From contig NZ_CP104311.1 in the NCBI RefSeq assembly GCF_036864975.1, positions 248,001 through 312,000 of the forward strand: a stretch of 64,000 bases of DNA, read 5' to 3'. Below are positions 1 through 64,000 of the stretch, piece by piece. The DNA is from Methylococcus capsulatus (GTDB lineage: Bacteria > Pseudomonadota > Gammaproteobacteria > Methylococcales > Methylococcaceae). The translations under genes were made by a program, and so were the position numbers. Under the pieces are notes generated by a model. It saw only the letters and a program-made list of their open reading frames with translations, was not told the DNA's origin and searched no databases. Within the stretch, counting starts at the first letter, position 1. Each line of letters opens with the position of its first letter.

Positions 1-186
1 ATCCGTCCGCGCCAGGGATTCGCCCCGCGCCGCCAGATCGAGCAGACGTTTGCGGCAGTCCGCCGGCAGCGCTGCGGCCAGGCCGCGAATCCGCTCCGCA
101 AGGCTGCCGCCCTTGGCGCCATAACCCTCGGCCAGCAAGGTATCGAGCCTGGCGAGGGTGGCATCGACTACAGTTTTGGAATCCAT
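1..186 (-). CDS. Hypothetical protein, N-terminal part only
   Basis: An open frame runs from an ATG at 186 off the left edge of the window, giving 62 residues that begin MDSKTVVDATLARL. The visible part is helical and Ala/Leu-rich, with no signal peptide, membrane segment or motif that I recognise. It lies 27 bp downstream of the YcgN-type gene on the same strand and could be co-transcribed with it. The frame has no stop in the visible part and codon use is like its neighbours, so it is probably real, but I do not know the family. Confidence 0.55.
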   Translation of the reverse strand, partial: MDSKTVVDATLARLDTLLAEGYGAKGGSLAERIRGLAAALPADCRKRLLDLAARGESLARTD

Positions 187-213
187 CACATCCTCAAATC
201 GCAAAAGACGGCA

Positions 214-660
214 TCATACTGCATCGCCCAATCCCTCGATGATATGATCTTCGATACAAGCCACGACCGTTTCCGAAACCGCCAGCCCGCGCACGGACTT
301 GCCGGCGCGATGCACCGAACCCTCCGCGCCCGACATCAGGGGATGCCACTCCGGCAGCGGACGTCCCTCCGACAGGAGGCGGTAGGCGCAACTGGCGGGC
401 AGCCACTGGAAGCGGTCCAGCACCTGCCGCAAATCCATGCAGTCGGGCACCAGACGGAAACGATCCGGATACGCGGTACAGCGGCAAGCCGCAATGTCGA
501 GCAAGCGGCAGGCCACGCGGGTGTACAGAATCTCGCCGGTGTCCTCGTCTTCCAGCTTGTGCAGGCAGCACTTGCCACAGCCGTCGCAGAGCGACTCCCA
601 TTCGGCCTGGCTGAGCTCGGGCAGGGTCTTGACGCGCCAGAAAGGAGCCTCCGCCATCAC
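214..660 (-). CDS. YcgN/UPF0260 family cysteine-cluster protein
   Basis: A 148-residue protein of the YcgN (UPF0260) family, length typical. The N-terminus carries the family signature [19 protein letters not shown], with Cys at about 25, 28, 31 and 32, followed by Cys 51, 59, 61, 74 and 91 and the segment [11 protein letters not shown]. The clustered cysteines suggest a metal centre (CxxCxxxCC zinc/iron chelatase-like), but the cellular role is not established. Its start overlaps the stop of the DUF2959 gene (ATGA-type overlap at 657-660), so the two are translationally coupled. A second ATG one codon later would also serve. Confidence 0.88.
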
Positions 661-1355
661 AGACCCGCCGGCAAGACCTTGGGACCGCTGAGGGTGCGGA
701 TGAACGCATCGGCATGATCGATGGAGCGTTCCATCGCCTGAATCAGTCCGGCCACGCCATGACTCATACCGGCCAGCTCACCTTCCAGAGAGGCGATGGC
801 CTGGGCATTGAGATTGTGCTTGAGGAACAGCACCTGATCCCGGAACACCCGCAGGACGGGGTCGATCTTGCCCTCGGCGCGGCGCATGGCGCTCATCAGC
901 TGGGCATAGTGCTGCTGGGTCAACTTCAGCTTCTGTCGACTCGCCGCCCGCAGGCTGCGGTTGGTGTACTGGTCGAGCTCCTCCTCCCATTCGCGAAAAA
1001 GCGCTTCGGCCACGTCCTGGACCGCGTCGATCCGGTCGCGCACGGCCAGTGCCTTGGAAGTGGAATAGTCGAATTCGATCTTGAGCTGCCGATAGACGTC
1101 CTCCAGGGCGCCGCCGTCGAATTGGGTCAAGGCGCTGAATTTTTCCAGGGCGGTCTGGAACTGCTCCTTGGCTTCCTCCAAACTGCCGCGGGCGTTGTCG
1201 ACACGCGCCACCAGAATGTCGCGCTTGTGCCGGCCGGCCGATTCGACCATCTGGAAATAGATTTTCTGGAATTTTCCGCCGATGAGCCGAATGATCGGGC
1301 TCAGCAGCCCCTTCAAGGTAAAATAATTTCCGCTACCGGAAGCCGATTTACGCAT
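657..1355 (-). CDS. DUF2959 family protein
   Basis: A 232-residue, largely alpha-helical protein. The stretch [20 protein letters not shown] followed by [14 protein letters not shown] is characteristic of DUF2959, whose function is unknown. Heptad-like Leu/Ala/Lys patterns suggest coiled coil through most of the chain. Many family members begin with a lipoprotein signal. This one does not; it starts with a short Ser/Gly-rich segment and an amphipathic stretch ([13 protein letters not shown]), so it may sit at the membrane surface or in the cytoplasm. A GTG four codons upstream (1367) is an alternative start. It is the first gene of a pair with the YcgN-type gene. Confidence 0.75.
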
Positions 1356-1442
1356 CGTCGCAACCACTTTCGAGAAAATCCGCGGGCTTGCCCGCAGTGA
1401 CCGGCGATTTTACTCCTAACACACTCACCAGGTACAAAGACC

Positions 1443-1883
1443 ATGCCCCGTCCCGAAACACCCGCCCTTGCCGCCGATGCCATCATCGAGCTGATCGACC
1501 GCCCCGGCCGTCCCATCGTCCTGATCGAGCGCCGCTTCCCACCGCTGGGTTGGGCCATCCCCGGCGGTTTCGTGGACCTCGGCGAAACGGTGGAGCATGC
1601 CGCGATCCGCGAGGCGCTGGAAGAAACCGGCCTCGCCGTCGACCTTCGCGCCCTGCTCGGGCTTTATTCCGACCCGGCGCGTGATCCCCGCGGACATACT
1701 GTCACCGCCGTCTACGTCGCCGAAGCCGCCGGTGACCCGCAGGCCGCGGACGACGCCAAGACCTGCCGGGTCGTCAGTCTGGACGCTCTGCCGGGCCCAC
1801 TGGTGTTCGACCATGCCCAGGTGCTCGCCGATTACCGCCGGTTCCGCGAACAGGGGCAACTTGCGCCGTTGCGGATCGCTTGA
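1443..1883 (+). CDS. NUDIX hydrolase
   Basis: A 146-residue NUDIX-fold hydrolase. The full Nudix box GX5EX7REUXEEXGU is visible: Gly42, Glu48, then REALEETGL at residues 56-64, which binds Mg2+ and positions the diphosphate. The family cleaves nucleoside diphosphates linked to another moiety. The N-terminal half (AIIELIDRPGRPIVLIERR) and GWAIPGGFVDLGE resemble ADP-ribose pyrophosphatase-like housekeeping members, but the substrate cannot be fixed from sequence. It is divergent from the DUF2959 gene and convergent with gluQ, so it is probably a single-gene unit. Confidence 0.9.
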   Translation: MPRPETPALAADAIIELIDRPGRPIVLIERRFPPLGWAIPGGFVDLGETVEHAAIREALEETGLAVDLRALLGLYSDPARDPRGHTVTAVYVAEAAGDPQAADDAKTCRVVSLDALPGPLVFDHAQVLADYRRFREQGQLAPLRIA

Positions 1884-1901
1884 GGAAAACCGCCGCGGAT
1901 T

Positions 1902-2810
1902 TCAAGCCGCCAGGCCACCGACGTCTATCCCTCGCCCCGATGGCAGGCGCCGGATATCCCAGCGCGCCACTGCCCAGTCCAGGATGTCGGCCGGCTTGGC
2001 CCCGATGAGAGCCGGCTCCGGAGCGAAACCCAGCAGAGCCAGCACAGTCCACAGGTTTTCCGACGGGGCAGCCGCGTCCACCGGGAGGGCCCCCGCCTGC
2101 TTGCTCAATTTGATGCCGCCGTGGTCGGTCAGCACCGGGATGTGGCAGTAGTCCGGCCGCGGCAGGCCGAGGCATTCCTGCAGCAGGATCTGGCGGGGAG
2201 TGGAGTCGAGCAGGTCCACGCCCCTTAGCACTTCGGTCACTCTCTGCTCGGCGTCGTCGATGACGGTGGCGAGATGATAGGCAGGAAGACCATCGCGGCG
2301 GCGGACGACGAAGTCGCCCACTGCGCTGGCCAGGTCCTGCTCGATCCGGCCCTGGAGCCGGTCGTGGAAACCGATGACCGCGTCGTCCACCCGGAGCCGC
2401 AGCGCATGTTGACCGGGTGGCGGATGCGGATAACGGGCCCGGCAGCGGCCGGGATAGACCTGGCCGGAACCGGAGAGTTCGCGGCGCGGACAGGTGCACG
2501 GAAATACCCGGCCGCCGGCCGCGAGCCGCTCCAGCGCCCCGCGGTAGATTTCGTCCCGACGACTCTGGAACAGGACAGCCTCGTCCCACCACAGCCCATG
2601 TGTCTCCAGGGTGCGGAGGATACCGTCAGCGTGGGTCTGCCGGCAGCGCTGCCGGTCGGCGTCGTCGATACGGACCAGCCAGACGCCGCCGCGCCGGCGG
2701 GCCTCACAGAAACCGACCAGGGCAGTATAGAGCGAGCCTAGGTGAAGAGGACCGGTGGGAGAGGGGGCGAAGCGCCCCCGGTAAGGGACTGACGGATGGC
2801 AGGAATTCAA
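1902..2810 (-). CDS. gluQ: Glutamyl-Q tRNA(Asp) synthetase
   Basis: A 302-residue GluRS paralogue that lacks the anticodon-binding domain, as expected for GluQRS, which attaches glutamate to queuosine in tRNA(Asp). The class I signature is PSPTGPLHLGSL near residues 17-26 and the KMSKS equivalent is KLSK at 234-237. A zinc site CTC...Y...C (Cys105, Cys107, Tyr119, Cys123) is present. The start is a TTG at 2810, the only start codon upstream of the RFAPSPTG motif in this frame, and no strong ribosome-binding site is visible. It lies 18 bp downstream of dksA; the dksA-gluQ arrangement is common in gammaproteobacteria. Confidence 0.92.
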   Translation of the reverse strand: MNSCHPSVPYRGRFAPSPTGPLHLGSLYTALVGFCEARRRGGVWLVRIDDADRQRCRQTHADGILRTLETHGLWWDEAVLFQSRRDEIYRGALERLAAGGRVFPCTCPRRELSGSGQVYPGRCRARYPHPPPGQHALRLRVDDAVIGFHDRLQGRIEQDLASAVGDFVVRRRDGLPAYHLATVIDDAEQRVTEVLRGVDLLDSTPRQILLQECLGLPRPDYCHIPVLTDHGGIKLSKQAGALPVDAAAPSENLWTVLALLGFAPEPALIGAKPADILDWAVARWDIRRLPSGRGIDVGGLAA

Positions 2811-2828
2811 GCCGGCACGGAGGGACCG

Positions 2829-3260
2829 TCAACCGAGCTGACGCTCACGGATTTCATCCAGGGTCTTACAGTCGATGCACTGGGTGGCCGTCGGGCGTGC
2901 CTCCAGCCGGCGCAGGCCGATTTCCACGCCGCACGTCTCACAGTAGCCGTATTCGCCGCGCTCGAGGTTTTCCAGGGCTTCTTCGATCTTCTTGATCAGC
3001 TTCCGTTCCCGATCCCGGGTGCGCAGTTCGAGGCTGAATTCGGATTCCTGGGTTGCGCGGTCGTTCGGGTCGGGGAAGTTGGCCGCTTCGTCCTTCATGT
3101 GGTGGACGGTGCGGTCAACCTCTGCCATGAGCTCGGACTTCCAGTTCTGGAGTATCCGGCGAAAGTGAGCGACCTGCCCCGGGCTCATGTACTCCTCGCC
3201 TTCGGCGGGCTCGTAAGGAGTAAAACTGAACGGGGTTTCTGGGGCTTTGACGTTCGACAT
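2829..3260 (-). CDS. dksA: RNA polymerase-binding transcription factor DksA
   Basis: A 143-residue DksA, close to the usual length. The N-terminal helices contain the coiled-coil segment around DPNDRATQESEFSLELRTRD, including the acidic tip, and the C-terminus has the four-cysteine zinc finger CETC...CIDC. DksA binds the RNA polymerase secondary channel and works with ppGpp at rRNA and amino-acid promoters. The ATG at 3260 is preceded by AAGGAG at good spacing. It is followed at 18 bp by gluQ on the same strand. Confidence 0.96.
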   Translation of the reverse strand: MSNVKAPETPFSFTPYEPAEGEEYMSPGQVAHFRRILQNWKSELMAEVDRTVHHMKDEAANFPDPNDRATQESEFSLELRTRDRERKLIKKIEEALENLERGEYGYCETCGVEIGLRRLEARPTATQCIDCKTLDEIRERQLG

Positions 3261-3415
3261 CCACTAGCTCCTTGGCCGTATCGGATTAAATCGGCAATTG
3301 ATAACAGAATGCGCCTGCACAGGCAAGAATTCCTTTCAAGGGCGCAGACTTCGCAGGTCGCGGGAAACGACGAGGGGAAGGAGGGTCGCACCGCGGCCCT
3401 CCGGAACACGGATGG

Positions 3416-4045
3416 TCAGGGTGAAACGACGGTCGCTTTCTCAATCACGATGGCCTTCTGCGGGACATCGGTCGGGAACGGACCGCCGGCACCGGTCGGC
3501 ACCTTGGCCATTTCGTCGACGACTTCCATACCCTTCACGACCTCGCCGAATACGGCGTAGCCCCACCCCTGCGGGGTCGGGCTCTTGTAATTGAGGAAGT
3601 TATTGTCGACGTAGTTGATGAAGAACTGTGCCGTGGCCGAATTCGGATCCGGCGTGCGGGCCATGGCGACGGTGCCGCGCTTGTGGGTGAGCCCGTTGTC
3701 GGCCTCGTTCTTGATCGGTGCATGGGTGCTCTTCTGTTTGTAATCCTGGGTGAAGCCGCCCCCCTGGGCCATGAAGCCAGGAATCACGCGGTGGAAGATG
3801 GTGCCGTCGTAAAAGCCTTCCTTGACATAGCTCAGGAAGTTGGCAGTACTGACGGGCGCCTTGTCGGCGTCGAGGCGGATCACGATATCGCCCAGGTTGG
3901 TGTGGAGTTGCACTTGGGTCGGGGTCGGCAGAGCGGTCATCTTCTTGGCTTTTCCGGTTTCTTTGGCGATGGAAGTGAGGGGAACGAAGGCGGTAAACAA
4001 TGCAGTTGCAAAAATGAGGCGGCGCATGGGATGTCTGTTGAGCAT
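3416..4045 (-). CDS. Periplasmic peptidyl-prolyl cis-trans isomerase, cyclophilin type
   Basis: A cyclophilin of about 209 residues. The catalytic core is clear: [15 protein letters not shown] with the active-site Arg, then [18 protein letters not shown] and [15 protein letters not shown]. The N-terminus [21 protein letters not shown] is a Sec signal peptide, so the enzyme acts in the periplasm (PpiA-like) on prolyl bonds of secreted proteins. I place the start at the ATG at 4045; the ATG at 4027, directly before the signal peptide, is an alternative. An upstream extension in the same frame would run into the neighbouring NuoM-like gene and is not believable. Confidence 0.9.
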
Positions 4046-4139
4046 CGGGATACCTGCACGAATAAGGATCGATCGTATGGCGCGCGGTATTGTATCGGCA
4101 AATGGGACCGGACTCGACCTTACGGCGCGTGGATCGGGT

Positions 4140-5675
4140 TCATTCCGCATCGGCCACCGAGGTCGGCCCTTCCGGCAGGGATTCGTGGACCCGGGCCAGG
4201 AAGGCGCTGACAGCACCGTCACTGAGATCGAGTGCCAGCCGCGGAAACAATCCCAGAACGATGACCCAAGCCACCAGCGCCGCCGCAACCAGACGTTCGC
4301 GCGGCCTAAGATCCAATTCGCCGGGCGCCGTCCCCAGTCTGTCCTGACCGAGGAAGGCCCGTCGGAAGTAGCCGAGCACGCAGGCCGCGGCGACGATACC
4401 GGCGAACAGAGCTGCGAGTCCCAGTCCTGGGTATTGTCGCAGCAGGCCGATCAGGATCAGATGCTCGGCTGCGAACCCACCGGTTCCGGGCGCGCCAAGG
4501 CTGGCCAGCCCCAGAACGAAGAACAGCGCGCTGAGCAGCGGCATCGGCTTCGCCAGGCCGCCCAATTGGTCGATTTCCGTCGAGCCGGTCCGGTGCTGGA
4601 TGAATCCGGCGACCAGGAACAGCCCGCCCGCCACGATGCCGAAATTGGCGAGCTGGAACAGCGCGCCTTGCACGGCCTGGAAGTTCAGAGCCGCGATGCC
4701 GGCGACGACCAGGCCGACATGACTGATGCTGGAAAACGCCAGCAGCCTGCGCAGATTGGTTTGCCGCATCGCCACGATGGCACCATAGGCGGCGGTGAGG
4801 ACGCCGACCCCCGCCACCAGCCCCCGGTATTCCAGTGCGGCCTGGGGGCTTAGGGGCACGGCGAAACGCACGATGCCGAAGGCGCCGAGTTTCAGGCCGG
4901 CCAGCCAGGCAGTGAGCCCCGCCGGTCCTTCCATGGCGAGGGTCGGCAGCCAGCCGTGGAAAGGGAACAGTGGCGCCTTGACGGCGAAGCCCAGCACAAA
5001 CAGAAGGAACACTGCCGTCGCCAGCTGTCCGTCGAGCGGGGTATCCAGCAGCGCTAGATAATCGAAGCTCAGGCCGGCAGGGGCCGGAACGCCGAGGAAG
5101 CGGGTGTGATTCAAAGCCAGCGTCAGGATGGCGAACAGCAAGGGGATGCCGCCCGCCAGCATGAACATGGCGTACTTGACGGCGGCGTAGCGGCGCTGCG
5201 GACCGGTGCCGGAAAAACCGGCCAGAAGGTAGACCGGAACGATCGTCAACTCCCAGAACAGGAAAAACAGCATGAGGTCGGTGGCGCAAAACACGCCGAC
5301 GGTCGCCCCCCCCAAAATCAGGATCATGCCGTAATACAGCCGCACCCGGTTTTGCACCGCCGTCCAGGAGGCCACGATCACGGCCACGTTGAGCACGGCG
5401 CCGAGCCACGGAAACAGCACCGTGACACCATCCACGCCGAGCTGGTAATAAACGTTGAGTGAAGGAATCCAGGCATGGCGCTCGACAAACTGCAGGCCGG
5501 GGGCGATCGGATCGAATCCCCACAGCAGCACCGTGGCCAGCAGCAGCTCCAGCGCCGCGGCCGCCAGAGCCAGCCTCCGGACGGTCTCCGGGTTCCGCAC
5601 GAAGGCCATCGCAAGACCCGCCGCGAATGGCAAACCGATCAGCAGACTGAGCAACGGCAAGGCATCGGAAATCAT
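4140..5675 (-). CDS. NuoM-like antiporter subunit, last gene of the DAB-type cluster
   Basis: A 511-residue polytopic protein of the NuoM/Mrp antiporter family (proton_antipo_M). It keeps the residues needed for proton translocation in NuoM: Glu142 in [11 protein letters not shown], Lys233 in [16 protein letters not shown] and Lys262 in AGLKLGAFG, matching E. coli NuoM E144, K234 and K265. It is the terminal gene of the minus-strand operon that starts at 13594, 19 bp after the preceding subunit. No NADH- or FeS-binding complex I genes are nearby, so I read it as part of a cation- or CO2-handling complex rather than respiratory complex I. The start at the ATG of MISDALPLL avoids overlap with the upstream gene. 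Confidence 0.85.
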
Positions 5676-5694
5676 GGTGTCGTCAACGCTTGGG

Positions 5695-7245
5695 TCATGA
5701 GGGGTGGGCGGATGGCCGCGAAGCGGCCGGCAGCGCCACGGACGGCGAGGCATGCGCTTGTGCCAGTCGGAGCAGCGACTGGCGGGCGAGATGGACCCAG
5801 GGAGCCGTATAGAATCCGACTCCCATCAGCACCAGGCACAAAAAGGCGATCAGCGTGTGTTCCGGCCAGAGCGGCCGCGGCCATTCGGGATAGGGCCGGC
5901 GCGAGCGGCGATGAGCCAGAAAGATGCGCTGGAACGCCCACAGCAAAAAGCCGGCCCCCAATACGTTGCCGACAGCGACTGCGGTCGCCGCGGCGAGACC
6001 TCGGTTCTCGATCAACCCTTCCAGCAGCAAATGGGCGGCATCGAAGCCGGGCGTCCCCGGCATGGCGATGGTGCTCGAGGCGGCGACCAGGAACAGCAGA
6101 CCCGGCCCCGGCAAGGATTCGAAGAGGCCACCCAGACGCGGCAGCAGCAGCGTACCGGTGCGGCACCGAAGCATGCCGGCCAGGAACAACAGGCCCGCAC
6201 CCGCGGCGCCGAAGTCGAAAGTCAGCAGCAGCGTACCGCTCAAACCCTCGAGGTTCAGCGCGAAAACACCGGCCACCAGCATTCCCGTCTGGCTGACCGT
6301 GGCGAAAGCCAGCAGGCGGCGGAAATCGAGCTGCATCAGCGCGAGCGCCGCGCCATAGAACAGACCGGCCAGCGCCAGGCCCAACGTCCACGCGTTCCAC
6401 TCGTGGACCGCGTTGGGCAAGAGCGGCAAAACGAAGCGTAGCAGACCATAGATGCCTATCTTCATGCCCACCAGCAAAGCCAGGGCGGTGACCGGCAGGC
6501 CCTGTGCCGCGACGATGGGCAGCCAGCCGTGCAGCGGAAACTGCGCCAGGCGCACCGAGAATCCGTAGAACAGCAGCAGGAACACCAGGGATTCGAGCCT
6601 ACCCGTAGGCGGGGTTTCCAGCAGCGCCGCCAAATCAAAAGACCAGACTCCCGTGACCCGCGCATGCCCCAACCCCAACAGGAAAATACCTCCCCCCAGC
6701 AGCGCCAGTCCCGTACCGGCGAAGCGCAGGTAGACACGCCGGGCCGCGGCGCCGCCTCCGCCACCCCAGCGCCCCAGGATCAAAGCGATCGGCCACAGCT
6801 CCAGACAGGCGGCAACCCAGAACTGGACCAGATCCAAGGTGAGAAACATACCCATCGCGGCAGCCTCGCAGGCCAGCACTGTCGCCACGTACAGCCCGGA
6901 AGGCCCGTCCTTTCCGACTTCCCGGCACAACAGGACCAGTACCGTTAACAGCGCGGTCAGCAGCACGAACCCCAAGCTGATGCCGTCGACGCCGAGGTGG
7001 TAATTCAGGAAGGACAGAAACACGGTGTGTTCCGTGAACTGGAAATCGGCGGTCGCCGCGTCAAACCGGGCCAACAGGAACAGGGCCACCCCCAACTCGG
7101 CGAGAGTGCCGACAAAGCCGATGATCCACGCCAGACCCCGGTTTTCCGCCCGCAGCGCCGCAAGCATGAACGCCAACGGCAAGCCGATCAGCGTGCTGAG
7201 CACCGGAAAACCGGTGACGTCGGCCCAGGATGGCTCACCCGTCAT
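5695..7245 (-). CDS. Divergent NuoM-like subunit with altered channel residues
   Basis: A 516-residue membrane protein, clearly of the NuoM family (LGVDGISLGFVLL; FPLHGWLPIVAAQG; RRLLAFATVSQTGMLVAG). Aligned to its sister at 4140-5675, the conserved channel Glu is Cys147, with a Glu two residues later at 149, and the conserved Lys of GFAVK is Arg232 (GFSVRLAQFP). The second Lys (Lys262, VGMKIGIYG) remains. This suggests altered or absent proton translocation and a structural or regulatory role in the membrane complex. The ATG at 7245 has GAGG eight bases upstream. A TTG at 7269 would extend it and overlap the DabB-like gene by 14 bp. Confidence 0.82.
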   Translation of the reverse strand: MTGEPSWADVTGFPVLSTLIGLPLAFMLAALRAENRGLAWIIGFVGTLAELGVALFLLARFDAATADFQFTEHTVFLSFLNYHLGVDGISLGFVLLTALLTVLVLLCREVGKDGPSGLYVATVLACEAAAMGMFLTLDLVQFWVAACLELWPIALILGRWGGGGGAAARRVYLRFAGTGLALLGGGIFLLGLGHARVTGVWSFDLAALLETPPTGRLESLVFLLLFYGFSVRLAQFPLHGWLPIVAAQGLPVTALALLVGMKIGIYGLLRFVLPLLPNAVHEWNAWTLGLALAGLFYGAALALMQLDFRRLLAFATVSQTGMLVAGVFALNLEGLSGTLLLTFDFGAAGAGLLFLAGMLRCRTGTLLLPRLGGLFESLPGPGLLFLVAASSTIAMPGTPGFDAAHLLLEGLIENRGLAAATAVAVGNVLGAGFLLWAFQRIFLAHRRSRRPYPEWPRPLWPEHTLIAFLCLVLMGVGFYTAPWVHLARQSLLRLAQAHASPSVALPAASRPSAHPS

Positions 7246-7255
7246 GGCACCCGCC

Positions 7256-8821
7256 TCATCCGATGGCAAACAGCGAAATCAGCAGCACCAGGCAGACATA
7301 GCGCGGCTGGGCGAGCAGGACTTCGAGCCGCTGCAGGGAATGCCCGAACCACCGTCCCGCCCGCCACAGATCGACGCCGCCCCCTTTGAGGACCAGGCGG
7401 TCCTCGAACCAATGCAGGCCGCTGGCGGTCCGGGCAACGATCCAGCCCGGAAGGCCGCCAATCCCCTGGCCCGCCTCAGCATCCAGGGGCACCCCGAAGC
7501 GCCGCTCCTCCCAATTGGCCAGTGCGGCGAGCCCCCGGACCGCAGGTTCCGGAGCGTCGACGAGACGGTCCAGCACCTGGCGGTCGAAGGTGTCGAAATC
7601 CTCCGCCAGACTCTGCACTGGCAGGACGCAGGCACGGTCCACCGCCGCCTCCAGCCAGAACCGGTTCAGCGAGGCGGCGTAGCCCCGGCGGCTGTTGGCC
7701 AACCAGGCCGGCAAAGGTCGGGTCGGCTGACCGCATAGCGCATGCATCAGCCCGGGCGCGGCGAGGAACTGGTAGCCCCGGACCACGGCGTGGGCGAACA
7801 GATGCCAGGCTGCAAGCTGCCAGAGCCCCAGGCCGCAGGCCAGGAACATCAATCCCACCTGGGCGAGAGTCGAAAACGCCAGAACGGATTTGACATCGGT
7901 CTGACTGAGTCCGCAAAAATAGCCGTAGAGCGCGGTCAAGAGTCCCGCCACCGCCATCAGCGCCGAAGCCACCTCCGCATGGACGAACAGCGGTTCGAGG
8001 CGCAGCACCAGATAGACCCCGGCATGGATCATCAGTGCTCCGTAGAAAATCGCGCTCGAGGGGGTCGGCCCCTCCATGGCGCGCGACAGCCAGGGCGAGA
8101 ACGGCACCTGGGCGGACTTGGCGAAAGCCGGAACCAAGAAGCAGGCGGCGACGAGGTTCTGCTTCTCCGGCGGGAGCTGCGCCAGGCCGACCAGTAACTT
8201 CGGCCACTCGATCTGACCGGTCCAGACGAAACCGAGGGCGATCGCCAGGACGAAACCGATGTCACCCACGCGGTTGGTCACGAAGGCTCGAGTGGCGTTA
8301 CCCGCCGCGACCGGACGGTCGTAGGCATAAGCGATCAGGAGGTAGGAGCAAACGCCGGCCAGTTCCCAGCCGAACAACGTCAGCACCGGATTCCCGGCCA
8401 GCACGAGGAGCTGCATCGCCCCGGCAAACAGGCTGAGCACCAGGAAGAACCGGTGGAAACCCCGCTCGCGGTGCAAGTAGTTGACGGAAAAGCGCGCGAC
8501 CAGATCGGCCATGAGGGCGATCAGCACGGACAAACCCAGGCTCAGGCGGTCGAGCTGGAGGCTGAGAAGCACGCGGTAGTCCGCGCTGGCCAGCCAGGTA
8601 CCTAGCACCGTTCGGGCATCGAGCGTGCCGGCCGATTCCAGCACCAGCAGCAGCAGAGCCAGCAGTCCGGATGCCCCCAGCGCCGATCGGACGAATCGGC
8701 CGCTCATCCGTTCGCAGGACTCCCCCTCCAGACGCCCGAGCGCTATGCCCGCGGCGATGCCCGCCGCAGCTGCGGCGGGCAGGATCGGAATCAGAACAGC
8801 GGCTTTTTCGAGATAGGCCAT
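7256..8821 (-). CDS. dabB: NuoL-like subunit, DabB-type inorganic carbon transporter
   Basis: A 521-residue NuoL/NdhF-like membrane protein immediately after the DUF2309 gene (8-bp gap), the arrangement that defines DAB (DabAB) CO2 pumps. The proton_antipo signature is present: LDRLSLGLSVLIALM, LFGWELAGVCSYLLI with the conserved Glu, AFAKSAQVPFSPWLSRAMEGPTPSSA with the conserved Lys, and GALMIHAGVYLVLR. The C-terminal third is soluble-looking and shorter than in NuoL, and the long lateral helix of complex I is not apparent. In characterised DABs the DabB partner is thought to couple cation flow to CO2 hydration by DabA. The functional call rests on family and synteny. Confidence 0.85.
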   Translation of the reverse strand: MAYLEKAAVLIPILPAAAAAGIAAGIALGRLEGESCERMSGRFVRSALGASGLLALLLLVLESAGTLDARTVLGTWLASADYRVLLSLQLDRLSLGLSVLIALMADLVARFSVNYLHRERGFHRFFLVLSLFAGAMQLLVLAGNPVLTLFGWELAGVCSYLLIAYAYDRPVAAGNATRAFVTNRVGDIGFVLAIALGFVWTGQIEWPKLLVGLAQLPPEKQNLVAACFLVPAFAKSAQVPFSPWLSRAMEGPTPSSAIFYGALMIHAGVYLVLRLEPLFVHAEVASALMAVAGLLTALYGYFCGLSQTDVKSVLAFSTLAQVGLMFLACGLGLWQLAAWHLFAHAVVRGYQFLAAPGLMHALCGQPTRPLPAWLANSRRGYAASLNRFWLEAAVDRACVLPVQSLAEDFDTFDRQVLDRLVDAPEPAVRGLAALANWEERRFGVPLDAEAGQGIGGLPGWIVARTASGLHWFEDRLVLKGGGVDLWRAGRWFGHSLQRLEVLLAQPRYVCLVLLISLFAIG

Positions 8822-8829
8822 GCGGGGCG

Positions 8830-11800
8830 TCAGACGGCGATCAAGGCGGGGGGCAGCGGCTCGGCGTGGCCTTCAAACCAGTCGGCCGAACGGTCGCACA
8901 GCGCCATTTCAGCCATCATGCCGGTCCAGGGAACGAAGCCCCGCTCTGGATCGAACACCGAGATCGTACCGTCCACCGGGTGATAGGCAGACAACAGGAT
9001 CCAGCCGTTGCCGACCAGTTCCCGGATCGGCGGCTGGCGGCGATAGATCGCCATCAGGATTTCCGGTGTCTGCTCCACGACGATCTGCAGCCGCATGGCT
9101 TCGTGGACTTCGGCCATCTGCCGCGGCAGACCGGTGCGCAGATCGCTGGCGGTGCCTTCCATGATGCCGAACAGCCCGGTCACGTTGTGGGCGACCTTGG
9201 AACCGCAGCCATAGCGCTCGTTGTTCACCGTGGAAAAATAGTATTCGAGGTTGATACCCGCCCCCACGGGACCCGCCACGAGCAGGATGCCTTCCAGGAT
9301 GCGACCTTCCGGATCATGGGTCGGATCATAGGAGATCAGGAACACCCGGCGGTCCAGGAACAGACCCCGGCTGACCGAACGCCTGCCGATCAGAGCAGCG
9401 GCATTGGTCGCATGGCCCAGTTCCGGCCGGGCCTGACTGAAATCCACCGAGCGCGCGATGACATGGCGCAGCGCCCGGCCTTGCGAGAGCCGTTTGGGCG
9501 CCGAGGCGAAACGGCGGCAGCGCTCCTGGGCCGAAAGGCGGCAGACCTCGTCCAGCTGCGCCGCCAAGGCATGCCAACCGATACGGTTCAAAGGGGGAAT
9601 GTCCTGTACGTCGAACCAGGTGATTTCCTCGCTACAGGTGTTGTGCTCGGCACCGACGAACCAGGTGTCATCCGGGATGGGCAAGCCCCGCTGCGCCAGT
9701 TGCGCCCGGACTTCGGGCCGGTTCGCCATGGCCGCGAACACCCGCGCATTGGGGCCGCCGTGGCGCCCGCTACAGGCGCCACAGTCGTATGCCGCAAGAT
9801 GCGGATTGTTCCGGCTGGCAGAGCCGTGTCCCATCAGCACGATGATGGGAGCGAAGCCCCGGATCAGGCCGATGTTCAGCAGGAAAGCCGCCACCCCGTC
9901 CGCCTGTTCGACCGCGGTCAGTCCCGGGCGGGGCCGCTCCGGACTGGCCGGAGCCGCGTCGTCCGCCGCATTCACAGCCAGCGTGGTCGGCACTTCGGGC
10001 ATCCAGAGTTCCACCAGCCGCCGGAAAAACTTAGCCGCGCGGCGCGGCAGCAGGATCTGCGCGATCAAACCAGCCGCGACGACCGGGGCCACCAGGTCGA
10101 TCAGCAGGTGGGAGCCGAACAGGTTACGCCGGATCTCCTGGTGGAAGATCCGGCCGAGAAACCGGATGGCTCCCCGCCGCCGGTCGCGTAATTGTCGAGT
10201 CGCTTCCGCACCGGGGCGGGGAATCTCGCGCACCTCATGGGAGGGTGTGACGACAATCGGGCACAGAGCCGTGGGTTCGGCATCGTCCAGTCCCCGCCAG
10301 TGCATGGGGATTCCGAAAAATCCGGCGCCCCCCAGGGTCTCCACGGCCGGGTTCAGTTCCTCCAGATGGCGGCGGAGTCCCTCTTCCCGGTCATCCATGC
10401 AGAACACGATCTGCGCTTGGGGGCGCTCGTCACGGACAGCCCAACGGCCGCGGCCGTGGTTGTTCACCAGCGCGTTGAAGAGAGGCTCGCGGTAGTGGCG
10501 TTCGTAGGCGCACAGCCAGAGGTAACCGCGGCGTGCGGGCGTCAATTCGTCCAAGGCGCGGAGCAGCCGAGCGATTTCACCGGCCGACAATGCCCGGACA
10601 TCATGCGCCGAAAGGCCCAGATGTTGGGCCAGCTTGAACAGCCGCCAGCCGCTGCCATGGAAGCCAAAGCGGAAGTCCTGCCCCCCACCCGGCGCATGGC
10701 GCCAGGAAAAAATCATGTCGGCGGCGACACGCCAGGGTTTCCTGTCGGCGCGCTCGCTGCCGGCGCGCCGTACCAAATCGGCGCAAGTCGCGGCCAGGAA
10801 TTCCGGCAAATCACCGCGGTACAAGGCGTGACGCACCACGAACTCCGAAAGATGTCGCTCGAAATAGCGTGCCAGTTCGCCGACGTGGCCTCCGATGCCC
10901 CAGGTTTCCGAACAGATCCGGCGAAGATAGCAGCGGTCCAGGATGAGACGGACCGCCAGATAGTCCATCAGACTCGCGGGCGCAGTCCGGTTGGCCCGAT
11001 AGGTCGGGTGGTGGGCCCGCCAGTTCATCATTCCGGACCAGCCGGGCAGCTCCAGCGCCAGGCGTTCCAGATAGCCTTCCCAGTAAGGCTGGGGGATGCC
11101 GCGCTGCTCGAGTTCGAAGACGACCGCCTCGGCCGGATCGTCGGGCAGACCGTCCAGCTCGGTGTGGTCCAGCGGTACCTCGCCAAGCCCCCGTTCGGCA
11201 CCATACCGCATGGAAAGCTTCCATGCGGTGTAGAAGCCATGCGCTCGGTCGGGAGCATGCCAGGCCGCCAGCCCTTCGTCGAGATATGAAGCGCAGTGAC
11301 GGATGAGCTGGGGCCGCACCGGGTCGAGCACGTCCTGCCCGGTCAGATTCAGTATGAAGCCACGGAGGGTCCGCTCCCGGCCTACGGCATCGATCTCTTC
11401 GGCGAGCAAGGCACGCGCCTCCTCGCGCATGGCGCGATGCAACGCCGAAAGGCCACTGCCGGAGGAGTCGGCCTTGAAATCGGCATACAGTGCTTCGGCC
11501 TGGGCGATGGCGTATTCCATCAAGTCTTCCGGATGCGCCGCGGCGCGTTCGTCCAGGCCCAGCCGCTCCAGACAGGCTTCCCACAGATCCCGCACCAGCC
11601 GGCGCGAGGCCACGGCGTCCTGGCGGCCGAGCTTGGCGGACTCCATGAGGCGGCGCCGGGCTTCGGCCGGAACTTCCGGATCGAAGCGGTCGAGTGCCTC
11701 GAGTTCATCGACCATCCAGGTGAAACGGGCGGGATCCAAGGGCTCGAGATCCACTGTCAGCCGCAGACGATGGATCTGCCGGCGGATGATCGGCTCGCCG

Positions 11801-12120
11801 CCGCCGGTCACGGCGAGAATTTCCTCACCTCCGCCCCCCAGGTGCCGATCGAGTACCGCATCGAGGTCGGCATCATCGATGCGGCCTTGCCGGTACAGCA
11901 CGCGGAATTGGCTTTCCGGCAGATAGCCGCGGATACCGGTGAGCCGCTCGGCCTCCTCCAGCGCGGTTGCGAAAGGCAAGTGCTGGAAGCCGTGCAGCGT
12001 ATTGTGATGCACAAAATCCCGGAGTGGCGCCTGACCCGGCAGCACGTGTTCCATGCGCCGGACGGCCTCGGCCAGGCGCGTCTTGACGTCAGTTGGGGCG
12101 GCGCCGCTCGGCTGGCTCAT
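8830..12120 (-). CDS. dabA: DUF2309 protein, DabA-type carbonic anhydrase subunit of a CO2 pump
   Basis: A 1096-residue DUF2309 (UPF0753) protein. The beta-carbonic-anhydrase-like zinc site described for DabA is complete: Cys574 and Asp576 in IVFCMDDREEG, His765 in LMGHGSASRNNP and Cys780 in AYDCGACSGRHGGP. The His-Cys spacing of 15 equals that of H. neapolitanus DabA (His524, Cys539). Such proteins hydrate CO2 to bicarbonate on the cytoplasmic side, driven by the DabB partner. It is longer than the roughly 830-residue DabA of H. neapolitanus. It lies 7 bp after the first NuoM-like gene and 8 bp before the DabB gene, so one transcript is likely. A methanotroph could use the pump to supply CO2 or bicarbonate for carboxylation reactions. 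Confidence 0.9.
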   Translation of the reverse strand: MSQPSGAAPTDVKTRLAEAVRRMEHVLPGQAPLRDFVHHNTLHGFQHLPFATALEEAERLTGIRGYLPESQFRVLYRQGRIDDADLDAVLDRHLGGGGEEILAVTGGGEPIIRRQIHRLRLTVDLEPLDPARFTWMVDELEALDRFDPEVPAEARRRLMESAKLGRQDAVASRRLVRDLWEACLERLGLDERAAAHPEDLMEYAIAQAEALYADFKADSSGSGLSALHRAMREEARALLAEEIDAVGRERTLRGFILNLTGQDVLDPVRPQLIRHCASYLDEGLAAWHAPDRAHGFYTAWKLSMRYGAERGLGEVPLDHTELDGLPDDPAEAVVFELEQRGIPQPYWEGYLERLALELPGWSGMMNWRAHHPTYRANRTAPASLMDYLAVRLILDRCYLRRICSETWGIGGHVGELARYFERHLSEFVVRHALYRGDLPEFLAATCADLVRRAGSERADRKPWRVAADMIFSWRHAPGGGQDFRFGFHGSGWRLFKLAQHLGLSAHDVRALSAGEIARLLRALDELTPARRGYLWLCAYERHYREPLFNALVNNHGRGRWAVRDERPQAQIVFCMDDREEGLRRHLEELNPAVETLGGAGFFGIPMHWRGLDDAEPTALCPIVVTPSHEVREIPRPGAEATRQLRDRRRGAIRFLGRIFHQEIRRNLFGSHLLIDLVAPVVAAGLIAQILLPRRAAKFFRRLVELWMPEVPTTLAVNAADDAAPASPERPRPGLTAVEQADGVAAFLLNIGLIRGFAPIIVLMGHGSASRNNPHLAAYDCGACSGRHGGPNARVFAAMANRPEVRAQLAQRGLPIPDDTWFVGAEHNTCSEEITWFDVQDIPPLNRIGWHALAAQLDEVCRLSAQERCRRFASAPKRLSQGRALRHVIARSVDFSQARPELGHATNAAALIGRRSVSRGLFLDRRVFLISYDPTHDPEGRILEGILLVAGPVGAGINLEYYFSTVNNERYGCGSKVAHNVTGLFGIMEGTASDLRTGLPRQMAEVHEAMRLQIVVEQTPEILMAIYRRQPPIRELVGNGWILLSAYHPVDGTISVFDPERGFVPWTGMMAEMALCDRSADWFEGHAEPLPPALIAV

Positions 12121-12127
12121 GTCCGGC

Positions 12128-13594
12128 TCAAAGGAATTCGGGCTGGAAGGCTGCCAGATAATGACCGATCGAAACCCTGCTCAGATCGAGCATCGCAGCC
12201 GGGGCGAGACCGAGCCAGACGATGGCCGCAGCCAGGGAGAGCGCACCGGCGAATTCCGCCGGGCGCATATCTGCCAAGCCGGACATCGCCGGTTTGGCCG
12301 GCCCGGCAACCAGCGCGGCGACACTCCGCAGCGCATAGGCACCGCCGACCAGCACCCCGAAGCTGGCGACCAGCATCCAGGCACCGAAACTCTGGAAGCC
12401 GCCGAGCATTGCATGCAATTCGGCAACGAAGCTGGCCGAACCGGGCAGCCCCATAGAAGCCAGCAGAGCCACCACGGTAAACGCCGCGAAGCTGGGCGCG
12501 GTTCGGCCCAGGGCTCCGTAATCGGCGAGTTCGCGGGTATGGGTGCGTTCATACAGGAGGCCGATCAAAAGAAACAGCGCAGCCGCGACCAGGCCGTGGG
12601 CGGTCATCTGCATCACCGCGCCGGTCAGACCCACCGGGTTCAGCGTAGCGAGCCCCAGCAGCACGAAGCCCATGTGGCTGACCGAGGAATAGGCAACCAT
12701 GGCCTTCAGGTCGCTCTGGCGCCAGGCCAGCAGCGCACCGTACACAATCCCGATCAGGGCGATCGCCGCCAGCCACGGCTGCATCAGGAGCACCGCGTCC
12801 GGCAGCATGGCACAGGCGCGGATCAGGCCGTAAGCCCCCATCTTCAGCAAGACACCGGACAGCAGAATGCTGATGGGACCGGGCGCCTCGACATGCGCCA
12901 GCGGCAGCCAGCCGTGCAGGGGAAATACCGGCATCTTCACGCCGAAGCCGATGAGGAGGCCGAGGAAGATCAAGACCTGGCGGCCGTGCGGCAGCCCCCG
13001 GGCCGTGGACTGCATCGAATCCATCAGGGTCGAATGCTCGGTGGAGGCGGTGTAGACCATGAGCAGGGCGATCAGCATGAACACCGAGCCGCCCATGGTG
13101 TAGAGCACGAAATTCAGGGCGGCGCCGTGCCTGCGCTGGCCGCCCCACTGATCGATCAGAAAGAACAGCGGGATCAGCGTCAGCTCCCAGAACAGGTAGA
13201 ACAACGCCCAGTCACGGGCGAGGAACACACCCAGCATCCCGAACTCCAGGCTCAGGAAAGCGACGTAATAGCCGCGCGGCCGGACGCCACCCCGTCCTGC
13301 CAGCAAGGCCACGACGCAGAGGAAGGCCGACAGCAGCACCATGGGCAGCGAGAAACCATCGACTCCCAAAGCATAGAAACTGCCCATGCCGGGATTCCAG
13401 GGCAGCATTTCGCCGAACTGGATGTCCGGCAAAGTCGTCTCGAAACGGCTGGCGACGAGCAGCGTCAACAGCAGGGTCAGTCCGCTGAATCCCAGAGCAA
13501 TGCTGCAGGACTGCCGGTGTGAACGTTGCGGCAGGAAGGCCAGCACCAGAGCGCCTGCGAGAGGCGTCCAGAGGAGGCAGCTCAAGATTTTCAC
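12128..13594 (-). CDS. NuoM-like antiporter subunit, first gene of the DAB-type cluster
   Basis: A NuoM-family membrane protein of about 488 residues with the canonical residues intact: Glu137 in FYLFWELTLIP, Lys220 in GFGVKMPVFPLHGWLP and Lys251 in SGVLLKMGAYGLIR. The frame is open much further upstream, but that part is not membrane-like and overlaps the start of gltX on the other strand. I start at the GTG at 13594 (reading MKILSCLLWTPLAGALVLAF), which has GGGA about 11 bases upstream. It leads the five-gene operon and ends 7 bp before dabA. Confidence 0.82.
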   Translation of the reverse strand: MKILSCLLWTPLAGALVLAFLPQRSHRQSCSIALGFSGLTLLLTLLVASRFETTLPDIQFGEMLPWNPGMGSFYALGVDGFSLPMVLLSAFLCVVALLAGRGGVRPRGYYVAFLSLEFGMLGVFLARDWALFYLFWELTLIPLFFLIDQWGGQRRHGAALNFVLYTMGGSVFMLIALLMVYTASTEHSTLMDSMQSTARGLPHGRQVLIFLGLLIGFGVKMPVFPLHGWLPLAHVEAPGPISILLSGVLLKMGAYGLIRACAMLPDAVLLMQPWLAAIALIGIVYGALLAWRQSDLKAMVAYSSVSHMGFVLLGLATLNPVGLTGAVMQMTAHGLVAAALFLLIGLLYERTHTRELADYGALGRTAPSFAAFTVVALLASMGLPGSASFVAELHAMLGGFQSFGAWMLVASFGVLVGGAYALRSVAALVAGPAKPAMSGLADMRPAEFAGALSLAAAIVWLGLAPAAMLDLSRVSIGHYLAAFQPEFL

Positions 13595-13814
13595 GACGAC
13601 CGGTATCCCGCGATTTTGTCGATGGTATCGTTTCGAAAGGGGTTGCCGACTGCTTCCCGGTCCCCGTCCTTCCAGGGACGGTGCCTGCCATAAAGCGCAG
13701 AAGGTTAACATGCTCCCCGAGGATGGCAAACTGCGGAAACAAGCCGCCTCAGCTTGCGGGCGCTTGCCCCTTGCCGTTACTCTTTGGCGTTGTTGTCCGT
13801 TCCTCCACCCGCCC
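13595..13814. other. Divergent intergenic region between the DAB-type operon and gltX
   Basis: This stretch of about 220 bp must hold the promoters of both divergent units. It includes a short GC-rich inverted repeat (CCGTCC...GGACGG near 13668-13685), but no clear sigma-70 pair could be assigned. No convincing small gene was found in it. Confidence 0.4.
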
Positions 13815-15215
13815 ATGCCCCCCATCAAGACGCGATTCGCGCCCAGCCCGACCGGGCTGATCCATCTCGGCAATGCGCGCACCGCCCTGCTCAGCGCTCT
13901 CGGAGGCGACGTCTTCGTCCTCAGGATCGAAGACACCGACCTCGAACGCAGCCGTGCCGAATTCGTCGCCGAACTGATCGACGACCTGCGCTGGCTCGGC
14001 CTGGACTGGCAGGAAGGACCGCGCAGCGCCGAACCGGATCCGCGTTGGTATCAATCGCAGCGCGGCGAGATCTATGCAAACTATTACCAGCTCCTGGAGG
14101 AAAAAAACCTGGCCTATCCCTGTTTCTGCACCCCACTGGAACTCGAGGTCTCGCGGAGGACCCAGCTGAGTTCCGGCCGGCCGCCGCGTTATTCGGGACG
14201 GTGCGCCCATCTCTCGGCAGAGGAAATCCAGCGCAAACGGGATGAAGGGCTGGCCGCGACCCTGCGCTTTAGGGTACCGAAAGATCGGGTGGTGGAATTC
14301 GAGGACGAAGTCCGCGGGCCGCAGCACTTCGCCGGCGAGGACATCGGCGACTTCATCATCCGCCGCGCCGACGGCAGCCCCGCCTTCTTTTTCTGCAATG
14401 CCATCGACGATGCGCTGATGGGCATCACGCGGGTACTGCGCGGCGAAGATCACCTCGCCAACACCCCGCGCCAGCTCATGATCCTCGCCGCCCTGGACTT
14501 GCCCACGCCACGCTACGCCCACATCTCGCTCATCGTCGGCGACGACGGCGCCCCGCTGTCCAAGCGCAACGGCAGCCGGAGCATCAAGCAGCTGCGCGAG
14601 GAAGGCTATTTCCCCGAAGCCGTGGTCAACATGCTGGCCCGGCTCGGCCACCATTACGACAGCGAGGAACTGCTTGGGCTCACCGCGCTGCGGGCCGGCT
14701 TCGACATTCGCCGGCTGGGCCGCTCGCCGGCGCGTTTCGACGTGTCCCACCTGGACCACTGGCAGAGCCTGGCGGTACGCGGCGCCAACGACGATGCCCT
14801 CTGGCATTGGCTCCATACCGAAACCCGGGCCATGGTACCGGCAGCTCACCGCGCCGATTTCCTGGACATCGTCCGCAGTAACTGCCTGTTCCCCAAACAG
14901 GCCGACGCCTGGGCCCGGATCCTGTTCACCGACGAGCTGGAACTGACGGCCGACATCGCCGCCGTGGCGCAGTCGGCCGGTGAGGCGTTTTACCTGGCGG
15001 CCATCGATGCCGCAACGGAATCCCCGGACGACTTCGCCGCCTTCCTGACTGGGCTCAAGCGGCGCAGCGGCGCCAAAGGCAAACACCTGTTCCTGCCGCT
15101 GCGGGCGGCGCTGACCGGCTGCCTGGACGGACCGGAGCTGGCAAAGATCTATCAGATTCTCGACAAGCCGCGCCTGCACCGCAGGCTGGCCGAATTCACC
15201 TACGAATCGGAATGA
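13815..15215 (+). CDS. gltX: Glutamate--tRNA ligase
   Basis: A 466-residue class I glutamyl-tRNA synthetase of normal bacterial length. The start ATG at 13815 directly precedes [20 protein letters not shown], which holds the HIGH-type motif (HLGN). The KMSKS equivalent is PLSKRNGS. The segment CFCTPLELE...YSGRC gives a Cys-rich zinc-type knuckle. The C-terminal helical anticodon-binding region is complete. It is followed after one base by cysS, so the two are almost certainly one transcript. It loads glutamate onto tRNA(Glu) in the cytoplasm; the paralogue gluQ lies at 1902-2810. Confidence 0.95.
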
Positions 15216-15216
15216 C

Positions 15217-16614
15217 ATGCTCAAGATTTACAATAGCCTGACCCGACAGAAGGAGGAATTCCGCCCCATCGAGCCGGGCCGTGTCCGCATGTACGTATGC
15301 GGCATGACGGTGTACGACTACTGCCATCTGGGGCATGCCCGGGTCATGGTGGTGTTCGACATGGTGGCCCGCTACCTGCGGCACTTGGGGCTAAAAGTGA
15401 CCTATGTCCGCAACGTCACCGACATCGATGACAAAATCATCAGGCGGGCGGCGGAAAACGGGGAGACCATCGGCGCGCTGACGGCCCGCTTCATCGAGGC
15501 GATGCACGAAGACGAGCGCGCGCTGGGCGTGCTGCCGCCCGATCACGAACCGCGCGCCACCGAGTCCATCGCGGACATCCTGGCGATGATCGGCACACTG
15601 ATCGAGCGCGGCCATGCCTATGTCGGCAGTAACGGCGACGTGTTCTACGCGGTGGCGAGCTTCCGGAACTACGGCCGGTTGTCGGGCAAGAATTTGGAAG
15701 AGCTGCGGGCGGGCGAACGAATTGAAGTGGACGAAGCCAAACGTGATCCGCTGGACTTCGTACTCTGGAAATCGGCCAAGCCGGGCGAACCGTTCTGGGA
15801 ATCCCCCTGGGGTCCGGGCCGTCCCGGCTGGCACATCGAATGCTCGGCCATGTCGACCCGCTGCCTGGGCGCCCATTTCGACATCCACGGGGGCGGCATG
15901 GACCTGCAGTTCCCCCACCACGAAAACGAGATCGCCCAGTCGGAAGGGGCGACCGGCGAGCATTTCGTCAACTACTGGATGCACAACGGCTTCGTGCGGA
16001 TCAACGAGGAGAAGATGTCCAAATCGCTGGGCAACTTCTTCACCGTGCGCGAGATACTGGCCCGCTACCGGCCGGAGGTGGTGCGTTTCTTCATCCTCAA
16101 CAGCCATTACCGCAGCCCACTGAACTATTCGGACGAAAACCTCGACGAGGCCGGCGCGGCACTGTCGCGCCTTTACACCGCATTGCGCGGCCTGGATCCG
16201 GCTCTCCCCCTTCCCCTGGGAGAGAACCGGGGCGAGGTTTTTTCCGCCCGCTTCGCCGACGCCATGCACGACGACTTCAACACACCAGAAGCCATCGCCG
16301 TGCTCTTCGATCTGGCACGGGAAATCAACCGGCACAAGGCGGCGGAGCCGGCCAAGGCCGCGGCATTGGGCGCGACACTGAAGTCCCTGGGAGGCGTGTT
16401 GGGTTTGTTGCAGGCCGACCCGGAAGCCTTTTTCAAGGGCGATGCCGCAGATTCGAGCTTGAGCGATGCAGACATCGAGGCACTGATCCAGGCGCGCCTT
16501 GAGGCCCGCAAAGCCAAGAACTGGGCCGAATCCGACCGCATCCGGGACGAACTCAAGGCCCAGGGGATCATCCTGGAGGACTCCGCCGCCGGCACGACCT
16601 GGCGGCGCGAATGA
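15217..16614 (+). CDS. cysS: Cysteine--tRNA ligase
   Basis: A 465-residue cysteinyl-tRNA synthetase. Visible are the zinc and adenylation motif [19 protein letters not shown] (HIGH motif HLGH), GWHIECSAM with zinc ligands, [12 protein letters not shown] and KMSKSLGN. The C-terminal DALR-type helical domain ends near residue 465. The linker after TALRGLD is encoded by a palindromic, REP-like nucleotide stretch (about 16200-16240) that adds only a few residues relative to the usual linker. The stop of gltX and this ATG are separated by one base. Confidence 0.96.
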
Positions 16615-16627
16615 GAAGACCGGCCAC

Positions 16628-17488
16628 TCAGGCCATGGTCTTGGCCAGCGCGAAAATTTCCTCCGCGTCGAACACCTGATCGTTACGCTCGAACAGCTTG
16701 GCGATACAGGCCCGATGCACGGCCAGCTTGAGGGTGCCGAATCCTATCGCTCCCCAAACGATCTTGCCGTACCGGTCCGTGCCCCGGTCCATCATATCGG
16801 TTCCGCCCAAACCCAAGGGGGGGGTGGCGTTGGCATCGGCCAGCAGCTCCAGATTCGGGTGGTCGCGCCAGTGACGTTCTTCCAACAGCTGCACCCCGGC
16901 CGCCCCGGTGGCAAACACGATCTGGGCGTTGGTGATCGCCGCAGCGCGTGCGTCGTCGTCGAATGCCTCGACCGGCACCAGATCGACCCCGAAACGCGCC
17001 TTCATCTCGGCACAGGCGTGCTCGGCGCGGGCCAACTGCCGCGAAGTGATCACCACCTCCGAACAACCCTCCTTCGCCAGCATCACCGCCACCCGCTGAC
17101 CTACCGGACCGGTGCCGGCCAGCACCACCGCCTTCTTGCCCGCCAGCGTCCCGCTCGAAGCCAGCTTAGCGACCCCGGCCGCCGCGGTGGTATTGCTGCC
17201 GTTGCTGTCCAGCATCACCGACACCCGGAAATCGGCGAAAAACTTTTTCCGTACCGCCCGTAACAAGTTTTGCCCCGCCACCAGATCGCTGCCGCCCACG
17301 AATATGGCAGTGTTCTTCTTGTCCTTGGGCGCACGGGTGAAAATGGTGCCCTCGACCAACGGGCCGACGTTGTCGGGGGTCAAACGCCCATGGGCAATGA
17401 CCTGATCGGCGCCACCGTCATAGCCCACGATGGTGTCGAAAACGGACGGATGCAGGTCGGTATCGAATTGAAACAGCAGTTTTTTCAT
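16628..17488 (-). CDS. mtdA: NAD(P)-dependent methylene-H4F/H4MPT dehydrogenase, MtdA type
   Basis: A 286-residue protein that closely follows methylotroph MtdA: KKLLFQFDTDLHPSVFDTIV, VGYDGGADQ, TPDNVG, MLDSNGSNTTAAAGVAKL, the dinucleotide-binding VVLAGTGPVGQRVAV, and the C-terminus HRACIAKLFE...VFDAEEIFALAK. MtdB paralogues have a different N-terminus (AIDAGFETLIPY type), so MtdA is preferred. The enzyme oxidises methylene-tetrahydrofolate (and methylene-H4MPT) to the methenyl form with NADP+ in the cytoplasm. The divergent neighbour fchA encodes the next step, methenyl-H4F cyclohydrolase, 129 bp away. It is convergent with cysS. Confidence 0.92.
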   Translation of the reverse strand: MKKLLFQFDTDLHPSVFDTIVGYDGGADQVIAHGRLTPDNVGPLVEGTIFTRAPKDKKNTAIFVGGSDLVAGQNLLRAVRKKFFADFRVSVMLDSNGSNTTAAAGVAKLASSGTLAGKKAVVLAGTGPVGQRVAVMLAKEGCSEVVITSRQLARAEHACAEMKARFGVDLVPVEAFDDDARAAAITNAQIVFATGAAGVQLLEERHWRDHPNLELLADANATPPLGLGGTDMMDRGTDRYGKIVWGAIGFGTLKLAVHRACIAKLFERNDQVFDAEEIFALAKTMA

Positions 17489-17552
17489 GGTCTGAGGTTC
17501 GTACTTTAGGGATTGTTTCCGGTGATCGGTACGCAGCGCGTCGACATGTGAT

Positions 17553-17582
17553 TTTACGCCAGCGGCAAGGCTTGCTTATAAT
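17553..17582 (+). promoter_or_regulatory. Predicted sigma-70 promoter of fchA
   Basis: A perfect -10 hexamer TATAAT (17577-17582) with TTTACG (17553-17558) 18 bp upstream. The predicted start, near 17589, would leave a leader of about 29 nt before fchA. Confidence 0.55.
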
Positions 17583-17617
17583 GATCAGCTATCGTTTTCT
17601 CAAGCACTGCGCGCGCC

Positions 17618-18241
17618 ATGATCCAGGACCAGCCGATCCAGCAGTTTCTCGACCAACTCGCCAGTAAATCGGCGACACCCGGTGGCGGCAGTGCGGCGGC
17701 CATCATGGGCGCGATGGGGGCGGCTCTGGTCGGCATGGTGTGCAACCTGACCGTGGGCAAGAAGAACTACGAAGCCGTCGAAGCCGAAATGGCCGCCGTG
17801 CTGGCGCGGGCGGATGCCTTGCGGGAACAGTCCATCGGCATGATCCGGGCGGACATCGAAGCATTCGACCGCGTCATGGCGGCCTACGCCCTGCCCCGTG
17901 AGACGGATGAGGACAAAGCCACGCGCAGCCAAGCCATACAGGACGCGCTGAAAGCCGCGACCGACGTCCCCTTGGCTTGCGCCCGGCTCTGCGTGGACAT
18001 TATCGAGCTGAGTGAAATTGCCACCCAAAAAGGCAACCGCAACCTCATCAGCGATGCCGGAGTGGCCGTCATGGCTGCCCATGCCGCTCTCAAGAGCGCG
18101 GCACTGAATGTCTACGTCAACGCCAAGGGCGTGAAAGATGAAGCTTTCGCCCGTGAACGGGTGGATCGGCTCGAAGCCCTGCTGAAAGAGGGCGAAGCAA
18201 AAGCCAATGCCGTTTTCGAAACGGTCAGGACCAATCTTTAG
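17618..18241 (+). CDS. fchA: Methenyltetrahydrofolate cyclohydrolase, FchA type
   Basis: A 207-residue member of the formiminotransferase-cyclodeaminase (FTCD_C) family, the length of stand-alone methylotroph FchA. The signature LASKSATPGGGSAAAIMGAMGAALV is at residues 14-38, followed by the helical bundle with SDAGVAVMAAHAAL. It interconverts methenyl- and formyl-tetrahydrofolate in the cytoplasm. It pairs functionally with the divergent mtdA, giving two consecutive steps between methylene-H4F and formyl-H4F. No strong Shine-Dalgarno sequence is visible before the ATG. The tRNA cluster follows 87 bp downstream with its own promoter. Confidence 0.93.
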   Translation: MIQDQPIQQFLDQLASKSATPGGGSAAAIMGAMGAALVGMVCNLTVGKKNYEAVEAEMAAVLARADALREQSIGMIRADIEAFDRVMAAYALPRETDEDKATRSQAIQDALKAATDVPLACARLCVDIIELSEIATQKGNRNLISDAGVAVMAAHAALKSAALNVYVNAKGVKDEAFARERVDRLEALLKEGEAKANAVFETVRTNL

Positions 18242-18252
18242 AGATATCGGGA

Positions 18253-18281
18253 TTGACGAACCAGTTTTAAAATTATACAAT
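18253..18281 (+). promoter_or_regulatory. Predicted promoter of the tRNA cluster
   Basis: TTGACG (18253-18258), a 17-bp spacer in a strongly AT-rich tract, then TACAAT (18276-18281). It lies between fchA and the first tRNA, about 47 bp upstream of the mature tRNA-Pro 5' end, and is the only AT-rich stretch nearby. Confidence 0.55.
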
Positions 18282-18327
18282 TTTTTACTCTTTGAGTGGC
18301 GTATTGACAAGGTTCGGCAAGCTCATC

Positions 18328-18404
18328 CGGGGTATAGCGCAGTCTGGTAGCGCGTCTGCTTTGGGAGCAGAATGTCGGGGGTTCGAATCCCTCTACCCCG
18401 ACCA
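18328..18404 (+). tRNA. tRNA-Pro (anticodon TGG)
   Basis: A complete cloverleaf: acceptor CGGGGTA pairs with TACCCCG, the anticodon loop holds TGG, the T arm is GGGGGTTCGAATCCC, and the CCA is encoded. It is the first of four tandem tRNA genes. Confidence 0.95.
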
Positions 18405-18409
18405 ATCAA

Positions 18410-18486
18410 GCGCTTGTAGCTCAGCCGGATAGAGCATCGGCCTTCTAAGCCGAGGGTCGCAGGTTCGAGTCCTGCCAGGCGCGCCA
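18410..18486 (+). tRNA. tRNA-Arg (anticodon TCT)
   Basis: Acceptor GCGCTTG pairs with CAGGCGC, the anticodon stem TCGGC/GCCGA carries loop CTTCTAA (anticodon TCT), and the CCA end is encoded. It starts 6 nt after tRNA-Pro. Confidence 0.95.
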
Positions 18487-18494
18487 ATTTCAGT

Positions 18495-18571
18495 GGTGAC
18501 CGTAGCTCAGTCGGTAGAGTCCCGGATTGTGATTCCGGTTGTCGTGGGTTCGAGCCCCATCGGTCACCCCA
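18495..18571 (+). tRNA. tRNA-His (anticodon GTG)
   Basis: Acceptor GTGACCG pairs with CGGTCAC. An encoded extra G at 18495 is the G-1 expected of tRNA-His, opposite discriminator C. The anticodon stem CCGGA/TCCGG carries GTG, and CCA is encoded. Confidence 0.95.
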
Positions 18572-18583
18572 TCCCCGTGTTAC

Positions 18584-18659
18584 GGGCCATTAGCTCAGCT
18601 GGTAGAGCAGCGGACTCTTAATCCGTTTGTCGTAGGTTCGATCCCTACATGGCCCACCA
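18584..18659 (+). tRNA. tRNA-Lys (anticodon CTT)
   Basis: Acceptor GGGCCAT pairs with ATGGCCC, the loop CTCTTAA has anticodon CTT, the T arm is intact, and CCA is encoded. It is the last gene of the tRNA cluster. Confidence 0.94.
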
Positions 18660-19077
18660 ATCTAATCAATGGCTTAGCCATTCCCTGCAAGCCCTTCTAT
18701 TTTCCAGGTGACCGGATCGTGACTGCCGCTCCAGCAGGGCGACCGCATCCCTGACCACTTCCGGCGCAACGTACGCCTACCGCTCCATCATCGTCACGGT
18801 CAAATTGGCTGAGGAGGTCACGCACCGCGACCGGTGACGCCTCCCGCAGGACCCCACTGCGAAACCCCTTTCGACAGCGTTGGAATCCTCATCCGGCGAC
18901 CACGCCACGTTTGTCGCGCCACAAGACGCCCTGCTCTCCTGAAACGACGGGGACAAGTACCGTGAGAGTGATTGTTCTTATCAAAGAAACTCACCATTGC
19001 CCTGGATTGTCGCATAACTTTCGCCGCAACTGGATTATGGTTGTTGAAATCTTCCCAAAGAGGAGGGAGACCACCGC
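18660..19077. other. Region of about 420 bp without a recognised gene
   Basis: It begins with a short hairpin AATGGC-TTA-GCCATT just after tRNA-Lys, without a T run. The rest has no reading frame with a credible ribosome-binding site until the small gene at 19078. I see no RNA gene, repeat or clear promoter here. Confidence 0.4.
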
Positions 19078-19221
19078 ATGGCAGAATCCCAGTCACTCAA
19101 ACGAAGAATAAGACGGTATATCCGGCGACACCGGCGCGATTTGCTCTTTCCCTTTCTCATCGGCACGACGTTCATCGCCACACTGATCACGGGGATAGCT
19201 CTTTTCGGATTGAAACGGTGA
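19078..19221 (+). CDS. Small single-span membrane protein (47 aa)
   Basis: ATG at 19078, preceded by AGGAGG (19061-19066), opens a 47-codon frame. It has a very basic N-terminus (RRIRRYIRRHRRD) and then one hydrophobic span (LLFPFLIGTTFIATLITGIALFG), ending in KR. The layout fits a small inner-membrane protein with its positive N-terminus in the cytoplasm. I recognise no family. It sits alone between the tRNA cluster and insertion-sequence debris. The good Shine-Dalgarno sequence and clean topology argue for a real gene. Confidence 0.5.
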   Translation: MAESQSLKRRIRRYIRRHRRDLLFPFLIGTTFIATLITGIALFGLKR

Positions 19222-19369
19222 AGCAGACCGCTCAGGGCGGATTTTCAAGGGCTGAAAAAAAGATTGTCTCATGGCCCCTCCCCCAACCCGACCTTGTGCT
19301 GGCTTTGCCCAGCGGGCAAATCCCGACACGACCAATAAAGACGACCCAATGAGTGGCGAGTGCCGGATG

Positions 19370-19536
19370 ACGGCGATCGTGGCGCGGGAGATCAATCCGC
19401 CGCCGGGGGAAAACCGTTGGAATGGCGACTGTTCCGCAACCGCGAAGCGACGACCCACGCCGAAGTCGCGGAATGGGTGGACTGGTATCGCCGCCGCTGG
19501 AAATCGAACGGGGGGAATCAAATGATGCGCAGCCAC
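19370..19536 (+). pseudogene. Remnant of an IS4-family transposase
   Basis: Two adjacent frames read AREINPPPGE and then KPLEWRLFRNRE...AEWVDWYRRRWKS, which resembles the C-terminal region of Tn5/IS4-type transposases (NPPEGE-PIEWRLLTNR ... IDWYRxRWxIE). A single-base frameshift near the run GGGGGAAAA separates the two parts. Nothing of the catalytic domain remains, and the fragment ends where the ISAs1-type element has inserted. Confidence 0.6.
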
Positions 19537-19546
19537 CCGCCGCAGT

Positions 19547-20728
19547 CAGTGCTGTTCAACACTGAAAAAAATTGCTGCAAGAAGTCGGGATTTTCAAAGA
19601 GGTTCCCGTTGTCCGCCCTGAAACAAAGCCTGCTGGCCATTCCGGATCATCGCCGTGCCCAAGGGCGGCTGTTCGACCGGCCACATAGGCTCCTGTTCAG
19701 CATCTTGGCGATCATGAGCGGCGCGACGTCCTACCGGCGCATTCATCAGTTTCTGTGGACCCATCCGGCGGCTTTGAACGCGGCCTTCGGTTGCCGGTGG
19801 CGCCGCACGCCGGCTTACCGTTCGATCCGCTATGCCTTGCAGGGCTTGGACGTGCAAGCCCTGGCGCCGCATTTTCGCGCCCATGCCGCGCGCTTGGCCG
19901 AAGGGGCGGCGGTGATCGCGCTCGACGGCAAGACCTTGCGCGGCAGCCTGGACCGTTTCGAGGACCGCAAGGCCGCCCAGGTGCTCAGCGCCTTCGCCAC
20001 CGAAGAGCGGATCGTGCTGGGCCAGATCCTGATCGAGGATGCGGGCAAGGACCATGAAATCCAGGCGGCCCAGCGCCTCATCGAAACCTTAGGATTGAGC
20101 GGGCGGCTCTATACGCTCGATGCCCTCCACCTTCAAAAAAACGGTTGAAACCGTGATCGCCACCGGCAACGACCTCCTGGTGCAGCTCAAAGGCAATCAT
20201 CCCAAGCGGCTGGCCGCGGTGCGGACGCTATGCCAGAGCCGAGCCCACGCCGAACAGCACTACACCGTCGAGCTGGGCCGGCGCAACCGCATCGAACAGC
20301 GCACCCTGCGCCTGTGGCCGCTCCCGCCAGGCAGCGGCACCGAACCTTGGCACGACCACTTTCAGACCGTGATCGAGGTGCAGCGCCAGACCGAAGTGTT
20401 CAACCCCTACCGCCGCTGTTTCGAGCCCCGCCAGGAACCCCCCGCCTATTATTTGGCGACCTGCACCGCCTCGGCGGCCACGTTTGCTCAAGTCATCCGC
20501 GGCCATTGGGGCATCGAAAACCGCCTTCACCACGTGCTCGACGTCTCCCTCGGCGAGGACTCCAGCCGCATCCGCCGAAATCCCGGCGTCTTTGCCCTGC
20601 TGCGCCACTTCGCCTTGAACCTCTTGCGACACAATGGACAAGCCAACATCCGACAAGCCCTTTTCGACAATGCCCTCTGCCTGCAGCGGCTCTTGGACTA
20701 TGAGGGGATATAGCGTTGAACAGCCCTG
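19547..20728 (+). mobile_element. ISAs1-family insertion sequence, complete but frameshifted
   Basis: A 1182-bp element bounded by 14-bp imperfect inverted repeats, CAGTGCTGTTCAAC (19547-19560) and, on the other strand, CAGGGCTGTTCAAC (20728-20715), 13 of 14 identical. It is flanked by a 10-bp duplication with one mismatch. It carries one transposase gene of the H-repeat/ISAs1 type, broken by a frameshift. It inserted into older IS4-type debris. Confidence 0.85.
19609..20713 (+). pseudogene. ISAs1-family transposase, broken by a frameshift in an A7 run
   Basis: The N-terminal part has the ISAs1 hallmark DHRRAQGRLFDRPHRLLFSIL and the DDE-type VIALDGKTLRGSLDR; the C-terminal part has GHWGIENRLHHVLDVSLGED. 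Together they make one transposase of normal content, but the frame changes at seven consecutive A residues near 20134-20140 (LHLQK/KTVETV). The join needs a +1 shift, or loss of one A, so it is not the canonical -1 A_AAA_AAG slippage. I read it as a mutational frameshift, although transcript slippage on the A run cannot be excluded. The likely start is the TTG at 19609 after AGAGG. Confidence 0.8.
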
Positions 20729-20846
20729 CCGCCACAGTATCGTTTCCCTCACCGCGCCTGCTTCCGCTAGTGGAAGAGGAAGCAAGGGAACGTTTCGTGT
20801 CACTTCATCACTTCACGTTAAGGGTTGCCCGTCAAGGCCAAAGAGT

Positions 20847-21620
20847 CTATTCCTCCTCTTCGTCATCTTCTTCAGGCGCCGGTGGCATCTGGGAAGTGCC
20901 GCTCATCGGAACCGTTGCAGGCTCGTCCTTCCATGGCGTGACTTGGAGGTCTTCGATCTTGTAACGGAATTCCTGTACGGCGTTTTCCTTGTCGACCACG
21001 GCGATACCGGTGAAGGGCTCTGATTCCACCAGTTTGTCCCACAAATTGCTGTTGCCGAATTTCTCCAGCATTTCCTCGTTCGCCCGCACCAGGTCGCGGT
21101 TCTTGGCTGTGCAGCTTTCGATCCAGCGCGTCCGCTCCTTGACCGCATCGACCAGAAGCTGATTGTCCTTGCGGTAGCGTTGCAATTCCGCCAAAACTTT
21201 CTTGTGCTGCTCGGCCAGTGCATGCAGCCGCGAGGTCTGACCGCCGAGCTGCTGTTCCAGGCTCTGCCGGGCGGCGGTGATCTGCTTCAGTTCCCCCTCC
21301 AGGGGCTCCAGCTTCGCGGCCTTGGCCTCGAGCGCCTTGATCGCGGCGGCCTGCTCGGCGAGCTGTTTTTCCAGCGCGGCGTTCTTCGCTTCCAGTTCGA
21401 TTTTCTCCTGACTGAGCTGCCGCAGCATGCCCTGGGCCTTGCGCAAGGTCTGGACGATGCCGTCGTCTCCCTTCGGTTTCTCGGCGAAAACCGATGCGCT
21501 CCAGATCAGTGAGCATAAGCACAGAGCGATGGCGGGCCTCATGGGAAGGGAAAGCGGCAACCAGGGCGTGGCCTTGACTCCATTTCCGCTGTCCTTGGCG
21601 AGGGATGTTACTTTCTTCAT
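20847..21620 (-). CDS. Secreted coiled-coil protein at the end of the TonB/porin operon
   Basis: About 257 residues. The N-terminus has a hydrophobic signal segment (MRPAIALCLCSLIWSASVFAEK); the ATG at 21542, directly before it, is an alternative start to the ATG at 21620. Residues about 60-170 are a long Glu/Lys/Ala/Leu coiled coil (LSQEKIELEAKNAALEKQL). The end is acidic (EEDDEEEE). It begins 10 bp after the porin stop and so belongs to the TonB operon. It probably sits in the periplasm. I do not recognise a named family. Confidence 0.7.
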   Translation of the reverse strand: MKKVTSLAKDSGNGVKATPWLPLSLPMRPAIALCLCSLIWSASVFAEKPKGDDGIVQTLRKAQGMLRQLSQEKIELEAKNAALEKQLAEQAAAIKALEAKAAKLEPLEGELKQITAARQSLEQQLGGQTSRLHALAEQHKKVLAELQRYRKDNQLLVDAVKERTRWIESCTAKNRDLVRANEEMLEKFGNSNLWDKLVESEPFTGIAVVDKENAVQEFRYKIEDLQVTPWKDEPATVPMSGTSQMPPAPEEDDEEEE

Positions 21621-21630
21621 CACAGCGACG

Positions 21631-23382
21631 CTAGAAACGGGCATTCAAGTCGATCAGCAAGGTGTTCACGTTATAGGTCGGGCCGGATATCACCGAACTG
21701 GAAAGCCAATTGACACCAAGCCATGTATTGTTGGCGATGGCATAGTTGCCGGCCAGTTCCCAGCCTTTGGCATTGGTGCCACCATAGGCGTGAAAATTGG
21801 AATCCGTAAAAGCGTCCAGAACAGAATCGGCCTCCAGATATTTGTAGGCCAGCCAGACATTCCAGTCCCCGAATCGCTGGATGTTCGGTTCACCGACTTC
21901 GAAACGGGCTTGGAAGGCATTGGTTCGAGGTTGCAAGTCCTCACCCAACGTGTTGAATATTTGTTGCTGATCGAAACCGAAATTGTGTGAATAACTTCCG
22001 ATCAACATCACGTGATGGGGATAAAAACCGGTATAGTCATAAGTCGCCGTGACATCGAAAATTTCGAATTTCGAAGCCAGGCCGACCAGGCGCGGCTCGG
22101 TCGATGAATTCAGATCGTTGCTGATCCGTGCCAGGCTGTTACCCTGGGTAAAGAATTGGGGGGCCGTCCAGTCATATTTGGTGCTGCCGAGCGGATCACG
22201 CCTTGCCTGGGTGTTGTTGTAGTCGTAATAGGCCATACCGAACTTGAAGCGGTTGTTGCGGTTAAACAGGTAGTCCATACCGCCCTGAGCGGCCCACAGG
22301 TATTTACTGGCGCCAAACAACGTATCCTGTTCCAGGGGGAAGGCGCCCAGGGTCAGATAGGCCTCGTTCGGCTTGGTGTAACCCCAGTTGAACTGCTGGC
22401 GTCCCGCCGTGCTGACCACATGGTAGGCGATGACTTCAGGATTGTAATCATGCCCAAAAGGGAAGCGGAATGTGCCAGAAAACCCTTCGAAATTGAGATC
22501 CGGGTCGAACGTGTTGTCAGTGCTGAACCAGGGATTCGCCATCCGCCCGGCCCACAACGTAAACCAGTCCTGACCTTTGTCGTCCAGATAGTCGTACTGG
22601 AGGAATGCCCGGTCGAGCTGCACTTGGTACCCCGTCCCATACTGCCCCATCACCTGGTTCGTTGAAACGGGGCTGTACTGGTTGCTCGTGCTCAGCCTGA
22701 TCTGGGCTTGCAGTTCGTCAGTGATTTTGGCCTCCAAACCCAGCCGCACCCGCAGCTTCCAAAGGTTGAAATCCCTGGTGGTATTTCGATAGGGGTCACC
22801 AAGCTGGGTTATGCCACCGGCCGCATTGATTGCCGGCCAGTTGAAATAGGTATTGGGCCGGTTGCTGCTGCCGAAGAACTGGTTTTCGGAGCGAACCATG
22901 AAGTCCCCAAAAAACTTGAATCGGTTGACCCAGTCCGGCAGGGCTCCCGGAACGCCCCATTTCTCCTGCCTGGCATTCGCCTTAACCTCCTTGACCACCT
23001 CATCCTTGAGTTCCTTGCGCACCTCTGCGCGGATTTCGTCCTTCACGAAGTCCGGCACGTAGGTGACCCGCACGGTGCCCTTGTCGGCCTTGCCGGAAGC
23101 TCCGCTTTCGCTTTTTTCAGCCCCGCCAGCCGGCTGCTCGGCTTCCTGCCGTGCCTCGGCTTTGGCTTCGGCGGCTGCCTTCTGCTCGGCCTGGCGGATC
23201 ATCTGGTCAGCCTTGCCTTTGTCCAGAATGCCCTGCTGCACCAAGAGATCGATCAGGTTCAGCGTAGTGTTGCGCAGCTTGAGCAACTCTTCCTTTTCGT
23301 TTTTCTCCGAGCCGTAAGCGGCGGGGATCCCCGCTAGCGCGCAGGAGACGAGCAGCGCAAGGGATTTGTGTTCACTTTTCAT
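21631..23382 (-). CDS. Putative outer-membrane porin (Porin_5 type)
   Basis: A 583-residue precursor. It has a signal peptide ending near AYG, then a coiled-coil segment (EELLKLRNTTLNLIDLLVQQ) and a charged linker. A beta-barrel of alternating aromatic strands follows (RFKFFGDFMVRSENQFFG, FTLWAGRMANPWF) and ends in LNARF, an outer-membrane assembly signal with terminal Phe. The pattern matches the putative porin family PF16930. It is encoded between TonB and the coiled-coil protein in one operon with an ExbB/ExbD pair, so the channel may be energised or served by this TonB system. The substrate is unknown. Confidence 0.8.
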   Translation of the reverse strand: MKSEHKSLALLVSCALAGIPAAYGSEKNEKEELLKLRNTTLNLIDLLVQQGILDKGKADQMIRQAEQKAAAEAKAEARQEAEQPAGGAEKSESGASGKADKGTVRVTYVPDFVKDEIRAEVRKELKDEVVKEVKANARQEKWGVPGALPDWVNRFKFFGDFMVRSENQFFGSSNRPNTYFNWPAINAAGGITQLGDPYRNTTRDFNLWKLRVRLGLEAKITDELQAQIRLSTSNQYSPVSTNQVMGQYGTGYQVQLDRAFLQYDYLDDKGQDWFTLWAGRMANPWFSTDNTFDPDLNFEGFSGTFRFPFGHDYNPEVIAYHVVSTAGRQQFNWGYTKPNEAYLTLGAFPLEQDTLFGASKYLWAAQGGMDYLFNRNNRFKFGMAYYDYNNTQARRDPLGSTKYDWTAPQFFTQGNSLARISNDLNSSTEPRLVGLASKFEIFDVTATYDYTGFYPHHVMLIGSYSHNFGFDQQQIFNTLGEDLQPRTNAFQARFEVGEPNIQRFGDWNVWLAYKYLEADSVLDAFTDSNFHAYGGTNAKGWELAGNYAIANNTWLGVNWLSSSVISGPTYNVNTLLIDLNARF

Positions 23383-23441
23383 AATGTCCCAGTTATGTAC
23401 CTCGCCGCATCCAAGGTGCGGCTGTTTTCAGGAGGTGACCT

Positions 23442-24107
23442 CTAGCCTTCGGACCGGACTCTGATCTTGACCGGTTGTGGCATGCGCTCGGGGGGAGGCT
23501 CGAGCTGTCCGTGTATGGTTGCCAGCGCGGCCTTGAGCGCTTCGTCGATCTCTTCGATGCCGCTGGACTTTCCCAGTTCGACCCGACTGATGGTTCCCTG
23601 GGGGCTGATCCAGATGTGGAGCACCGCCTCGTACCGACTGTTACGGGCCTGGTCCTTGAGCTTTTTCTGCAACTCGCTGGAAACGGTCCGCTGCAACTGC
23701 TGGCCGTACCAAATGATGGCATTACCGCCGCCTCCGCCTCCGATCAGCCCGTGTCCGCCTTTTTTACCAACCAGACCGAAAGCATCGCCTCCCGCACCAC
23801 CTTCGGCATCCACGCCGAGGTCCTCGCCCGGCGGCGGCTCCTCGGCCTGCTCGGGTTCCGGCTCCGGCTCGGGCTCCGGCTCTTCGATCTTTTCTTCCTT
23901 GACCTCCGGTTCGGGTGGCTTCTCCTGCGGAGGGGGGGGCGGCGGTGGAGGAGGCGGCTGAACCACGGTGATCTGCTGGATCTGTTTCTTGGTCTGTGCC
24001 GGCTTGTCAAACAGATCCCTGGCCAGGTAGACGCCGAGCGCTACCAGCAGGGCCAACATCACACCGACAGCGACGGGCAGATATCGGCGTATCAGCTTGA
24101 TGTTCAT
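23442..24107 (-). CDS. TonB-family energy transducer
   Basis: A 221-residue protein with the TonB layout. An N-terminal transmembrane anchor (YLPVAVGVMLALLVALGVYLA) is followed by a proline run of ten residues near 51-60, alternating Glu-Pro repeats that span the periplasm, a Gly-rich hinge, and a C-terminal TonB_C domain (YEAVLHIWISPQGTISRVEL; IDEALKAALATIHG). It couples the ExbB/ExbD proton motor to an outer-membrane partner. It starts 15 bp after exbD and is followed by the porin gene, the probable partner. Confidence 0.87.
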   Translation of the reverse strand: MNIKLIRRYLPVAVGVMLALLVALGVYLARDLFDKPAQTKKQIQQITVVQPPPPPPPPPPQEKPPEPEVKEEKIEEPEPEPEPEPEQAEEPPPGEDLGVDAEGGAGGDAFGLVGKKGGHGLIGGGGGGNAIIWYGQQLQRTVSSELQKKLKDQARNSRYEAVLHIWISPQGTISRVELGKSSGIEEIDEALKAALATIHGQLEPPPERMPQPVKIRVRSEG

Positions 24108-24122
24108 GGAACGCGTCCGCCC

Positions 24123-24527
24123 CTACTTCACCAACTTCTGCGTCACCAGACCCAACTGACTGATTTCCAGCCGGGTAACGATATCCAGCACTTCGACAAC
24201 CTTCTGGTACTGGATCGAGGCGTCCGCCTTGAGCACCACCGGCAAATCCGGCGTGGCCGCCTTGTACTGGGCCAGGCGGGTTTCCAACTCCTCGAGCGAC
24301 ACCGGATAGGTATCCAGGTAGATCGTGCCGTCCTGAGTGATGGAAATCGCTTTGGTTTTAGGCTTGGACAGGCTGGGCGTACTGCTGGCCTTGGGCAGGT
24401 TCACCGTGATGCCTTGCACCGTCGCCGTGGTCATGATGATGAAGATCAAAAGCAGCACATACGCCACATCCAGCATGGGCGTGATGTTGATGTCATCGTA
24501 GACCTTTTCTTCGGATTCGACTTTCAC
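24123..24527 (-). CDS. exbD: Biopolymer transport protein ExbD
   Basis: A 134-residue ExbD/TolR-family protein. The single membrane helix (ITPMLDVAYVLLLIFIIM) contains the essential Asp at residue 20, and a periplasmic domain follows. It works with ExbB as the inner-membrane proton channel that drives TonB. Its start codon overlaps the stop of the ExbB-fusion gene by 4 bases, so the two are translationally coupled in the expected order. Confidence 0.93.
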   Translation of the reverse strand: MKVESEEKVYDDINITPMLDVAYVLLLIFIIMTTATVQGITVNLPKASSTPSLSKPKTKAISITQDGTIYLDTYPVSLEELETRLAQYKAATPDLPVVLKADASIQYQKVVEVLDIVTRLEISQLGLVTQKLVK

Positions 24528-26347
24528 GACGAAGCCTCCCTATAGCGGTCGGCCACACGCTCGGAGAGCATGGCGAGGAACTCGTCCGAGAACACCCGCA
24601 TGTCGGCGATGACGTCTTTGATCTGGGTCAGCAGGTAGTTGTAGGCGAACAGGGAAGGAATCGCGACCGCCAGCCCCGCCACCGTAGCCAGCAGCGCAGC
24701 GGCGATACCGGGTGCGATGGAGTTGATGTTGACGTCGCCGGTGGCGGCGATGACCGCAAAGGTGATCATCACGCCCACCACGGTGCCCAGCAGCCCGAGG
24801 AACGGGCCGCCGGCGATGGCGATGGTCAAAAGCACCATCTTGCTGTTGAGGCGCTGGCTCTCCCGCACCACGATGGAGTCCAGCTTGACCCGCACGACGT
24901 TGAGGGCCTCCGGAGTCAATGGCTTGGCCGCAGGACCCATGCGCTTCTTCATCTCGCGGATACCGGCTTGGTAGATGTGATAGAGCGGCGAACTCTGAAA
25001 ATGGTCGTGCTTGCCCACCAGGGCCGACAGGAACTCCGAGTCGGCCAGCTCCTTTTCGTCCTCGGTTTCCTCACGATCCAGTTGACCGGGATCGGCATCG
25101 GGGCTCAAGGCTTCGTACTGGGCCAGGAATGCCTTGTTGTCCTTCTTGATCTTGGAGATCACCACGGCCTTGATGATCATGACCAGCACCGAAACCACGA
25201 ACATGACGCCGGTCAGAGCGATCACCACCCAGCCGTCCACCGTCACGTTCTGAATGATGACTGCGAATGAGCTGACATCTCCCGCGCTGCCCTTGCCTTC
25301 GTCTTGACCGAAACTAACGACGCTGAAATCTTGGCTCTGGCTGCGCGCCGACAGTTTGATCCATTCCGCGCTGCGGGCGGTGTTCGCTATCTGGACCTCG
25401 TCGAGCAGGCCGATCAAAAAGCCTCCCGTTGCCGCGCTTCCCAACGTGATCGACGGATTCATGGCCGACGGTACGGCGGCAGCCTGAGCCGCAGGGTCGC
25501 CATTCAAATAAAGCTCCAGCTTGTCCGGCCGCAACACCAAGGCCACGTGCTGCCAGCGATCCGGGGTGGTTATCGCCACCGGCGCCGTCTCGACCACCTT
25601 GCCCGCAGCCAGGTAGCGCGCCGTCAGCGCTCCCCCGCGCACCAGCAGCTCGATGGCGCTCGCCTCGCCTTCTGCGGCACGGAATACGTAGCCTTCATTG
25701 GCACCGGGTTCGAGCTTGAGCCAGCTCGAAAAGGTCCAACCTTTCGCCGGGTCCAGTTGCAGTGACGGCGAGGGGTTGATCTCGATGCCCCCGGTGCCGG
25801 TAAACCGGGCCGCGGCTCCGATCCAGCCCGCTGGTTCCGGCAGGGCCGCCGACCTGGCCGCGTCGTTGCCGTATGCCGTGGCATCCCTGGGCACGGGATC
25901 TTTTTCGTCGAAATGGAAAACCAGTGCTTGGTTGACATCGTAGGTTCCTTTGGCATCGCTGCCGTCCTGGGCTTCCTCGTTGCCGTAATACATCCAGAAC
26001 GACTCGTCGGCCGATTGGCCGGGAATGCGCGGCACCTTGACCCAGATCAGCGCCATTTCGTTGACCGGATCGAGCTTTTCGAGGTGGAACTTGAGCGGTG
26101 TTTTGTCGTCCGCCATGAAGCGGAGGTCTTTGCCACCTTCGGCCAGCTCGCCAAAATAGCTGAAATTCCCCGTATGGAGGCGTATCAGGAGCGGGAAGTC
26201 GACCACCAGGTCGCGGGTGTCCGCCCCCGTGATGCTGGCATCCACGGAAATCTGCTTTCTCGACCGCCAGTCATCGTTCCACCAGGGCAGCGCGATGGCC
26301 GGCGCCATGGCCAGGCATACCAATACGATCAGCCTCAATGTCTTCAT
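24524..26347 (-). CDS. ExbB-type proton channel fused to periplasmic DUF2341 and LamG domains
   Basis: A 607-residue fusion. A signal peptide (1-19) leads into a DUF2341-like segment (about 40-125, starting near WWNDDWRSRKQISV and ending SFWMYYGN). A concanavalin-like LamG domain follows (about 150-335, GWTFSSWLKLEP, RWQHVALVLRPDKLELYLNG). A first membrane helix lies at 373-398, then the MotA/TolQ/ExbB domain (about 440-585) with two helices and the motif GPFLGLLGTVVGVMITF. Normal ExbB is about 240 residues and has no such N-terminal part. The extracytoplasmic module could sense or bind a carbohydrate-like ligand. This is the first gene of the operon. Confidence 0.88.
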   Translation of the reverse strand: MKTLRLIVLVCLAMAPAIALPWWNDDWRSRKQISVDASITGADTRDLVVDFPLLIRLHTGNFSYFGELAEGGKDLRFMADDKTPLKFHLEKLDPVNEMALIWVKVPRIPGQSADESFWMYYGNEEAQDGSDAKGTYDVNQALVFHFDEKDPVPRDATAYGNDAARSAALPEPAGWIGAAARFTGTGGIEINPSPSLQLDPAKGWTFSSWLKLEPGANEGYVFRAAEGEASAIELLVRGGALTARYLAAGKVVETAPVAITTPDRWQHVALVLRPDKLELYLNGDPAAQAAAVPSAMNPSITLGSAATGGFLIGLLDEVQIANTARSAEWIKLSARSQSQDFSVVSFGQDEGKGSAGDVSSFAVIIQNVTVDGWVVIALTGVMFVVSVLVMIIKAVVISKIKKDNKAFLAQYEALSPDADPGQLDREETEDEKELADSEFLSALVGKHDHFQSSPLYHIYQAGIREMKKRMGPAAKPLTPEALNVVRVKLDSIVVRESQRLNSKMVLLTIAIAGGPFLGLLGTVVGVMITFAVIAATGDVNINSIAPGIAAALLATVAGLAVAIPSLFAYNYLLTQIKDVIADMRVFSDEFLAMLSERVADRYREASS

Positions 26348-26398
26348 ATCTCTCGCCGCGCCGTGAAACGCGTAGTGTTTAATGGGATTACTTTCATC

Positions 26399-26429
26399 GT
26401 ATTACACACGTGTTACGAAAACGTTACGA
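26399..26429 (-). promoter_or_regulatory. Predicted activator-dependent promoter of the TonB/porin operon
   Basis: On the minus strand the 7-mer TCGTAAC occurs twice with a 4-bp gap (26429-26412), an 11-bp direct-repeat phasing. A 7-bp gap and a -10-like TAATAC (26404-26399) follow. There is no -35 hexamer, so the repeat may be the site of an OmpR/PhoB-type activator. The same layout precedes the gene at 30917. Confidence 0.5.
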
Positions 26430-26818
26430 ACACGATGGGACATCCGAATCCGCAAAAAGGGCGGTCGAGCAGATCGCGCGATCCTGAAATGTGAACCCGG
26501 CAAATCGGCTGTCGCTGGCGCGTCGATATGTTCATGCTAACATAATGAAGTCTGACCAAAGATTCAGGATTGGTATACACACTGAGTAATTTCGCTGATC
26601 AAGCCCGTCCAATGAAGCGATGTCGGGCACTAAAGCGGCGAGAGGGGGCCAATTCGACGGCCAAGCGCCGATCGGGCTCTGGTTGCAAGGAGCTGTCGCC
26701 CCATCCCCCACCCTGATGTCGGCAGATCCTGACGCGGTAATGTTGCCACCTCGAGCCGGATACACGACCGGATCAGGCCGTGCCACGAGAGCACCGGCGG
26801 TGGCTGCAAGGTGTCCCG
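26430..26818. other. Region of about 390 bp without a recognised gene
   Basis: It lies between the TonB operon promoter and the 3' end of the decayed sulfatase. No credible reading frame, repeat or RNA structure was seen, and frames that do exist lack ribosome-binding sites. Confidence 0.4.
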
Positions 26819-28314
26819 TTATTGCGGCGGTCCGGCTTCCGCCTTGCGCAGCACCTTCGTTTTTGCCTTGCGCAAGGACTCGAGCCAAGCCGCTATCCGA
26901 GCTGTCAGCGCGGGATCCGCACTGGCATACGCATTGGTAACTTGTTCCGGATCGGTCCTCAAGTCGTAGAGTTCACGCTCCCCGGTGTCGTACTCCACAT
27001 AGGTCAAACCCTCCGCCGTGCGCAACCCCTCGAAGTTGGGCGCGACTTCCCCGGACGCCGCTTGTGCGTGAATTTCTTGAGGGTCGCGGCTCGAGCACCT
27101 TCCGGGCCGCCGCGGTGACCGCATCCTCCTGCTTGCGCTGGAGCAGGAAGACGCGGCGCCAGCGCTTGGGGGGCGTACCGTTCAGGAAAGGCATCAGCGA
27201 GCGCCCGTCGACGTAGGGCGGCGCGGGCAGACGGGCAATCGCCGCGAACGTCGGCGCAAAGTCCACGTTGCCGGTCATCGCCTTGACTGTCCGCCCCGCC
27301 GGAACCACAGGTCCCCGCACGACCAGCGGCACATGGATGTCCTCTTCGAATGCGGTGTTCTTGCCCATCGGCAACCGGTGCTGGCCCATGTGAAAACCGT
27401 TGTCGGAGGTAAAGAAGATATAGGTGTTTTCCAACCGCCCCTGCGCCTGCAGGGTATCGATCAGGCTCTTTACCATGTCCTCCACCGCCTGCATGGACCG
27501 CAAGCGCCTGCGGTATGCCGCGTCCATGTCAGCGATCTGTTCCGCGGTGAGCTCGGGTTTATTTTTGAGCCAGACCAGCTTGTCGCTCATGTCCTTTTCG
27601 TTGAAGGCCGCAGTGCGCGGCATTCGAGCGTCCGGCAGGGAGTCTCCATCACGGACCCGCGGGGTGGCCGGCCCGTGCGGAATATAGGGAGCGAGATGGA
27701 TGAAGAACGGCTGGCGCGGAAAGTACTTGACCGTGTCCTTGATGAACGCCTTGACCTTTTCCGACAGGACGTCAACCAGATAATCCTGAGTTGCGTTTCC
27801 GTATTTTCGGCTCTTGCCGTTCTCGTTCAGCGAGTAGTCGTACTCCTGATAAGGATCGCCGCCGTTGGGGCTGAGCCAATACGACCCGCCCTGCGGAACA
27901 TAGCGGGCGCGCCGACCGCCGGATAACCGTTGAGGTATTTTCCGAACAGCGCGGTACGGTATCCGGCCGCCTGCAGCCAGGTGGCGATGGTCGCGCTTTC
28001 CAAACCTCTGGCGTATACCTTGTCGAACCCGCCCAGCGGAAGACTGTTGCCGCAGATCCTGGTGTTGTGAGCGTACTGCCCCACAAGGTCGTCAGCCGGG
28101 AAGGACAGCTCGCGGATATGTTGACGAATTTGACCAAGAAAGAATCGATGACGTCCTGTTCCTGGAACGCCTGTACGTCGAGATCGTCGGTCAAAACGAA
28201 GACGAAGCTCGAAAGCCTGGGCTGGAGGCGCACTTTCGCTTCGGCCGTGACAACACCGACCAAGAGACAGGGCAAAAAAACCAAACCCCCGCGGATGAAT
28301 ACCGATCGAATCAT
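26819..28314 (-). pseudogene. Sulfatase, inactivated by several frameshifts
   Basis: Read from 28314 downward, three frames together spell one sulfatase. It has a signal peptide (MIRSVFIRGGLVFLPCLLVG), FVLTDDLDVQAF, WLQAAGYRTALFGKYLNGYP, GGSYWLSPNGGDPYQEYDYS, FFIHLAPYIPHGPA, TYIFFTSDNGFHMGQHRL and a C-terminal ELYDLRTDPEQVTNAY. Frame changes occur near 28100, 27900 and 27110. The parts resemble arylsulfatase/N-acetylglucosamine-6-sulfatase enzymes. Three separate shifts suggest decay of an acquired or unneeded gene; sequencing error is less likely but possible. Confidence 0.82.
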
Positions 28315-28809
28315 GAGGTGATTTCAAATTTGCCCGATCGGGTCCTGCCGTAGAAACGAGGGCAAAACCGTTGGCTTTGCCGTTCGCGCGCAAAGCGAAA
28401 GGGCTGCCACGCTACCCCGCTATCAGCCGGCGGCGATCCCGGAGAGAAGGGCCCGACTGTGGGAAGGATCGGGGATCGGCACAAAGAAGGCGGGATTGGA
28501 CCAGCGCCAATTGTCCGGAACGAAGGAATAAACCCGGTAGCGTGACAATAATGAATGTCGCCGGATCGATACGATGGCCCCGACTCGCCGCTAGGACAAG
28601 CCTGCCGGCGGCTCGGACAAGGCACACCTTCCCGATCCGCGGCATGGGTCATTCATGCTGTCGCGCCCATGCGACACCCTTGAGCAATCGCTGGACTGCA
28701 AATCCATGGGACCACGCCAGCCCGGGGATGGGTTATACGCTTTGGGCGGGGGAACCCTGCAGAGGTTTCCGTTCGCGATAGCCGTGGCACGAAAAGTGGG
28801 TAGCAAAGA
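28315..28809. other. Region of about 500 bp without a recognised gene
   Basis: It lies upstream of the sulfatase remnant and of the His-rich gene, which are divergent. A short inverted repeat (GGCAAA...TTTGCC near 28362) is present. I found no reading frame with a Shine-Dalgarno sequence, and no RNA gene. Confidence 0.35.
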
Positions 28810-28831
28810 ACATCCTTAGGCCTTCGGATGT
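28810..28831 (+). promoter_or_regulatory. Palindrome over the ribosome-binding region of the His-rich gene
   Basis: ACATCC-TTA-GGCC-TTC-GGATGT is a 22-bp dyad (16 of 22 positions symmetric) that ends 6 bases before the ATG at 28838. As RNA it would pair the only GGA-containing segment near the start codon; as DNA it could be an operator. Confidence 0.45.
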
Positions 28832-28837
28832 GCCACC

Positions 28838-29134
28838 ATGAAAAAGACCGTTATCTCGGCCGCCCTCCTTTGGGCTTCCCTTATCGAAAGCCATGGCGCT
28901 CTGGCCGGAGGGGGCCACCACGGCCATGGTCACCATTACCATCACCATGGCCATGATCATGATTTTGGTTTCCACCAGCACCACTACTATCATCATCATT
29001 ACGTCGGACAGGAGGTGCCAGTCATCCAGGTCCCGCTGATTCCCATGCCGACGATCACGCTTCCGGCTCCTCCACCCCTTCCACGCATCGCCCTCCCTGC
29101 ACCACCTCCCCTGCCAGGGTTTCCGCATCCTTGA
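28838..29134 (+). CDS. Secreted histidine-rich small protein
   Basis: A 98-residue precursor. The signal peptide MKKTVISAALLWASLIESHGALA is followed by a cluster of about 18 His residues with Gly, Tyr and Asp (GGGHHGHGHHYHHHGHDHDF, then HQHHYYHHHY). A Pro/Leu-rich tail contains a repeated PAPPPLP. The composition suggests extracytoplasmic binding of Cu, Ni or Zn, but that is inference from composition only. It is not part of an obvious operon. The Shine-Dalgarno region is buried in a palindrome. I do not recognise a named family. Confidence 0.7.
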   Translation: MKKTVISAALLWASLIESHGALAGGGHHGHGHHYHHHGHDHDFGFHQHHYYHHHYVGQEVPVIQVPLIPMPTITLPAPPPLPRIALPAPPPLPGFPHP

Positions 29135-29152
29135 AGAATGCTGGTCGACAGA

Positions 29153-30154
29153 TCAGCGTGAAATCGGTGCGAGGTAGCCCAGGAACTGTTCGATACAACG
29201 GTCCCAGGTGAACCGCTCTGCAAACCTCCGGCAGTCCTCACTCCGCAGTTTCAATGCACGCAAGGCGGCGGCACGCAGATCGCGGTCGAGGCACCCGACA
29301 GAGGGATCGGTGATGACATCCTGCGGCCCCGGTACCGGGTAGGCGGCGACGGGGACACCTGCGGCCAAGGCCTCCAGCATCACCAAGCCGAAGGTGTCGG
29401 TCCGACTGGGGAAGACGAAGACATCTGCTGCCGAGATCGTTTCGGCCAAATCCAGGCCGCTGCGATAGCCCAGGAAGCGCACTTCCGGATAGCGCCTCTG
29501 GAGCTCAGCTCTCGATGGGCCGTCCCCCACCACGTACTTGACGCCAGGAAGATCGAGACTGAGGAAGTCGTCCAAACCTTTCTCAACCGCCAAGCGCCCT
29601 ACGTACATGAACACGGGGCGGATGTCGTCGATCCGCCCCTTGCCGCGCGGCGCGAAAAGCTCGGTATCGACGCCGCGGGACCATAGCACCAGATTGCGGA
29701 ATCCCCTAGCGCCGAGATCGCTGACCTGAGTCGGCGTCGGGGCCATCACCCGCACGCTGGGACGATGAAACCAGCGCAAGGCCGCATAGCCCCAGCGGAG
29801 GGGAAATCTGGTTCGCAGATTCAGATATTCCGCAAACCGGGTGTGAAACGAAGTCGTAAACGGCAACCGCCGCTGCAGGCAATAGCGGCGCGCCGCTATT
29901 CCCAGCGGACCTTCCGTCGCGATGTGGATGGCATCCGGCGCGAATGCCTCAAGCTGGACCGGCAGCTTGGCGCCACAGCCCAATGCCAGCCGAATCTCCG
30001 GATACCCCGGGCAAGGCCAGCTCCGATAGCGATCCGGCGTGAACATCTCAACCTGGTAACCTCGCTGTCGGGCCCCCTCGCATATCCGGCTCAACGTCGT
30101 GACAACACCGTTAACCTGCGGTCGCCAGGCGTCGCTTATCAGTGCCAGTTTCAC
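29153..30154 (-). CDS. GT4 glycosyltransferase, Agt-like (predicted glycolipid synthase)
   Basis: A glycosyltransferase of about 333 residues with GT-B fold. It has an N-terminal KLALISDAWRPQVNGVVTTL, an acceptor region FTTSFHTRFAEYL, then SRGVDTELFAPRGKG, FMYVGRLAVEKGLDDF and the nucleotide-sugar motif SRTDTFGLVMLEALAAGVPV. It resembles the MgtA/Agt group, which glycosylates diacylglycerol or phosphatidylinositol-type lipids. The start is the GTG at 30154, with GAGG nine bases upstream. It overlaps the metallophosphoesterase gene by 44 bp. That pairing is the PlcP-Agt arrangement used to replace phospholipids by glycolipids under phosphate limitation. Confidence 0.8.
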   Translation of the reverse strand: MKLALISDAWRPQVNGVVTTLSRICEGARQRGYQVEMFTPDRYRSWPCPGYPEIRLALGCGAKLPVQLEAFAPDAIHIATEGPLGIAARRYCLQRRLPFTTSFHTRFAEYLNLRTRFPLRWGYAALRWFHRPSVRVMAPTPTQVSDLGARGFRNLVLWSRGVDTELFAPRGKGRIDDIRPVFMYVGRLAVEKGLDDFLSLDLPGVKYVVGDGPSRAELQRRYPEVRFLGYRSGLDLAETISAADVFVFPSRTDTFGLVMLEALAAGVPVAAYPVPGPQDVITDPSVGCLDRDLRAAALRALKLRSEDCRRFAERFTWDRCIEQFLGYLAPISR

Positions 30155-30917
30155 GCTTGGTATCCTCGAGCAGGAAGGCGCTTTCCTCGACCCAACGCAC
30201 AACCTTCAGCTCGCCGGCCGCCGTTTCCACCAGTGCGGTGCAACTTTCCACCCAGTCGCCGCAGTTTGCATAGGTCAGACCGTCAATCTCGCGCAGAGCG
30301 GCATGATGGATGTGCCCGCACACCACACCATCCAGCCCCCGGCTCGCCGCTTCGTGCATCAGTACCTCCTCGAAGCGGCAGATGACGTTCACAGCATTCT
30401 TCACCTTGTGCTTGATGAAAGCGGAAAGCGACCAATAGGGGAAACCGAGCCTACGGCGCCCCCAATTGAACCAGCGGTTGCATGCCAGCAGCACCTCGTA
30501 GGCCTCGCTGCCGAGCACGGCCAGCCACTTGGTGCTGCAGACCACACCATCGAACTCGTCGCCGTGCAATACCAGCAGGCGGCGTCCATCTTGCGTTTCG
30601 TGCACGGCGCGATCGACGACCTCCACGCCCCCGAACAGGCTGCCGGTGTAATCGCGCAGCATTTCGTCGTGGTTGCCGGGTACATAGACAACCCGTACCC
30701 CGCGCTTGGCGCGATCCATGACCGTACGCAGAATTTCGGAGTGCATCGGCGGCCAGTGCCATCCCGATTTCAGTTTCCACAAATCGAGGATATCACCGAC
30801 CAGATAGAGCGTGTCACAGCGGACATTCTTGAGAAAATCCACCAGATACTCGGCTTTGCAGCCGCGGGTACCCAGATGGACATCGGAAATCCACACCGTT
30901 CTGTAATCCAGACTCAT
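30111..30917 (-). CDS. Metallophosphoesterase, PlcP-like (LpxH-related)
   Basis: A 268-residue calcineurin-like phosphoesterase with the full metal-binding set: Asp12 and His14 (ISDVHLG), Asp42 (VGDILD), Asn82-His83 (PGNHDE), His118 (LHGDEFD), and His202/His204 (CGHIHH). It would usually be annotated as UDP-2,3-diacylglucosamine hydrolase. However, the overlap with a GT4 glycosyltransferase is the synteny of PlcP, a phospholipase C-like enzyme that releases diacylglycerol for glycolipid synthesis. The ATG at 30917 has GAGGTG upstream; a GTG at 30926 is an alternative. Substrate assignment is inference. Confidence 0.82.
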   Translation of the reverse strand: MSLDYRTVWISDVHLGTRGCKAEYLVDFLKNVRCDTLYLVGDILDLWKLKSGWHWPPMHSEILRTVMDRAKRGVRVVYVPGNHDEMLRDYTGSLFGGVEVVDRAVHETQDGRRLLVLHGDEFDGVVCSTKWLAVLGSEAYEVLLACNRWFNWGRRRLGFPYWSLSAFIKHKVKNAVNVICRFEEVLMHEAASRGLDGVVCGHIHHAALREIDGLTYANCGDWVESCTALVETAAGELKVVRWVEESAFLLEDTKRETGTDKRRLATAG

Positions 30918-30969
30918 TAAGGCCACCTCATTCAGCCGGATCGGTAAACGGTCACAAGGTAACCACCGT

Positions 30970-31000
30970 GTATTACAAAGCCGTCATGATTTGATGACAG
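30970..31000 (-). promoter_or_regulatory. Predicted activator-dependent promoter of the PlcP/Agt pair
   Basis: On the minus strand CTGTCAT-CAAA-TCATGAC (31000-30983) is followed by a 7-bp gap and TAATAC (30975-30970). The first 7-mer equals the E. coli Pho-box half-site; the second does not, though GTCAT...ATGAC makes an inverted repeat. The arrangement duplicates the promoter at 26399-26429. Confidence 0.5.
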
Positions 31001-31048
31001 TTTCAGTATTCTGAATTCTGAGCACCGATGAGCGGTGATAATTCATCG

Positions 31049-31171
31049 GATGGAAACGAAAGCGTCATTTCGTTGTCATTCCTGAACGCTAAAGTACTTT
31101 TCGAGCTAAGTCGTCTCAACCTCTTGAGACCAAGTCTTGTGTAAGCCCGTCCTCGGACGGGTTCTTTTTTA
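31049..31171 (+). ncRNA. Candidate small RNA with three hairpins and an intrinsic terminator
   Basis: This intergenic stretch has three perfect stems in a row: AACGAAA/TTTCGTT (31055-31074), GTCTCAA/TTGAGAC (31113-31130) and CCCGTCC/GGACGGG (31146-31161), the last followed by a T run. No open frame fits. A -10-like GATAAT (31037-31042) would start an RNA of about 120 nt, but the matching -35 is weak. The upstream gene is divergent and the downstream gene convergent, so the terminator serves no known coding unit. Confidence 0.55.
31146..31170 (+). terminator. Intrinsic terminator of the candidate small RNA
   Basis: Stem CCCGTCC, loop TC, GGACGGG, then TTCTTTTTT. It points rightwards and no coding gene on this strand lies upstream. 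Confidence 0.8.
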
Positions 31172-31291
31172 GCGGACCCTTTGAAGCGCCCCGCCACAGG
31201 CAATACCCTTACAAGCCGCCAACATTCAGGGGAATCCGACTCGCCGGCTGGCACGGCCTCGGAACGGAACCGGCGCGAAGAGGCAAAACGG

Positions 31292-32221
31292 CTAAGGCGA
31301 CACGCCCGTGACACCCGGTGGCCGGCTCAACACATCCCGCAAGGCCATCGCCAGCTCCGGACATCTAAACCGAAAGCCGGACTCCAACAGACGGGCCGGC
31401 ACAACCCGCTGGCCGCCCAGCAACCACCCGCACATTTCCCTTCCCATCAGCGCTCGGAGAATTCTGGAGGGAATGACAAGGAATGCGGGCTTACGGAGCA
31501 GGGCCGAGAGGGTTTCGGTAAATTGGCGGTTGGTCACTGGATTCGGCGCCGTGACATTGAAAATTCCAGAAAGCTCCGGTGTGGCGATCAGCCACCGGAC
31601 GATGGCAACGTAGTCACGCAGACAGATCCAGGACATCCACTGGTCGCCGCTGCCGATGCGGGCCCCGAGCCCCAGACGGAACAGCGGCAACAAGGGCGCA
31701 AGAAAACCGCCCGAGGCCCCCATCACCATGCCCGTGCGCAAGATGCAGACACGAACACCGAACTCGGCCGCGCGCAGGGCGGCCGACTCCCAGGCATAGC
31801 ACAACTGATGCCCGAAGCCATCGACAGGAACCGAGGATTCGTCCAAAACACGATCCCCCTGATCGCCATAGATACCGATCGCCGAACCACTGATCAGCAA
31901 TTTCGGTTTGACCTCGGCGCGCCCGATGTAATCGACCAGAGAACGGGTTAAGCCGACCCGGCTGTCCCACAGAAGCTTCTTGCGCGCTTCCGTCCATCGC
32001 GGACCAATGAAGGGTTCGCCTGCAAGATTTATGACGGCGTCGAATGCCAAAGAAGGAGAAAGGTCCGAAAACGCGGTGATGGCGGCGACCCCCAAACCAC
32101 AACGGTCCCGAACGCAATCGGGCCGCCGGCTGAGAACGACCAGCCTGGCCCCGCTGCCACCCAGATCCTGGCACAACTGGCTGCCAAGGAAACCGGTACC
32201 GCCCGTCACAAGGATTCGCAT
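31292..32221 (-). CDS. TIGR01777 (YfcH-like) NAD-dependent epimerase family protein
   Basis: A 309-residue SDR-type Rossmann protein. The N-terminus MRILVTGGTGFLGSQLCQDL carries the dinucleotide motif, followed by FDAVINLAGEPFIGPRW, the SGSAIGIYG segment, and a C-terminal DUF1731-like end (LLESGFRFRCPELAMALRDVL). These match the TIGR01777/YfcH family, whose substrate is not known. The ATG at 32221 has GGAGG at good spacing; an in-frame start 7 codons upstream is less likely. It stands alone on the minus strand. Confidence 0.88.
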   Translation of the reverse strand: MRILVTGGTGFLGSQLCQDLGGSGARLVVLSRRPDCVRDRCGLGVAAITAFSDLSPSLAFDAVINLAGEPFIGPRWTEARKKLLWDSRVGLTRSLVDYIGRAEVKPKLLISGSAIGIYGDQGDRVLDESSVPVDGFGHQLCYAWESAALRAAEFGVRVCILRTGMVMGASGGFLAPLLPLFRLGLGARIGSGDQWMSWICLRDYVAIVRWLIATPELSGIFNVTAPNPVTNRQFTETLSALLRKPAFLVIPSRILRALMGREMCGWLLGGQRVVPARLLESGFRFRCPELAMALRDVLSRPPGVTGVSP

Positions 32222-32502
32222 CACGCCCTCCGCATCCTGCACCCTCGCAGGCTGGACTCATGGTATGACCGATCATTGGATCGGAACACCTTCCTGCCGG
32301 AGGATAGTTGCCGAAAATGCGAGGCCCGAGCTTATCAAGCTATCCCCGACCTGTATCGGGGGCTCTAGCAGCACCCCTGAGAAGACTCACGCATTATGGA
32401 TTTTCGCCATGTCACGTGAGATAAGAAAAGCGATCGATATGCGCGTGGCAAGAAAGGAACAGCGGTTCGCGCCCCAAGCTTGCCACACCAAGGGGAGACC
32501 TC
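32222..32502. other. Region of about 280 bp without a recognised gene
   Basis: It contains the promoter region of the epimerase gene. No credible open frame, repeat or terminator was seen. Confidence 0.35.
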
Positions 32503-32634
32503 TTATTGATTGCTGCCGTCTTCGTCCTTGAAGACCCAACGAACGAAAAAGAACGCGATCGCGACGATGGCGATGGTGACGACGATGCCCGTCGGCGACC
32601 TCATCTTTTCAACCAGATCAAGTATAGCTCCCAT
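32503..32634 (-). CDS. Small single-span membrane protein (43 aa)
   Basis: The ATG at 32634, preceded by AAGGCAGG, opens a 43-codon frame: a short amphipathic start (MGAILDLVEKMRSPTG), one hydrophobic span (IVVTIAIVAIAFFFVRWVF) and an acidic tail (KDEDGSNQ). The positive-inside pattern puts Arg12 and Lys10 at the cytoplasmic face if the N-terminus is inside. The family is unknown. It lies about 250 bp downstream of a small lipoprotein gene on the same strand, but that gene has its own terminator. Confidence 0.6.
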   Translation of the reverse strand: MGAILDLVEKMRSPTGIVVTIAIVAIAFFFVRWVFKDEDGSNQ

Positions 32635-32782
32635 GTATGTACCTGCCTTGTAGTGTAATGATTTGAAAGAAATAGATATCAGATTGGGTCTGAAAGCTAC
32701 CGGCCCGTAATGTTACCTTGCCTTCATCTTCTGTCAAGAAAAACGACTCAACCAAGGAAGAAACCGGCTTAGAAACACAAAA

Positions 32783-32806
32783 AACCCGGGTGTCGGCACC
32801 CGGGTT
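32783..32806 (-). terminator. Intrinsic terminator of the small lipoprotein gene
   Basis: A perfect 10-bp stem AACCCGGGTG/CACCCGGGTT with a 4-nt loop. On the minus strand it is followed by a T-rich run (TTTTGTGTTT), downstream of the lipoprotein stop at 32882. The opposite side also has a few T residues. Confidence 0.8.
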
Positions 32807-32881
32807 TTGAAAGACGAATCGCTCCGTACGCGTCCGACCCGTATTATTGGGTATTGTGGATCAGGGTCGGGCTGACGAACT

Positions 32882-33004
32882 TTACAGAGTCGGGGAAGCG
32901 ATGGTGCTGGAGATCTTCTGCTTGTCACCGTCCGGCGAGTTGCCGCAGCCGACAACGACCAAAGACATCATGACAACGCCGAGGGCGCACAGTACTTTCT
33001 TCAT
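32882..33004 (-). CDS. Small lipoprotein (40 aa, entericidin-like size)
   Basis: The ATG at 33004 follows a very strong Shine-Dalgarno sequence (GAGGAGGATCT). The 40-residue product MKKVLCALGVVMMSLVVVGC is a lipoprotein signal with lipobox VVGC, leaving a mature peptide of about 21 residues (CGNSPDGDKQKISSTIASPTL). The size resembles entericidin-type lipoproteins, but the sequence does not clearly match. A strong terminator follows at 32783-32806, so this is a monocistronic, probably well-expressed gene. Confidence 0.75.
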   Translation of the reverse strand: MKKVLCALGVVMMSLVVVGCGNSPDGDKQKISSTIASPTL

Positions 33005-33157
33005 AGATCCTCCTCAAATAACAATGGGTTAGAGTTGTACTTTTATTGTTGGTGCCGTTAGCACGGCTGATTTTATAAAGCACATTTTTGAAAAACGCAA
33101 GCCCCGGAAACGGGCATCGAACACCGCAGGACAGCGCGAACGAAGTCGCCAGTGCAA

Positions 33158-33185
33158 TTGACTGGTGTCGCCATACTTCTATAGA
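33158..33185 (+). promoter_or_regulatory. Predicted promoter of rplU-rpmA-obgE
   Basis: TTGACT (33158-33163), a 16-bp spacer, then TATAGA (33180-33185), about 40 bp upstream of the rplU start codon. Confidence 0.6.
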
Positions 33186-33225
33186 ATTGCGCGTTTACGC
33201 GAATCCATCTCAGGAGCACCTGAAC

Positions 33226-33537
33226 ATGTACGCTGTTATCCAGACTGGCGGCAAGCAATACCGCGTTCAACCCGGCGACAAGGTGAAGGTCGAGTCCCTC
33301 GACGCTGAAGCCGGCCAAGAAATCGCTTTCGAAAATGTCCTGATGATCCAGTCCGATGACGGGATCAAGATCGGCCAGCCCTTCGTGTCGGGCGGCAAGG
33401 TGACCGCCACCGTCGTCGCTAACGGCCGTCATCCAAAAATCCGGATCATTAAGTTCCGCCGCCGCAAGCATCACATGAAGCAGGCCGGCCATCGCCAGAA
33501 CTACACCGAAGTCCGGATCAACGAGATCTCGGCGTAA
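33226..33537 (+). CDS. rplU: 50S ribosomal protein L21
   Basis: A 103-residue L21 of standard length: [20 protein letters not shown] at the start and [20 protein letters not shown] near the C-terminus. CAGGAG lies 9 bases before the ATG at 33226; the longer open frame upstream is non-coding leader. It is the first gene of the conserved rplU-rpmA-obgE string. Confidence 0.98.
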
Positions 33538-33563
33538 TCACCTCATTCTAAGGAGAGACATCC

Positions 33564-33821
33564 ATGGCGCACAAGAAAGCAGGCGGCAGCTCCCGCAACG
33601 GCCGCGACTCCGAATCCAAGCGACTGGGCGTGAAGCGCTTCGGCGGACAGATCGTCCGGGCCGGCAACATCATCGTCCGCCAGCGCGGCACCCACTTCCA
33701 CCCCGGCGACAATGTCGGCTGTGGTCGCGACTATACGCTGTTCGCACTGACCGAAGGCCGCGTGGAATTCAAGGTGAAAGGGCCGGCAGGCCGCAAGTAT
33801 GTCTCGGTGATTCCCGCCTGA
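33564..33821 (+). CDS. rpmA: 50S ribosomal protein L27
   Basis: An 85-residue L27: [20 protein letters not shown], then [20 protein letters not shown]. The N-terminal AHKKAGGS arm reaches the peptidyl-transferase centre. It lies 26 bp after rplU with AAGGAGAG before the ATG. A terminator-like hairpin separates it from obgE. Confidence 0.98.
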
Positions 33822-33847
33822 GCGACACCGGCGTGCAACACCGCTTG

Positions 33848-33870
33848 GGCCCAGCTCGTCTGGGCCTTTT
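33848..33870 (+). terminator. Terminator or attenuator between rpmA and obgE
   Basis: Stem GGCCCAG/CTGGGCC with loop CTCGT, then TTTT. The short T run and the obgE start only 12 bp later suggest partial read-through, lowering obgE and proB expression relative to the ribosomal genes. Confidence 0.65.
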
Positions 33871-33872
33871 AG

Positions 33873-36027
<2,155 letters not shown>

Positions 36028-36179
36028 CGATAGTGGTGGCCATCCACCCTGGGCGGTGGATGCGTCTATCGGCAATGAACGCCCTTTGCCCCGACCCTCT
36101 CCGAGAGGGGAGCCCGGTTGCTGCGAGTTTGACCTCGCAGCGACGGGCCGGGCCCGGCCCCTGCCCGTACTTCTTGGGT
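36028..36179. repeat. Convergent intergenic region with hairpins and a REP-like palindrome
   Basis: Three inverted repeats lie between proB and rpsT: CATCCACC/GGTGGATG (36041-36062), CCCTCTC/GAGAGGG (near 36095-36110) and GTTGCTGCGAG/CTCGCAGCGAC (36117-36144). None has a T run. The middle one resembles the interspersed CCCTCTCC-type palindromes common in high-GC proteobacteria. The hairpins may protect or end the two converging transcripts. Confidence 0.5.
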
Positions 36180-36458
36180 TCAGGAAGCAGCCTGCAGCGC
36201 CAGCGCCTTAACGCGGGCATTCAGGCGGCTCTTGCTGCGCGCGGCCTTGTTACGATGGATCAAACCCTTGTTCACCGACGAATCGATGATGGGTACCGCC
36301 TGCCGGAATGCTTCCTGCGCCTTTGTCAGATCGCCGGAATCCACCGCCAGAATGACTTTCTTGATGTAGGTGCGCAGACGGCTGCGCAGAGCGGCATTGT
36401 GTGCACGGTTGTTCTCCGCCTGCCGAGCGCGCTTTTTCGCGGAAGCGATATTAGCCAA
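36180..36458 (-). CDS. rpsT: 30S ribosomal protein S20, TTG start
   Basis: A 92-residue S20: [20 protein letters not shown], then [20 protein letters not shown] and a C-terminal LALQAAS. The natural N-terminus is reached only with the TTG at 36458, preceded by AGAGG at correct spacing. An ATG further upstream would add 13 residues not found in S20. E. coli rpsT also starts with UUG and is autoregulated, so the weak start codon is probably functional. Confidence 0.95.
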
Positions 36459-36602
36459 GGTCGACCTCTTCTGGGTTGCAACTGTAAGAAAAGCCAAGGA
36501 TTGTGCTCAGCTTTCCTGCCGGTGTCAACCATAAATTCTGCGTCGGCGAGGCATTCGACCCACCGTTTGATTATACTGAGCTTTTTTAGCCGGAGCTGAA
36601 CG

Positions 36603-38156
36603 CTGAGCCGACGTTTGCTGAAATCCACCGCGATGGTGGCTTCCATGACACTGATTTCACGTCTGCTGGGCTTCGTCCGCGACCTGATCATCGCGCGGAC
36701 CTTCGGCGCCGACGCGGCGACGGACGCGTTCTTCGTCGCATTCCGGATACCTAATTTCCTGCGCCGGCTTTTTGCCGAAGGCGCCTTCTCGCAAGGGCTG
36801 GTACCTATCCTCTCGGAACTGCGCGCGGCCAAAGACGCTGCGGCTGCGAGGCAAACCATCGCGCACATGGCCGGAACGCTGGGGCTAGTTGCGGCCCTGC
36901 TCACCGGCCTGGGCATGGCTGCCGCGCCCATCCTGACCTTGCTGTTCGCTCCGGGCTTCCATGCCCAGCCCTTCCAATACGGCTGGGCAGTGGACATGCT
37001 GCGCATCACCTTCCCTTACTTGTTCTTCGTCATGCTGACGGCCTTTGCCGGGGGTGTTCTGCAGACCTGGGGACAGTTCGCTGTCCCGGCGCTCACCCCG
37101 GCTCTGCTCAACCTGGCGATGATCGCCGCCGCTCTGTGGCTGGCGCCGCTATTGAAGCAACCTGTGGAGGCGCTGGCCTGGGGCGTATTCACCGCCGGCA
37201 TCCTGCAGCTAGTATTTCAGCTTCCCTCGCTCTGGGGTATTCGTCAGCTATCCCTGCCGCGCCCGGCCCGGCGGGACCGGGAGGTCCTGCGCATGTTCAG
37301 ATCAATGGGACCGGCGATCCTCGGCGTGTCCGCGAACCAGATCAATCTGCTGTTGGACACGCTGGTGGCCTCGTTCCTGGCCTCCGGCAGCGTATCCTGG
37401 TTATATTACTCGGACCGGCTGGTGGAACTGCCGCAAGGGCTTCTGGGTGTGGCCATCGGAACGGCCATCCTGCCACATCTGGCCGCCGTCCATCTCGGCC
37501 GCGATAGCGACGGTTTTTCCCGGACGCTGGACTGGGCCCTGCGCTGGGTGGCCCTGCTCGGCTTGCCCGCCACCGTGGGATTGATGATTCTCGCCAAACC
37601 GCTGGTATCCACTCTGTTCGAGCACGACGAATTTTCCGACTACGACGCGGAAATGGCGAGCCGCAGCCTGATCGCCTATGCAGCCGGATTGCCAGGCGCC
37701 ATTGCCGTCAAGGCGCTGGCCTCTGGATTCAGTGCCCGCCGGGACGTCCGCACCCCTTTGCGGTACGGCCTCCGCGCGATCGCAGCCAATGGCGTGCTGG
37801 CGCCCGTCCTGGCCTTCCTGCTGGCTCCCCATGGCTGGGGCCATGCCGGCCTGGCTGGCGCGACCGCGGCGGCGGCCTCGTTCAATGCGCTGCTGCTGTT
37901 CGGCAAATTGCTTGCCGATGGCACCTATAGGCCGGACGCATCCTGGCGCCGCTTCGGAGCCCGTCTGATCATCTCGAATGTCGCCATGGGCGCGCTGCTT
38001 ACCCAAGCCCTCGAATCGCCTTGGACCGACTGGTCCGCCTCCGAACGCATCGTCCGTCTCGGCCTATGGATAGCGGCCGGCTTCGCCGTCTACTTGATCA
38101 GTTTGTTGCTGGCAGGTCTGCGTCCCCGACACCTGCTCCTTTCCGAAAAGGCGTGA
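36603..38156 (+). CDS. murJ: Lipid II flippase MurJ (MviN)
   Basis: A MurJ of about 517 residues with 13-14 membrane helices: STAMVASMTLISRLLGFVRDLIIARTFGA at the start and FRIPNFLRRLFAEGAFSQGLVPIL. It flips lipid II across the inner membrane for peptidoglycan synthesis. The start is unusual. There is no ATG or GTG before STAMV, but a CTG at 36603 with GGAG seven bases upstream would give MSRRLLKSTAMVASM, the usual family beginning. A TTG at 36615 is an alternative. It is divergent from rpsT and is followed at 8 bp by ribF. Confidence 0.88.
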   Translation: MSRRLLKSTAMVASMTLISRLLGFVRDLIIARTFGADAATDAFFVAFRIPNFLRRLFAEGAFSQGLVPILSELRAAKDAAAARQTIAHMAGTLGLVAALLTGLGMAAAPILTLLFAPGFHAQPFQYGWAVDMLRITFPYLFFVMLTAFAGGVLQTWGQFAVPALTPALLNLAMIAAALWLAPLLKQPVEALAWGVFTAGILQLVFQLPSLWGIRQLSLPRPARRDREVLRMFRSMGPAILGVSANQINLLLDTLVASFLASGSVSWLYYSDRLVELPQGLLGVAIGTAILPHLAAVHLGRDSDGFSRTLDWALRWVALLGLPATVGLMILAKPLVSTLFEHDEFSDYDAEMASRSLIAYAAGLPGAIAVKALASGFSARRDVRTPLRYGLRAIAANGVLAPVLAFLLAPHGWGHAGLAGATAAAASFNALLLFGKLLADGTYRPDASWRRFGARLIISNVAMGALLTQALESPWTDWSASERIVRLGLWIAAGFAVYLISLLLAGLRPRHLLLSEKA

Positions 38157-38164
38157 ATCCGGTC

Positions 38165-39094
38165 ATGCGAGTGATTCATGGCCTTTCCGGCACGATATGC
38201 CCTCCTGCCTGCGTCGCCAGTATTGGCAACTTCGATGGTGTCCATCTGGGACATCAGACGCTGGTCCGCCGACTGGCCGACGAGGGGCACCGTCTCGGCC
38301 TGCCGGTCGCCCTGGTTCTGTTCGAGCCGCAGCCGCGCGAGTTCTTCGACAAAGACCACTCGCCTCCCCGTCTGATGCGGCTGTCGGAAAAACTGGCCAG
38401 ACTCGCCGAGCTGCCGGTTGACTGGGTACTGGTGCTGCATTTCGATGAGGGGCTCGCCAATCTGGCGCCACAAGACTTCGTCCGGAGGATACTGGCCGAA
38501 CGCCTTCACGTCCGCCATCTCATCGTCGGCGACGACTTCCGCTTCGGTCGCGGACGCAGCGGCGACCACGAACTGCTGTGCCGGCTCGGCCGGCTCCACG
38601 GCTTCTCGGTGAGCGATACCGAATCGGTGACGGTCGGCGGCGTCCGCGTCAGCAGCACGGGGGTACGGGAGGCGCTCAGGCAAGGCGACATGGCCGGAGC
38701 AGCCACACTGCTGGGCCGGCCTTACGCCCTATGCGGGCGTGTGGCTCATGGCAACCAGCTCGGCCGCCGGCTGGGCTTTCCCACCGCCAACATCGAGCTG
38801 GGGCGCGAAAACATTCCGGTGCAAGGCGTATTTGCCGTTACAATGGCGGGCATTTCAGCCGCTGCCTGGCCTGGCGTGGCCAACGTCGGCATCCGGCCGA
38901 CCGTCAGCGGCAACCGCAAGGCCATGCTGGAAACCCATTTGTTCGATTTCGCCGGCGACCTGTACGGGCGCCGGGTGGAAGTCCATCTGCACCACAAACT
39001 TCGCGACGAGATGCGGTTCGCCAACCTCGAAGACCTGAAGGAACAGATTGCCCGCGATGCGGCCGCCGCGCGCCGCTATTTCGCGGCAGGCTGA
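38165..39094 (+). CDS. ribF: Bifunctional riboflavin kinase/FAD synthetase
   Basis: A 309-residue RibF. The N-terminal FAD synthetase domain has [16 protein letters not shown] and [15 protein letters not shown] with SSTGVREAL. The C-terminal riboflavin kinase domain has [20 protein letters not shown] and [11 protein letters not shown]...ETHLFDF. It converts riboflavin to FMN and FAD. The ATG at 38165 is 8 bp after murJ. The murJ-ribF-ileS-lspA order is a conserved gammaproteobacterial cluster. Confidence 0.95.
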
Positions 39095-39122
39095 CCCGAC
39101 ACAAGACTGCCGACTTTCGACC

Positions 39123-41942
39123 ATGGATTACAAGAGCACTCTCAATCTCCCCCACACGCCGTTTCCGATGAAAGCCAATCTGGCGCAGCGGGAACCCGAA
39201 CAGCTCAAACGCTGGCGCACGCTGGATCTTTATAAGAAGGTGCGGTCCCTGCGCACCGGCCGGGACAAATTCATCCTGCACGACGGCCCGCCCTACGCCA
39301 ACGGCGAAATCCACATCGGTCATGCCGTCAACAAGATCCTCAAGGACTTCATCGTCAAGAGCAGAATTTTGAGCGGCCTCGACGCCCCCTATGTGCCGGG
39401 CTGGGACTGCCATGGACTGCCCATCGAACTGATGGTCGAGAAAAAGATCGGCAAAGCTGGCTACAAGGTCAGTCCCGCCGAGTTCCGCAAAGCCTGCCGG
39501 GAATACGCCGCGGCCCAGGTCGACATCCAGCACCGTGAATTCGTCCGGCTCGGCGTGCTGGGTGACTGGGAAAACCCGTACCTGACCATGGATTTCCGCT
39601 TCGAGGCGGACATCGTCCGGGCACTCGGCCGCATTTCCTCGCGCGGCCACCTCGTCAAGGGCGCCAAGCCGGTGCACTGGTGCACCGACTGTGGGTCGGC
39701 CCTGGCCGAAGCCGAGGTGGAATATGAGAACAAGCACTCCCCAGCGATCGACGTGCGTTTCACCGTGATCGACGAATACGGTCTGATGGCGCGGTTCCAC
39801 ACCGCCGACGGCGCGCTTGGCGAAGGCCCCCTGTCGATCGTGATCTGGACCACCACGCCCTGGACCTTGCCTGCCAACCAAGCGGTGGCGCTCAACCCGG
39901 AAGTGGACTACGTGGTGGTCCAGCGCGCCGACGTCAAGGAGCGGCTGGTGCTCGCCGATGCGCTGATGAAGGACGTGATGCTGCGCTGCGGTGCGGAGGA
40001 TTACCGCGTCATCGGCTATTGCAAAGGCGCGGCGCTGGAAGGCGCGCAGCTGCGGCATCCCTTCTACGACCGCATCGTCCCTGTGATCCTAGGCGACCAC
40101 GTCACCCTGGACGCCGGCACCGGCGCGGTCCACACCGCCCCCGGCCACGGCCAGGAAGACTACGCCGTCGGCCAGCGTTATGGGCTTGCGGTGGACAACC
40201 CGGTCGGCGACGACGGCCGTTTCCTTCCCCACACCGAGCTGTTCGCGGGTGAACACGTCTTGAGCGCCAACGACCACGTGATCGAGGTGCTCAAAGAGCG
40301 AGGCGCGCTGCTGCATGAGGCGCGCATCGAGCACAGCTACCCGCATTGCTGGCGCCACAAAACCCCGGTGATTTTCCGCGCCACGCCCCAGTGGTTCATC
40401 GCCATGGACCAAAGCGAGCTGCGCCGCCAGGCCCTGGAGGCCATCGGCCAAGTGCAGTGGATACCGGATTGGGGCCGGGCCCGTATCGAAGCCATGGTCT
40501 CCAACCGCCCGGACTGGTGCATCTCGCGCCAGCGTACCTGGGGCGTACCGATTCCGTTATTCGTCCACAAGGAAACCGGCGCCCTGCATCCGGATACCGA
40601 CCGGTTGATCGAGGAAGTCGCCAAGAAGATCGAAACCCGCGGCATCGATGCCTGGTTCGATCTGGATCCAGCCGAACTGCTGGGCACGGAAGCGGATCGG
40701 TACAGCAAGATCACCGATACCCTGGACGTATGGTTCGACTCCGGCGTCACCCACTATGCAGTACTGGCTCGGAACCCCGGCTTGGCCTTCCCCGCTGATC
40801 TCTACCTGGAAGGCTCGGACCAGCATCGCGGCTGGTTCCAGTCCTCGCTCATGACCTCGGTGGCAATGACCGGCCAAGCGCCCTACAAAGCCGTGCTGAC
40901 CCATGGCTTCACCGTGGACGCCGAAGGCAAGAAGATGTCGAAGTCCCGCGGCAACGTGGTGGCGCCGCAGAAGGTCATGCAAACCCTGGGCGCCGATGTG
41001 CTACGGCTGTGGGTGGCGGCGACCGACTACCGCGGCGAAATGACGGTGTCCGACGAGATCCTCAAGCGCATCTCCGACGTCTACCGCCGTCTGCGCAACA
41101 CCGCCCGCTATCTGCTGGCCAATCTCGATGGCTTCGATCCCGCGCTACACCTCGTCAAGCCGGAAGACATGCTGGCCTTGGACCGCTGGGCGGTGGACCG
41201 CGCCCTGGCGATCCAGCGGGACGTGATCGACGCCTATGAGAGCTATCAGTTCAACACCATCTTCCAGAAGACCCACCATTTCTGCTCGGTCGACCTGGGC
41301 AGCTTCTATCTGGACGTGCTCAAGGACCGGCAGTACACCTGCAAAACGGACAGCCTGCCGCGCCGCTCCGGCCAGACCGCGATGTACCACATCGCCGAAG
41401 CTCTGGTGCGCTGGCTCGCCCCCATCCTGAGTTTCACCGCCGAGGAGATCTGGCAATATCTGCCCGGCCAGCGTGAAGAATCGGTGTTTCTTTCCGAATG
41501 GTACGACGGCCTGTTCGGCCTCGAGGAAAGCTGCCGCTTCGATCGAGCGTTCTGGGAGCAGCTCCTGACAATCCGCGAGGCCGTCAGCAAAGAGCTGGAA
41601 GTCCTGCGGGTCCGCGGCGAAATCGGCTCTTCGCTGGACGCGGAGGTCGAGCTGTACTGCGATCCCTCCATGTTCCAGAAACTGAGCGAGGCGGGTGACG
41701 AGCTGCGCTTCGTGCTGCTGACCTCCTACGCGACGATCAAGCCGGCGGCGGAGGCCGGCGCAGGCACCCTGCCGACAGGAGTCCCCGGCCTGGAATTGAA
41801 ACTCAGCGCCTGCGACAAACCCAAGTGCGTGCGCTGCTGGCACCACCGCCACGACGTCGGGACCGATCCGAATCATCCCGAACTGTGCGGCCGCTGCGTG
41901 GAGAACGTCGCCGGGGCTGGCGAAGTGCGGATTTTCGGTTGA
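39123..41942 (+). CDS. ileS: Isoleucine--tRNA ligase
   Basis: A 939-residue class I IleRS. It shows [19 protein letters not shown] (HIGH motif), the editing domain with [11 protein letters not shown], and KKMSKSRGN. The C-terminal zinc knuckle is CVRCWHHR...CGRCVENV. The start at 39123 gives [20 protein letters not shown], the family N-terminus. It lies 28 bp after ribF and 8 bp before lspA. Confidence 0.97.
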
Positions 41943-41950
41943 GATCGTCC

Positions 41951-42415
41951 ATGTTGAAATGGCTCTGGCTGTCGGTGCTGGTCTTCTCACTCGACCAGCT
42001 CACCAAGCAGATCGTCGACGCATCGATGCAGCTGTATGAGACGATTCCACTGCTGCCGGTGTTCCAGCTCACCTACCTACGCAACCAGGGCGCGGCATTC
42101 AGCTTCCTGAGCCAGGCGGGTGGCTGGCAGCGCTGGTTCTTCATCGCGCTCTCCGTCGGCGCCACGGTGCTGATCACCTACTGGCTCAAGCACATGGACC
42201 GGCGGAAAACCTGGGAAGCGGCAGCCTGGGCCCTGGTACTGGGCGGCGCCGTCGGCAACCTGCTGGACCGTGTCGTTCACGGCTACGTCATCGACTTTCT
42301 CGACGTGTTCTACGGCGACTGGCACTGGCCGGCGTTCAACATCGCCGACTCGGCCATCACCGTCGGCATCGGGATGCTACTGATCGATTCGTTCCGCATC
42401 CGAAGAGGCGCCTGA
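41951..42415 (+). CDS. lspA: Lipoprotein signal peptidase
   Basis: A 154-residue signal peptidase II with four membrane helices. The catalytic aspartates lie in GNLLDRVVHGYVIDF and FNIADSAITVG, and the segment LRNQGAAFSFL is typical. It removes signal peptides from prolipoproteins in the inner membrane, such as the small lipoprotein at 32882-33004. It follows ileS by 8 bp, and a hairpin (TGCCTCG/CGAGGCA, near 42431-42453) without a T run lies downstream. Confidence 0.96.
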   Translation: MLKWLWLSVLVFSLDQLTKQIVDASMQLYETIPLLPVFQLTYLRNQGAAFSFLSQAGGWQRWFFIALSVGATVLITYWLKHMDRRKTWEAAAWALVLGGAVGNLLDRVVHGYVIDFLDVFYGDWHWPAFNIADSAITVGIGMLLIDSFRIRRGA

Positions 42416-42601
42416 AACCAAAGGGGCGCTGCCTCGACCGGCGGCCGAGGCAGGAGGCGTAAGACGGAATTAATCTCGCTCAGGAGACACCAGATGTCCG
42501 GCTGCTGAATCCAGAACCGGCCCAGTTTGCGCCGGGTCTCCCCCAGCCATGGGAGACATCGCGAAGCGACGTGGACGTCCGGCGTCGACGATGTTCCTAA
42601 A

Positions 42602-42815
42602 GCACAGGCGAAACACGACAAGTTCGCCGATCCGCCCAGTCACTGGCAACGACCCGGCAACGAAAACACCAACGGCCTGATTCGGGGGTATCTGCCCAAG
42701 GGCTAAGACCGCGCCGGCGTCAGCCGGGCCGAACTCAACCGCACCGCCAATCTCTTCAATGACCGCCCGCGGAAATGCCGGGATCGTGAAATCCCCCCAA
42801 GTCTTTCAGCAGGAA
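42602..42815 (+). pseudogene. Remnant of an IS30-family transposase C-terminus
   Basis: The frame reads KFADPPSHWQRPGNENTNGL and IRGYLPKG, then a stop, then a downstream RAELNRTANLFNDRPRKC. This is the IS30 C-terminal signature ([22 protein letters not shown] ... LNNRPRK). A stop codon and loss of the N-terminal two thirds make it non-functional. The rest of the interval from 42416 to 42886 shows no gene. Confidence 0.8.
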
Positions 42816-42886
42816 ATATACTCACCTCATGGATCTGCGTTTTTATTTTAGATTTTAAACCGCCGTCCAGGCTCATTCGACGCCCT

Positions 42887-45175
42887 TTATTCCCCCGATC
42901 GGGCCGGTGATTTCGCTTCTCGCATGGCCCTGGCCGCCTCGACCATGTTCGCCAGCGCCTGCTCCACTTCCGGCCATTGGCGGGTTTTCAGACCGCAGTC
43001 CGGGTTGACCCACAGCCGCGCCGGATCGACCGCTGCGCAGGCTTTCTCCAGCAAGGCCCGCATCTCGGCGCTGGATGGAATCCTCGGCGAATGGATGTCG
43101 TATACGCCTGGCCCGATGTCTCTGGGATAACCGAAGGCGCGGAAGGCCTCCAGCAGGTCCATGGCCGAGCGGCAGGTTTCGAGGGTGATGACGTCGGCAT
43201 CCAGCTCAGCGATGGCCGGCAGGATGTCGCCGAATTCCGAATAGCACATGTGGGTATGGATCTGGGTGTCGTCGGCGACGCCGCTGGAAGCGAGCCGGAA
43301 CGCCCGCACGGCCCAGTCCAGATAATCTGCCCGCTCAGCGGCTTTGAGCGGCAGCCCTTCGCGGAATGCCGGCTCGTCGATCTGGATCGCCGCCACCCCG
43401 GCGGCTTCCAGGTCGGCCACCTCGTCCCGGATCGCCAGCGCGATCTGCAGGGCGGTCGTCGCGCGCGGCTGGTCGTCCCGCACGAAGGACCATTGCAGCA
43501 TCGTTACCGGCCCAGTCAGCATGCCTTTGACGGATTTTTTCGTCAGGCTCTGGGCGTAGCCGATCCATTCCACCGTCATCGGCTTAAGTCTTGCCACGTC
43601 GCCGTAGATGATGGGCGGCTTGACGCAGCGGGAGCCGTAGCTTTGCACCCAACCGTGCTTGGTGAAGGCGTAGCCGGCCAACTGCTCGCCAAAATACTCC
43701 ACCATGTCGTTGCGCTCGGCCTCGCCGTGAACCAGCAGATCCAGCCCCAGGGCTTCCTGCCTGCTCACGGCTTCGCGGATGGCGGCCCGCATCGCATCCC
43801 GGTAGGCGGCCCCGTTCAATTCGCCGCTGCGGTGGGCGGCACGCGCTTTACGGATCGCCGGCGTTTGGGGGAACGAGCCGATGGTGGTGGTCGGAAATGG
43901 CGGCAGCCGCAGCCTCTCCCGCTGCAGTGTCCAGCGTTCGGCGAACGGCGAATAGCGGCTGAAATCGGCATCGCTCAAACCCTCCAGCCGCCGCTTGACG
44001 GCGGGGTCATGAGTCAACGGCGATTGCGCCCGAGCCTGCAGCAAGCGCACCTGTTCCGCGAGTTCCGTGGCGATGGCCTGCCGCCCCAGGCGCAGACCTT
44101 TGTCGATCACGGCCAGTTCCTCCAACTTCTGCACGGCGAAGGCGAGCCAAGCCTTGATCTCGGGATTCAGCGAGGTTTCCAGGCCCAGGTCCTGCGGCAC
44201 ATGCAGCAGGGAGCAACTGGGCGCGAGCCACAGCCTCTCCCCCAGCACCGCACTGACGTTTTCCGCCAGATCCAGCGCGCGACGGAGGTCGGTGCGCCAG
44301 ACGTTGCGCCCGTCGATGAGGCCCAGGGAAAGCACTTTGTCCTCCGGGAAATCCTTCATGAAATCCGCGACCTGTTCCGGCGCCCGCACCGCATCGATAT
44401 GCACCCCGGCGACAGCCGAGGACTTGAGCCATACCGCGTGCTCCGCCACTGATGCGAAATAGGTCGCCAGCAACAGCTTGGGACCGGCTTCCGCCAGGGA
44501 GGCATAGGCCGGCGCGAAGGCTTCGATCCATTCCTGCGGCAGATCCAGCCCCAGGATCGGCTCATCCATCTGCACCCAGTGCACGCCTGAGGCCTGCAGA
44601 CGCCGCAGGATCGCGGCATAGGCCGGCAGCAGCCGGGGCAGGAGTTCCAGGCGGCTGAAGCCGGCCTGCTTTTCCTTGCCCAGGTAGAGATAGGTCAGGG
44701 GACCGATCAGCACCGGCTTGGGATTGAGCCGCAGAGCCTTGGCCTCCTCTACCTCGTCGAACAGCCATTCCGTGCCCGGACCGAATCCGGTTTCGCGATC
44801 GAACTCGGGGACGATGTAGTGATAGTTGGTATCGAACCACTTGGTCATTTCCATCGCCGGCTGCTCGGCGTTGCCCCGCGCGAGCTGGAAATACTGGTCC
44901 AGGGTCAGGACATCCGCCTGGAAGCCGAACCGGTTGGGGGCAGCACCAAGCAGCGCTGTCATGTTCAATATCTGGTCGTACCAGGCGAAATCGCCGACCG
45001 GCACCAGGTCGATGCCGGATCCGCTCTGGATCTTCCAGTGCCGGTCCCGCAATTGCCGCCCCGTTTCGGCCAACTCCGCCGGGCCGGTCCGGCCGCCCCA
45101 ATAGGCTTCGACGGCCTGCTTCAGTTCGCGGTGGGCGCCGATGCGGGGAAATCCCAGGGAATGTGTGATCGCCAT
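42887..45175 (-). CDS. metE: Cobalamin-independent methionine synthase
   Basis: A 762-residue MetE of normal two-domain length. It starts [20 protein letters not shown] and contains [19 protein letters not shown], the zinc ligands in [11 protein letters not shown], and a Cys in NPDCGLKTR. It transfers the methyl group of methyl-tetrahydropteroyltriglutamate to homocysteine. The ATG at 45175 has a strong GAGGAGG. It is divergent from metR with a 100-bp control region between them, the classical arrangement in which MetR activates metE. Confidence 0.97.
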
Positions 45176-45250
45176 ATCTGCCTCCTCATGCTCATCGAAT
45201 TGAGAGCTGGCATGATCGGGACAGGGTGATTATTATTCAAACTCAATATT

Positions 45251-45263
45251 TTAATCGAATTCA
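45251..45263. promoter_or_regulatory. Candidate MetR-binding site
   Basis: TTAA-TCGAA-TTCA matches the MetR consensus TGAA-N5-TTCA at 7 of 8 positions. It lies in the metE/metR divergent region, 12 bp before the metR start codon and about 75 bp before metE. Confidence 0.5.
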
Positions 45264-45275
45264 TCGATTTCATTC

Positions 45276-46217
45276 ATGAAGCCATCTCTATTGGAACTCC
45301 GCCACCTGCAAACCCTGTTGGCCCTGGTGGAAACCGGCACGTTGTCGAAGGCAGCGGCGCGGGTGTTCCTCACCCAGTCGGCGATTTCGCACCAGATCAA
45401 GCAGTTGGAGGAGCACTATGGCGTTGTGCTGTTCGAGCGCAAGACCCAGCCCTTGCGTCTGTCGCCCGCTGGCCAGCGCCTGCACAGCCTCGCCGAAACG
45501 GTGATGAAGGCGGTGCGGGAAGCCGAACGCGACATCGCCCGCATCGCCCAGGGCAACAGCGGCCAGCTCCGGATCGCGGTGGAGTGCCACACCTGCTTCG
45601 ACTGGCTGATGCCGGCAATGGACCAGTTCCGCGAACACTGGCCGGAGATCGAGCTGGACCTGGTTTCCGGCTTCCACACTGATCCCTTGGGATTGCTGCG
45701 GGAGGACCGCGCCGACCTGGTGGTGGTGTCCGAGCCGCTTGCACGGGGGGGTATCACCTTCCATCCGCTGTTCCGGTTCGAGATCGTGGGACTGGTGTCG
45801 CGCCAGCATACTTTGGCCCCGAAAACCTTCCTGACGCCAGAGGATTTCGCCGAAGAAACCCTGCTCAGCTATCCGGTGCCCGAAGACATGCTGGACATCG
45901 TCCGCAAGGTGCTCAAGCCCTGCGGCATCGAACCCAAGCGACGTACTGCCGAACTCACGGTCGCGATATTGCAGCTCGTCGCCAGTCGCCGCGGCATCGC
46001 CGCCCTGCCCCAGTGGACCGTGCAAAGCTATCTCGATCGCGAATACGTGCTGGCCAAGCCGATCGGCGAAACCGGGCTGTGGAGCGCGCTGTATGCCGCC
46101 ACCACGGAAGGCATGGCGCAATCGGCCTATATAGGGGATTTCCTGGACATCGTGCGATCCAGCAGCTTCCGCAATCTGCGGGGACTGCTGCCGCTCATGA
46201 ATGACGATTCGCCGTAA
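45276..46217 (+). CDS. metR: LysR-family regulator MetR
   Basis: A 313-residue LysR-type regulator. The N-terminal winged helix is LRHLQTLLALVETGTLSKAAARVFLTQSAISHQIKQLEEHYG, and a substrate-binding domain follows, with the MetR-like HTCFDWLMPAMDQFREHWP. MetR responds to homocysteine and activates metE and other methionine genes. Divergence from metE supports the name. Confidence 0.93.
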   Translation: MKPSLLELRHLQTLLALVETGTLSKAAARVFLTQSAISHQIKQLEEHYGVVLFERKTQPLRLSPAGQRLHSLAETVMKAVREAERDIARIAQGNSGQLRIAVECHTCFDWLMPAMDQFREHWPEIELDLVSGFHTDPLGLLREDRADLVVVSEPLARGGITFHPLFRFEIVGLVSRQHTLAPKTFLTPEDFAEETLLSYPVPEDMLDIVRKVLKPCGIEPKRRTAELTVAILQLVASRRGIAALPQWTVQSYLDREYVLAKPIGETGLWSALYAATTEGMAQSAYIGDFLDIVRSSSFRNLRGLLPLMNDDSP

Positions 46218-46268
46218 AGTCTGGTAACGACAGACAAACGTGTTCACGGTTGCACGAGGTCGGACAAC

Positions 46269-46712
46269 ATGTTTTTATTCCCCACCATGTCTTTGCCTTT
46301 GCCTACACGAATCCGCCGCTCGCTCGCCTGCCGCCTCTGCACGGTACTGAGCCTTTGCGTCTGGCTTTGGTCCTCGGCCGGCACGGTCTGCCTGATGGGC
46401 AGCCTGCCGCAGGCCGAGCAGGCCGCGGAGCATTGCGCCGGAATGCCTGAGCACGATGAGTCTTCCCAGGCACCGCCGGATGGATGCGCCAAACAGTCCT
46501 CCTGTTTCGGCCTGCAGGCCGTAGACGAAGACGACATCGCCATCGACAAGGCGGGCACCGGTCTTGGGGTGAAACTCCTCATGCTTTGCCTGCTGGTTGT
46601 CGCCGGCCTGTGGGCCGCGATCCTGCGGCTACCGGATCGTCACCACCTGCGGCGGTCCCCCCCGCATCCCAAAGTGCCCATCGCTCTCCGATTCTGCATC
46701 CTGCTGAATTAA
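46269..46712 (+). CDS. Cys/His-containing membrane protein leading the metal efflux operon
   Basis: A 147-residue protein with an N-terminal signal-like helix (ACRLCTVLSLCVWLWSSAGTVCLMG), then a periplasmic segment with spaced metal-ligand residues (EHCAGMPEHDE, then DGCAKQSSCFGLQ). A second helix (LLMLCLLVVAGLWAAIL) and a basic tail follow. GAGG precedes the ATG at 46269. It lies 107 bp before the TolC-like gene. Short proteins of this kind are often found before Cus/Czc operons, and the Cys, His and Met residues suggest metal handling, but the function is unproven and the family name is not known to me. Confidence 0.65.
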   Translation: MFLFPTMSLPLPTRIRRSLACRLCTVLSLCVWLWSSAGTVCLMGSLPQAEQAAEHCAGMPEHDESSQAPPDGCAKQSSCFGLQAVDEDDIAIDKAGTGLGVKLLMLCLLVVAGLWAAILRLPDRHHLRRSPPHPKVPIALRFCILLN

Positions 46713-46819
46713 CGCTCCTTTTCCATCGCTGACCGCAACGCGATTGACTTGCCGCGTCCTGAGCCGGACCGGAAGGGAATCGCCGGTTTCGACCTGCGTA
46801 TGAAGTTAAGGAGTATCCC

Positions 46820-48100
46820 ATGTTTTCGCTATCCCCTTGGTCCAGGCGGCCGCACTTCGCCCCGTTTTTGATCGCCTGCCTGACAGCCCCCGCCCAGGCC
46901 GGTCCGCTTTCCCTGGAACAAGCGCTGAACCAGGCGCTGGCCAGCAACCCGGGACTGGCCGAAATCAAAGCCCGGGCCGACGCCTTGGCTAGCGTTCCGC
47001 CCCAGGCCGGCAGCCTGCCCGATCCATTCCTGAGCTTCGGTGCGCTGAACATCCCAACCAATGATTTCAGCCTGAAGCAGGACCAGATGACCATGATGGA
47101 AGTCGCCATCAGCCAGCAGCTTCCCTTTCCGGGCAAGCTCGGCCTGGCCGAACGGGCGGCGCAGCAGGATGCCATCGGCGCGGCCAAGGATGCCGATGAA
47201 GCGCGTCTGCGGCTGGCGCGGGACATCCGCCTGAGCTGGTGGGCGCTGTTCTACTACGACCGTACCCTCGGCATCCTCGCCGAAAGCCGGGATTGGATGG
47301 CCAAGCTGGCGGACATCGCCGACCAGCGCTACCGGCTCGGCCAGGCGGAACAGTCGGACAGCCTGTTGGCCCGGCTGGAACTCACCAAACTGCGCGACAA
47401 GACCTTGGAGCTGATCAACATGCGCCACGGCGAGGCGGCCCGTCTCAACGTGCTGCTCGATCGCTCCAGCGACAGCACGCTGGAACTGCCCAGCGAGGCC
47501 GCGTTCCATTTTCCGGAACTGCCGGCCGAGCCGACGCTGCTCGACCAAGCTCAGGCCCAGCGGCCACTGCTGGCCCAGAAAGAGGCGGCTATCGAAGCCG
47601 CCCAGAACCGCCTCGACCTGGCGAAAAAGGAGTACCTGCCCGACCTCAACCTCGGCTTCGGCTACGCCTTTCGCCAGAATGCGCCGAATGGCGAATTCCG
47701 CAGCGACTTCGCCAACTTCCGGCTGAGCATGAACCTGCCTCTGTATGCCGCGACCAAGCAGTCCAAGCAGGTCGATCAAAGGCAGAGTGAGCTGCTGCAG
47801 GAACGCTATGCGCTGCATGATGCCGAACGCAGCGTGCAGGCCGACGTGACCACGGCGCTGGCCGCCTACCACCATGCCCATGAGCGCCTGAGCTTGTTCG
47901 AGAAGGAGCTCCTCCCCCAGGCACGCGGCACACTGGATTCCCTGACCGCCAGCTACCGGGCGGGCAAGATCGCGTTCGCCGACGTGCTGCGCGCCCAGCT
48001 TTCGGTGTTCGATTACCAGGTGCAGTACTGGAACGCCCTCACCACCTCCCAGCAGGCTCTCGCCCGCCTGGCCGCCGCCCTCGGCAAGGAAACGCTATGA
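46820..48100 (+). CDS. Outer-membrane efflux protein, CusC/TolC family
   Basis: A 426-residue TolC-family protein. A signal peptide ends near AQA, then the first OEP repeat (LSLEQALNQALASNPGLAEI ... PDPFLSFGALN) and the second repeat follow, with long coiled-coil helices and the periodic LxxAxx pattern. It forms the outer-membrane channel of a tripartite efflux pump. AAGGAG precedes the ATG. Its stop overlaps the start of the adaptor gene by 4 bases. Confidence 0.9.
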   Translation: MFSLSPWSRRPHFAPFLIACLTAPAQAGPLSLEQALNQALASNPGLAEIKARADALASVPPQAGSLPDPFLSFGALNIPTNDFSLKQDQMTMMEVAISQQLPFPGKLGLAERAAQQDAIGAAKDADEARLRLARDIRLSWWALFYYDRTLGILAESRDWMAKLADIADQRYRLGQAEQSDSLLARLELTKLRDKTLELINMRHGEAARLNVLLDRSSDSTLELPSEAAFHFPELPAEPTLLDQAQAQRPLLAQKEAAIEAAQNRLDLAKKEYLPDLNLGFGYAFRQNAPNGEFRSDFANFRLSMNLPLYAATKQSKQVDQRQSELLQERYALHDAERSVQADVTTALAAYHHAHERLSLFEKELLPQARGTLDSLTASYRAGKIAFADVLRAQLSVFDYQVQYWNALTTSQQALARLAAALGKETL

Positions 48101-49380
48101 AACCGTCGGTCCGTCTGATCTTGTTTTTGTTGGCATGGGCCGCCGCCGGCCTTGGCGGTTACTGGCTGGGACGTCAAACCGCGCCGCCGCTTCCGCACGC
48201 CCCGGAAACCGTGACGGCAAGGCGTCCCGTGTTCTACCGCAATCCGATGAACCCGCAGGTCACTTCGCCGGTACCGGCCAAGGACGACATGGGGATGGAC
48301 TACGTGCCGGTCTACGCCGAAGACTTGGCATCGTCCGCCAGCTCCGGTGAATCGGTTATACGCCTCGGTCCGGAGAAGGTCCAGAAGCTGGGGGTACGAT
48401 CCGAGCCGGCGCGGCGCCGGGTCCTGACCCACGTCATCCGGGCGCTGGGGGTAGTCGAGATCGACGAGCGCCGGGTCCACGCGATCGCGCCGCGCTTCGA
48501 AGGCTGGATCGAACGGCTGGGCGTCAACACCACCGGTCAGCCGGTGCGGCAGGGCGAAGTGCTGCTGGAAGCCTACAGCCCGGAACTCGTCTCGACCCAG
48601 GAGGAATACCGCATCGCCGGCTCCGGCGAGACCGGCCGGGCCTTGCGGGAAGGCGCGATCCAGCGGTTGCACAACTGGAGCGTGCCGGAACCCTGGCTGC
48701 GCCGGTTCGCGGCCAGCGGCGAAATCCAGCGCCGGGTCCCGCTCACCTCACCGGTGCACGGCATCGTGCTGGAGAAGAATGCGTTGCAGGGCATGCGGTT
48801 TATGGCCGGCGACACCTTGTTCCGCATCGCCGATCTGTCCACGGTCTGGGTCATCGCTTCGATCTTCGAGCAGGACCTCGGCCATGTCCGGGTCGGGCAG
48901 AGCGCCCGCATCGGCTTCAATGCCTACCCTGATCAATCCTTCGAAGGCCGAGTGAGCTATGTCTACCCCACGGTAAGCGATGCCGTGCGCACGGCTCGTG
49001 TGCGCATCGAGCTGGCCAATCCGAAGCAGGTGCTTAAGCCGGCGATGTACGGCAACGTCGAACTGGATGCCGCTGCGGATACCGTACCGGTATTGACGGT
49101 GCCCGACTCCGCGGTGCTCGACAGCGGCACGCGGCGACTGGTGCTGGTCCGCGTGGGCGAAGACCGCTTCGAGCCCCGTCCGGTCGAAACCGGCCAGCGG
49201 GTGGAGGGGTATACGGAAATCCGCCGGGGCCTAGGCGAAGGCGAAGAGGTGGTGACCCGTGCCAACTTCCTGATCGATTCGGAAAGCAACCTGCGTGCAG
49301 CGATCGGCAGTTTTTCGGCCGGTCAGCCCGCGCCCGCCCCGGCCTCCGCGCCCGACCATTCGATGCACGGAGGCCATTGA
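48097..49380 (+). CDS. RND efflux periplasmic adaptor, CusB family
   Basis: A 427-residue membrane fusion protein. One N-terminal helix anchors it. A heavy-metal-binding motif follows (YRNPMNPQ...KDDMGMDYVPVY, the CusB YHYP/MGMD type). The lipoyl and hairpin domains come next (IAPRFEGWIERLGVNTTGQP), then a beta-barrel. The C-terminal tail DHSMHGGH adds more Met and His ligands. It links the inner- and outer-membrane parts and can pass metal to the pump. It overlaps the TolC-like gene and is followed after one base by the pump gene. Confidence 0.92.
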   Translation: MKPSVRLILFLLAWAAAGLGGYWLGRQTAPPLPHAPETVTARRPVFYRNPMNPQVTSPVPAKDDMGMDYVPVYAEDLASSASSGESVIRLGPEKVQKLGVRSEPARRRVLTHVIRALGVVEIDERRVHAIAPRFEGWIERLGVNTTGQPVRQGEVLLEAYSPELVSTQEEYRIAGSGETGRALREGAIQRLHNWSVPEPWLRRFAASGEIQRRVPLTSPVHGIVLEKNALQGMRFMAGDTLFRIADLSTVWVIASIFEQDLGHVRVGQSARIGFNAYPDQSFEGRVSYVYPTVSDAVRTARVRIELANPKQVLKPAMYGNVELDAAADTVPVLTVPDSAVLDSGTRRLVLVRVGEDRFEPRPVETGQRVEGYTEIRRGLGEGEEVVTRANFLIDSESNLRAAIGSFSAGQPAPAPASAPDHSMHGGH

Positions 49381-49381
49381 G

Positions 49382-52300
49382 ATGCTTGCCTACGTCATCG
49401 ACTGGTCACTGCGCAACGTGTTCCTGGTGCTGCTGGCGACGGCCGCCGTGGTCGCCGCCGGCATCCATGCCGTCATCCGTACCCCGTTGGATGCCCTCCC
49501 CGACTTGTCCGACGCCCAGGTCATCGTCTACACCGAGTTTCCGGGCCAGGCGCCACAAGTGGTGGAAGACCAGGTCACCTATCCCCTCACCACCTCGATG
49601 CTGAACGTGCCCCGCTCCAAGGTCGTGCGGGGCTTCTCGTTCTTCGGGGCATCCTACGTCTATGTCATATTCGACGACGGCACCGACATCTACTGGGCGC
49701 GTTCGCGGGTGCTGGAATATCTCAATGCCGCCGCCGGCAAGCTGCCCAAGAACATCACTCCACGCATCGGTCCGGATGCCACCGGAGTCGGCTGGGTCTA
49801 CCAGTACGCGCTCACCAGCGCCGGCCACACCCTGGCCGAACTGCGCACGCTGCAGGACTGGTTCCTGCGCTATCAGCTCAGCAAGGCGCAGGGCGTGGCC
49901 GAGGTCGCCAGCATCGGCGGCTTCGTCCAGCAGTATCAGGTGACCATCGATCCGCACAAGCTGCAGGCCTATGGCGTGCCCTTAAAGAAGATCATCGAAG
50001 TGATCCGCGCCAGCAATACCGACGTCGGCGGGCGCGTGGTTGAGCTGGCGGAAACCGAATACATGGTGCGGGGGCGCGGCTACCTGCGCGGCATCGCCGA
50101 CCTGGAGCAACTGGTGGTGAAGGCGGCGGGCGGCATCCCTGTGCTGATCCGCGACGTGGCGCGGGTGGAGCTGGTGCCGGACGAGCGCCGTGGCATCGCC
50201 GAGCTGAACGGCGAAGGCGAAGTGGTGTCCGGCATCGCCCTGGCCCGCTACGGCCAGAACGCGCTGGACGTGATCGGCAGCGTCAAGGCCAGGCTGCTGG
50301 AAATCGCCCCCGGCCTGCCGGAAGGCGTCGACATCGTGCCGGTGTACGACCGTTCCGAGCTGATCCGGCGCGCCATCGCCACCTTGCGCGAGACCCTCCT
50401 GGAGGAAAGCGCGGTGGTCGCCGCGGTCTGCGCGCTGTTCCTGTTCCATCTGCGCAGCGCCCTGGTCGCCATCCTGATGCTGCCGGTCGGCATCCTGATC
50501 GCCTTCCTGGTGATGCATGCGATGGAGCTGAACTCCAACCTGATGAGCCTGGGCGGCATCGCCATCGCGATCGGAGCCATGGTCGATGCCGCCATCGTGA
50601 TGATCGAGAACGCCCATAAACATCTGGAACGCGAGCCCGACCGGCCCCGCATCGAGCTGATCCGCGCCGCCTGCCGGGAAGTGGGACCGGCCCTGTTCTT
50701 TAGCCTGCTGATCATTACCGTGTCGTTCCTGCCCGTTTTCGCGCTGGAAGCCCAGGAAGGCCGGCTGTTTCACCCCCTGGCCTACACCAAGACCTTCGCC
50801 ATGGCCGGCGCGGCGCTGCTGTCAGTGACGGTGGTGCCGGTCATGATGCTGCTGTTCGTGCGCGGGCACATCCTGCCGGAGGCCCGCAATCCAGTGAACC
50901 GGCTGCTCATCGGGCTGTACCGTCCGGTCATCCGGAGCGTGCTGCGCCATAAGGGCCTGACCCTGGCCAGCGCTCTCGCCATGCTGGCGGCGACGTATTA
51001 CCCCGCATCCCGGCTCGGCAGCGAATTCATGCCCACACTGAACGAAGGCACCCTGCTGTTCATGCCGACCACCCTGCCCGGCATCTCTATCACCAAGGCG
51101 TCGGAGCTGCTGCAGACCCAGGACCGCATCCTCAAGAGTTTTCCGGAAGTCGCTTCGGTGTTCGGCAAGGCCGGCCGCGCCCAGACCGCCACCGACCCCG
51201 CACCGCTAGAAATGGCCGAGACACTGGTCAACCTGAAGCCACAGGACCAGTGGCGGCCGGGCATGACCCTCGACAAGCTCGTCGCCGAGATGGACCAGGC
51301 GCTGCAGATTCCCGGCGTCACCAATGCCTGGACCATGCCGATCAAAAACCGGATCGACATGCTCTCCACCGGCATCCGCACACCCATCGGCGTCAAGGTG
51401 TTCGGCCGGGACCTGGAAACCCTGGACCGCCTCGCCCGTCAGATCGAGCAGACCATCAAGCACGTACCCGGTACCACCAGCGTGTACGCTGAGCGTGTCA
51501 CTGGCGGCCATTACCTCAACATCGAACCCGATTACACCCAATTGGCACGCTACGGCCTGACCGTCGGCGACCTGCAGGAAGTCATCGCCACCGCGTTGGG
51601 CGGCGAGACCGTCACCACCATGGTGGAAGGACGCGAGCGCTTCGGGGTGATCGTACGCTATCCCCGCGAGCTGCGGGACAGCCCCCTGGAAATCGGCAGT
51701 CACATCCTGATTCCCACCGAAGCGGGGGCCAACGTCCCGCTCGGCCAGCTCGCCCACATCTCCTTGACCGAAGGCGCTCCCGGCATCCGCACCGAGAACG
51801 CCCTGCTCTCGGCCTATGTGTTCGTCGACCTGCGTGGGCGCGACATCGGCGGCTATGTCGAGGACGCGCGGCGGGCGGTGCAGTCGGCGGTGAAACTGCC
51901 GCCCGGCTATTTCGTCACCTGGAGCGGACAGTTCGAATACCTGCAACGAGCCGAGCAACGCCTGATGCTGGTGGTGCCGCTCACCCTCGCTGTGATCTTC
52001 GTCCTGCTGTACCTAAACTTCGGTAGATTGACCGAAACCTTGATCGTGATGGCATCGGTGCCATTCGCTCTGCTCGGTGGGGTGTGGCTGCTGTGGTTGC
52101 TGGACTACAATCTGAGCATCGCCGTGGGCATCGGCTTCATCGCCCTGGCCGGCGTCGCTGCGGAAACCGGGGTGGTCATGCTGATTTATCTCGATCACGC
52201 CTGGACGGAACAGCGCGAGGAAGCCCGCCGGGCAAGCCGCCAGCCCGACGCGGACGATCTCTATCGCGCCGTCATGGCCGGTGCGGTGGAACGGGTGCGG

Positions 52301-52513
52301 CCGAAGATGATGACCGTGACGGCAATCATGGCCGGTCTTCTCCCCATTCTCTGGAGCACCGGCACCGGCTCCGAAGTCATGCGCCGCATCGCTGCGCCCA
52401 TGGTCGGTGGCATGCTCTCCTCCACCGTCCTGACCCTCGTGGTCATCCCGGCGGTCTACACCTGGTGCAAGCAGCGTTCGCTGGGAGCTCAAGACTGGAA
52501 ACGCGGTCAGTAA
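49382..52513 (+). CDS. cusA: Heavy-metal RND transporter, CusA family
   Basis: A 1043-residue HME-RND pump with twelve predicted helices. N-terminal LRNVFLVLLATAAVVAAGIHAV is followed by the large periplasmic loops. The segments FGKAGRAQTATDPAPLEMAE, QWRPGMT and WTMPIKNRIDMLSTGIRTP match the Cu(I)/Ag(I) branch (CusA) rather than the Co/Zn/Cd branch (CzcA). It uses the proton gradient to expel metal through the adaptor and outer channel. The start at 49382 begins MLAYVIDWSLRN. Copper export is plausible in a methanotroph that handles much copper. Confidence 0.92.
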   Translation: MLAYVIDWSLRNVFLVLLATAAVVAAGIHAVIRTPLDALPDLSDAQVIVYTEFPGQAPQVVEDQVTYPLTTSMLNVPRSKVVRGFSFFGASYVYVIFDDGTDIYWARSRVLEYLNAAAGKLPKNITPRIGPDATGVGWVYQYALTSAGHTLAELRTLQDWFLRYQLSKAQGVAEVASIGGFVQQYQVTIDPHKLQAYGVPLKKIIEVIRASNTDVGGRVVELAETEYMVRGRGYLRGIADLEQLVVKAAGGIPVLIRDVARVELVPDERRGIAELNGEGEVVSGIALARYGQNALDVIGSVKARLLEIAPGLPEGVDIVPVYDRSELIRRAIATLRETLLEESAVVAAVCALFLFHLRSALVAILMLPVGILIAFLVMHAMELNSNLMSLGGIAIAIGAMVDAAIVMIENAHKHLEREPDRPRIELIRAACREVGPALFFSLLIITVSFLPVFALEAQEGRLFHPLAYTKTFAMAGAALLSVTVVPVMMLLFVRGHILPEARNPVNRLLIGLYRPVIRSVLRHKGLTLASALAMLAATYYPASRLGSEFMPTLNEGTLLFMPTTLPGISITKASELLQTQDRILKSFPEVASVFGKAGRAQTATDPAPLEMAETLVNLKPQDQWRPGMTLDKLVAEMDQALQIPGVTNAWTMPIKNRIDMLSTGIRTPIGVKVFGRDLETLDRLARQIEQTIKHVPGTTSVYAERVTGGHYLNIEPDYTQLARYGLTVGDLQEVIATALGGETVTTMVEGRERFGVIVRYPRELRDSPLEIGSHILIPTEAGANVPLGQLAHISLTEGAPGIRTENALLSAYVFVDLRGRDIGGYVEDARRAVQSAVKLPPGYFVTWSGQFEYLQRAEQRLMLVVPLTLAVIFVLLYLNFGRLTETLIVMASVPFALLGGVWLLWLLDYNLSIAVGIGFIALAGVAAETGVVMLIYLDHAWTEQREEARRASRQPDADDLYRAVMAGAVERVRPKMMTVTAIMAGLLPILWSTGTGSEVMRRIAAPMVGGMLSSTVLTLVVIPAVYTWCKQRSLGAQDWKRGQ

Positions 52514-52514
52514 G

Positions 52515-53100
52515 ACTGACGCCGGCTATTCGACACCACCGCCGCGACGCTCTCGTCGTCGAAGATGCCGAGGCCATCCACGATCAGGCCATGGGTCTTC
52601 TGCTTGCATTAGGTGGGCTCACCCGGCAGATGGCCTGGCGCAGCGTGTGATCGCGCTGCGGCCTGTCCAGGTGCATGGCTTGCACGATGGGCGCATCGAA
52701 GCCGGTCGATCGCCACGAGATGGCGATGATAAGTTTGCGCAGTGGCTGGGGTCGCGGAAGCGTTCGTGCAAACGCGCCCCTCGTCCCGCGAACCGGCGTA
52801 GTCCTGGTACTGCGGCTCATTGGCATTCATGGCCATCGCGACCGCGGCCACCTCCGGCGACGGATTGCCCAGTTCCTGCTTACAAAGCAAGCAGGATTCG
52901 CGGGCGAAGGTGACACTCGGGACCTTGAAGCCGTTCGGTCCAACCTTGACTCTAACGTGCCGGACGAAGTCCTCGCACGCGTGCCGGGTGCGCTCCGGCG
53001 TCTTGACCAGCACCGCCATCTTGGCAGCGGTCTGGCGAGGTTGTCGCAGTCGAGGTCTGCAAGAAACCGCTGTCATCGTCCCTGACGTCGTAGATGCGCT
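52515..53100 (-). pseudogene. Remnant of a type I restriction enzyme HsdR helicase region
   Basis: Several minus-strand frames spell consecutive HsdR pieces: FLQTSTATTSPD; KTPERTRHACEDFVRHVRVK with FKVPSVTFARESCLLCKQEL; STGFDAPIVQAMHLDRPQRD with HTLRQAICRV; and KTHGLIVDGLGIFDD. They correspond to helicase motifs near the C-terminal end of HsdR. Multiple frame changes and missing ends show advanced decay. No hsdM or hsdS lies nearby. The rest of 52514-53283 shows no gene. Confidence 0.75.
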
Positions 53101-53283
53101 TATCGTCGCAATGGCCTCGCCTTCCCTTGAGCTGAAATTGCTCCCCGGTAGGAATCACCCCCGCATTAAAGCAAGCTCATTGTCAGGACGCCGAACGCCT
53201 CCGGTAAGCGCGGATTCCGTCAGTCTCCCGCTTTGCGCCTTAGGGCCCGCCGGGGTGCGGGGCCAAGACATTGTTTAATGCTA

Positions 53284-53739
53284 TCACCCGCAACACTTAG
53301 ACGGCATTGCACTCACTTCCGGAGTGCAGCAGGCCGACTGCGAACCCGCTTCAGCCTTCGGCGCCTCGCCAAACACCGAAATCCCGCCCAGTGAATGGAA
53401 GGACTCCCAGGGTATGCCCTGCGGATCGAGCACCCAATATTTGTCCGATACCGCGTAGCAGCAGCCAGTACCCTTCTGTTCGGCGATCGGCGTGTCGGCG
53501 CGGTCGAGACGCTGTTTCAGCTCGGCCAGTTCGGCATCGTCTTCGGCCTGGATGCCGAGATGGTCCAGCCCGGTCTTGCCGCTGCGGCTGGAAACGGCGA
53601 AATTGACCCTCGGGTCGTCCAGCATCCATTTGGCGTAATCAGGCTTGCGCACCGTCGGCTCACAGCCGAACACGGCGCTGTAAAAACCGATGTTCGATTC
53701 GATATCGGCAACCGAAATATGGACATGCAAACGTTTCAC
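53284..53739 (-). CDS. arsI: ArsI-type C-As lyase (VOC family, CadI-like)
   Basis: A 151-residue vicinal-oxygen-chelate dioxygenase. Candidate iron ligands are His5, His60 and Glu112. The vicinal Cys93-Cys94 in GTGCCYAVSDKYWV is the ArsI arsenic-binding pair. A Cys-rich tail (SACCTPEV...SKCCG) adds thiols. ArsI cleaves the C-As bond of trivalent organoarsenicals such as methylarsenite; CadI-type relatives respond to cadmium. The start is the GTG at 53739, with CAGGAG upstream. No other ars gene is adjacent, so it is a stand-alone gene with its own promoter. Confidence 0.9.
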   Translation of the reverse strand: MKRLHVHISVADIESNIGFYSAVFGCEPTVRKPDYAKWMLDDPRVNFAVSSRSGKTGLDHLGIQAEDDAELAELKQRLDRADTPIAEQKGTGCCYAVSDKYWVLDPQGIPWESFHSLGGISVFGEAPKAEAGSQSACCTPEVSAMPSKCCG

Positions 53740-53853
53740 ACGGGCTCTCCTGATCGTTTCTCGAAACTGTCACAACTGCCGGAATGTGCTCACATGCAAG
53801 CCACAGCGCCTTTCACCGGCGGCCCAAGCTGCGCAATACCGGCAATTTCGATG

Positions 53854-53887
53854 TTTCGATAATAATTGAAATATATGAACACGGCAA
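53854..53887 (-). promoter_or_regulatory. arsI promoter with an overlapping dyad
   Basis: Minus strand: TTGCCG (53887-53882), 17-bp spacer, TATTAT (53864-53859). The 18-bp dyad TTTC-N10-GAAA (53854-53871; 14 of 18 positions symmetric) covers the -10, as expected for repression by an ArsR-type regulator. The leader before arsI is about 110 nt. Confidence 0.55.
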
Positions 53888-53970
53888 ACTTCGTCGTCTC
53901 CTTGAAGAGGCCTTAACCTCAGCGACTGCGAAGCGGGATCACGAGTTCGGAAACCGCGGCTCGGCCACCG

Positions 53971-53999
53971 TTGACATATAAATGAGAATTGTTATCATT
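53971..53999 (+). promoter_or_regulatory. Promoter with Fur box before the small genes at 54076 and 54355
   Basis: TTGACA (53971-53976), 16-bp spacer, TATCAT (53993-53998). A Fur-type dyad overlaps the -10: on the minus strand TGATAACAATTCTCA (53997-53983) matches the 7-1-7 consensus TGATAATNATTATCA at all but two of its fourteen specified positions. Iron repression of the downstream genes is the inference. Confidence 0.7.
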
Positions 54000-54075
54000 T
54001 GATAACAGGATGCCGCTCAAGTGCGGCGTCCTAACAAAAGACCTATGTTACAACCCAGCTTCAGGAGAGCGACCC

Positions 54076-54312
54076 ATGAATCCTCACCCGTCGACACTTG
54101 CGGAGCCGCAAATCTCCACCGACATCCTGATCGGCCTGTTGCGCTCACTATTGATGCAATACGCCCGGAGCCCTTCCGCCTCGATCGCGGGCAACATCGC
54201 CAACTGCCTTGATCGGCTGTTATCTCACCCACAATTCGATGAACCGCCGCGGGAACGCTGCACCTATCTGTACATGCGAACCTACTGGCGCCTCATCGAG
54301 TCGCTGGGATAG
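54076..54312 (+). CDS. Small hypothetical protein (78 aa) behind a Fur box
   Basis: The ATG at 54076 follows CAGGAGAG at good spacing. The 78-residue product is helical and soluble (STDILIGLLRSLLMQYARSP; IAGNIANCLDRLLSHPQF; CTYLYMRTYWRLIESLG), with two Cys and no signal or membrane span. I do not recognise the family. It is the first gene after the Fur-box promoter and is followed closely by a second small gene, so the two probably form an iron-responsive pair. Confidence 0.65.
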   Translation: MNPHPSTLAEPQISTDILIGLLRSLLMQYARSPSASIAGNIANCLDRLLSHPQFDEPPRERCTYLYMRTYWRLIESLG

Positions 54313-54354
54313 ACGGGTGCCATGACCTGCACGAGCCTTCGGGGAACCACCGCC

Positions 54355-54576
54355 ATGAAAAATATCCCTTGTCGAGTCCGCAATCTGGCAGGCGATGGCC
54401 TCTGCCGCGTCGATTATTGCCCGGATTGCACCTGCTTCCATCTGAAACTGGGCTATGCGAGTCTGCATCTTCACCCCGAAGCATTCCTGCGACTTTGCGC
54501 TACGCTGAACGCGGCACTCGCCCGTTTTCAGCGGCAGGAAAAGCTTGCCGGGGGGCCGGCGGCACTGAGGCATTGA
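54355..54576 (+). CDS. Small Cys-rich protein (73 aa), second gene behind the Fur box
   Basis: A 73-residue product (84 if the ATG at 54322 is used). It starts KNIPCRVRNLAGDGLCRVDY and continues CPDCTCFHLKLGYASLHLHP, giving a CxxCxCxH cluster that could bind Fe or Zn; a helix ends it. Similar small proteins with a VDYCPxCxCxHL core occur in other proteobacteria, but I know no assigned function. Position 10-40 bp after the first gene suggests one Fur-regulated transcript. Confidence 0.6.
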   Translation: MKNIPCRVRNLAGDGLCRVDYCPDCTCFHLKLGYASLHLHPEAFLRLCATLNAALARFQRQEKLAGGPAALRH

Positions 54577-54629
54577 CGAGCCACACTGCTGCACCGCTGG
54601 CAAATGAGCCGAGGTTTGGAAACCTAATC

Positions 54630-54658
54630 TTGACGTAACGGTAAGTTCCGGGTACGGT
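54630..54658 (+). promoter_or_regulatory. Possible promoter of the ilv operon
   Basis: TTGACG (54630-54635), 17-bp spacer, TACGGT (54653-54658), about 90 bp before the ilvB start codon. The -10 is weak. No leader peptide rich in Ile, Val or Leu and no terminator hairpin was seen in this leader. Confidence 0.35.
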
Positions 54659-54745
54659 TCTCCACTTTTCACTTGCGCGCTCCCATACCGGAGCGGTTTG
54701 CAACGGGCGTTCCTAAGCGCCTGATCAGTAAAGAGGGGCCGAAGC

Positions 54746-56476
54746 GTGGAACTCAGCGGTGCGGAAATCGTCGTCCAATGCCTGAAAGACGAGGGTGTGG
54801 AATACATCTTCGGCTATCCGGGCGGTGCAGTGCTGCATATTTACGATGCGCTGTTCAAGCAGGACGAGATAAAGCATATCCTGGTACGCCACGAACAGGG
54901 CGCAACCCACGCGGCGGACGGTTACGCCCGCTCCACCGGCAAACCCGGCGTGGTCCTGGTGACTTCGGGCCCCGGTGCGACCAATGCCGTCACCGGCATC
55001 GCCACCGCCTACATGGATTCTATCCCGCTGGTGGTTATCACAGGCCAGGTGCCGCTGCCCGTCATCGGCAGCGACGCCTTCCAGGAGGCCGACATCGTCG
55101 GCATCACCCGGCCGTGCGTGAAGCACAATTTCCTGGTCAAGGACATCCACAAGCTGGCCGAGACTTTCAAGAAAGCCTTCTACATCGCGACCACGGGACG
55201 CCCGGGGCCCGTCGTGATCGACATCCCCAAGGATGTCACGGATCCGAACGTCAAGATTCCCTACGAGTATCCCCGCAGCGTGTCGTTGAGGTCCTACAAC
55301 CCTTCGGTGAAGGGCCATCCGATCCAGATCAAAAAGGCGGTGGAGCTCATGCTGTCGGCCCGCCGCCCGATGATCTACAGCGGCGGCGGCGTCATCCTCG
55401 GCAACGCCGCGGACGAATTGACCGCGCTGACGCGGTTGCTCAACTTCCCCATCACCAACACCCTGATGGGTCTGGGCGGCTACCCCGCCACCGACCGCCA
55501 GTTCGTCGGCATGCTGGGCATGCACGGCACCTACGAGGCCAACATGGCGATGCACGACTGCGACGTGCTGCTCGCCGTGGGCGCCCGCTTCGATGACCGC
55601 GTCACCGGCAAAATCGCCGAATTCTGTCCCGGCGCCAAAATCATCCACATCGACGTCGACCCGGCCTCGATCTCCAAAACGGTCAAAGTGGACATCCCCA
55701 TCGTCGGCGAAGTCGCGCCGGTGCTGGCCGACATGATCGCACTGATCAAGGCCAGCGGCCGCGCCCCGGACACCGAGGCGCTGAAAGCCTGGTGGGTTCG
55801 GATCGATCAATGGCGCAGCCTCGACTGCCTGCGCTACGACCGTGCCAGCGACAGGATCAAGCCGCAGTTCGTCATCGAACAGTTGTGGGAGCTGACGCGG
55901 GGCGAGGCCTTCGTGGCCTCCGACGTCGGCCAGCACCAGATGTGGGCGGCCCAGTACTACAAATTTGACAAGCCGCGCCGCTGGGTCAATTCCGGCGGCC
56001 TCGGCACCATGGGCTTTGGCCTGCCGGCCGCCATCGGCATCAAACTGGCGCATCCGCAGGAAGATGTCGTTTGCGTCACCGGCGAGGCGAGCATTCAGAT
56101 GTGCATCCAGGAACTGGCCACAGCCCTGCAATACCGCACTCCCATCAAGATCGTCAACCTGAACAACGGCTATATGGGCATGGTGCGGCAATGGCAGGAA
56201 TTCATCTACGAAAGCCGCTACTCGCATTCCTACCTGGAAACCCTGCCGGACTTCATTAAACTGGCGGAGGCCTACGGCCATATCGGCATACGCATCGACA
56301 AACCGGCCGACGTGCGCCCGGCCCTGGAAGAAGCCCTGAAACTCAAAGACCGCACCGTGTTCATGGATTTCCTGACCGACCCCACCGAAAATGTCTACCC
56401 CATGGTCGAATCCGGCAAGGCCCATCACGAAATGCGGCTGGCACCCGGCACCGCCGTCGACAGGGAGCTCGCCTGA
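54746..56476 (+). CDS. ilvB: Acetolactate synthase large subunit
   Basis: A 576-residue ThDP-dependent enzyme, first common step of valine, leucine and isoleucine synthesis. It shows VEYIFGYPGGAVLHIYDALF, HEQGATHAADGYAR with the catalytic Glu, TSGPGATNAVTGIATAY, and a C-terminal ThDP site. The ThDP motif, usually GDG...NN, reads GEASIQMC...NLNNGY here, i.e. GEA in place of GDG. The start is the GTG at 54746 behind GAGGGG. ilvN follows after 2 bp. The symbol ilvI would be equally acceptable. Confidence 0.95.
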   Translation: MELSGAEIVVQCLKDEGVEYIFGYPGGAVLHIYDALFKQDEIKHILVRHEQGATHAADGYARSTGKPGVVLVTSGPGATNAVTGIATAYMDSIPLVVITGQVPLPVIGSDAFQEADIVGITRPCVKHNFLVKDIHKLAETFKKAFYIATTGRPGPVVIDIPKDVTDPNVKIPYEYPRSVSLRSYNPSVKGHPIQIKKAVELMLSARRPMIYSGGGVILGNAADELTALTRLLNFPITNTLMGLGGYPATDRQFVGMLGMHGTYEANMAMHDCDVLLAVGARFDDRVTGKIAEFCPGAKIIHIDVDPASISKTVKVDIPIVGEVAPVLADMIALIKASGRAPDTEALKAWWVRIDQWRSLDCLRYDRASDRIKPQFVIEQLWELTRGEAFVASDVGQHQMWAAQYYKFDKPRRWVNSGGLGTMGFGLPAAIGIKLAHPQEDVVCVTGEASIQMCIQELATALQYRTPIKIVNLNNGYMGMVRQWQEFIYESRYSHSYLETLPDFIKLAEAYGHIGIRIDKPADVRPALEEALKLKDRTVFMDFLTDPTENVYPMVESGKAHHEMRLAPGTAVDRELA

Positions 56477-56478
56477 TC

Positions 56479-56970
56479 ATGCGCCACATCATTTCGGTAC
56501 TGCTCGAAAACGAATCGGGCGCACTGTCGCGGGTGGCCGGCCTGTTCTCCGCCCGCGGCTACAACATCGAATCGCTCACCGTGGCGCCGACCCAAGACCC
56601 GACCCTGTCGCGCATGACCATCGTAACCTCCGGGAGCGATGAGATCATCGAACAGATCACCAAGCAGCTGAACAAGCTGATCGACGTGGTCAGGCTGATC
56701 GACCTGTCGGAATCGGCCCACATCGAGCGCGAGCTGATGATGGTGAAGGTACGCGCGACCAACGGCGGCCGCGAAGAGGTCAAGCGCTTGGCCGACATTT
56801 TCCGCGGCAACATCATCGACGTGACACCGACCAGCTACGTGATCGAGGTCACCGGCGAAAAATCCAAGCTGGATGCCTTCCTGCAGGCCCTGCGGGACGA
56901 AGAGATCATAGAGGTGGTGCGCTCCGGCACCACCGGCATCCTGCGCGGGGAGCGCGGACTCCACGTCTGA
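56479..56970 (+). CDS. ilvN: Acetolactate synthase small (regulatory) subunit
   Basis: A 163-residue regulatory subunit with an N-terminal ACT domain (MRHIISVLLENESGALSRVAGLFSARGYNIESLTVAPTQD) and a second ACT-like domain. It confers valine feedback inhibition on IlvB. The length matches IlvH/IlvN of the 160-residue type. It starts 2 bp after ilvB and is followed by ilvC 60 bp later. Confidence 0.96.
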   Translation: MRHIISVLLENESGALSRVAGLFSARGYNIESLTVAPTQDPTLSRMTIVTSGSDEIIEQITKQLNKLIDVVRLIDLSESAHIERELMMVKVRATNGGREEVKRLADIFRGNIIDVTPTSYVIEVTGEKSKLDAFLQALRDEEIIEVVRSGTTGILRGERGLHV

Positions 56971-57006
56971 TCCCGTAGCCAGGTTTCCCCAGCAACCTGC
57001 CCTTAA

Positions 57007-58047
<1,041 letters not shown>

Positions 58048-58095
58048 TACTTTGTGCCGGCGCGGACGTCCGTGCCGGCACGGCAGTTTTCCACC

Positions 58096-58842
58096 ATGGA
58101 AGAAAACGCATCTCCCAATCCCAAACGTCGGCGCGGCATCTACCTGCTGCCCAACCTCTTCACCACGGCTGCACTCTTCGCCGGCTTCTATGCCATCACC
58201 GCAGCGCTCAACCAGCGCTTCGAACTGGCGGCGATTTCGATCTTCGTCGCCATGATCCTGGACGGGATGGACGGACGGGTCGCCCGCATGACCAACACCC
58301 AGAGCGCATTCGGGGCGGAATACGACAGCATGGCAGACATGATTTCGTTCGGAGCCGCGCCGGCCCTGGTGGTCTACATCTGGTCGCTGTCCACCCTGGG
58401 CAAGCTCGGCTGGGTCGCCGCATTCGTCCACACCGCCGGCGGCGCACTTCGCCTGGCCCGCTTCAACACTCAGATTGCCACCGCCGACAAGCGCTATTTC
58501 CAGGGTCTGCCCAGCCCATCGGCCGCCGCCATCCTGGCCGGATTCGTCTGGTTCTCGGTGGACCAGGGCTTGAGCGGCGAGACCATGCGCTACATCGCCT
58601 TGGGACTGTCCATCGCCACGGGGCTGGCGATGGTCAGCAATTTCCGCTATTACAGTTTCAAAGACGTCGACCTGCGCGGGCGCGTACCCTTCGTCAACGC
58701 CATCTTCGTAATGCTGATCTTCGCGGTGCTGTTTTCCAACCCGCCGCTGGTGCTGCTCCTGTTCTTCGGCGCCTATGCCCTGTCGGGGCCGGCACTGACC
58801 CTGGCCTTGCTGAGACGACGGCGCGGCGAGCGGCGTCTGTGA
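58096..58842 (+). CDS. pssA: CDP-diacylglycerol--serine O-phosphatidyltransferase
   Basis: A 248-residue membrane enzyme of the CDP-alcohol phosphatidyltransferase family. The motif DGX2ARX8GX3DX3D is visible ([26 protein letters not shown]), with about six membrane helices. It makes phosphatidylserine, the precursor of phosphatidylethanolamine. The ATG at 58096 ([20 protein letters not shown]) is the family start. An ilvC-pssA-leuA order is common in proteobacteria. Confidence 0.95.
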
Positions 58843-58852
58843 TCCCAATGCG

Positions 58853-58881
58853 TTGGCAAGCCGGCCGGGGCCGTGTATATT
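58853..58881 (+). promoter_or_regulatory. Predicted leuA promoter
   Basis: TTGGCA (58853-58858), exact 17-bp spacer, TATATT (58876-58881). Transcription would start near 58888, about 205 nt before leuA and only 1-2 nt before the ATG of a short Leu-ending frame. Confidence 0.65.
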
Positions 58882-58889
58882 CCCAGCCA

Positions 58890-58994
58890 ATGAAACGCAT
58901 CATGCCGAACCTGCCGTCTTTCCGCTTCGATGCCGCACTGACCGCTGGCGCCAAGGTGCGCGTCCTGTCGTCTTTCGGTCTGCTCCTGCCCTGA
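58890..58994 (+). CDS. Possible leuA leader peptide (34 aa)
   Basis: A 34-codon frame beginning [20 protein letters not shown] and ending SSFGLLLP with three consecutive Leu codons. Its stop lies in a hairpin CTGCCC-TGAG-GGGCAG (58986-59001). It starts almost at the predicted transcription start, so it would be read from a nearly leaderless end. Terminal Leu codons suggest a leucine-sensing leader, but no rho-independent terminator follows, so classical attenuation is not shown. Coding status is uncertain. Confidence 0.4.
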
Positions 58995-59092
58995 GGGGCA
59001 GAACACGCGAACCTTTTCGATATACCCCCATATTTCCAGACGCACACAACCGGCCGGCCGCATCGAACCGCCGGCACAAGCGGAGTTTCGCC

Positions 59093-60637
59093 ATGCACGA
59101 TAAACTGATCATTTTCGACACGACCTTGCGCGACGGGGAACAGAGCCCCGGTGCGTCCATGACCCGCGATGAGAAGGTGCGCATCGCCCGGGCGCTGGAG
59201 CGCCTGAAGGTCGATGTCATCGAGGCGGGCTTTCCCGCCGCCAGTCCCGGCGATTTCGAAGCCGTCCAGGCTGTCGCCCGAACGATCAAGGAAAGCCGCA
59301 TATGCGGCCTGGCGCGCGCCCTCGACCGCGATATCGACCGTGCCGGCGAAGCCCTGAAGGATGCCCAGCGCGCCCGTATCCATACCTTCATCGCCACCTC
59401 GCCCATCCACATGCGGCACAAACTGCAGATGTCGCCGGACCAGGTAGTGGAATATGCGGTCAAGGCCGTCAGGCGTGCCCGCCAGTATACCGACGATGTG
59501 GAATTCTCGCCCGAGGATGCCGGTCGCTCCGAGGAGGATTTCCTCTGCCGCATCCTGGAAGCCGTAATCGATGCCGGCGCGACTACCCTCAACATTCCCG
59601 ACACCGTTGGCTACGCCTTCCCCGAGCAGTTCGGGCGCATGATCGGCCGACTGATCGAGCGAATTCCGAACTCCGACAAGGCTGTGTTCTCGGTCCACTG
59701 CCACAACGACCTCGGGCTCGCAGTCGCCAATTCGCTGGCCGCCGTGCTGCACGGCGCGCGCCAGGTGGAATGCACCATCAACGGCCTGGGCGAGCGGGCC
59801 GGCAACGCCGCACTGGAAGAAGTCGTCATGGCGGTGCGCACCCGCAAAGACATCTTCCCGTGCCATACCGACATAGAGACACGGGAAATCGTGGCCTGCT
59901 CCAAACTGGTCTCCAGCATCACCGGTTTCCCGATTCAGCCCAATAAGGCCATCGTCGGCGCCAACGCCTTCGCCCATGAGTCCGGCATCCACCAGGACGG
60001 GGTGCTCAAAAGCCGGGAAACCTATGAAATCATGAGCGCTGAGGACGTGGGCTGGAGCACGAATCGCATGGTGCTGGGCAAACATTCCGGCCGCAACGCG
60101 TTCCGCACCCGGATGCAGGAACTCGGCATCGAGTTCGCCTCGGAAGATGAACTGAACTCGGTATTCCAGCGCTTCAAGGTGCTGGCCGACAAGAAGCATG
60201 AGATCTTCGACGAGGACCTCCAGGCACTCATCACCGAAGCCGGTACCGAAGCCGAGGACGAAAGGGTCAAGCTGGTCGCGCTTAAAGTCTGCTCGGAAAC
60301 CGGCGAGACTCCCCACGCCCAGGTCACCCTCAAGGTCGACAACGAGGAACGCACCGGCGCATCGAGCGGCGGCGGCGCCGTGGATGCCAGTCTCAAGGCC
60401 ATCGAATCGCTGCTGCACACCGGTACCGCCCTGACACTGTATTCGGTCAACAACATCACCAGCGGGACCGACGCCCAGGGCGAGGTCACCGTGCGCCTGG
60501 AAAAAGGCGGACGCATCGTCAATGGCCAAGGTGCCGATACCGACATTGTAATCGCCTCGGCCAAGGCCTACGTCAACGCCGTGAACAAACTCCTTGCGCC
60601 CATCCAGCGCACCCACCCTCAAGTCGGGGATGTGTGA
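59093..60637 (+). CDS. leuA: 2-isopropylmalate synthase
   Basis: A 514-residue LeuA of the long form with the C-terminal regulatory domain. The DRE-TIM metallolyase motif is at the start ([20 protein letters not shown]). The metal ligands [26 protein letters not shown] and the LeuA dimer region are present. The C-terminal LeuA_dimer domain (about 390-510) binds leucine for feedback control. It condenses 2-ketoisovalerate and acetyl-CoA. The ATG at 59093 matches the family N-terminus. Its end overlaps the next gene by 8 bp. Confidence 0.97.
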
Positions 60638-61364
60638 CGATACGGACCTGAAAGAGCGGCTGCGCCTCCAGTACCTGGACGCCATGGGCATCCCGGTCTG
60701 GAAGCTGCGGAGTCGGCCGGCCGCCTTGAGTGCGGATCCGCCCCCCCTGTTGGCGGCGACCGAATGCGAACCGGAAAGGCCGGCTCAGGAATCACCCCTT
60801 TCCGAAACGCCGGCGGCGGACGCCTGGGATGAACTCGCGGCGGAAGTCTCCGTCTGCACCCGCTGCGAGCTGCATTGCACCCGTACCCAGACCGTCTTCG
60901 GCGTCGGCAACCGCCGCGCCACCTGGATGGTGATCGGCGAAGCCCCCGGCGAACAGGAAGACTTACAGGGTGAGCCCTTCGTCGGCCGCGCCGGCCAACT
61001 GCTCAACGAGATGCTGCGGGCCATCGGCTTGAAGCGCGAAGAGGTCTACATCGCCAACATCCTCAAATGCCGCCCACCGCGCAACCGCGACCCCAAGCCA
61101 GAAGAAGCCGCCGCCTGCGAAAGTTATCTCAAGCGCCAAATCGCACTGATCAGACCGCGCATCATTCTTGCCGCAGGCCGCATCGCCGCGCAGAATCTGC
61201 TCAAAACCAACGAAGCCATCAGCAAGCTGCGAGGAAAGGTACACCAGTACGAAGGCATCCCGCTGGTCATCACCTATCACCCCGCTTACCTGCTGCGCGC
61301 CCCCCTGGATAAGCGCAAAGCCTGGCATGACCTGCTGCTGGCCGTCGAGACCCTGAACAAGTGA
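60630..61364 (+). CDS. Uracil-DNA glycosylase, family 4 (FeS)
   Basis: A 244-residue protein. A variable N-terminal arm ([20 protein letters not shown]) and linker lead into the family-4 UDG core. The core shows FeS ligands [12 protein letters not shown], motif [39 protein letters not shown] with further Cys ligands, and the catalytic-loop [10 protein letters not shown]. It removes uracil from DNA after cytosine deamination. The ATG at 60630 overlaps the leuA stop. rimI follows, an arrangement seen in many gammaproteobacteria. Confidence 0.92.
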
Positions 61365-61388
61365 TCAGTTCCATTATCGAGCTAGACC

Positions 61389-61925
61389 ATGGCCAGCCTG
61401 TTCGACCAGATCAAGAAGTGGATGAGCTACGACGCCGAAACCGAGTTCTACTACAAACACAACCCCAGCCTGGCAGAACAGGCCGAGTACCTGCTGCGAC
61501 CGATGAGGAAGACCGACCTCCGGGCCGTCATCGGCATCGAAAAGAGCGCCTACGAGTTTCCCTGGGAACCGCCGACTTTCCGCGACTGCCTTAACGTGAA
61601 CTACGGCTGCTTCGTCGGCGAAAAGGCCGGGCGAATTGTCAGCTATGGCATCGTCTCGGCCGGCGCCGGTGAATCGCACATCCTCAATCTGTGCGTCGCC
61701 CCGCATACTCAGGGCAAAGGCTATGGCCGCATCATGCTCGAACACCTCATCGATGAGGCCAGGAGGCGCGCCGCCGAGGTCGTTTTCCTGGAAGTGCGCC
61801 CGTCCAACCACAACGCCATCAAGCTCTACCGCAGCCTCGACTTCAACGAAGTCGGCACCCGCAAAGGATATTACCCGGCGCGCAACGGCCGCGAAGACGC
61901 CCTGGTCATGGCGCGAATGCTTTAG
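61389..61925 (+). CDS. rimI: Ribosomal-protein-alanine N-acetyltransferase RimI-like
   Basis: A 178-residue GNAT acetyltransferase. The acetyl-CoA-binding motif LCVAPHTQGKGYGRIMLEHL is clear, with VFLEVRPSNHNAIKLYRSLDFNEVGTRKGYYP as in RimI. An N-terminal extension of about 35 residues (MASLFDQIKKWMSYDAETEF) precedes the GNAT core. RimI acetylates the N-terminus of ribosomal protein S18. It lies 24 bp after the glycosylase gene. Confidence 0.9.
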   Translation: MASLFDQIKKWMSYDAETEFYYKHNPSLAEQAEYLLRPMRKTDLRAVIGIEKSAYEFPWEPPTFRDCLNVNYGCFVGEKAGRIVSYGIVSAGAGESHILNLCVAPHTQGKGYGRIMLEHLIDEARRRAAEVVFLEVRPSNHNAIKLYRSLDFNEVGTRKGYYPARNGREDALVMARML

Positions 61926-62532
61926 CGGACGAAGGCAGCTCCACGACGACCCGCAGGACTGGAGCCGCATTCTCCGCCCGGACCCGCCGCACATCTCGAC
62001 TGCCCGATTGGCGATGGCTAGCCCGCTTCCGCCCTGCGCCCGTCCCGATTCCACTGCTTCCGGAATCCGGAAGAACGGCTCGAAGATCGATGCCAGTTGC
62101 TCTTCGGGGACACCGGGCCCGCAGTCTCGCACTTCCACCTCGCCAGCTTCCGGTGCATGGCGTATGCCGTTATGGATGATGTTTTCCAGCGCACTGGCCA
62201 GCAGCGGCTCTGCGGCATCGAGCCAGCACATTTCCTGTGTGTAAGATGCACCCGCTTGCCGGCGGAACGTGCCTCGAAGTCCGCATCGTCCACCAACTGT
62301 TCGAGTAGCACGACAATTCCAACGGGCCGCCGATGCCTCTCCCGGTGCGCCATCCTCTGGCGCGACCAACGGAGAATCTGGCCGATCAGCCCGTCGAGTC
62401 GCGAGATTTCCTGTTCGATGCGCTCATGTTCGCCCTCCACACTCCCGCCCCCCTTCCGGCGCGCCAGCCCGAGAGCAATGGACATCCGCGTCAAAGGCGA
62501 ACGCAACTCGTGGGTGACGTCGCACAGCAGCT
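61906..62532 (-). pseudogene. CpxA-like sensor histidine kinase, 5'-truncated and frameshifted
   Basis: Read leftward from 62532: [20 protein letters not shown] contains the phospho-acceptor His. It continues [20 protein letters not shown], then in another frame ALENIIHNGIRHAPEAGEVE, CGPGVPEEQLASIFEPFFR and GSGLAIANRAVEM, and in a third VRAENAAPVLRVVVELP. This is the HisKA-HATPase half of a CpxA-type kinase with at least two frameshifts (near 62245 and 62010). The sensor half is absent: the coding sequence stops at the IS3-type element. Confidence 0.82.
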
Positions 62533-62581
62533 GAACCGCCCCGGCTTCTGTGGAGGCTCCAACTCTTGCGAAGATGGAGCC

Positions 62582-62906
62582 ATGAAGAAGTCAGTAAAGT
62601 TCTCCCCCGAGGTTCGTGAGCGTGCCGTACGCTGGGTATTTGAATGCCGCAGCGAACACCCCTCCCAATGGGCGGCCATTGAGTCTGTCGCCGCGAAGAT
62701 CGGCTGTTCCTCGCAAACCTTACAGTGCTTGGATACGCCGGCATGAGACGGACACCGGGCAGCGCGATGGCGTGACCACCGCTGAACGACAGCGCATCAA
62801 GGCGCTGGAACGCGAAGTGAAGGCACTGCGCAAGGCCAACGAGATTCTGCGACTGGCCAGCGCGTTTTTTGCCCAGGCGGAGCTCGACCGCCGATTCAAG
62901 TCATGA
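62582..62906 (+). pseudogene. IS3-family orfA, frameshifted
   Basis: The N-terminal part [20 protein letters not shown] and [16 protein letters not shown] is a helix-turn-helix OrfA. An extra base near 62727 shifts the frame, and the rest ([20 protein letters not shown] and the leucine-zipper [20 protein letters not shown]) is in the next frame. This is upstream of the usual orfA/orfB programmed shift, so it is probably a loss-of-function mutation. Confidence 0.78.
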
Positions 62907-63811
62907 GGACATTCATCGACGAACACCGGGATGCTTTCGGGGTCGAGCCGATCTGCAAAGTTCTGCGGATCGCCCCGTCCGGGTATCGACGGTACGCGGC
63001 CCAGCAGCGCCATCCGGCGCTGCGCTGTGCCCGTGCCCAGCGTGATGACCGCCTGATCCCGCAGATTGAACGGGTTTGGGTGACCAACCTGCAGGTCTAT
63101 GGCGCCGACAAAGTCTGGAAGCAGTTGAACCGCGAAGGCATCGGGGTGGCCCGCTGCACCGTCGAGCGCCTCAGGAAGCGGCAGGGCCTGCGCGGCGTCA
63201 TCCGGGGCAAGGTGGTCCGCACGACTGTCGCGGATACGACTGCGCCTTGCCCGCTGGATCGCGTCAACCGGCAATTCACGGCTTCTCGCCCGAATCAGCT
63301 CGGGGTCGCCGATTTCACCTACGTCTCGACCTGGCAAGGCTGGCTGTACGTGGCTTTTGTCATCGACGTCTTTGCCCGGCGCATCGTCGGCTGGAAGGTG
63401 AGTCGTTCCATGCACACCGACTTCGTGCTCGACGCCTTGCAACAAGCCCGGTACGCCCGTCGGCCTGAGCGCGAGGAGGCCCTGATCCATCCCAGTGACA
63501 GAGGCTCCCAGTACGTCTCGATCCGCTACAGCGAGCCTCCGACCGAAGCCGGCCTGGAACCTTCCGTGGGCAGCAAGGGCGACAGCTATGACAACGCGTT
63601 GGCCGAGACCATCAACAGGCTGTACAAAGCCGAATTGATTCACCGGCGGGCGCCCTGGAAAACCGGGGAAGCCGTGGAACTGGCCACCCTGGAATGGGTG
63701 GCCTGGTTTAACCACTCCAGGCTACTTGAACCCATTGGCTATATTCCTCCGGCTGAAGCGGAGGCAAACTACTACCGGCAAATCACCAATCAGGCCACCA
63801 CTCCGGCCTGA
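62903..63811 (+). CDS. IS3-family transposase OrfB
   Basis: A 302-residue OrfB with an rve integrase core. The DDE residues lie in [20 protein letters not shown] (Asp), [14 protein letters not shown] (Asp) and [18 protein letters not shown] (Glu). The start ATG overlaps the orfA end in an ATGA, typical of IS3 elements, where the active OrfAB fusion arises by frameshifting. OrfB looks intact, but the broken orfA probably prevents autonomous transposition. Confidence 0.92.
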
Positions 63812-63849
63812 CTTAAACCAAACACCCTCCACCAAACCCGGGGCGGTTC

Positions 63850-64000
63850 CGCCTGATTCAGGCTGGTCATACGCCACATTTGACTATTGCTCGGTTTCTG
63901 GGCGGAGCCGGCGTATACGTTTCGAAGCCCAGATCGCTGCTGCCGGCTTGGCGGAGACCCTGAAGGCTTTGCATGCGGATTTTCGAGGGAGCGGCGTCCA
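63850..64000. other. Right edge of the window, no gene recognised
   Basis: About 150 bp follow the right inverted repeat of the IS3-type element. They do not continue the kinase remnant seen on the other side, and I recognise no coding motif. Confidence 0.3.

What the first reader, a model, noticed from the sequence alone, without database searches (positions are those of the whole stretch)
4140..13594. Expanded DAB-type carbon pump: DabA with four antiporter-like subunits
Seen: five co-directional genes with gaps of 7-19 bp, comprising NuoM-like, DUF2309 (DabA), NuoL-like (DabB), NuoM-like and NuoM-like subunits, with no complex I peripheral-arm genes. Established: DabA-DabB pairs are energy-coupled CO2 hydration pumps. 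Inference: this is a larger complex in which three further antiporter-like subunits add ion-translocating channels, perhaps letting a methanotroph take up CO2 at a low driving force or exchange H+ and Na+.
Basis: partly seen in the sequence, partly recalled or inferred. Interest (0 to 1): 0.8.

Follow-up and report, generated by a model that had tools for sequence, protein, structure and literature searches.

The report
Five-gene bacterial CO2-hydration pump array
A methane-eating bacterium carries a known type of CO2-capturing enzyme (DabA) tied into one conserved gene set with four proton-channel-like membrane proteins instead of the usual one, and natural versions in relatives that lost the enzyme part have mostly also lost proton-relay residues, which suggests the channels work for the enzyme.

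Summary
On the minus strand, 4140-13594, five tightly packed genes encode NuoM-like M1, a 1096-aa DabA, NuoL-like DabB, and NuoM-like M2 and M3. The genome has a separate nuo operon. It is not unique to this genome or to methanotrophs: the same set occurs in Methylococcales, Magnetococcales, Rhodocyclaceae and Polyangium. In 397 Pseudomonadota genomes long DabA and M2 co-occur 27/27, and where DabA has moved away the four membrane genes stay together. DabA keeps its zinc ligands and its model best matches beta-carbonic anhydrases. M1, M3 and DabB keep their proton-relay residues almost without exception; M2 does not, but has its own fixed set, so 'three extra channels' is better put as two canonical plus one modified. 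In several relatives DabA lost its catalytic site or whole catalytic half. Most of these also lost relay residues in DabB, M1 or M3, yet the membrane genes remain under purifying selection. I read this as a PMF-coupled five-subunit vectorial carbonic anhydrase, a new variant of DAB. Physical assembly, stoichiometry and the low-driving-force idea are untested. A 2017 paper already noted NuoM genes beside this family.

The parts
12128..13594 (-). M1, NuoM-like antiporter subunit (488 aa, GTG start), canonical proton-relay residues (E144, K234, K265, H322, E407, NuoM numbering)
   Evidence: Pfam PF00361, TIGR01972 487 bits; residues invariant in 51 sequences, 44 distinct
8830..12120 (-). DabA, long form, 1096 aa; Zn-ligand set C574, D576, H765, C780; His903 where DabA2 has Leu658
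   Evidence: PF10070 844 bits; sites conserved in 50 of 50 distinct five-gene DabA; AF2 model best matches beta-carbonic anhydrases, CsoSCA Z 9.2
7256..8821 (-). DabB, NuoL-like, 521 aa, PF00361 match ends at residue 360; keeps E144, R175, D178, K229 (NuoL numbering)
   Evidence: PF00361 + PF00662; AF2 model vs NuoL, 393 residues at 2.3 A; E144, D178 and K229 49/49, R175 R48/K1
5695..7245 (-). M2, divergent NuoM-like subunit: no TM5 Glu, TM7 Arg for Lys, TM8 Lys kept, TM12 Glu407 replaced by an H408 + E412 pattern
   Evidence: PF00361 114 bits; R234 47/47, K265 47/47, H408 47/47, E412 45/47
4140..5675 (-). M3, NuoM-like subunit, canonical relay residues
   Evidence: PF00361 207 bits; E144, K234, K265 47/47, E407 46/47 with one gap

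Best explanation
[quoted passage not shown] Protons running down the membrane potential through DabB, M1 and M3 drive DabA to hydrate CO2 one way to bicarbonate. M2 is a modified link or gate rather than an ordinary channel. Shown here: gene content, co-inheritance, conserved zinc and relay residues, a long-DabA-specific insertion set, and concurrent loss of catalytic and relay residues in several relatives. Inferred: physical assembly, direction of flux, the number of ions, and M2's role.
For: Fixed order M1-A-B-M2-M3 across Methylococcales, Magnetococcales, Rhodocyclaceae and Polyangium. Long DabA and M2 co-occur in exactly the same 27 of 397 genomes; in Methylococcales 129 of 234 genomes carry M2. 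In G362 and G113 the DabA gene has moved, yet M1, B, M2, M3 stay clustered. M1, M2, M3 and B form separate groups with parallel branching, apart from nuoL/M/N; distance matrices correlate 0.89-0.94. DabA zinc ligands 50/50; model matches beta-CA. Long DabA has about 220 aa of insertions absent from both two-gene classes. Beta-CA and SulP genes follow M3 in six Methylococcales loci. Of twelve genomes with a degraded or strongly diverged DabA in this gene set, ten have lost at least one relay residue in DabB, M1 or M3 (exceptions: G485, and G560, whose B and M3 were not found), while the membrane subunits show pairwise dN/dS of about 0.10-0.18. DAB2, the characterised relative, is PMF-dependent (PMC13144422).
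Against: No biochemical data; gene linkage and co-inheritance do not prove one particle. The TM5 Glu in DabB, His903 and the missing finger Glu also mark two-gene A-B pairs without M genes, so they are not evidence for docking of M1-M3. The finger Glu that is essential in DAB2 is absent, so the proton path cannot be identical. One H+ suffices energetically at normal pmf. Relatives that lack the catalytic domain but keep the membrane genes under purifying selection imply some further function. Co-loss is imperfect: G559, G560 and G566 lost catalysis but keep M1's relay, and G485 keeps all relays.
Confidence: 0.66

Rival explanations
1. DabA-DabB is the pump by itself, and M1-M3 form a separate cation/proton antiporter made from the same operon, balancing pH or Na+ during bicarbonate accumulation.
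For: Two-gene DAB complexes work alone (PMC13144422); the related A-B two-gene class has no M genes; M1-M3 resemble NuoM/MrpD.
Against: DabB sits between M genes in the operon, and in both genomes where DabA moved, DabB stayed with the M genes; in the split clusters of genus code g267, M1 goes with DabA and B with M2-M3; no small Mrp-type subunit is in the cluster; relay residues in M1 and M3 are lost in several lineages with degraded DabA.
Confidence: 0.16
2. The machine runs the other way: an exergonic reaction in DabA drives ion export through the array, as proposed for the family in 2017.
For: PMC5700660 proposed it, with ion number following subunit number; methanotrophs make CO2 inside the cell.
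Against: DAB2 depends on membrane potential and is blocked by uncoupler (PMC13144422); CO2 hydration yields too little energy to export several H+ at ordinary pmf (arithmetic read in reverse).
Confidence: 0.06
3. The complex has another main function (ion homeostasis, gas sensing or a scaffold), and carbonic anhydrase activity is secondary.
For: Relatives keep M1, B, M2, M3 under purifying selection after losing the DabA catalytic domain and many relay residues.
Against: Zinc ligands are invariant in 50 of 50 intact five-gene DabA; neighbouring CA and SulP genes point to inorganic carbon; relay residues decay in several DabA-degraded lineages.
Confidence: 0.09
4. M1-M3 are spare complex I subunits.
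For: Best family matches are NuoM.
Against: A nuo operon with its own L, M, N lies elsewhere; M1-M3 group apart from NuoM.
Confidence: 0.03

Closest known systems
DAB2 of Halothiobacillus neapolitanus (DabA2-DabB2, PDB 9rd0)
   Same: DabA fold family and zinc-ligand set; NuoL-like DabB partner; operon pairing
   Different: Gene order A-B not B-A; DabA about 250 aa longer than the B-A class; no finger Glu444 (Glu 49/49 in the B-A class); His for Leu658 (50/50 against 0/49); DabB keeps TM5 Glu (49/49) where the B-A class does not; three extra NuoM-like subunits
DAB1 of H. neapolitanus (DabA1, small membrane protein, DabB1)
   Same: DAB with an extra membrane protein (PMC13144422)
COGNAT 'clade C' operons (ybcC upstream of nuoL with COG1008 NuoM and COG0659 SulP)
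   Same: Probably includes this locus type; same A-before-B order, NuoM and SulP neighbours; the ion-number idea was stated there (PMC5700660)
   Different: The text read does not define the fixed five-gene set, the long DabA, the residue signatures, the modified M2, or catalysis-dead versions
Respiratory complex I membrane arm (NuoL, M, N)
   Same: Antiporter-like subunits with TM5 Glu/TM7 Lys ion pair, TM8 Lys and TM12 Glu; DabB model matches NuoL
   Different: No peripheral arm, quinone or NADH module; M1-M3 group apart from NuoM

Membership tests
DAB (DabAB) vectorial carbonic anhydrases | DabA of family PF10070 | tested here: met
   844 bits over 747 of 747 positions
DAB (DabAB) vectorial carbonic anhydrases | beta-CA-like zinc ligand set Cys, Asp, His, Cys (C351, D353, H524, C539) | tested here: met
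   C574, D576, H765, C780 in 50/50 five-gene DabA
DAB (DabAB) vectorial carbonic anhydrases | NuoL-like DabB next to DabA | tested here: met
   PF00361 + PF00662, gap 8 bp; model vs NuoL
DAB2 subtype (two-subunit, B-A order) | DabA finger Glu444 entering DabB | tested here: not met
   E in 49/49 B-A pairs; L, A, N, D, T, V and others in five-gene DabA; alignment of this stretch between classes is uncertain
DAB2 subtype (two-subunit, B-A order) | Leu658 in place of the beta-CA Gln/His | tested here: not met
   His in 50/50 five-gene, Leu in 49/49 B-A pairs
DAB (DabAB) vectorial carbonic anhydrases | PMF-dependent CO2 hydration or DIC uptake | not testable with these tools
   needs complementation and uptake assays
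Complex I (NDH-1) | peripheral-arm genes with the membrane subunits | tested here: not met
   none at the locus; nuo operon elsewhere
Mrp/CPA3 antiporter | small subunits (MrpB, C, E, F, G types) with MrpA and MrpD | tested here: not met
   the five genes fill 4140-13594 with 7-19 bp gaps and each is DabA, NuoL-like or NuoM-like

The most novel reading that the evidence does not exclude
A multi-proton-coupled carbonic anhydrase: one CO2-hydrating subunit driven by an array of four complex-I-type subunits with at least three working proton channels, able to trap CO2 at very low pmf. In one methanotroph lineage the array was kept under selection after losing both catalysis and much of the proton wire, so it gained another role.
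Probability: 0.3. Interest if true: 0.82.

Novelty: new variant of a known kind. Interest (0 to 1): 0.64.

Why it matters
DAB pumps are known as two- or three-gene systems with one channel subunit. A fixed five-gene form, found in more than half of the sampled Methylococcales genomes, links a carbonic anhydrase to a complex-I-like array without any redox module. That gives a simple system in which to ask how chemistry is coupled to rows of antiporter-like subunits, a long-standing question for complex I. The naturally catalysis-dead versions offer ready-made comparison points.

Tried and rejected
1) I first took the TM5 Glu of DabB (present in all five-gene, absent in all B-A two-gene sequences) as evidence that DabB packs against the M subunits. 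The control rejected this: A-B two-gene pairs without M genes have it too (15/15). 2) A NuoL-like lateral helix at the DabB C-terminus as a clamp over M1-M3: the model is too poor there (pLDDT under 50 at 422-459), and the DAB2 paper describes a short one in DabB2. 3) Long DabA without neighbours (L104, L139) as counter-examples: their membrane genes sit elsewhere as intact clusters. 4) G626 and G499 as long DabA without M2: G499's contig ends inside the next gene, dabB; G626 is a different four-gene type. 5) The fold search against solved structures did not list 9rd0, so DabA could not be compared with DabA2 by fold. 6) Searches for papers on this gene set in methanotrophs found none in the open library. 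7) Plasmids carry only distant DabA, none covering 80% of the query.

Full report
What is there. Five minus-strand genes occupy 4140-13594 in the order M1, dabA, dabB, M2, M3, with gaps of 7, 8, 10 and 19 bp. Pfam and NCBIfam give DabA (844 bits over the whole model), a NuoL-like DabB, and three NuoM-like subunits, M2 being much the weakest. The neighbours, a cyclophilin and gltX, are unrelated. The genome (3.43 Mb, one contig; the nearest named relative is Methylococcus capsulatus Texas at 86% DabA identity) has one DabA, a nuo operon with peripheral-arm genes elsewhere, two further large antiporter-like genes at about 2.28 Mb that I take to be Mrp-type from their size, three beta-CA family genes and RuBisCO.

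How general it is. A protein search of species genomes returned 31 loci; wherever the contig was long enough the order was again M1-A-B-M2-M3, in Methylococcales, Magnetococcales, a Rhodocyclaceae MAG, other gammaproteobacterial MAGs and two Polyangium genomes. A sample of 397 Pseudomonadota genomes had DabA over the family cut-off in 72; neighbourhoods show two main kinds: DabA of about 800-860 aa after DabB (B-A pairs), and DabA of about 1100 aa in the five-gene set. An M2 profile found M2 in exactly the 27 genomes with long DabA (set comparison), with a clear score gap from paralogues except in one genome (G109) where M2 is incomplete. In Methylococcales 129 of 234 genomes have M2. In the two genomes where long DabA stands alone (G362, G113), the other four genes form an intact cluster elsewhere, in one case in a changed order. 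So the four membrane genes and long DabA are inherited as a set. Distances between subunits correlate at 0.89-0.94, and M1, M2, M3 and DabB form their own groups apart from complex I subunits (M2 and M3 are sisters, and the Polyangium M3 is not firmly placed with the other M3).

Residues. All 50 distinct five-gene DabA keep the zinc-ligand set known from DAB2. The AF2 model (mean pLDDT 77) has carboxysomal and other beta-carbonic anhydrases as its top six fold matches, best Z 9.2. M1 and M3 keep the TM5 Glu, TM7 Lys, TM8 Lys, His322 and TM12 Glu described for NuoM (PMC9271201) in practically every sequence. M2 has none of the TM5 Glu, Arg instead of TM7 Lys in 47/47, TM8 Lys in 47/47, and His408 (47/47) with Glu412 (45/47) in place of Glu407; the basal Polyangium M2 still has Glu407. 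M2 is therefore specialised, not simply decayed.

Comparison with DAB2, and a control that mattered. Against the cryo-EM work on DAB2 (PMC13144422), the five-gene form has His at the Leu658 position (50/50; the paper found Leu strictly conserved in 150 homologues), lacks the finger Glu444, and has the TM5 Glu in DabB that DabB2 replaces by Ile. I first read the Glu as a docking sign for M1-M3. But a third class, two-gene A-B pairs common in Methylococcales, has the same His and Glu and no finger Glu, without any M gene (15/15). These features mark the A-B lineage, not the expansion. What is particular to the five-gene set is about 220 aa of insertions in DabA (99-128, 139-190, 202-248, 418-514) and the three M subunits.

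A natural experiment. Some Methylococcales, mostly one genus code (g267), keep the gene set with a degraded DabA. In G570 and G574 DabA is about 530 aa, ends before the catalytic domain, and sits in an otherwise intact M1-A-B-M2-M3 operon. In G559, G560 and G566 catalytic residues are gone; G571 keeps only the first part of the domain; G485 has one and G590 more than one zinc-ligand change; G561, G562, G565 and G572 keep zinc ligands but have lost other invariant positions. Relay residues are lost in ten of these twelve: for example G570 and G574 have DabB E144Q, R175Q, D178T, K229L, M1 K234S and E407Q, M3 E144Q and K265T, whereas the M2 Arg and Lys are kept in 12/12 and its His in 10/12. The pattern is imperfect: G559, G560 and G566 keep M1's relay, G485 keeps all, and for G560 DabB and M3 were not found. 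On the M2 tree the genomes with changes fall in at least three separate places. Pairwise dN/dS is about 0.10-0.18 for M1, B, M2, M3 and about 0.21-0.23 for the shortened DabA, so these are not free-running pseudogenes. Concurrent loss of the catalytic site and the proton wire suggests the two are coupled in the intact complex. It also shows that the array can be kept for something else. These genomes often hold another DabA class.

Mechanism. I favour a pmf-driven, five-subunit vectorial carbonic anhydrase. Shown: gene set, co-inheritance, conserved catalytic and relay residues, concurrent loss. Inferred: one particle, inward proton flow, more than one H+ per CO2, M2 as a link or gate. Simple arithmetic says one H+ at 150 mV permits about 340-fold accumulation over equilibrium, so several H+ would pay off only at low pmf or very scarce CO2; at 30 mV four H+ would give about 110-fold. 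Support for an inorganic-carbon role from context: beta-CA and SulP genes directly follow M3 in six Methylococcales loci.

Prior work. In 2017 a neighbourhood study described ybcC (DabA) upstream of nuoL with extra NuoM and SulP genes and suggested that the number of subunits sets the number of ions (PMC5700660). The fixed five-gene set, its spread, the residue signatures, the modified M2 and the catalysis-dead forms were not found in the papers searched; the library lacks most subscription journals.

Verdict. Confirmed observation; interpretation partly supported; a new variant of a known kind.

Noticed in passing
L174, L182 (contiguous); L179+L171, L181+L172, L180+L173, L183+L190 (split): Five-gene sets whose DabA lacks the catalytic domain or its residues, with membrane genes under purifying selection; what these do is unexplained.
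   Followed up: partly
L169 5802-14275: A different four-gene array in a Methylococcales-order genome: divergent DabA (1108 aa, Leu at the 658 position), a full-length NuoL-like protein (683 aa) and two NuoM-like subunits; possibly an independent expansion.
   Followed up: no
L147-L149, L151, L153-L161; L008 3187-7664; L135: A third DAB class in A-B order, two genes, DabA about 870 aa and DabB about 650 aa, common in Methylococcales; in L008 and L151 it lies beside the five-gene set.
   Followed up: partly
L096 3835-7935: One 1367-aa open frame matches both DabA and NuoL: possible DabB-DabA fusion gene.
   Followed up: no
L008, L009, L010, L012, L022, L029, downstream of M3: Beta-carbonic anhydrase gene about 150-170 bp after M3, then a SulP-type transporter gene.
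   Followed up: partly
window 62861-62977: ALIL pseudoknot (RF01497, 120 bits), the frameshift element of IS3-type transposases (family role from general knowledge).
   Followed up: no
window 18328-18656: Cluster of four tRNA genes.
   Followed up: no
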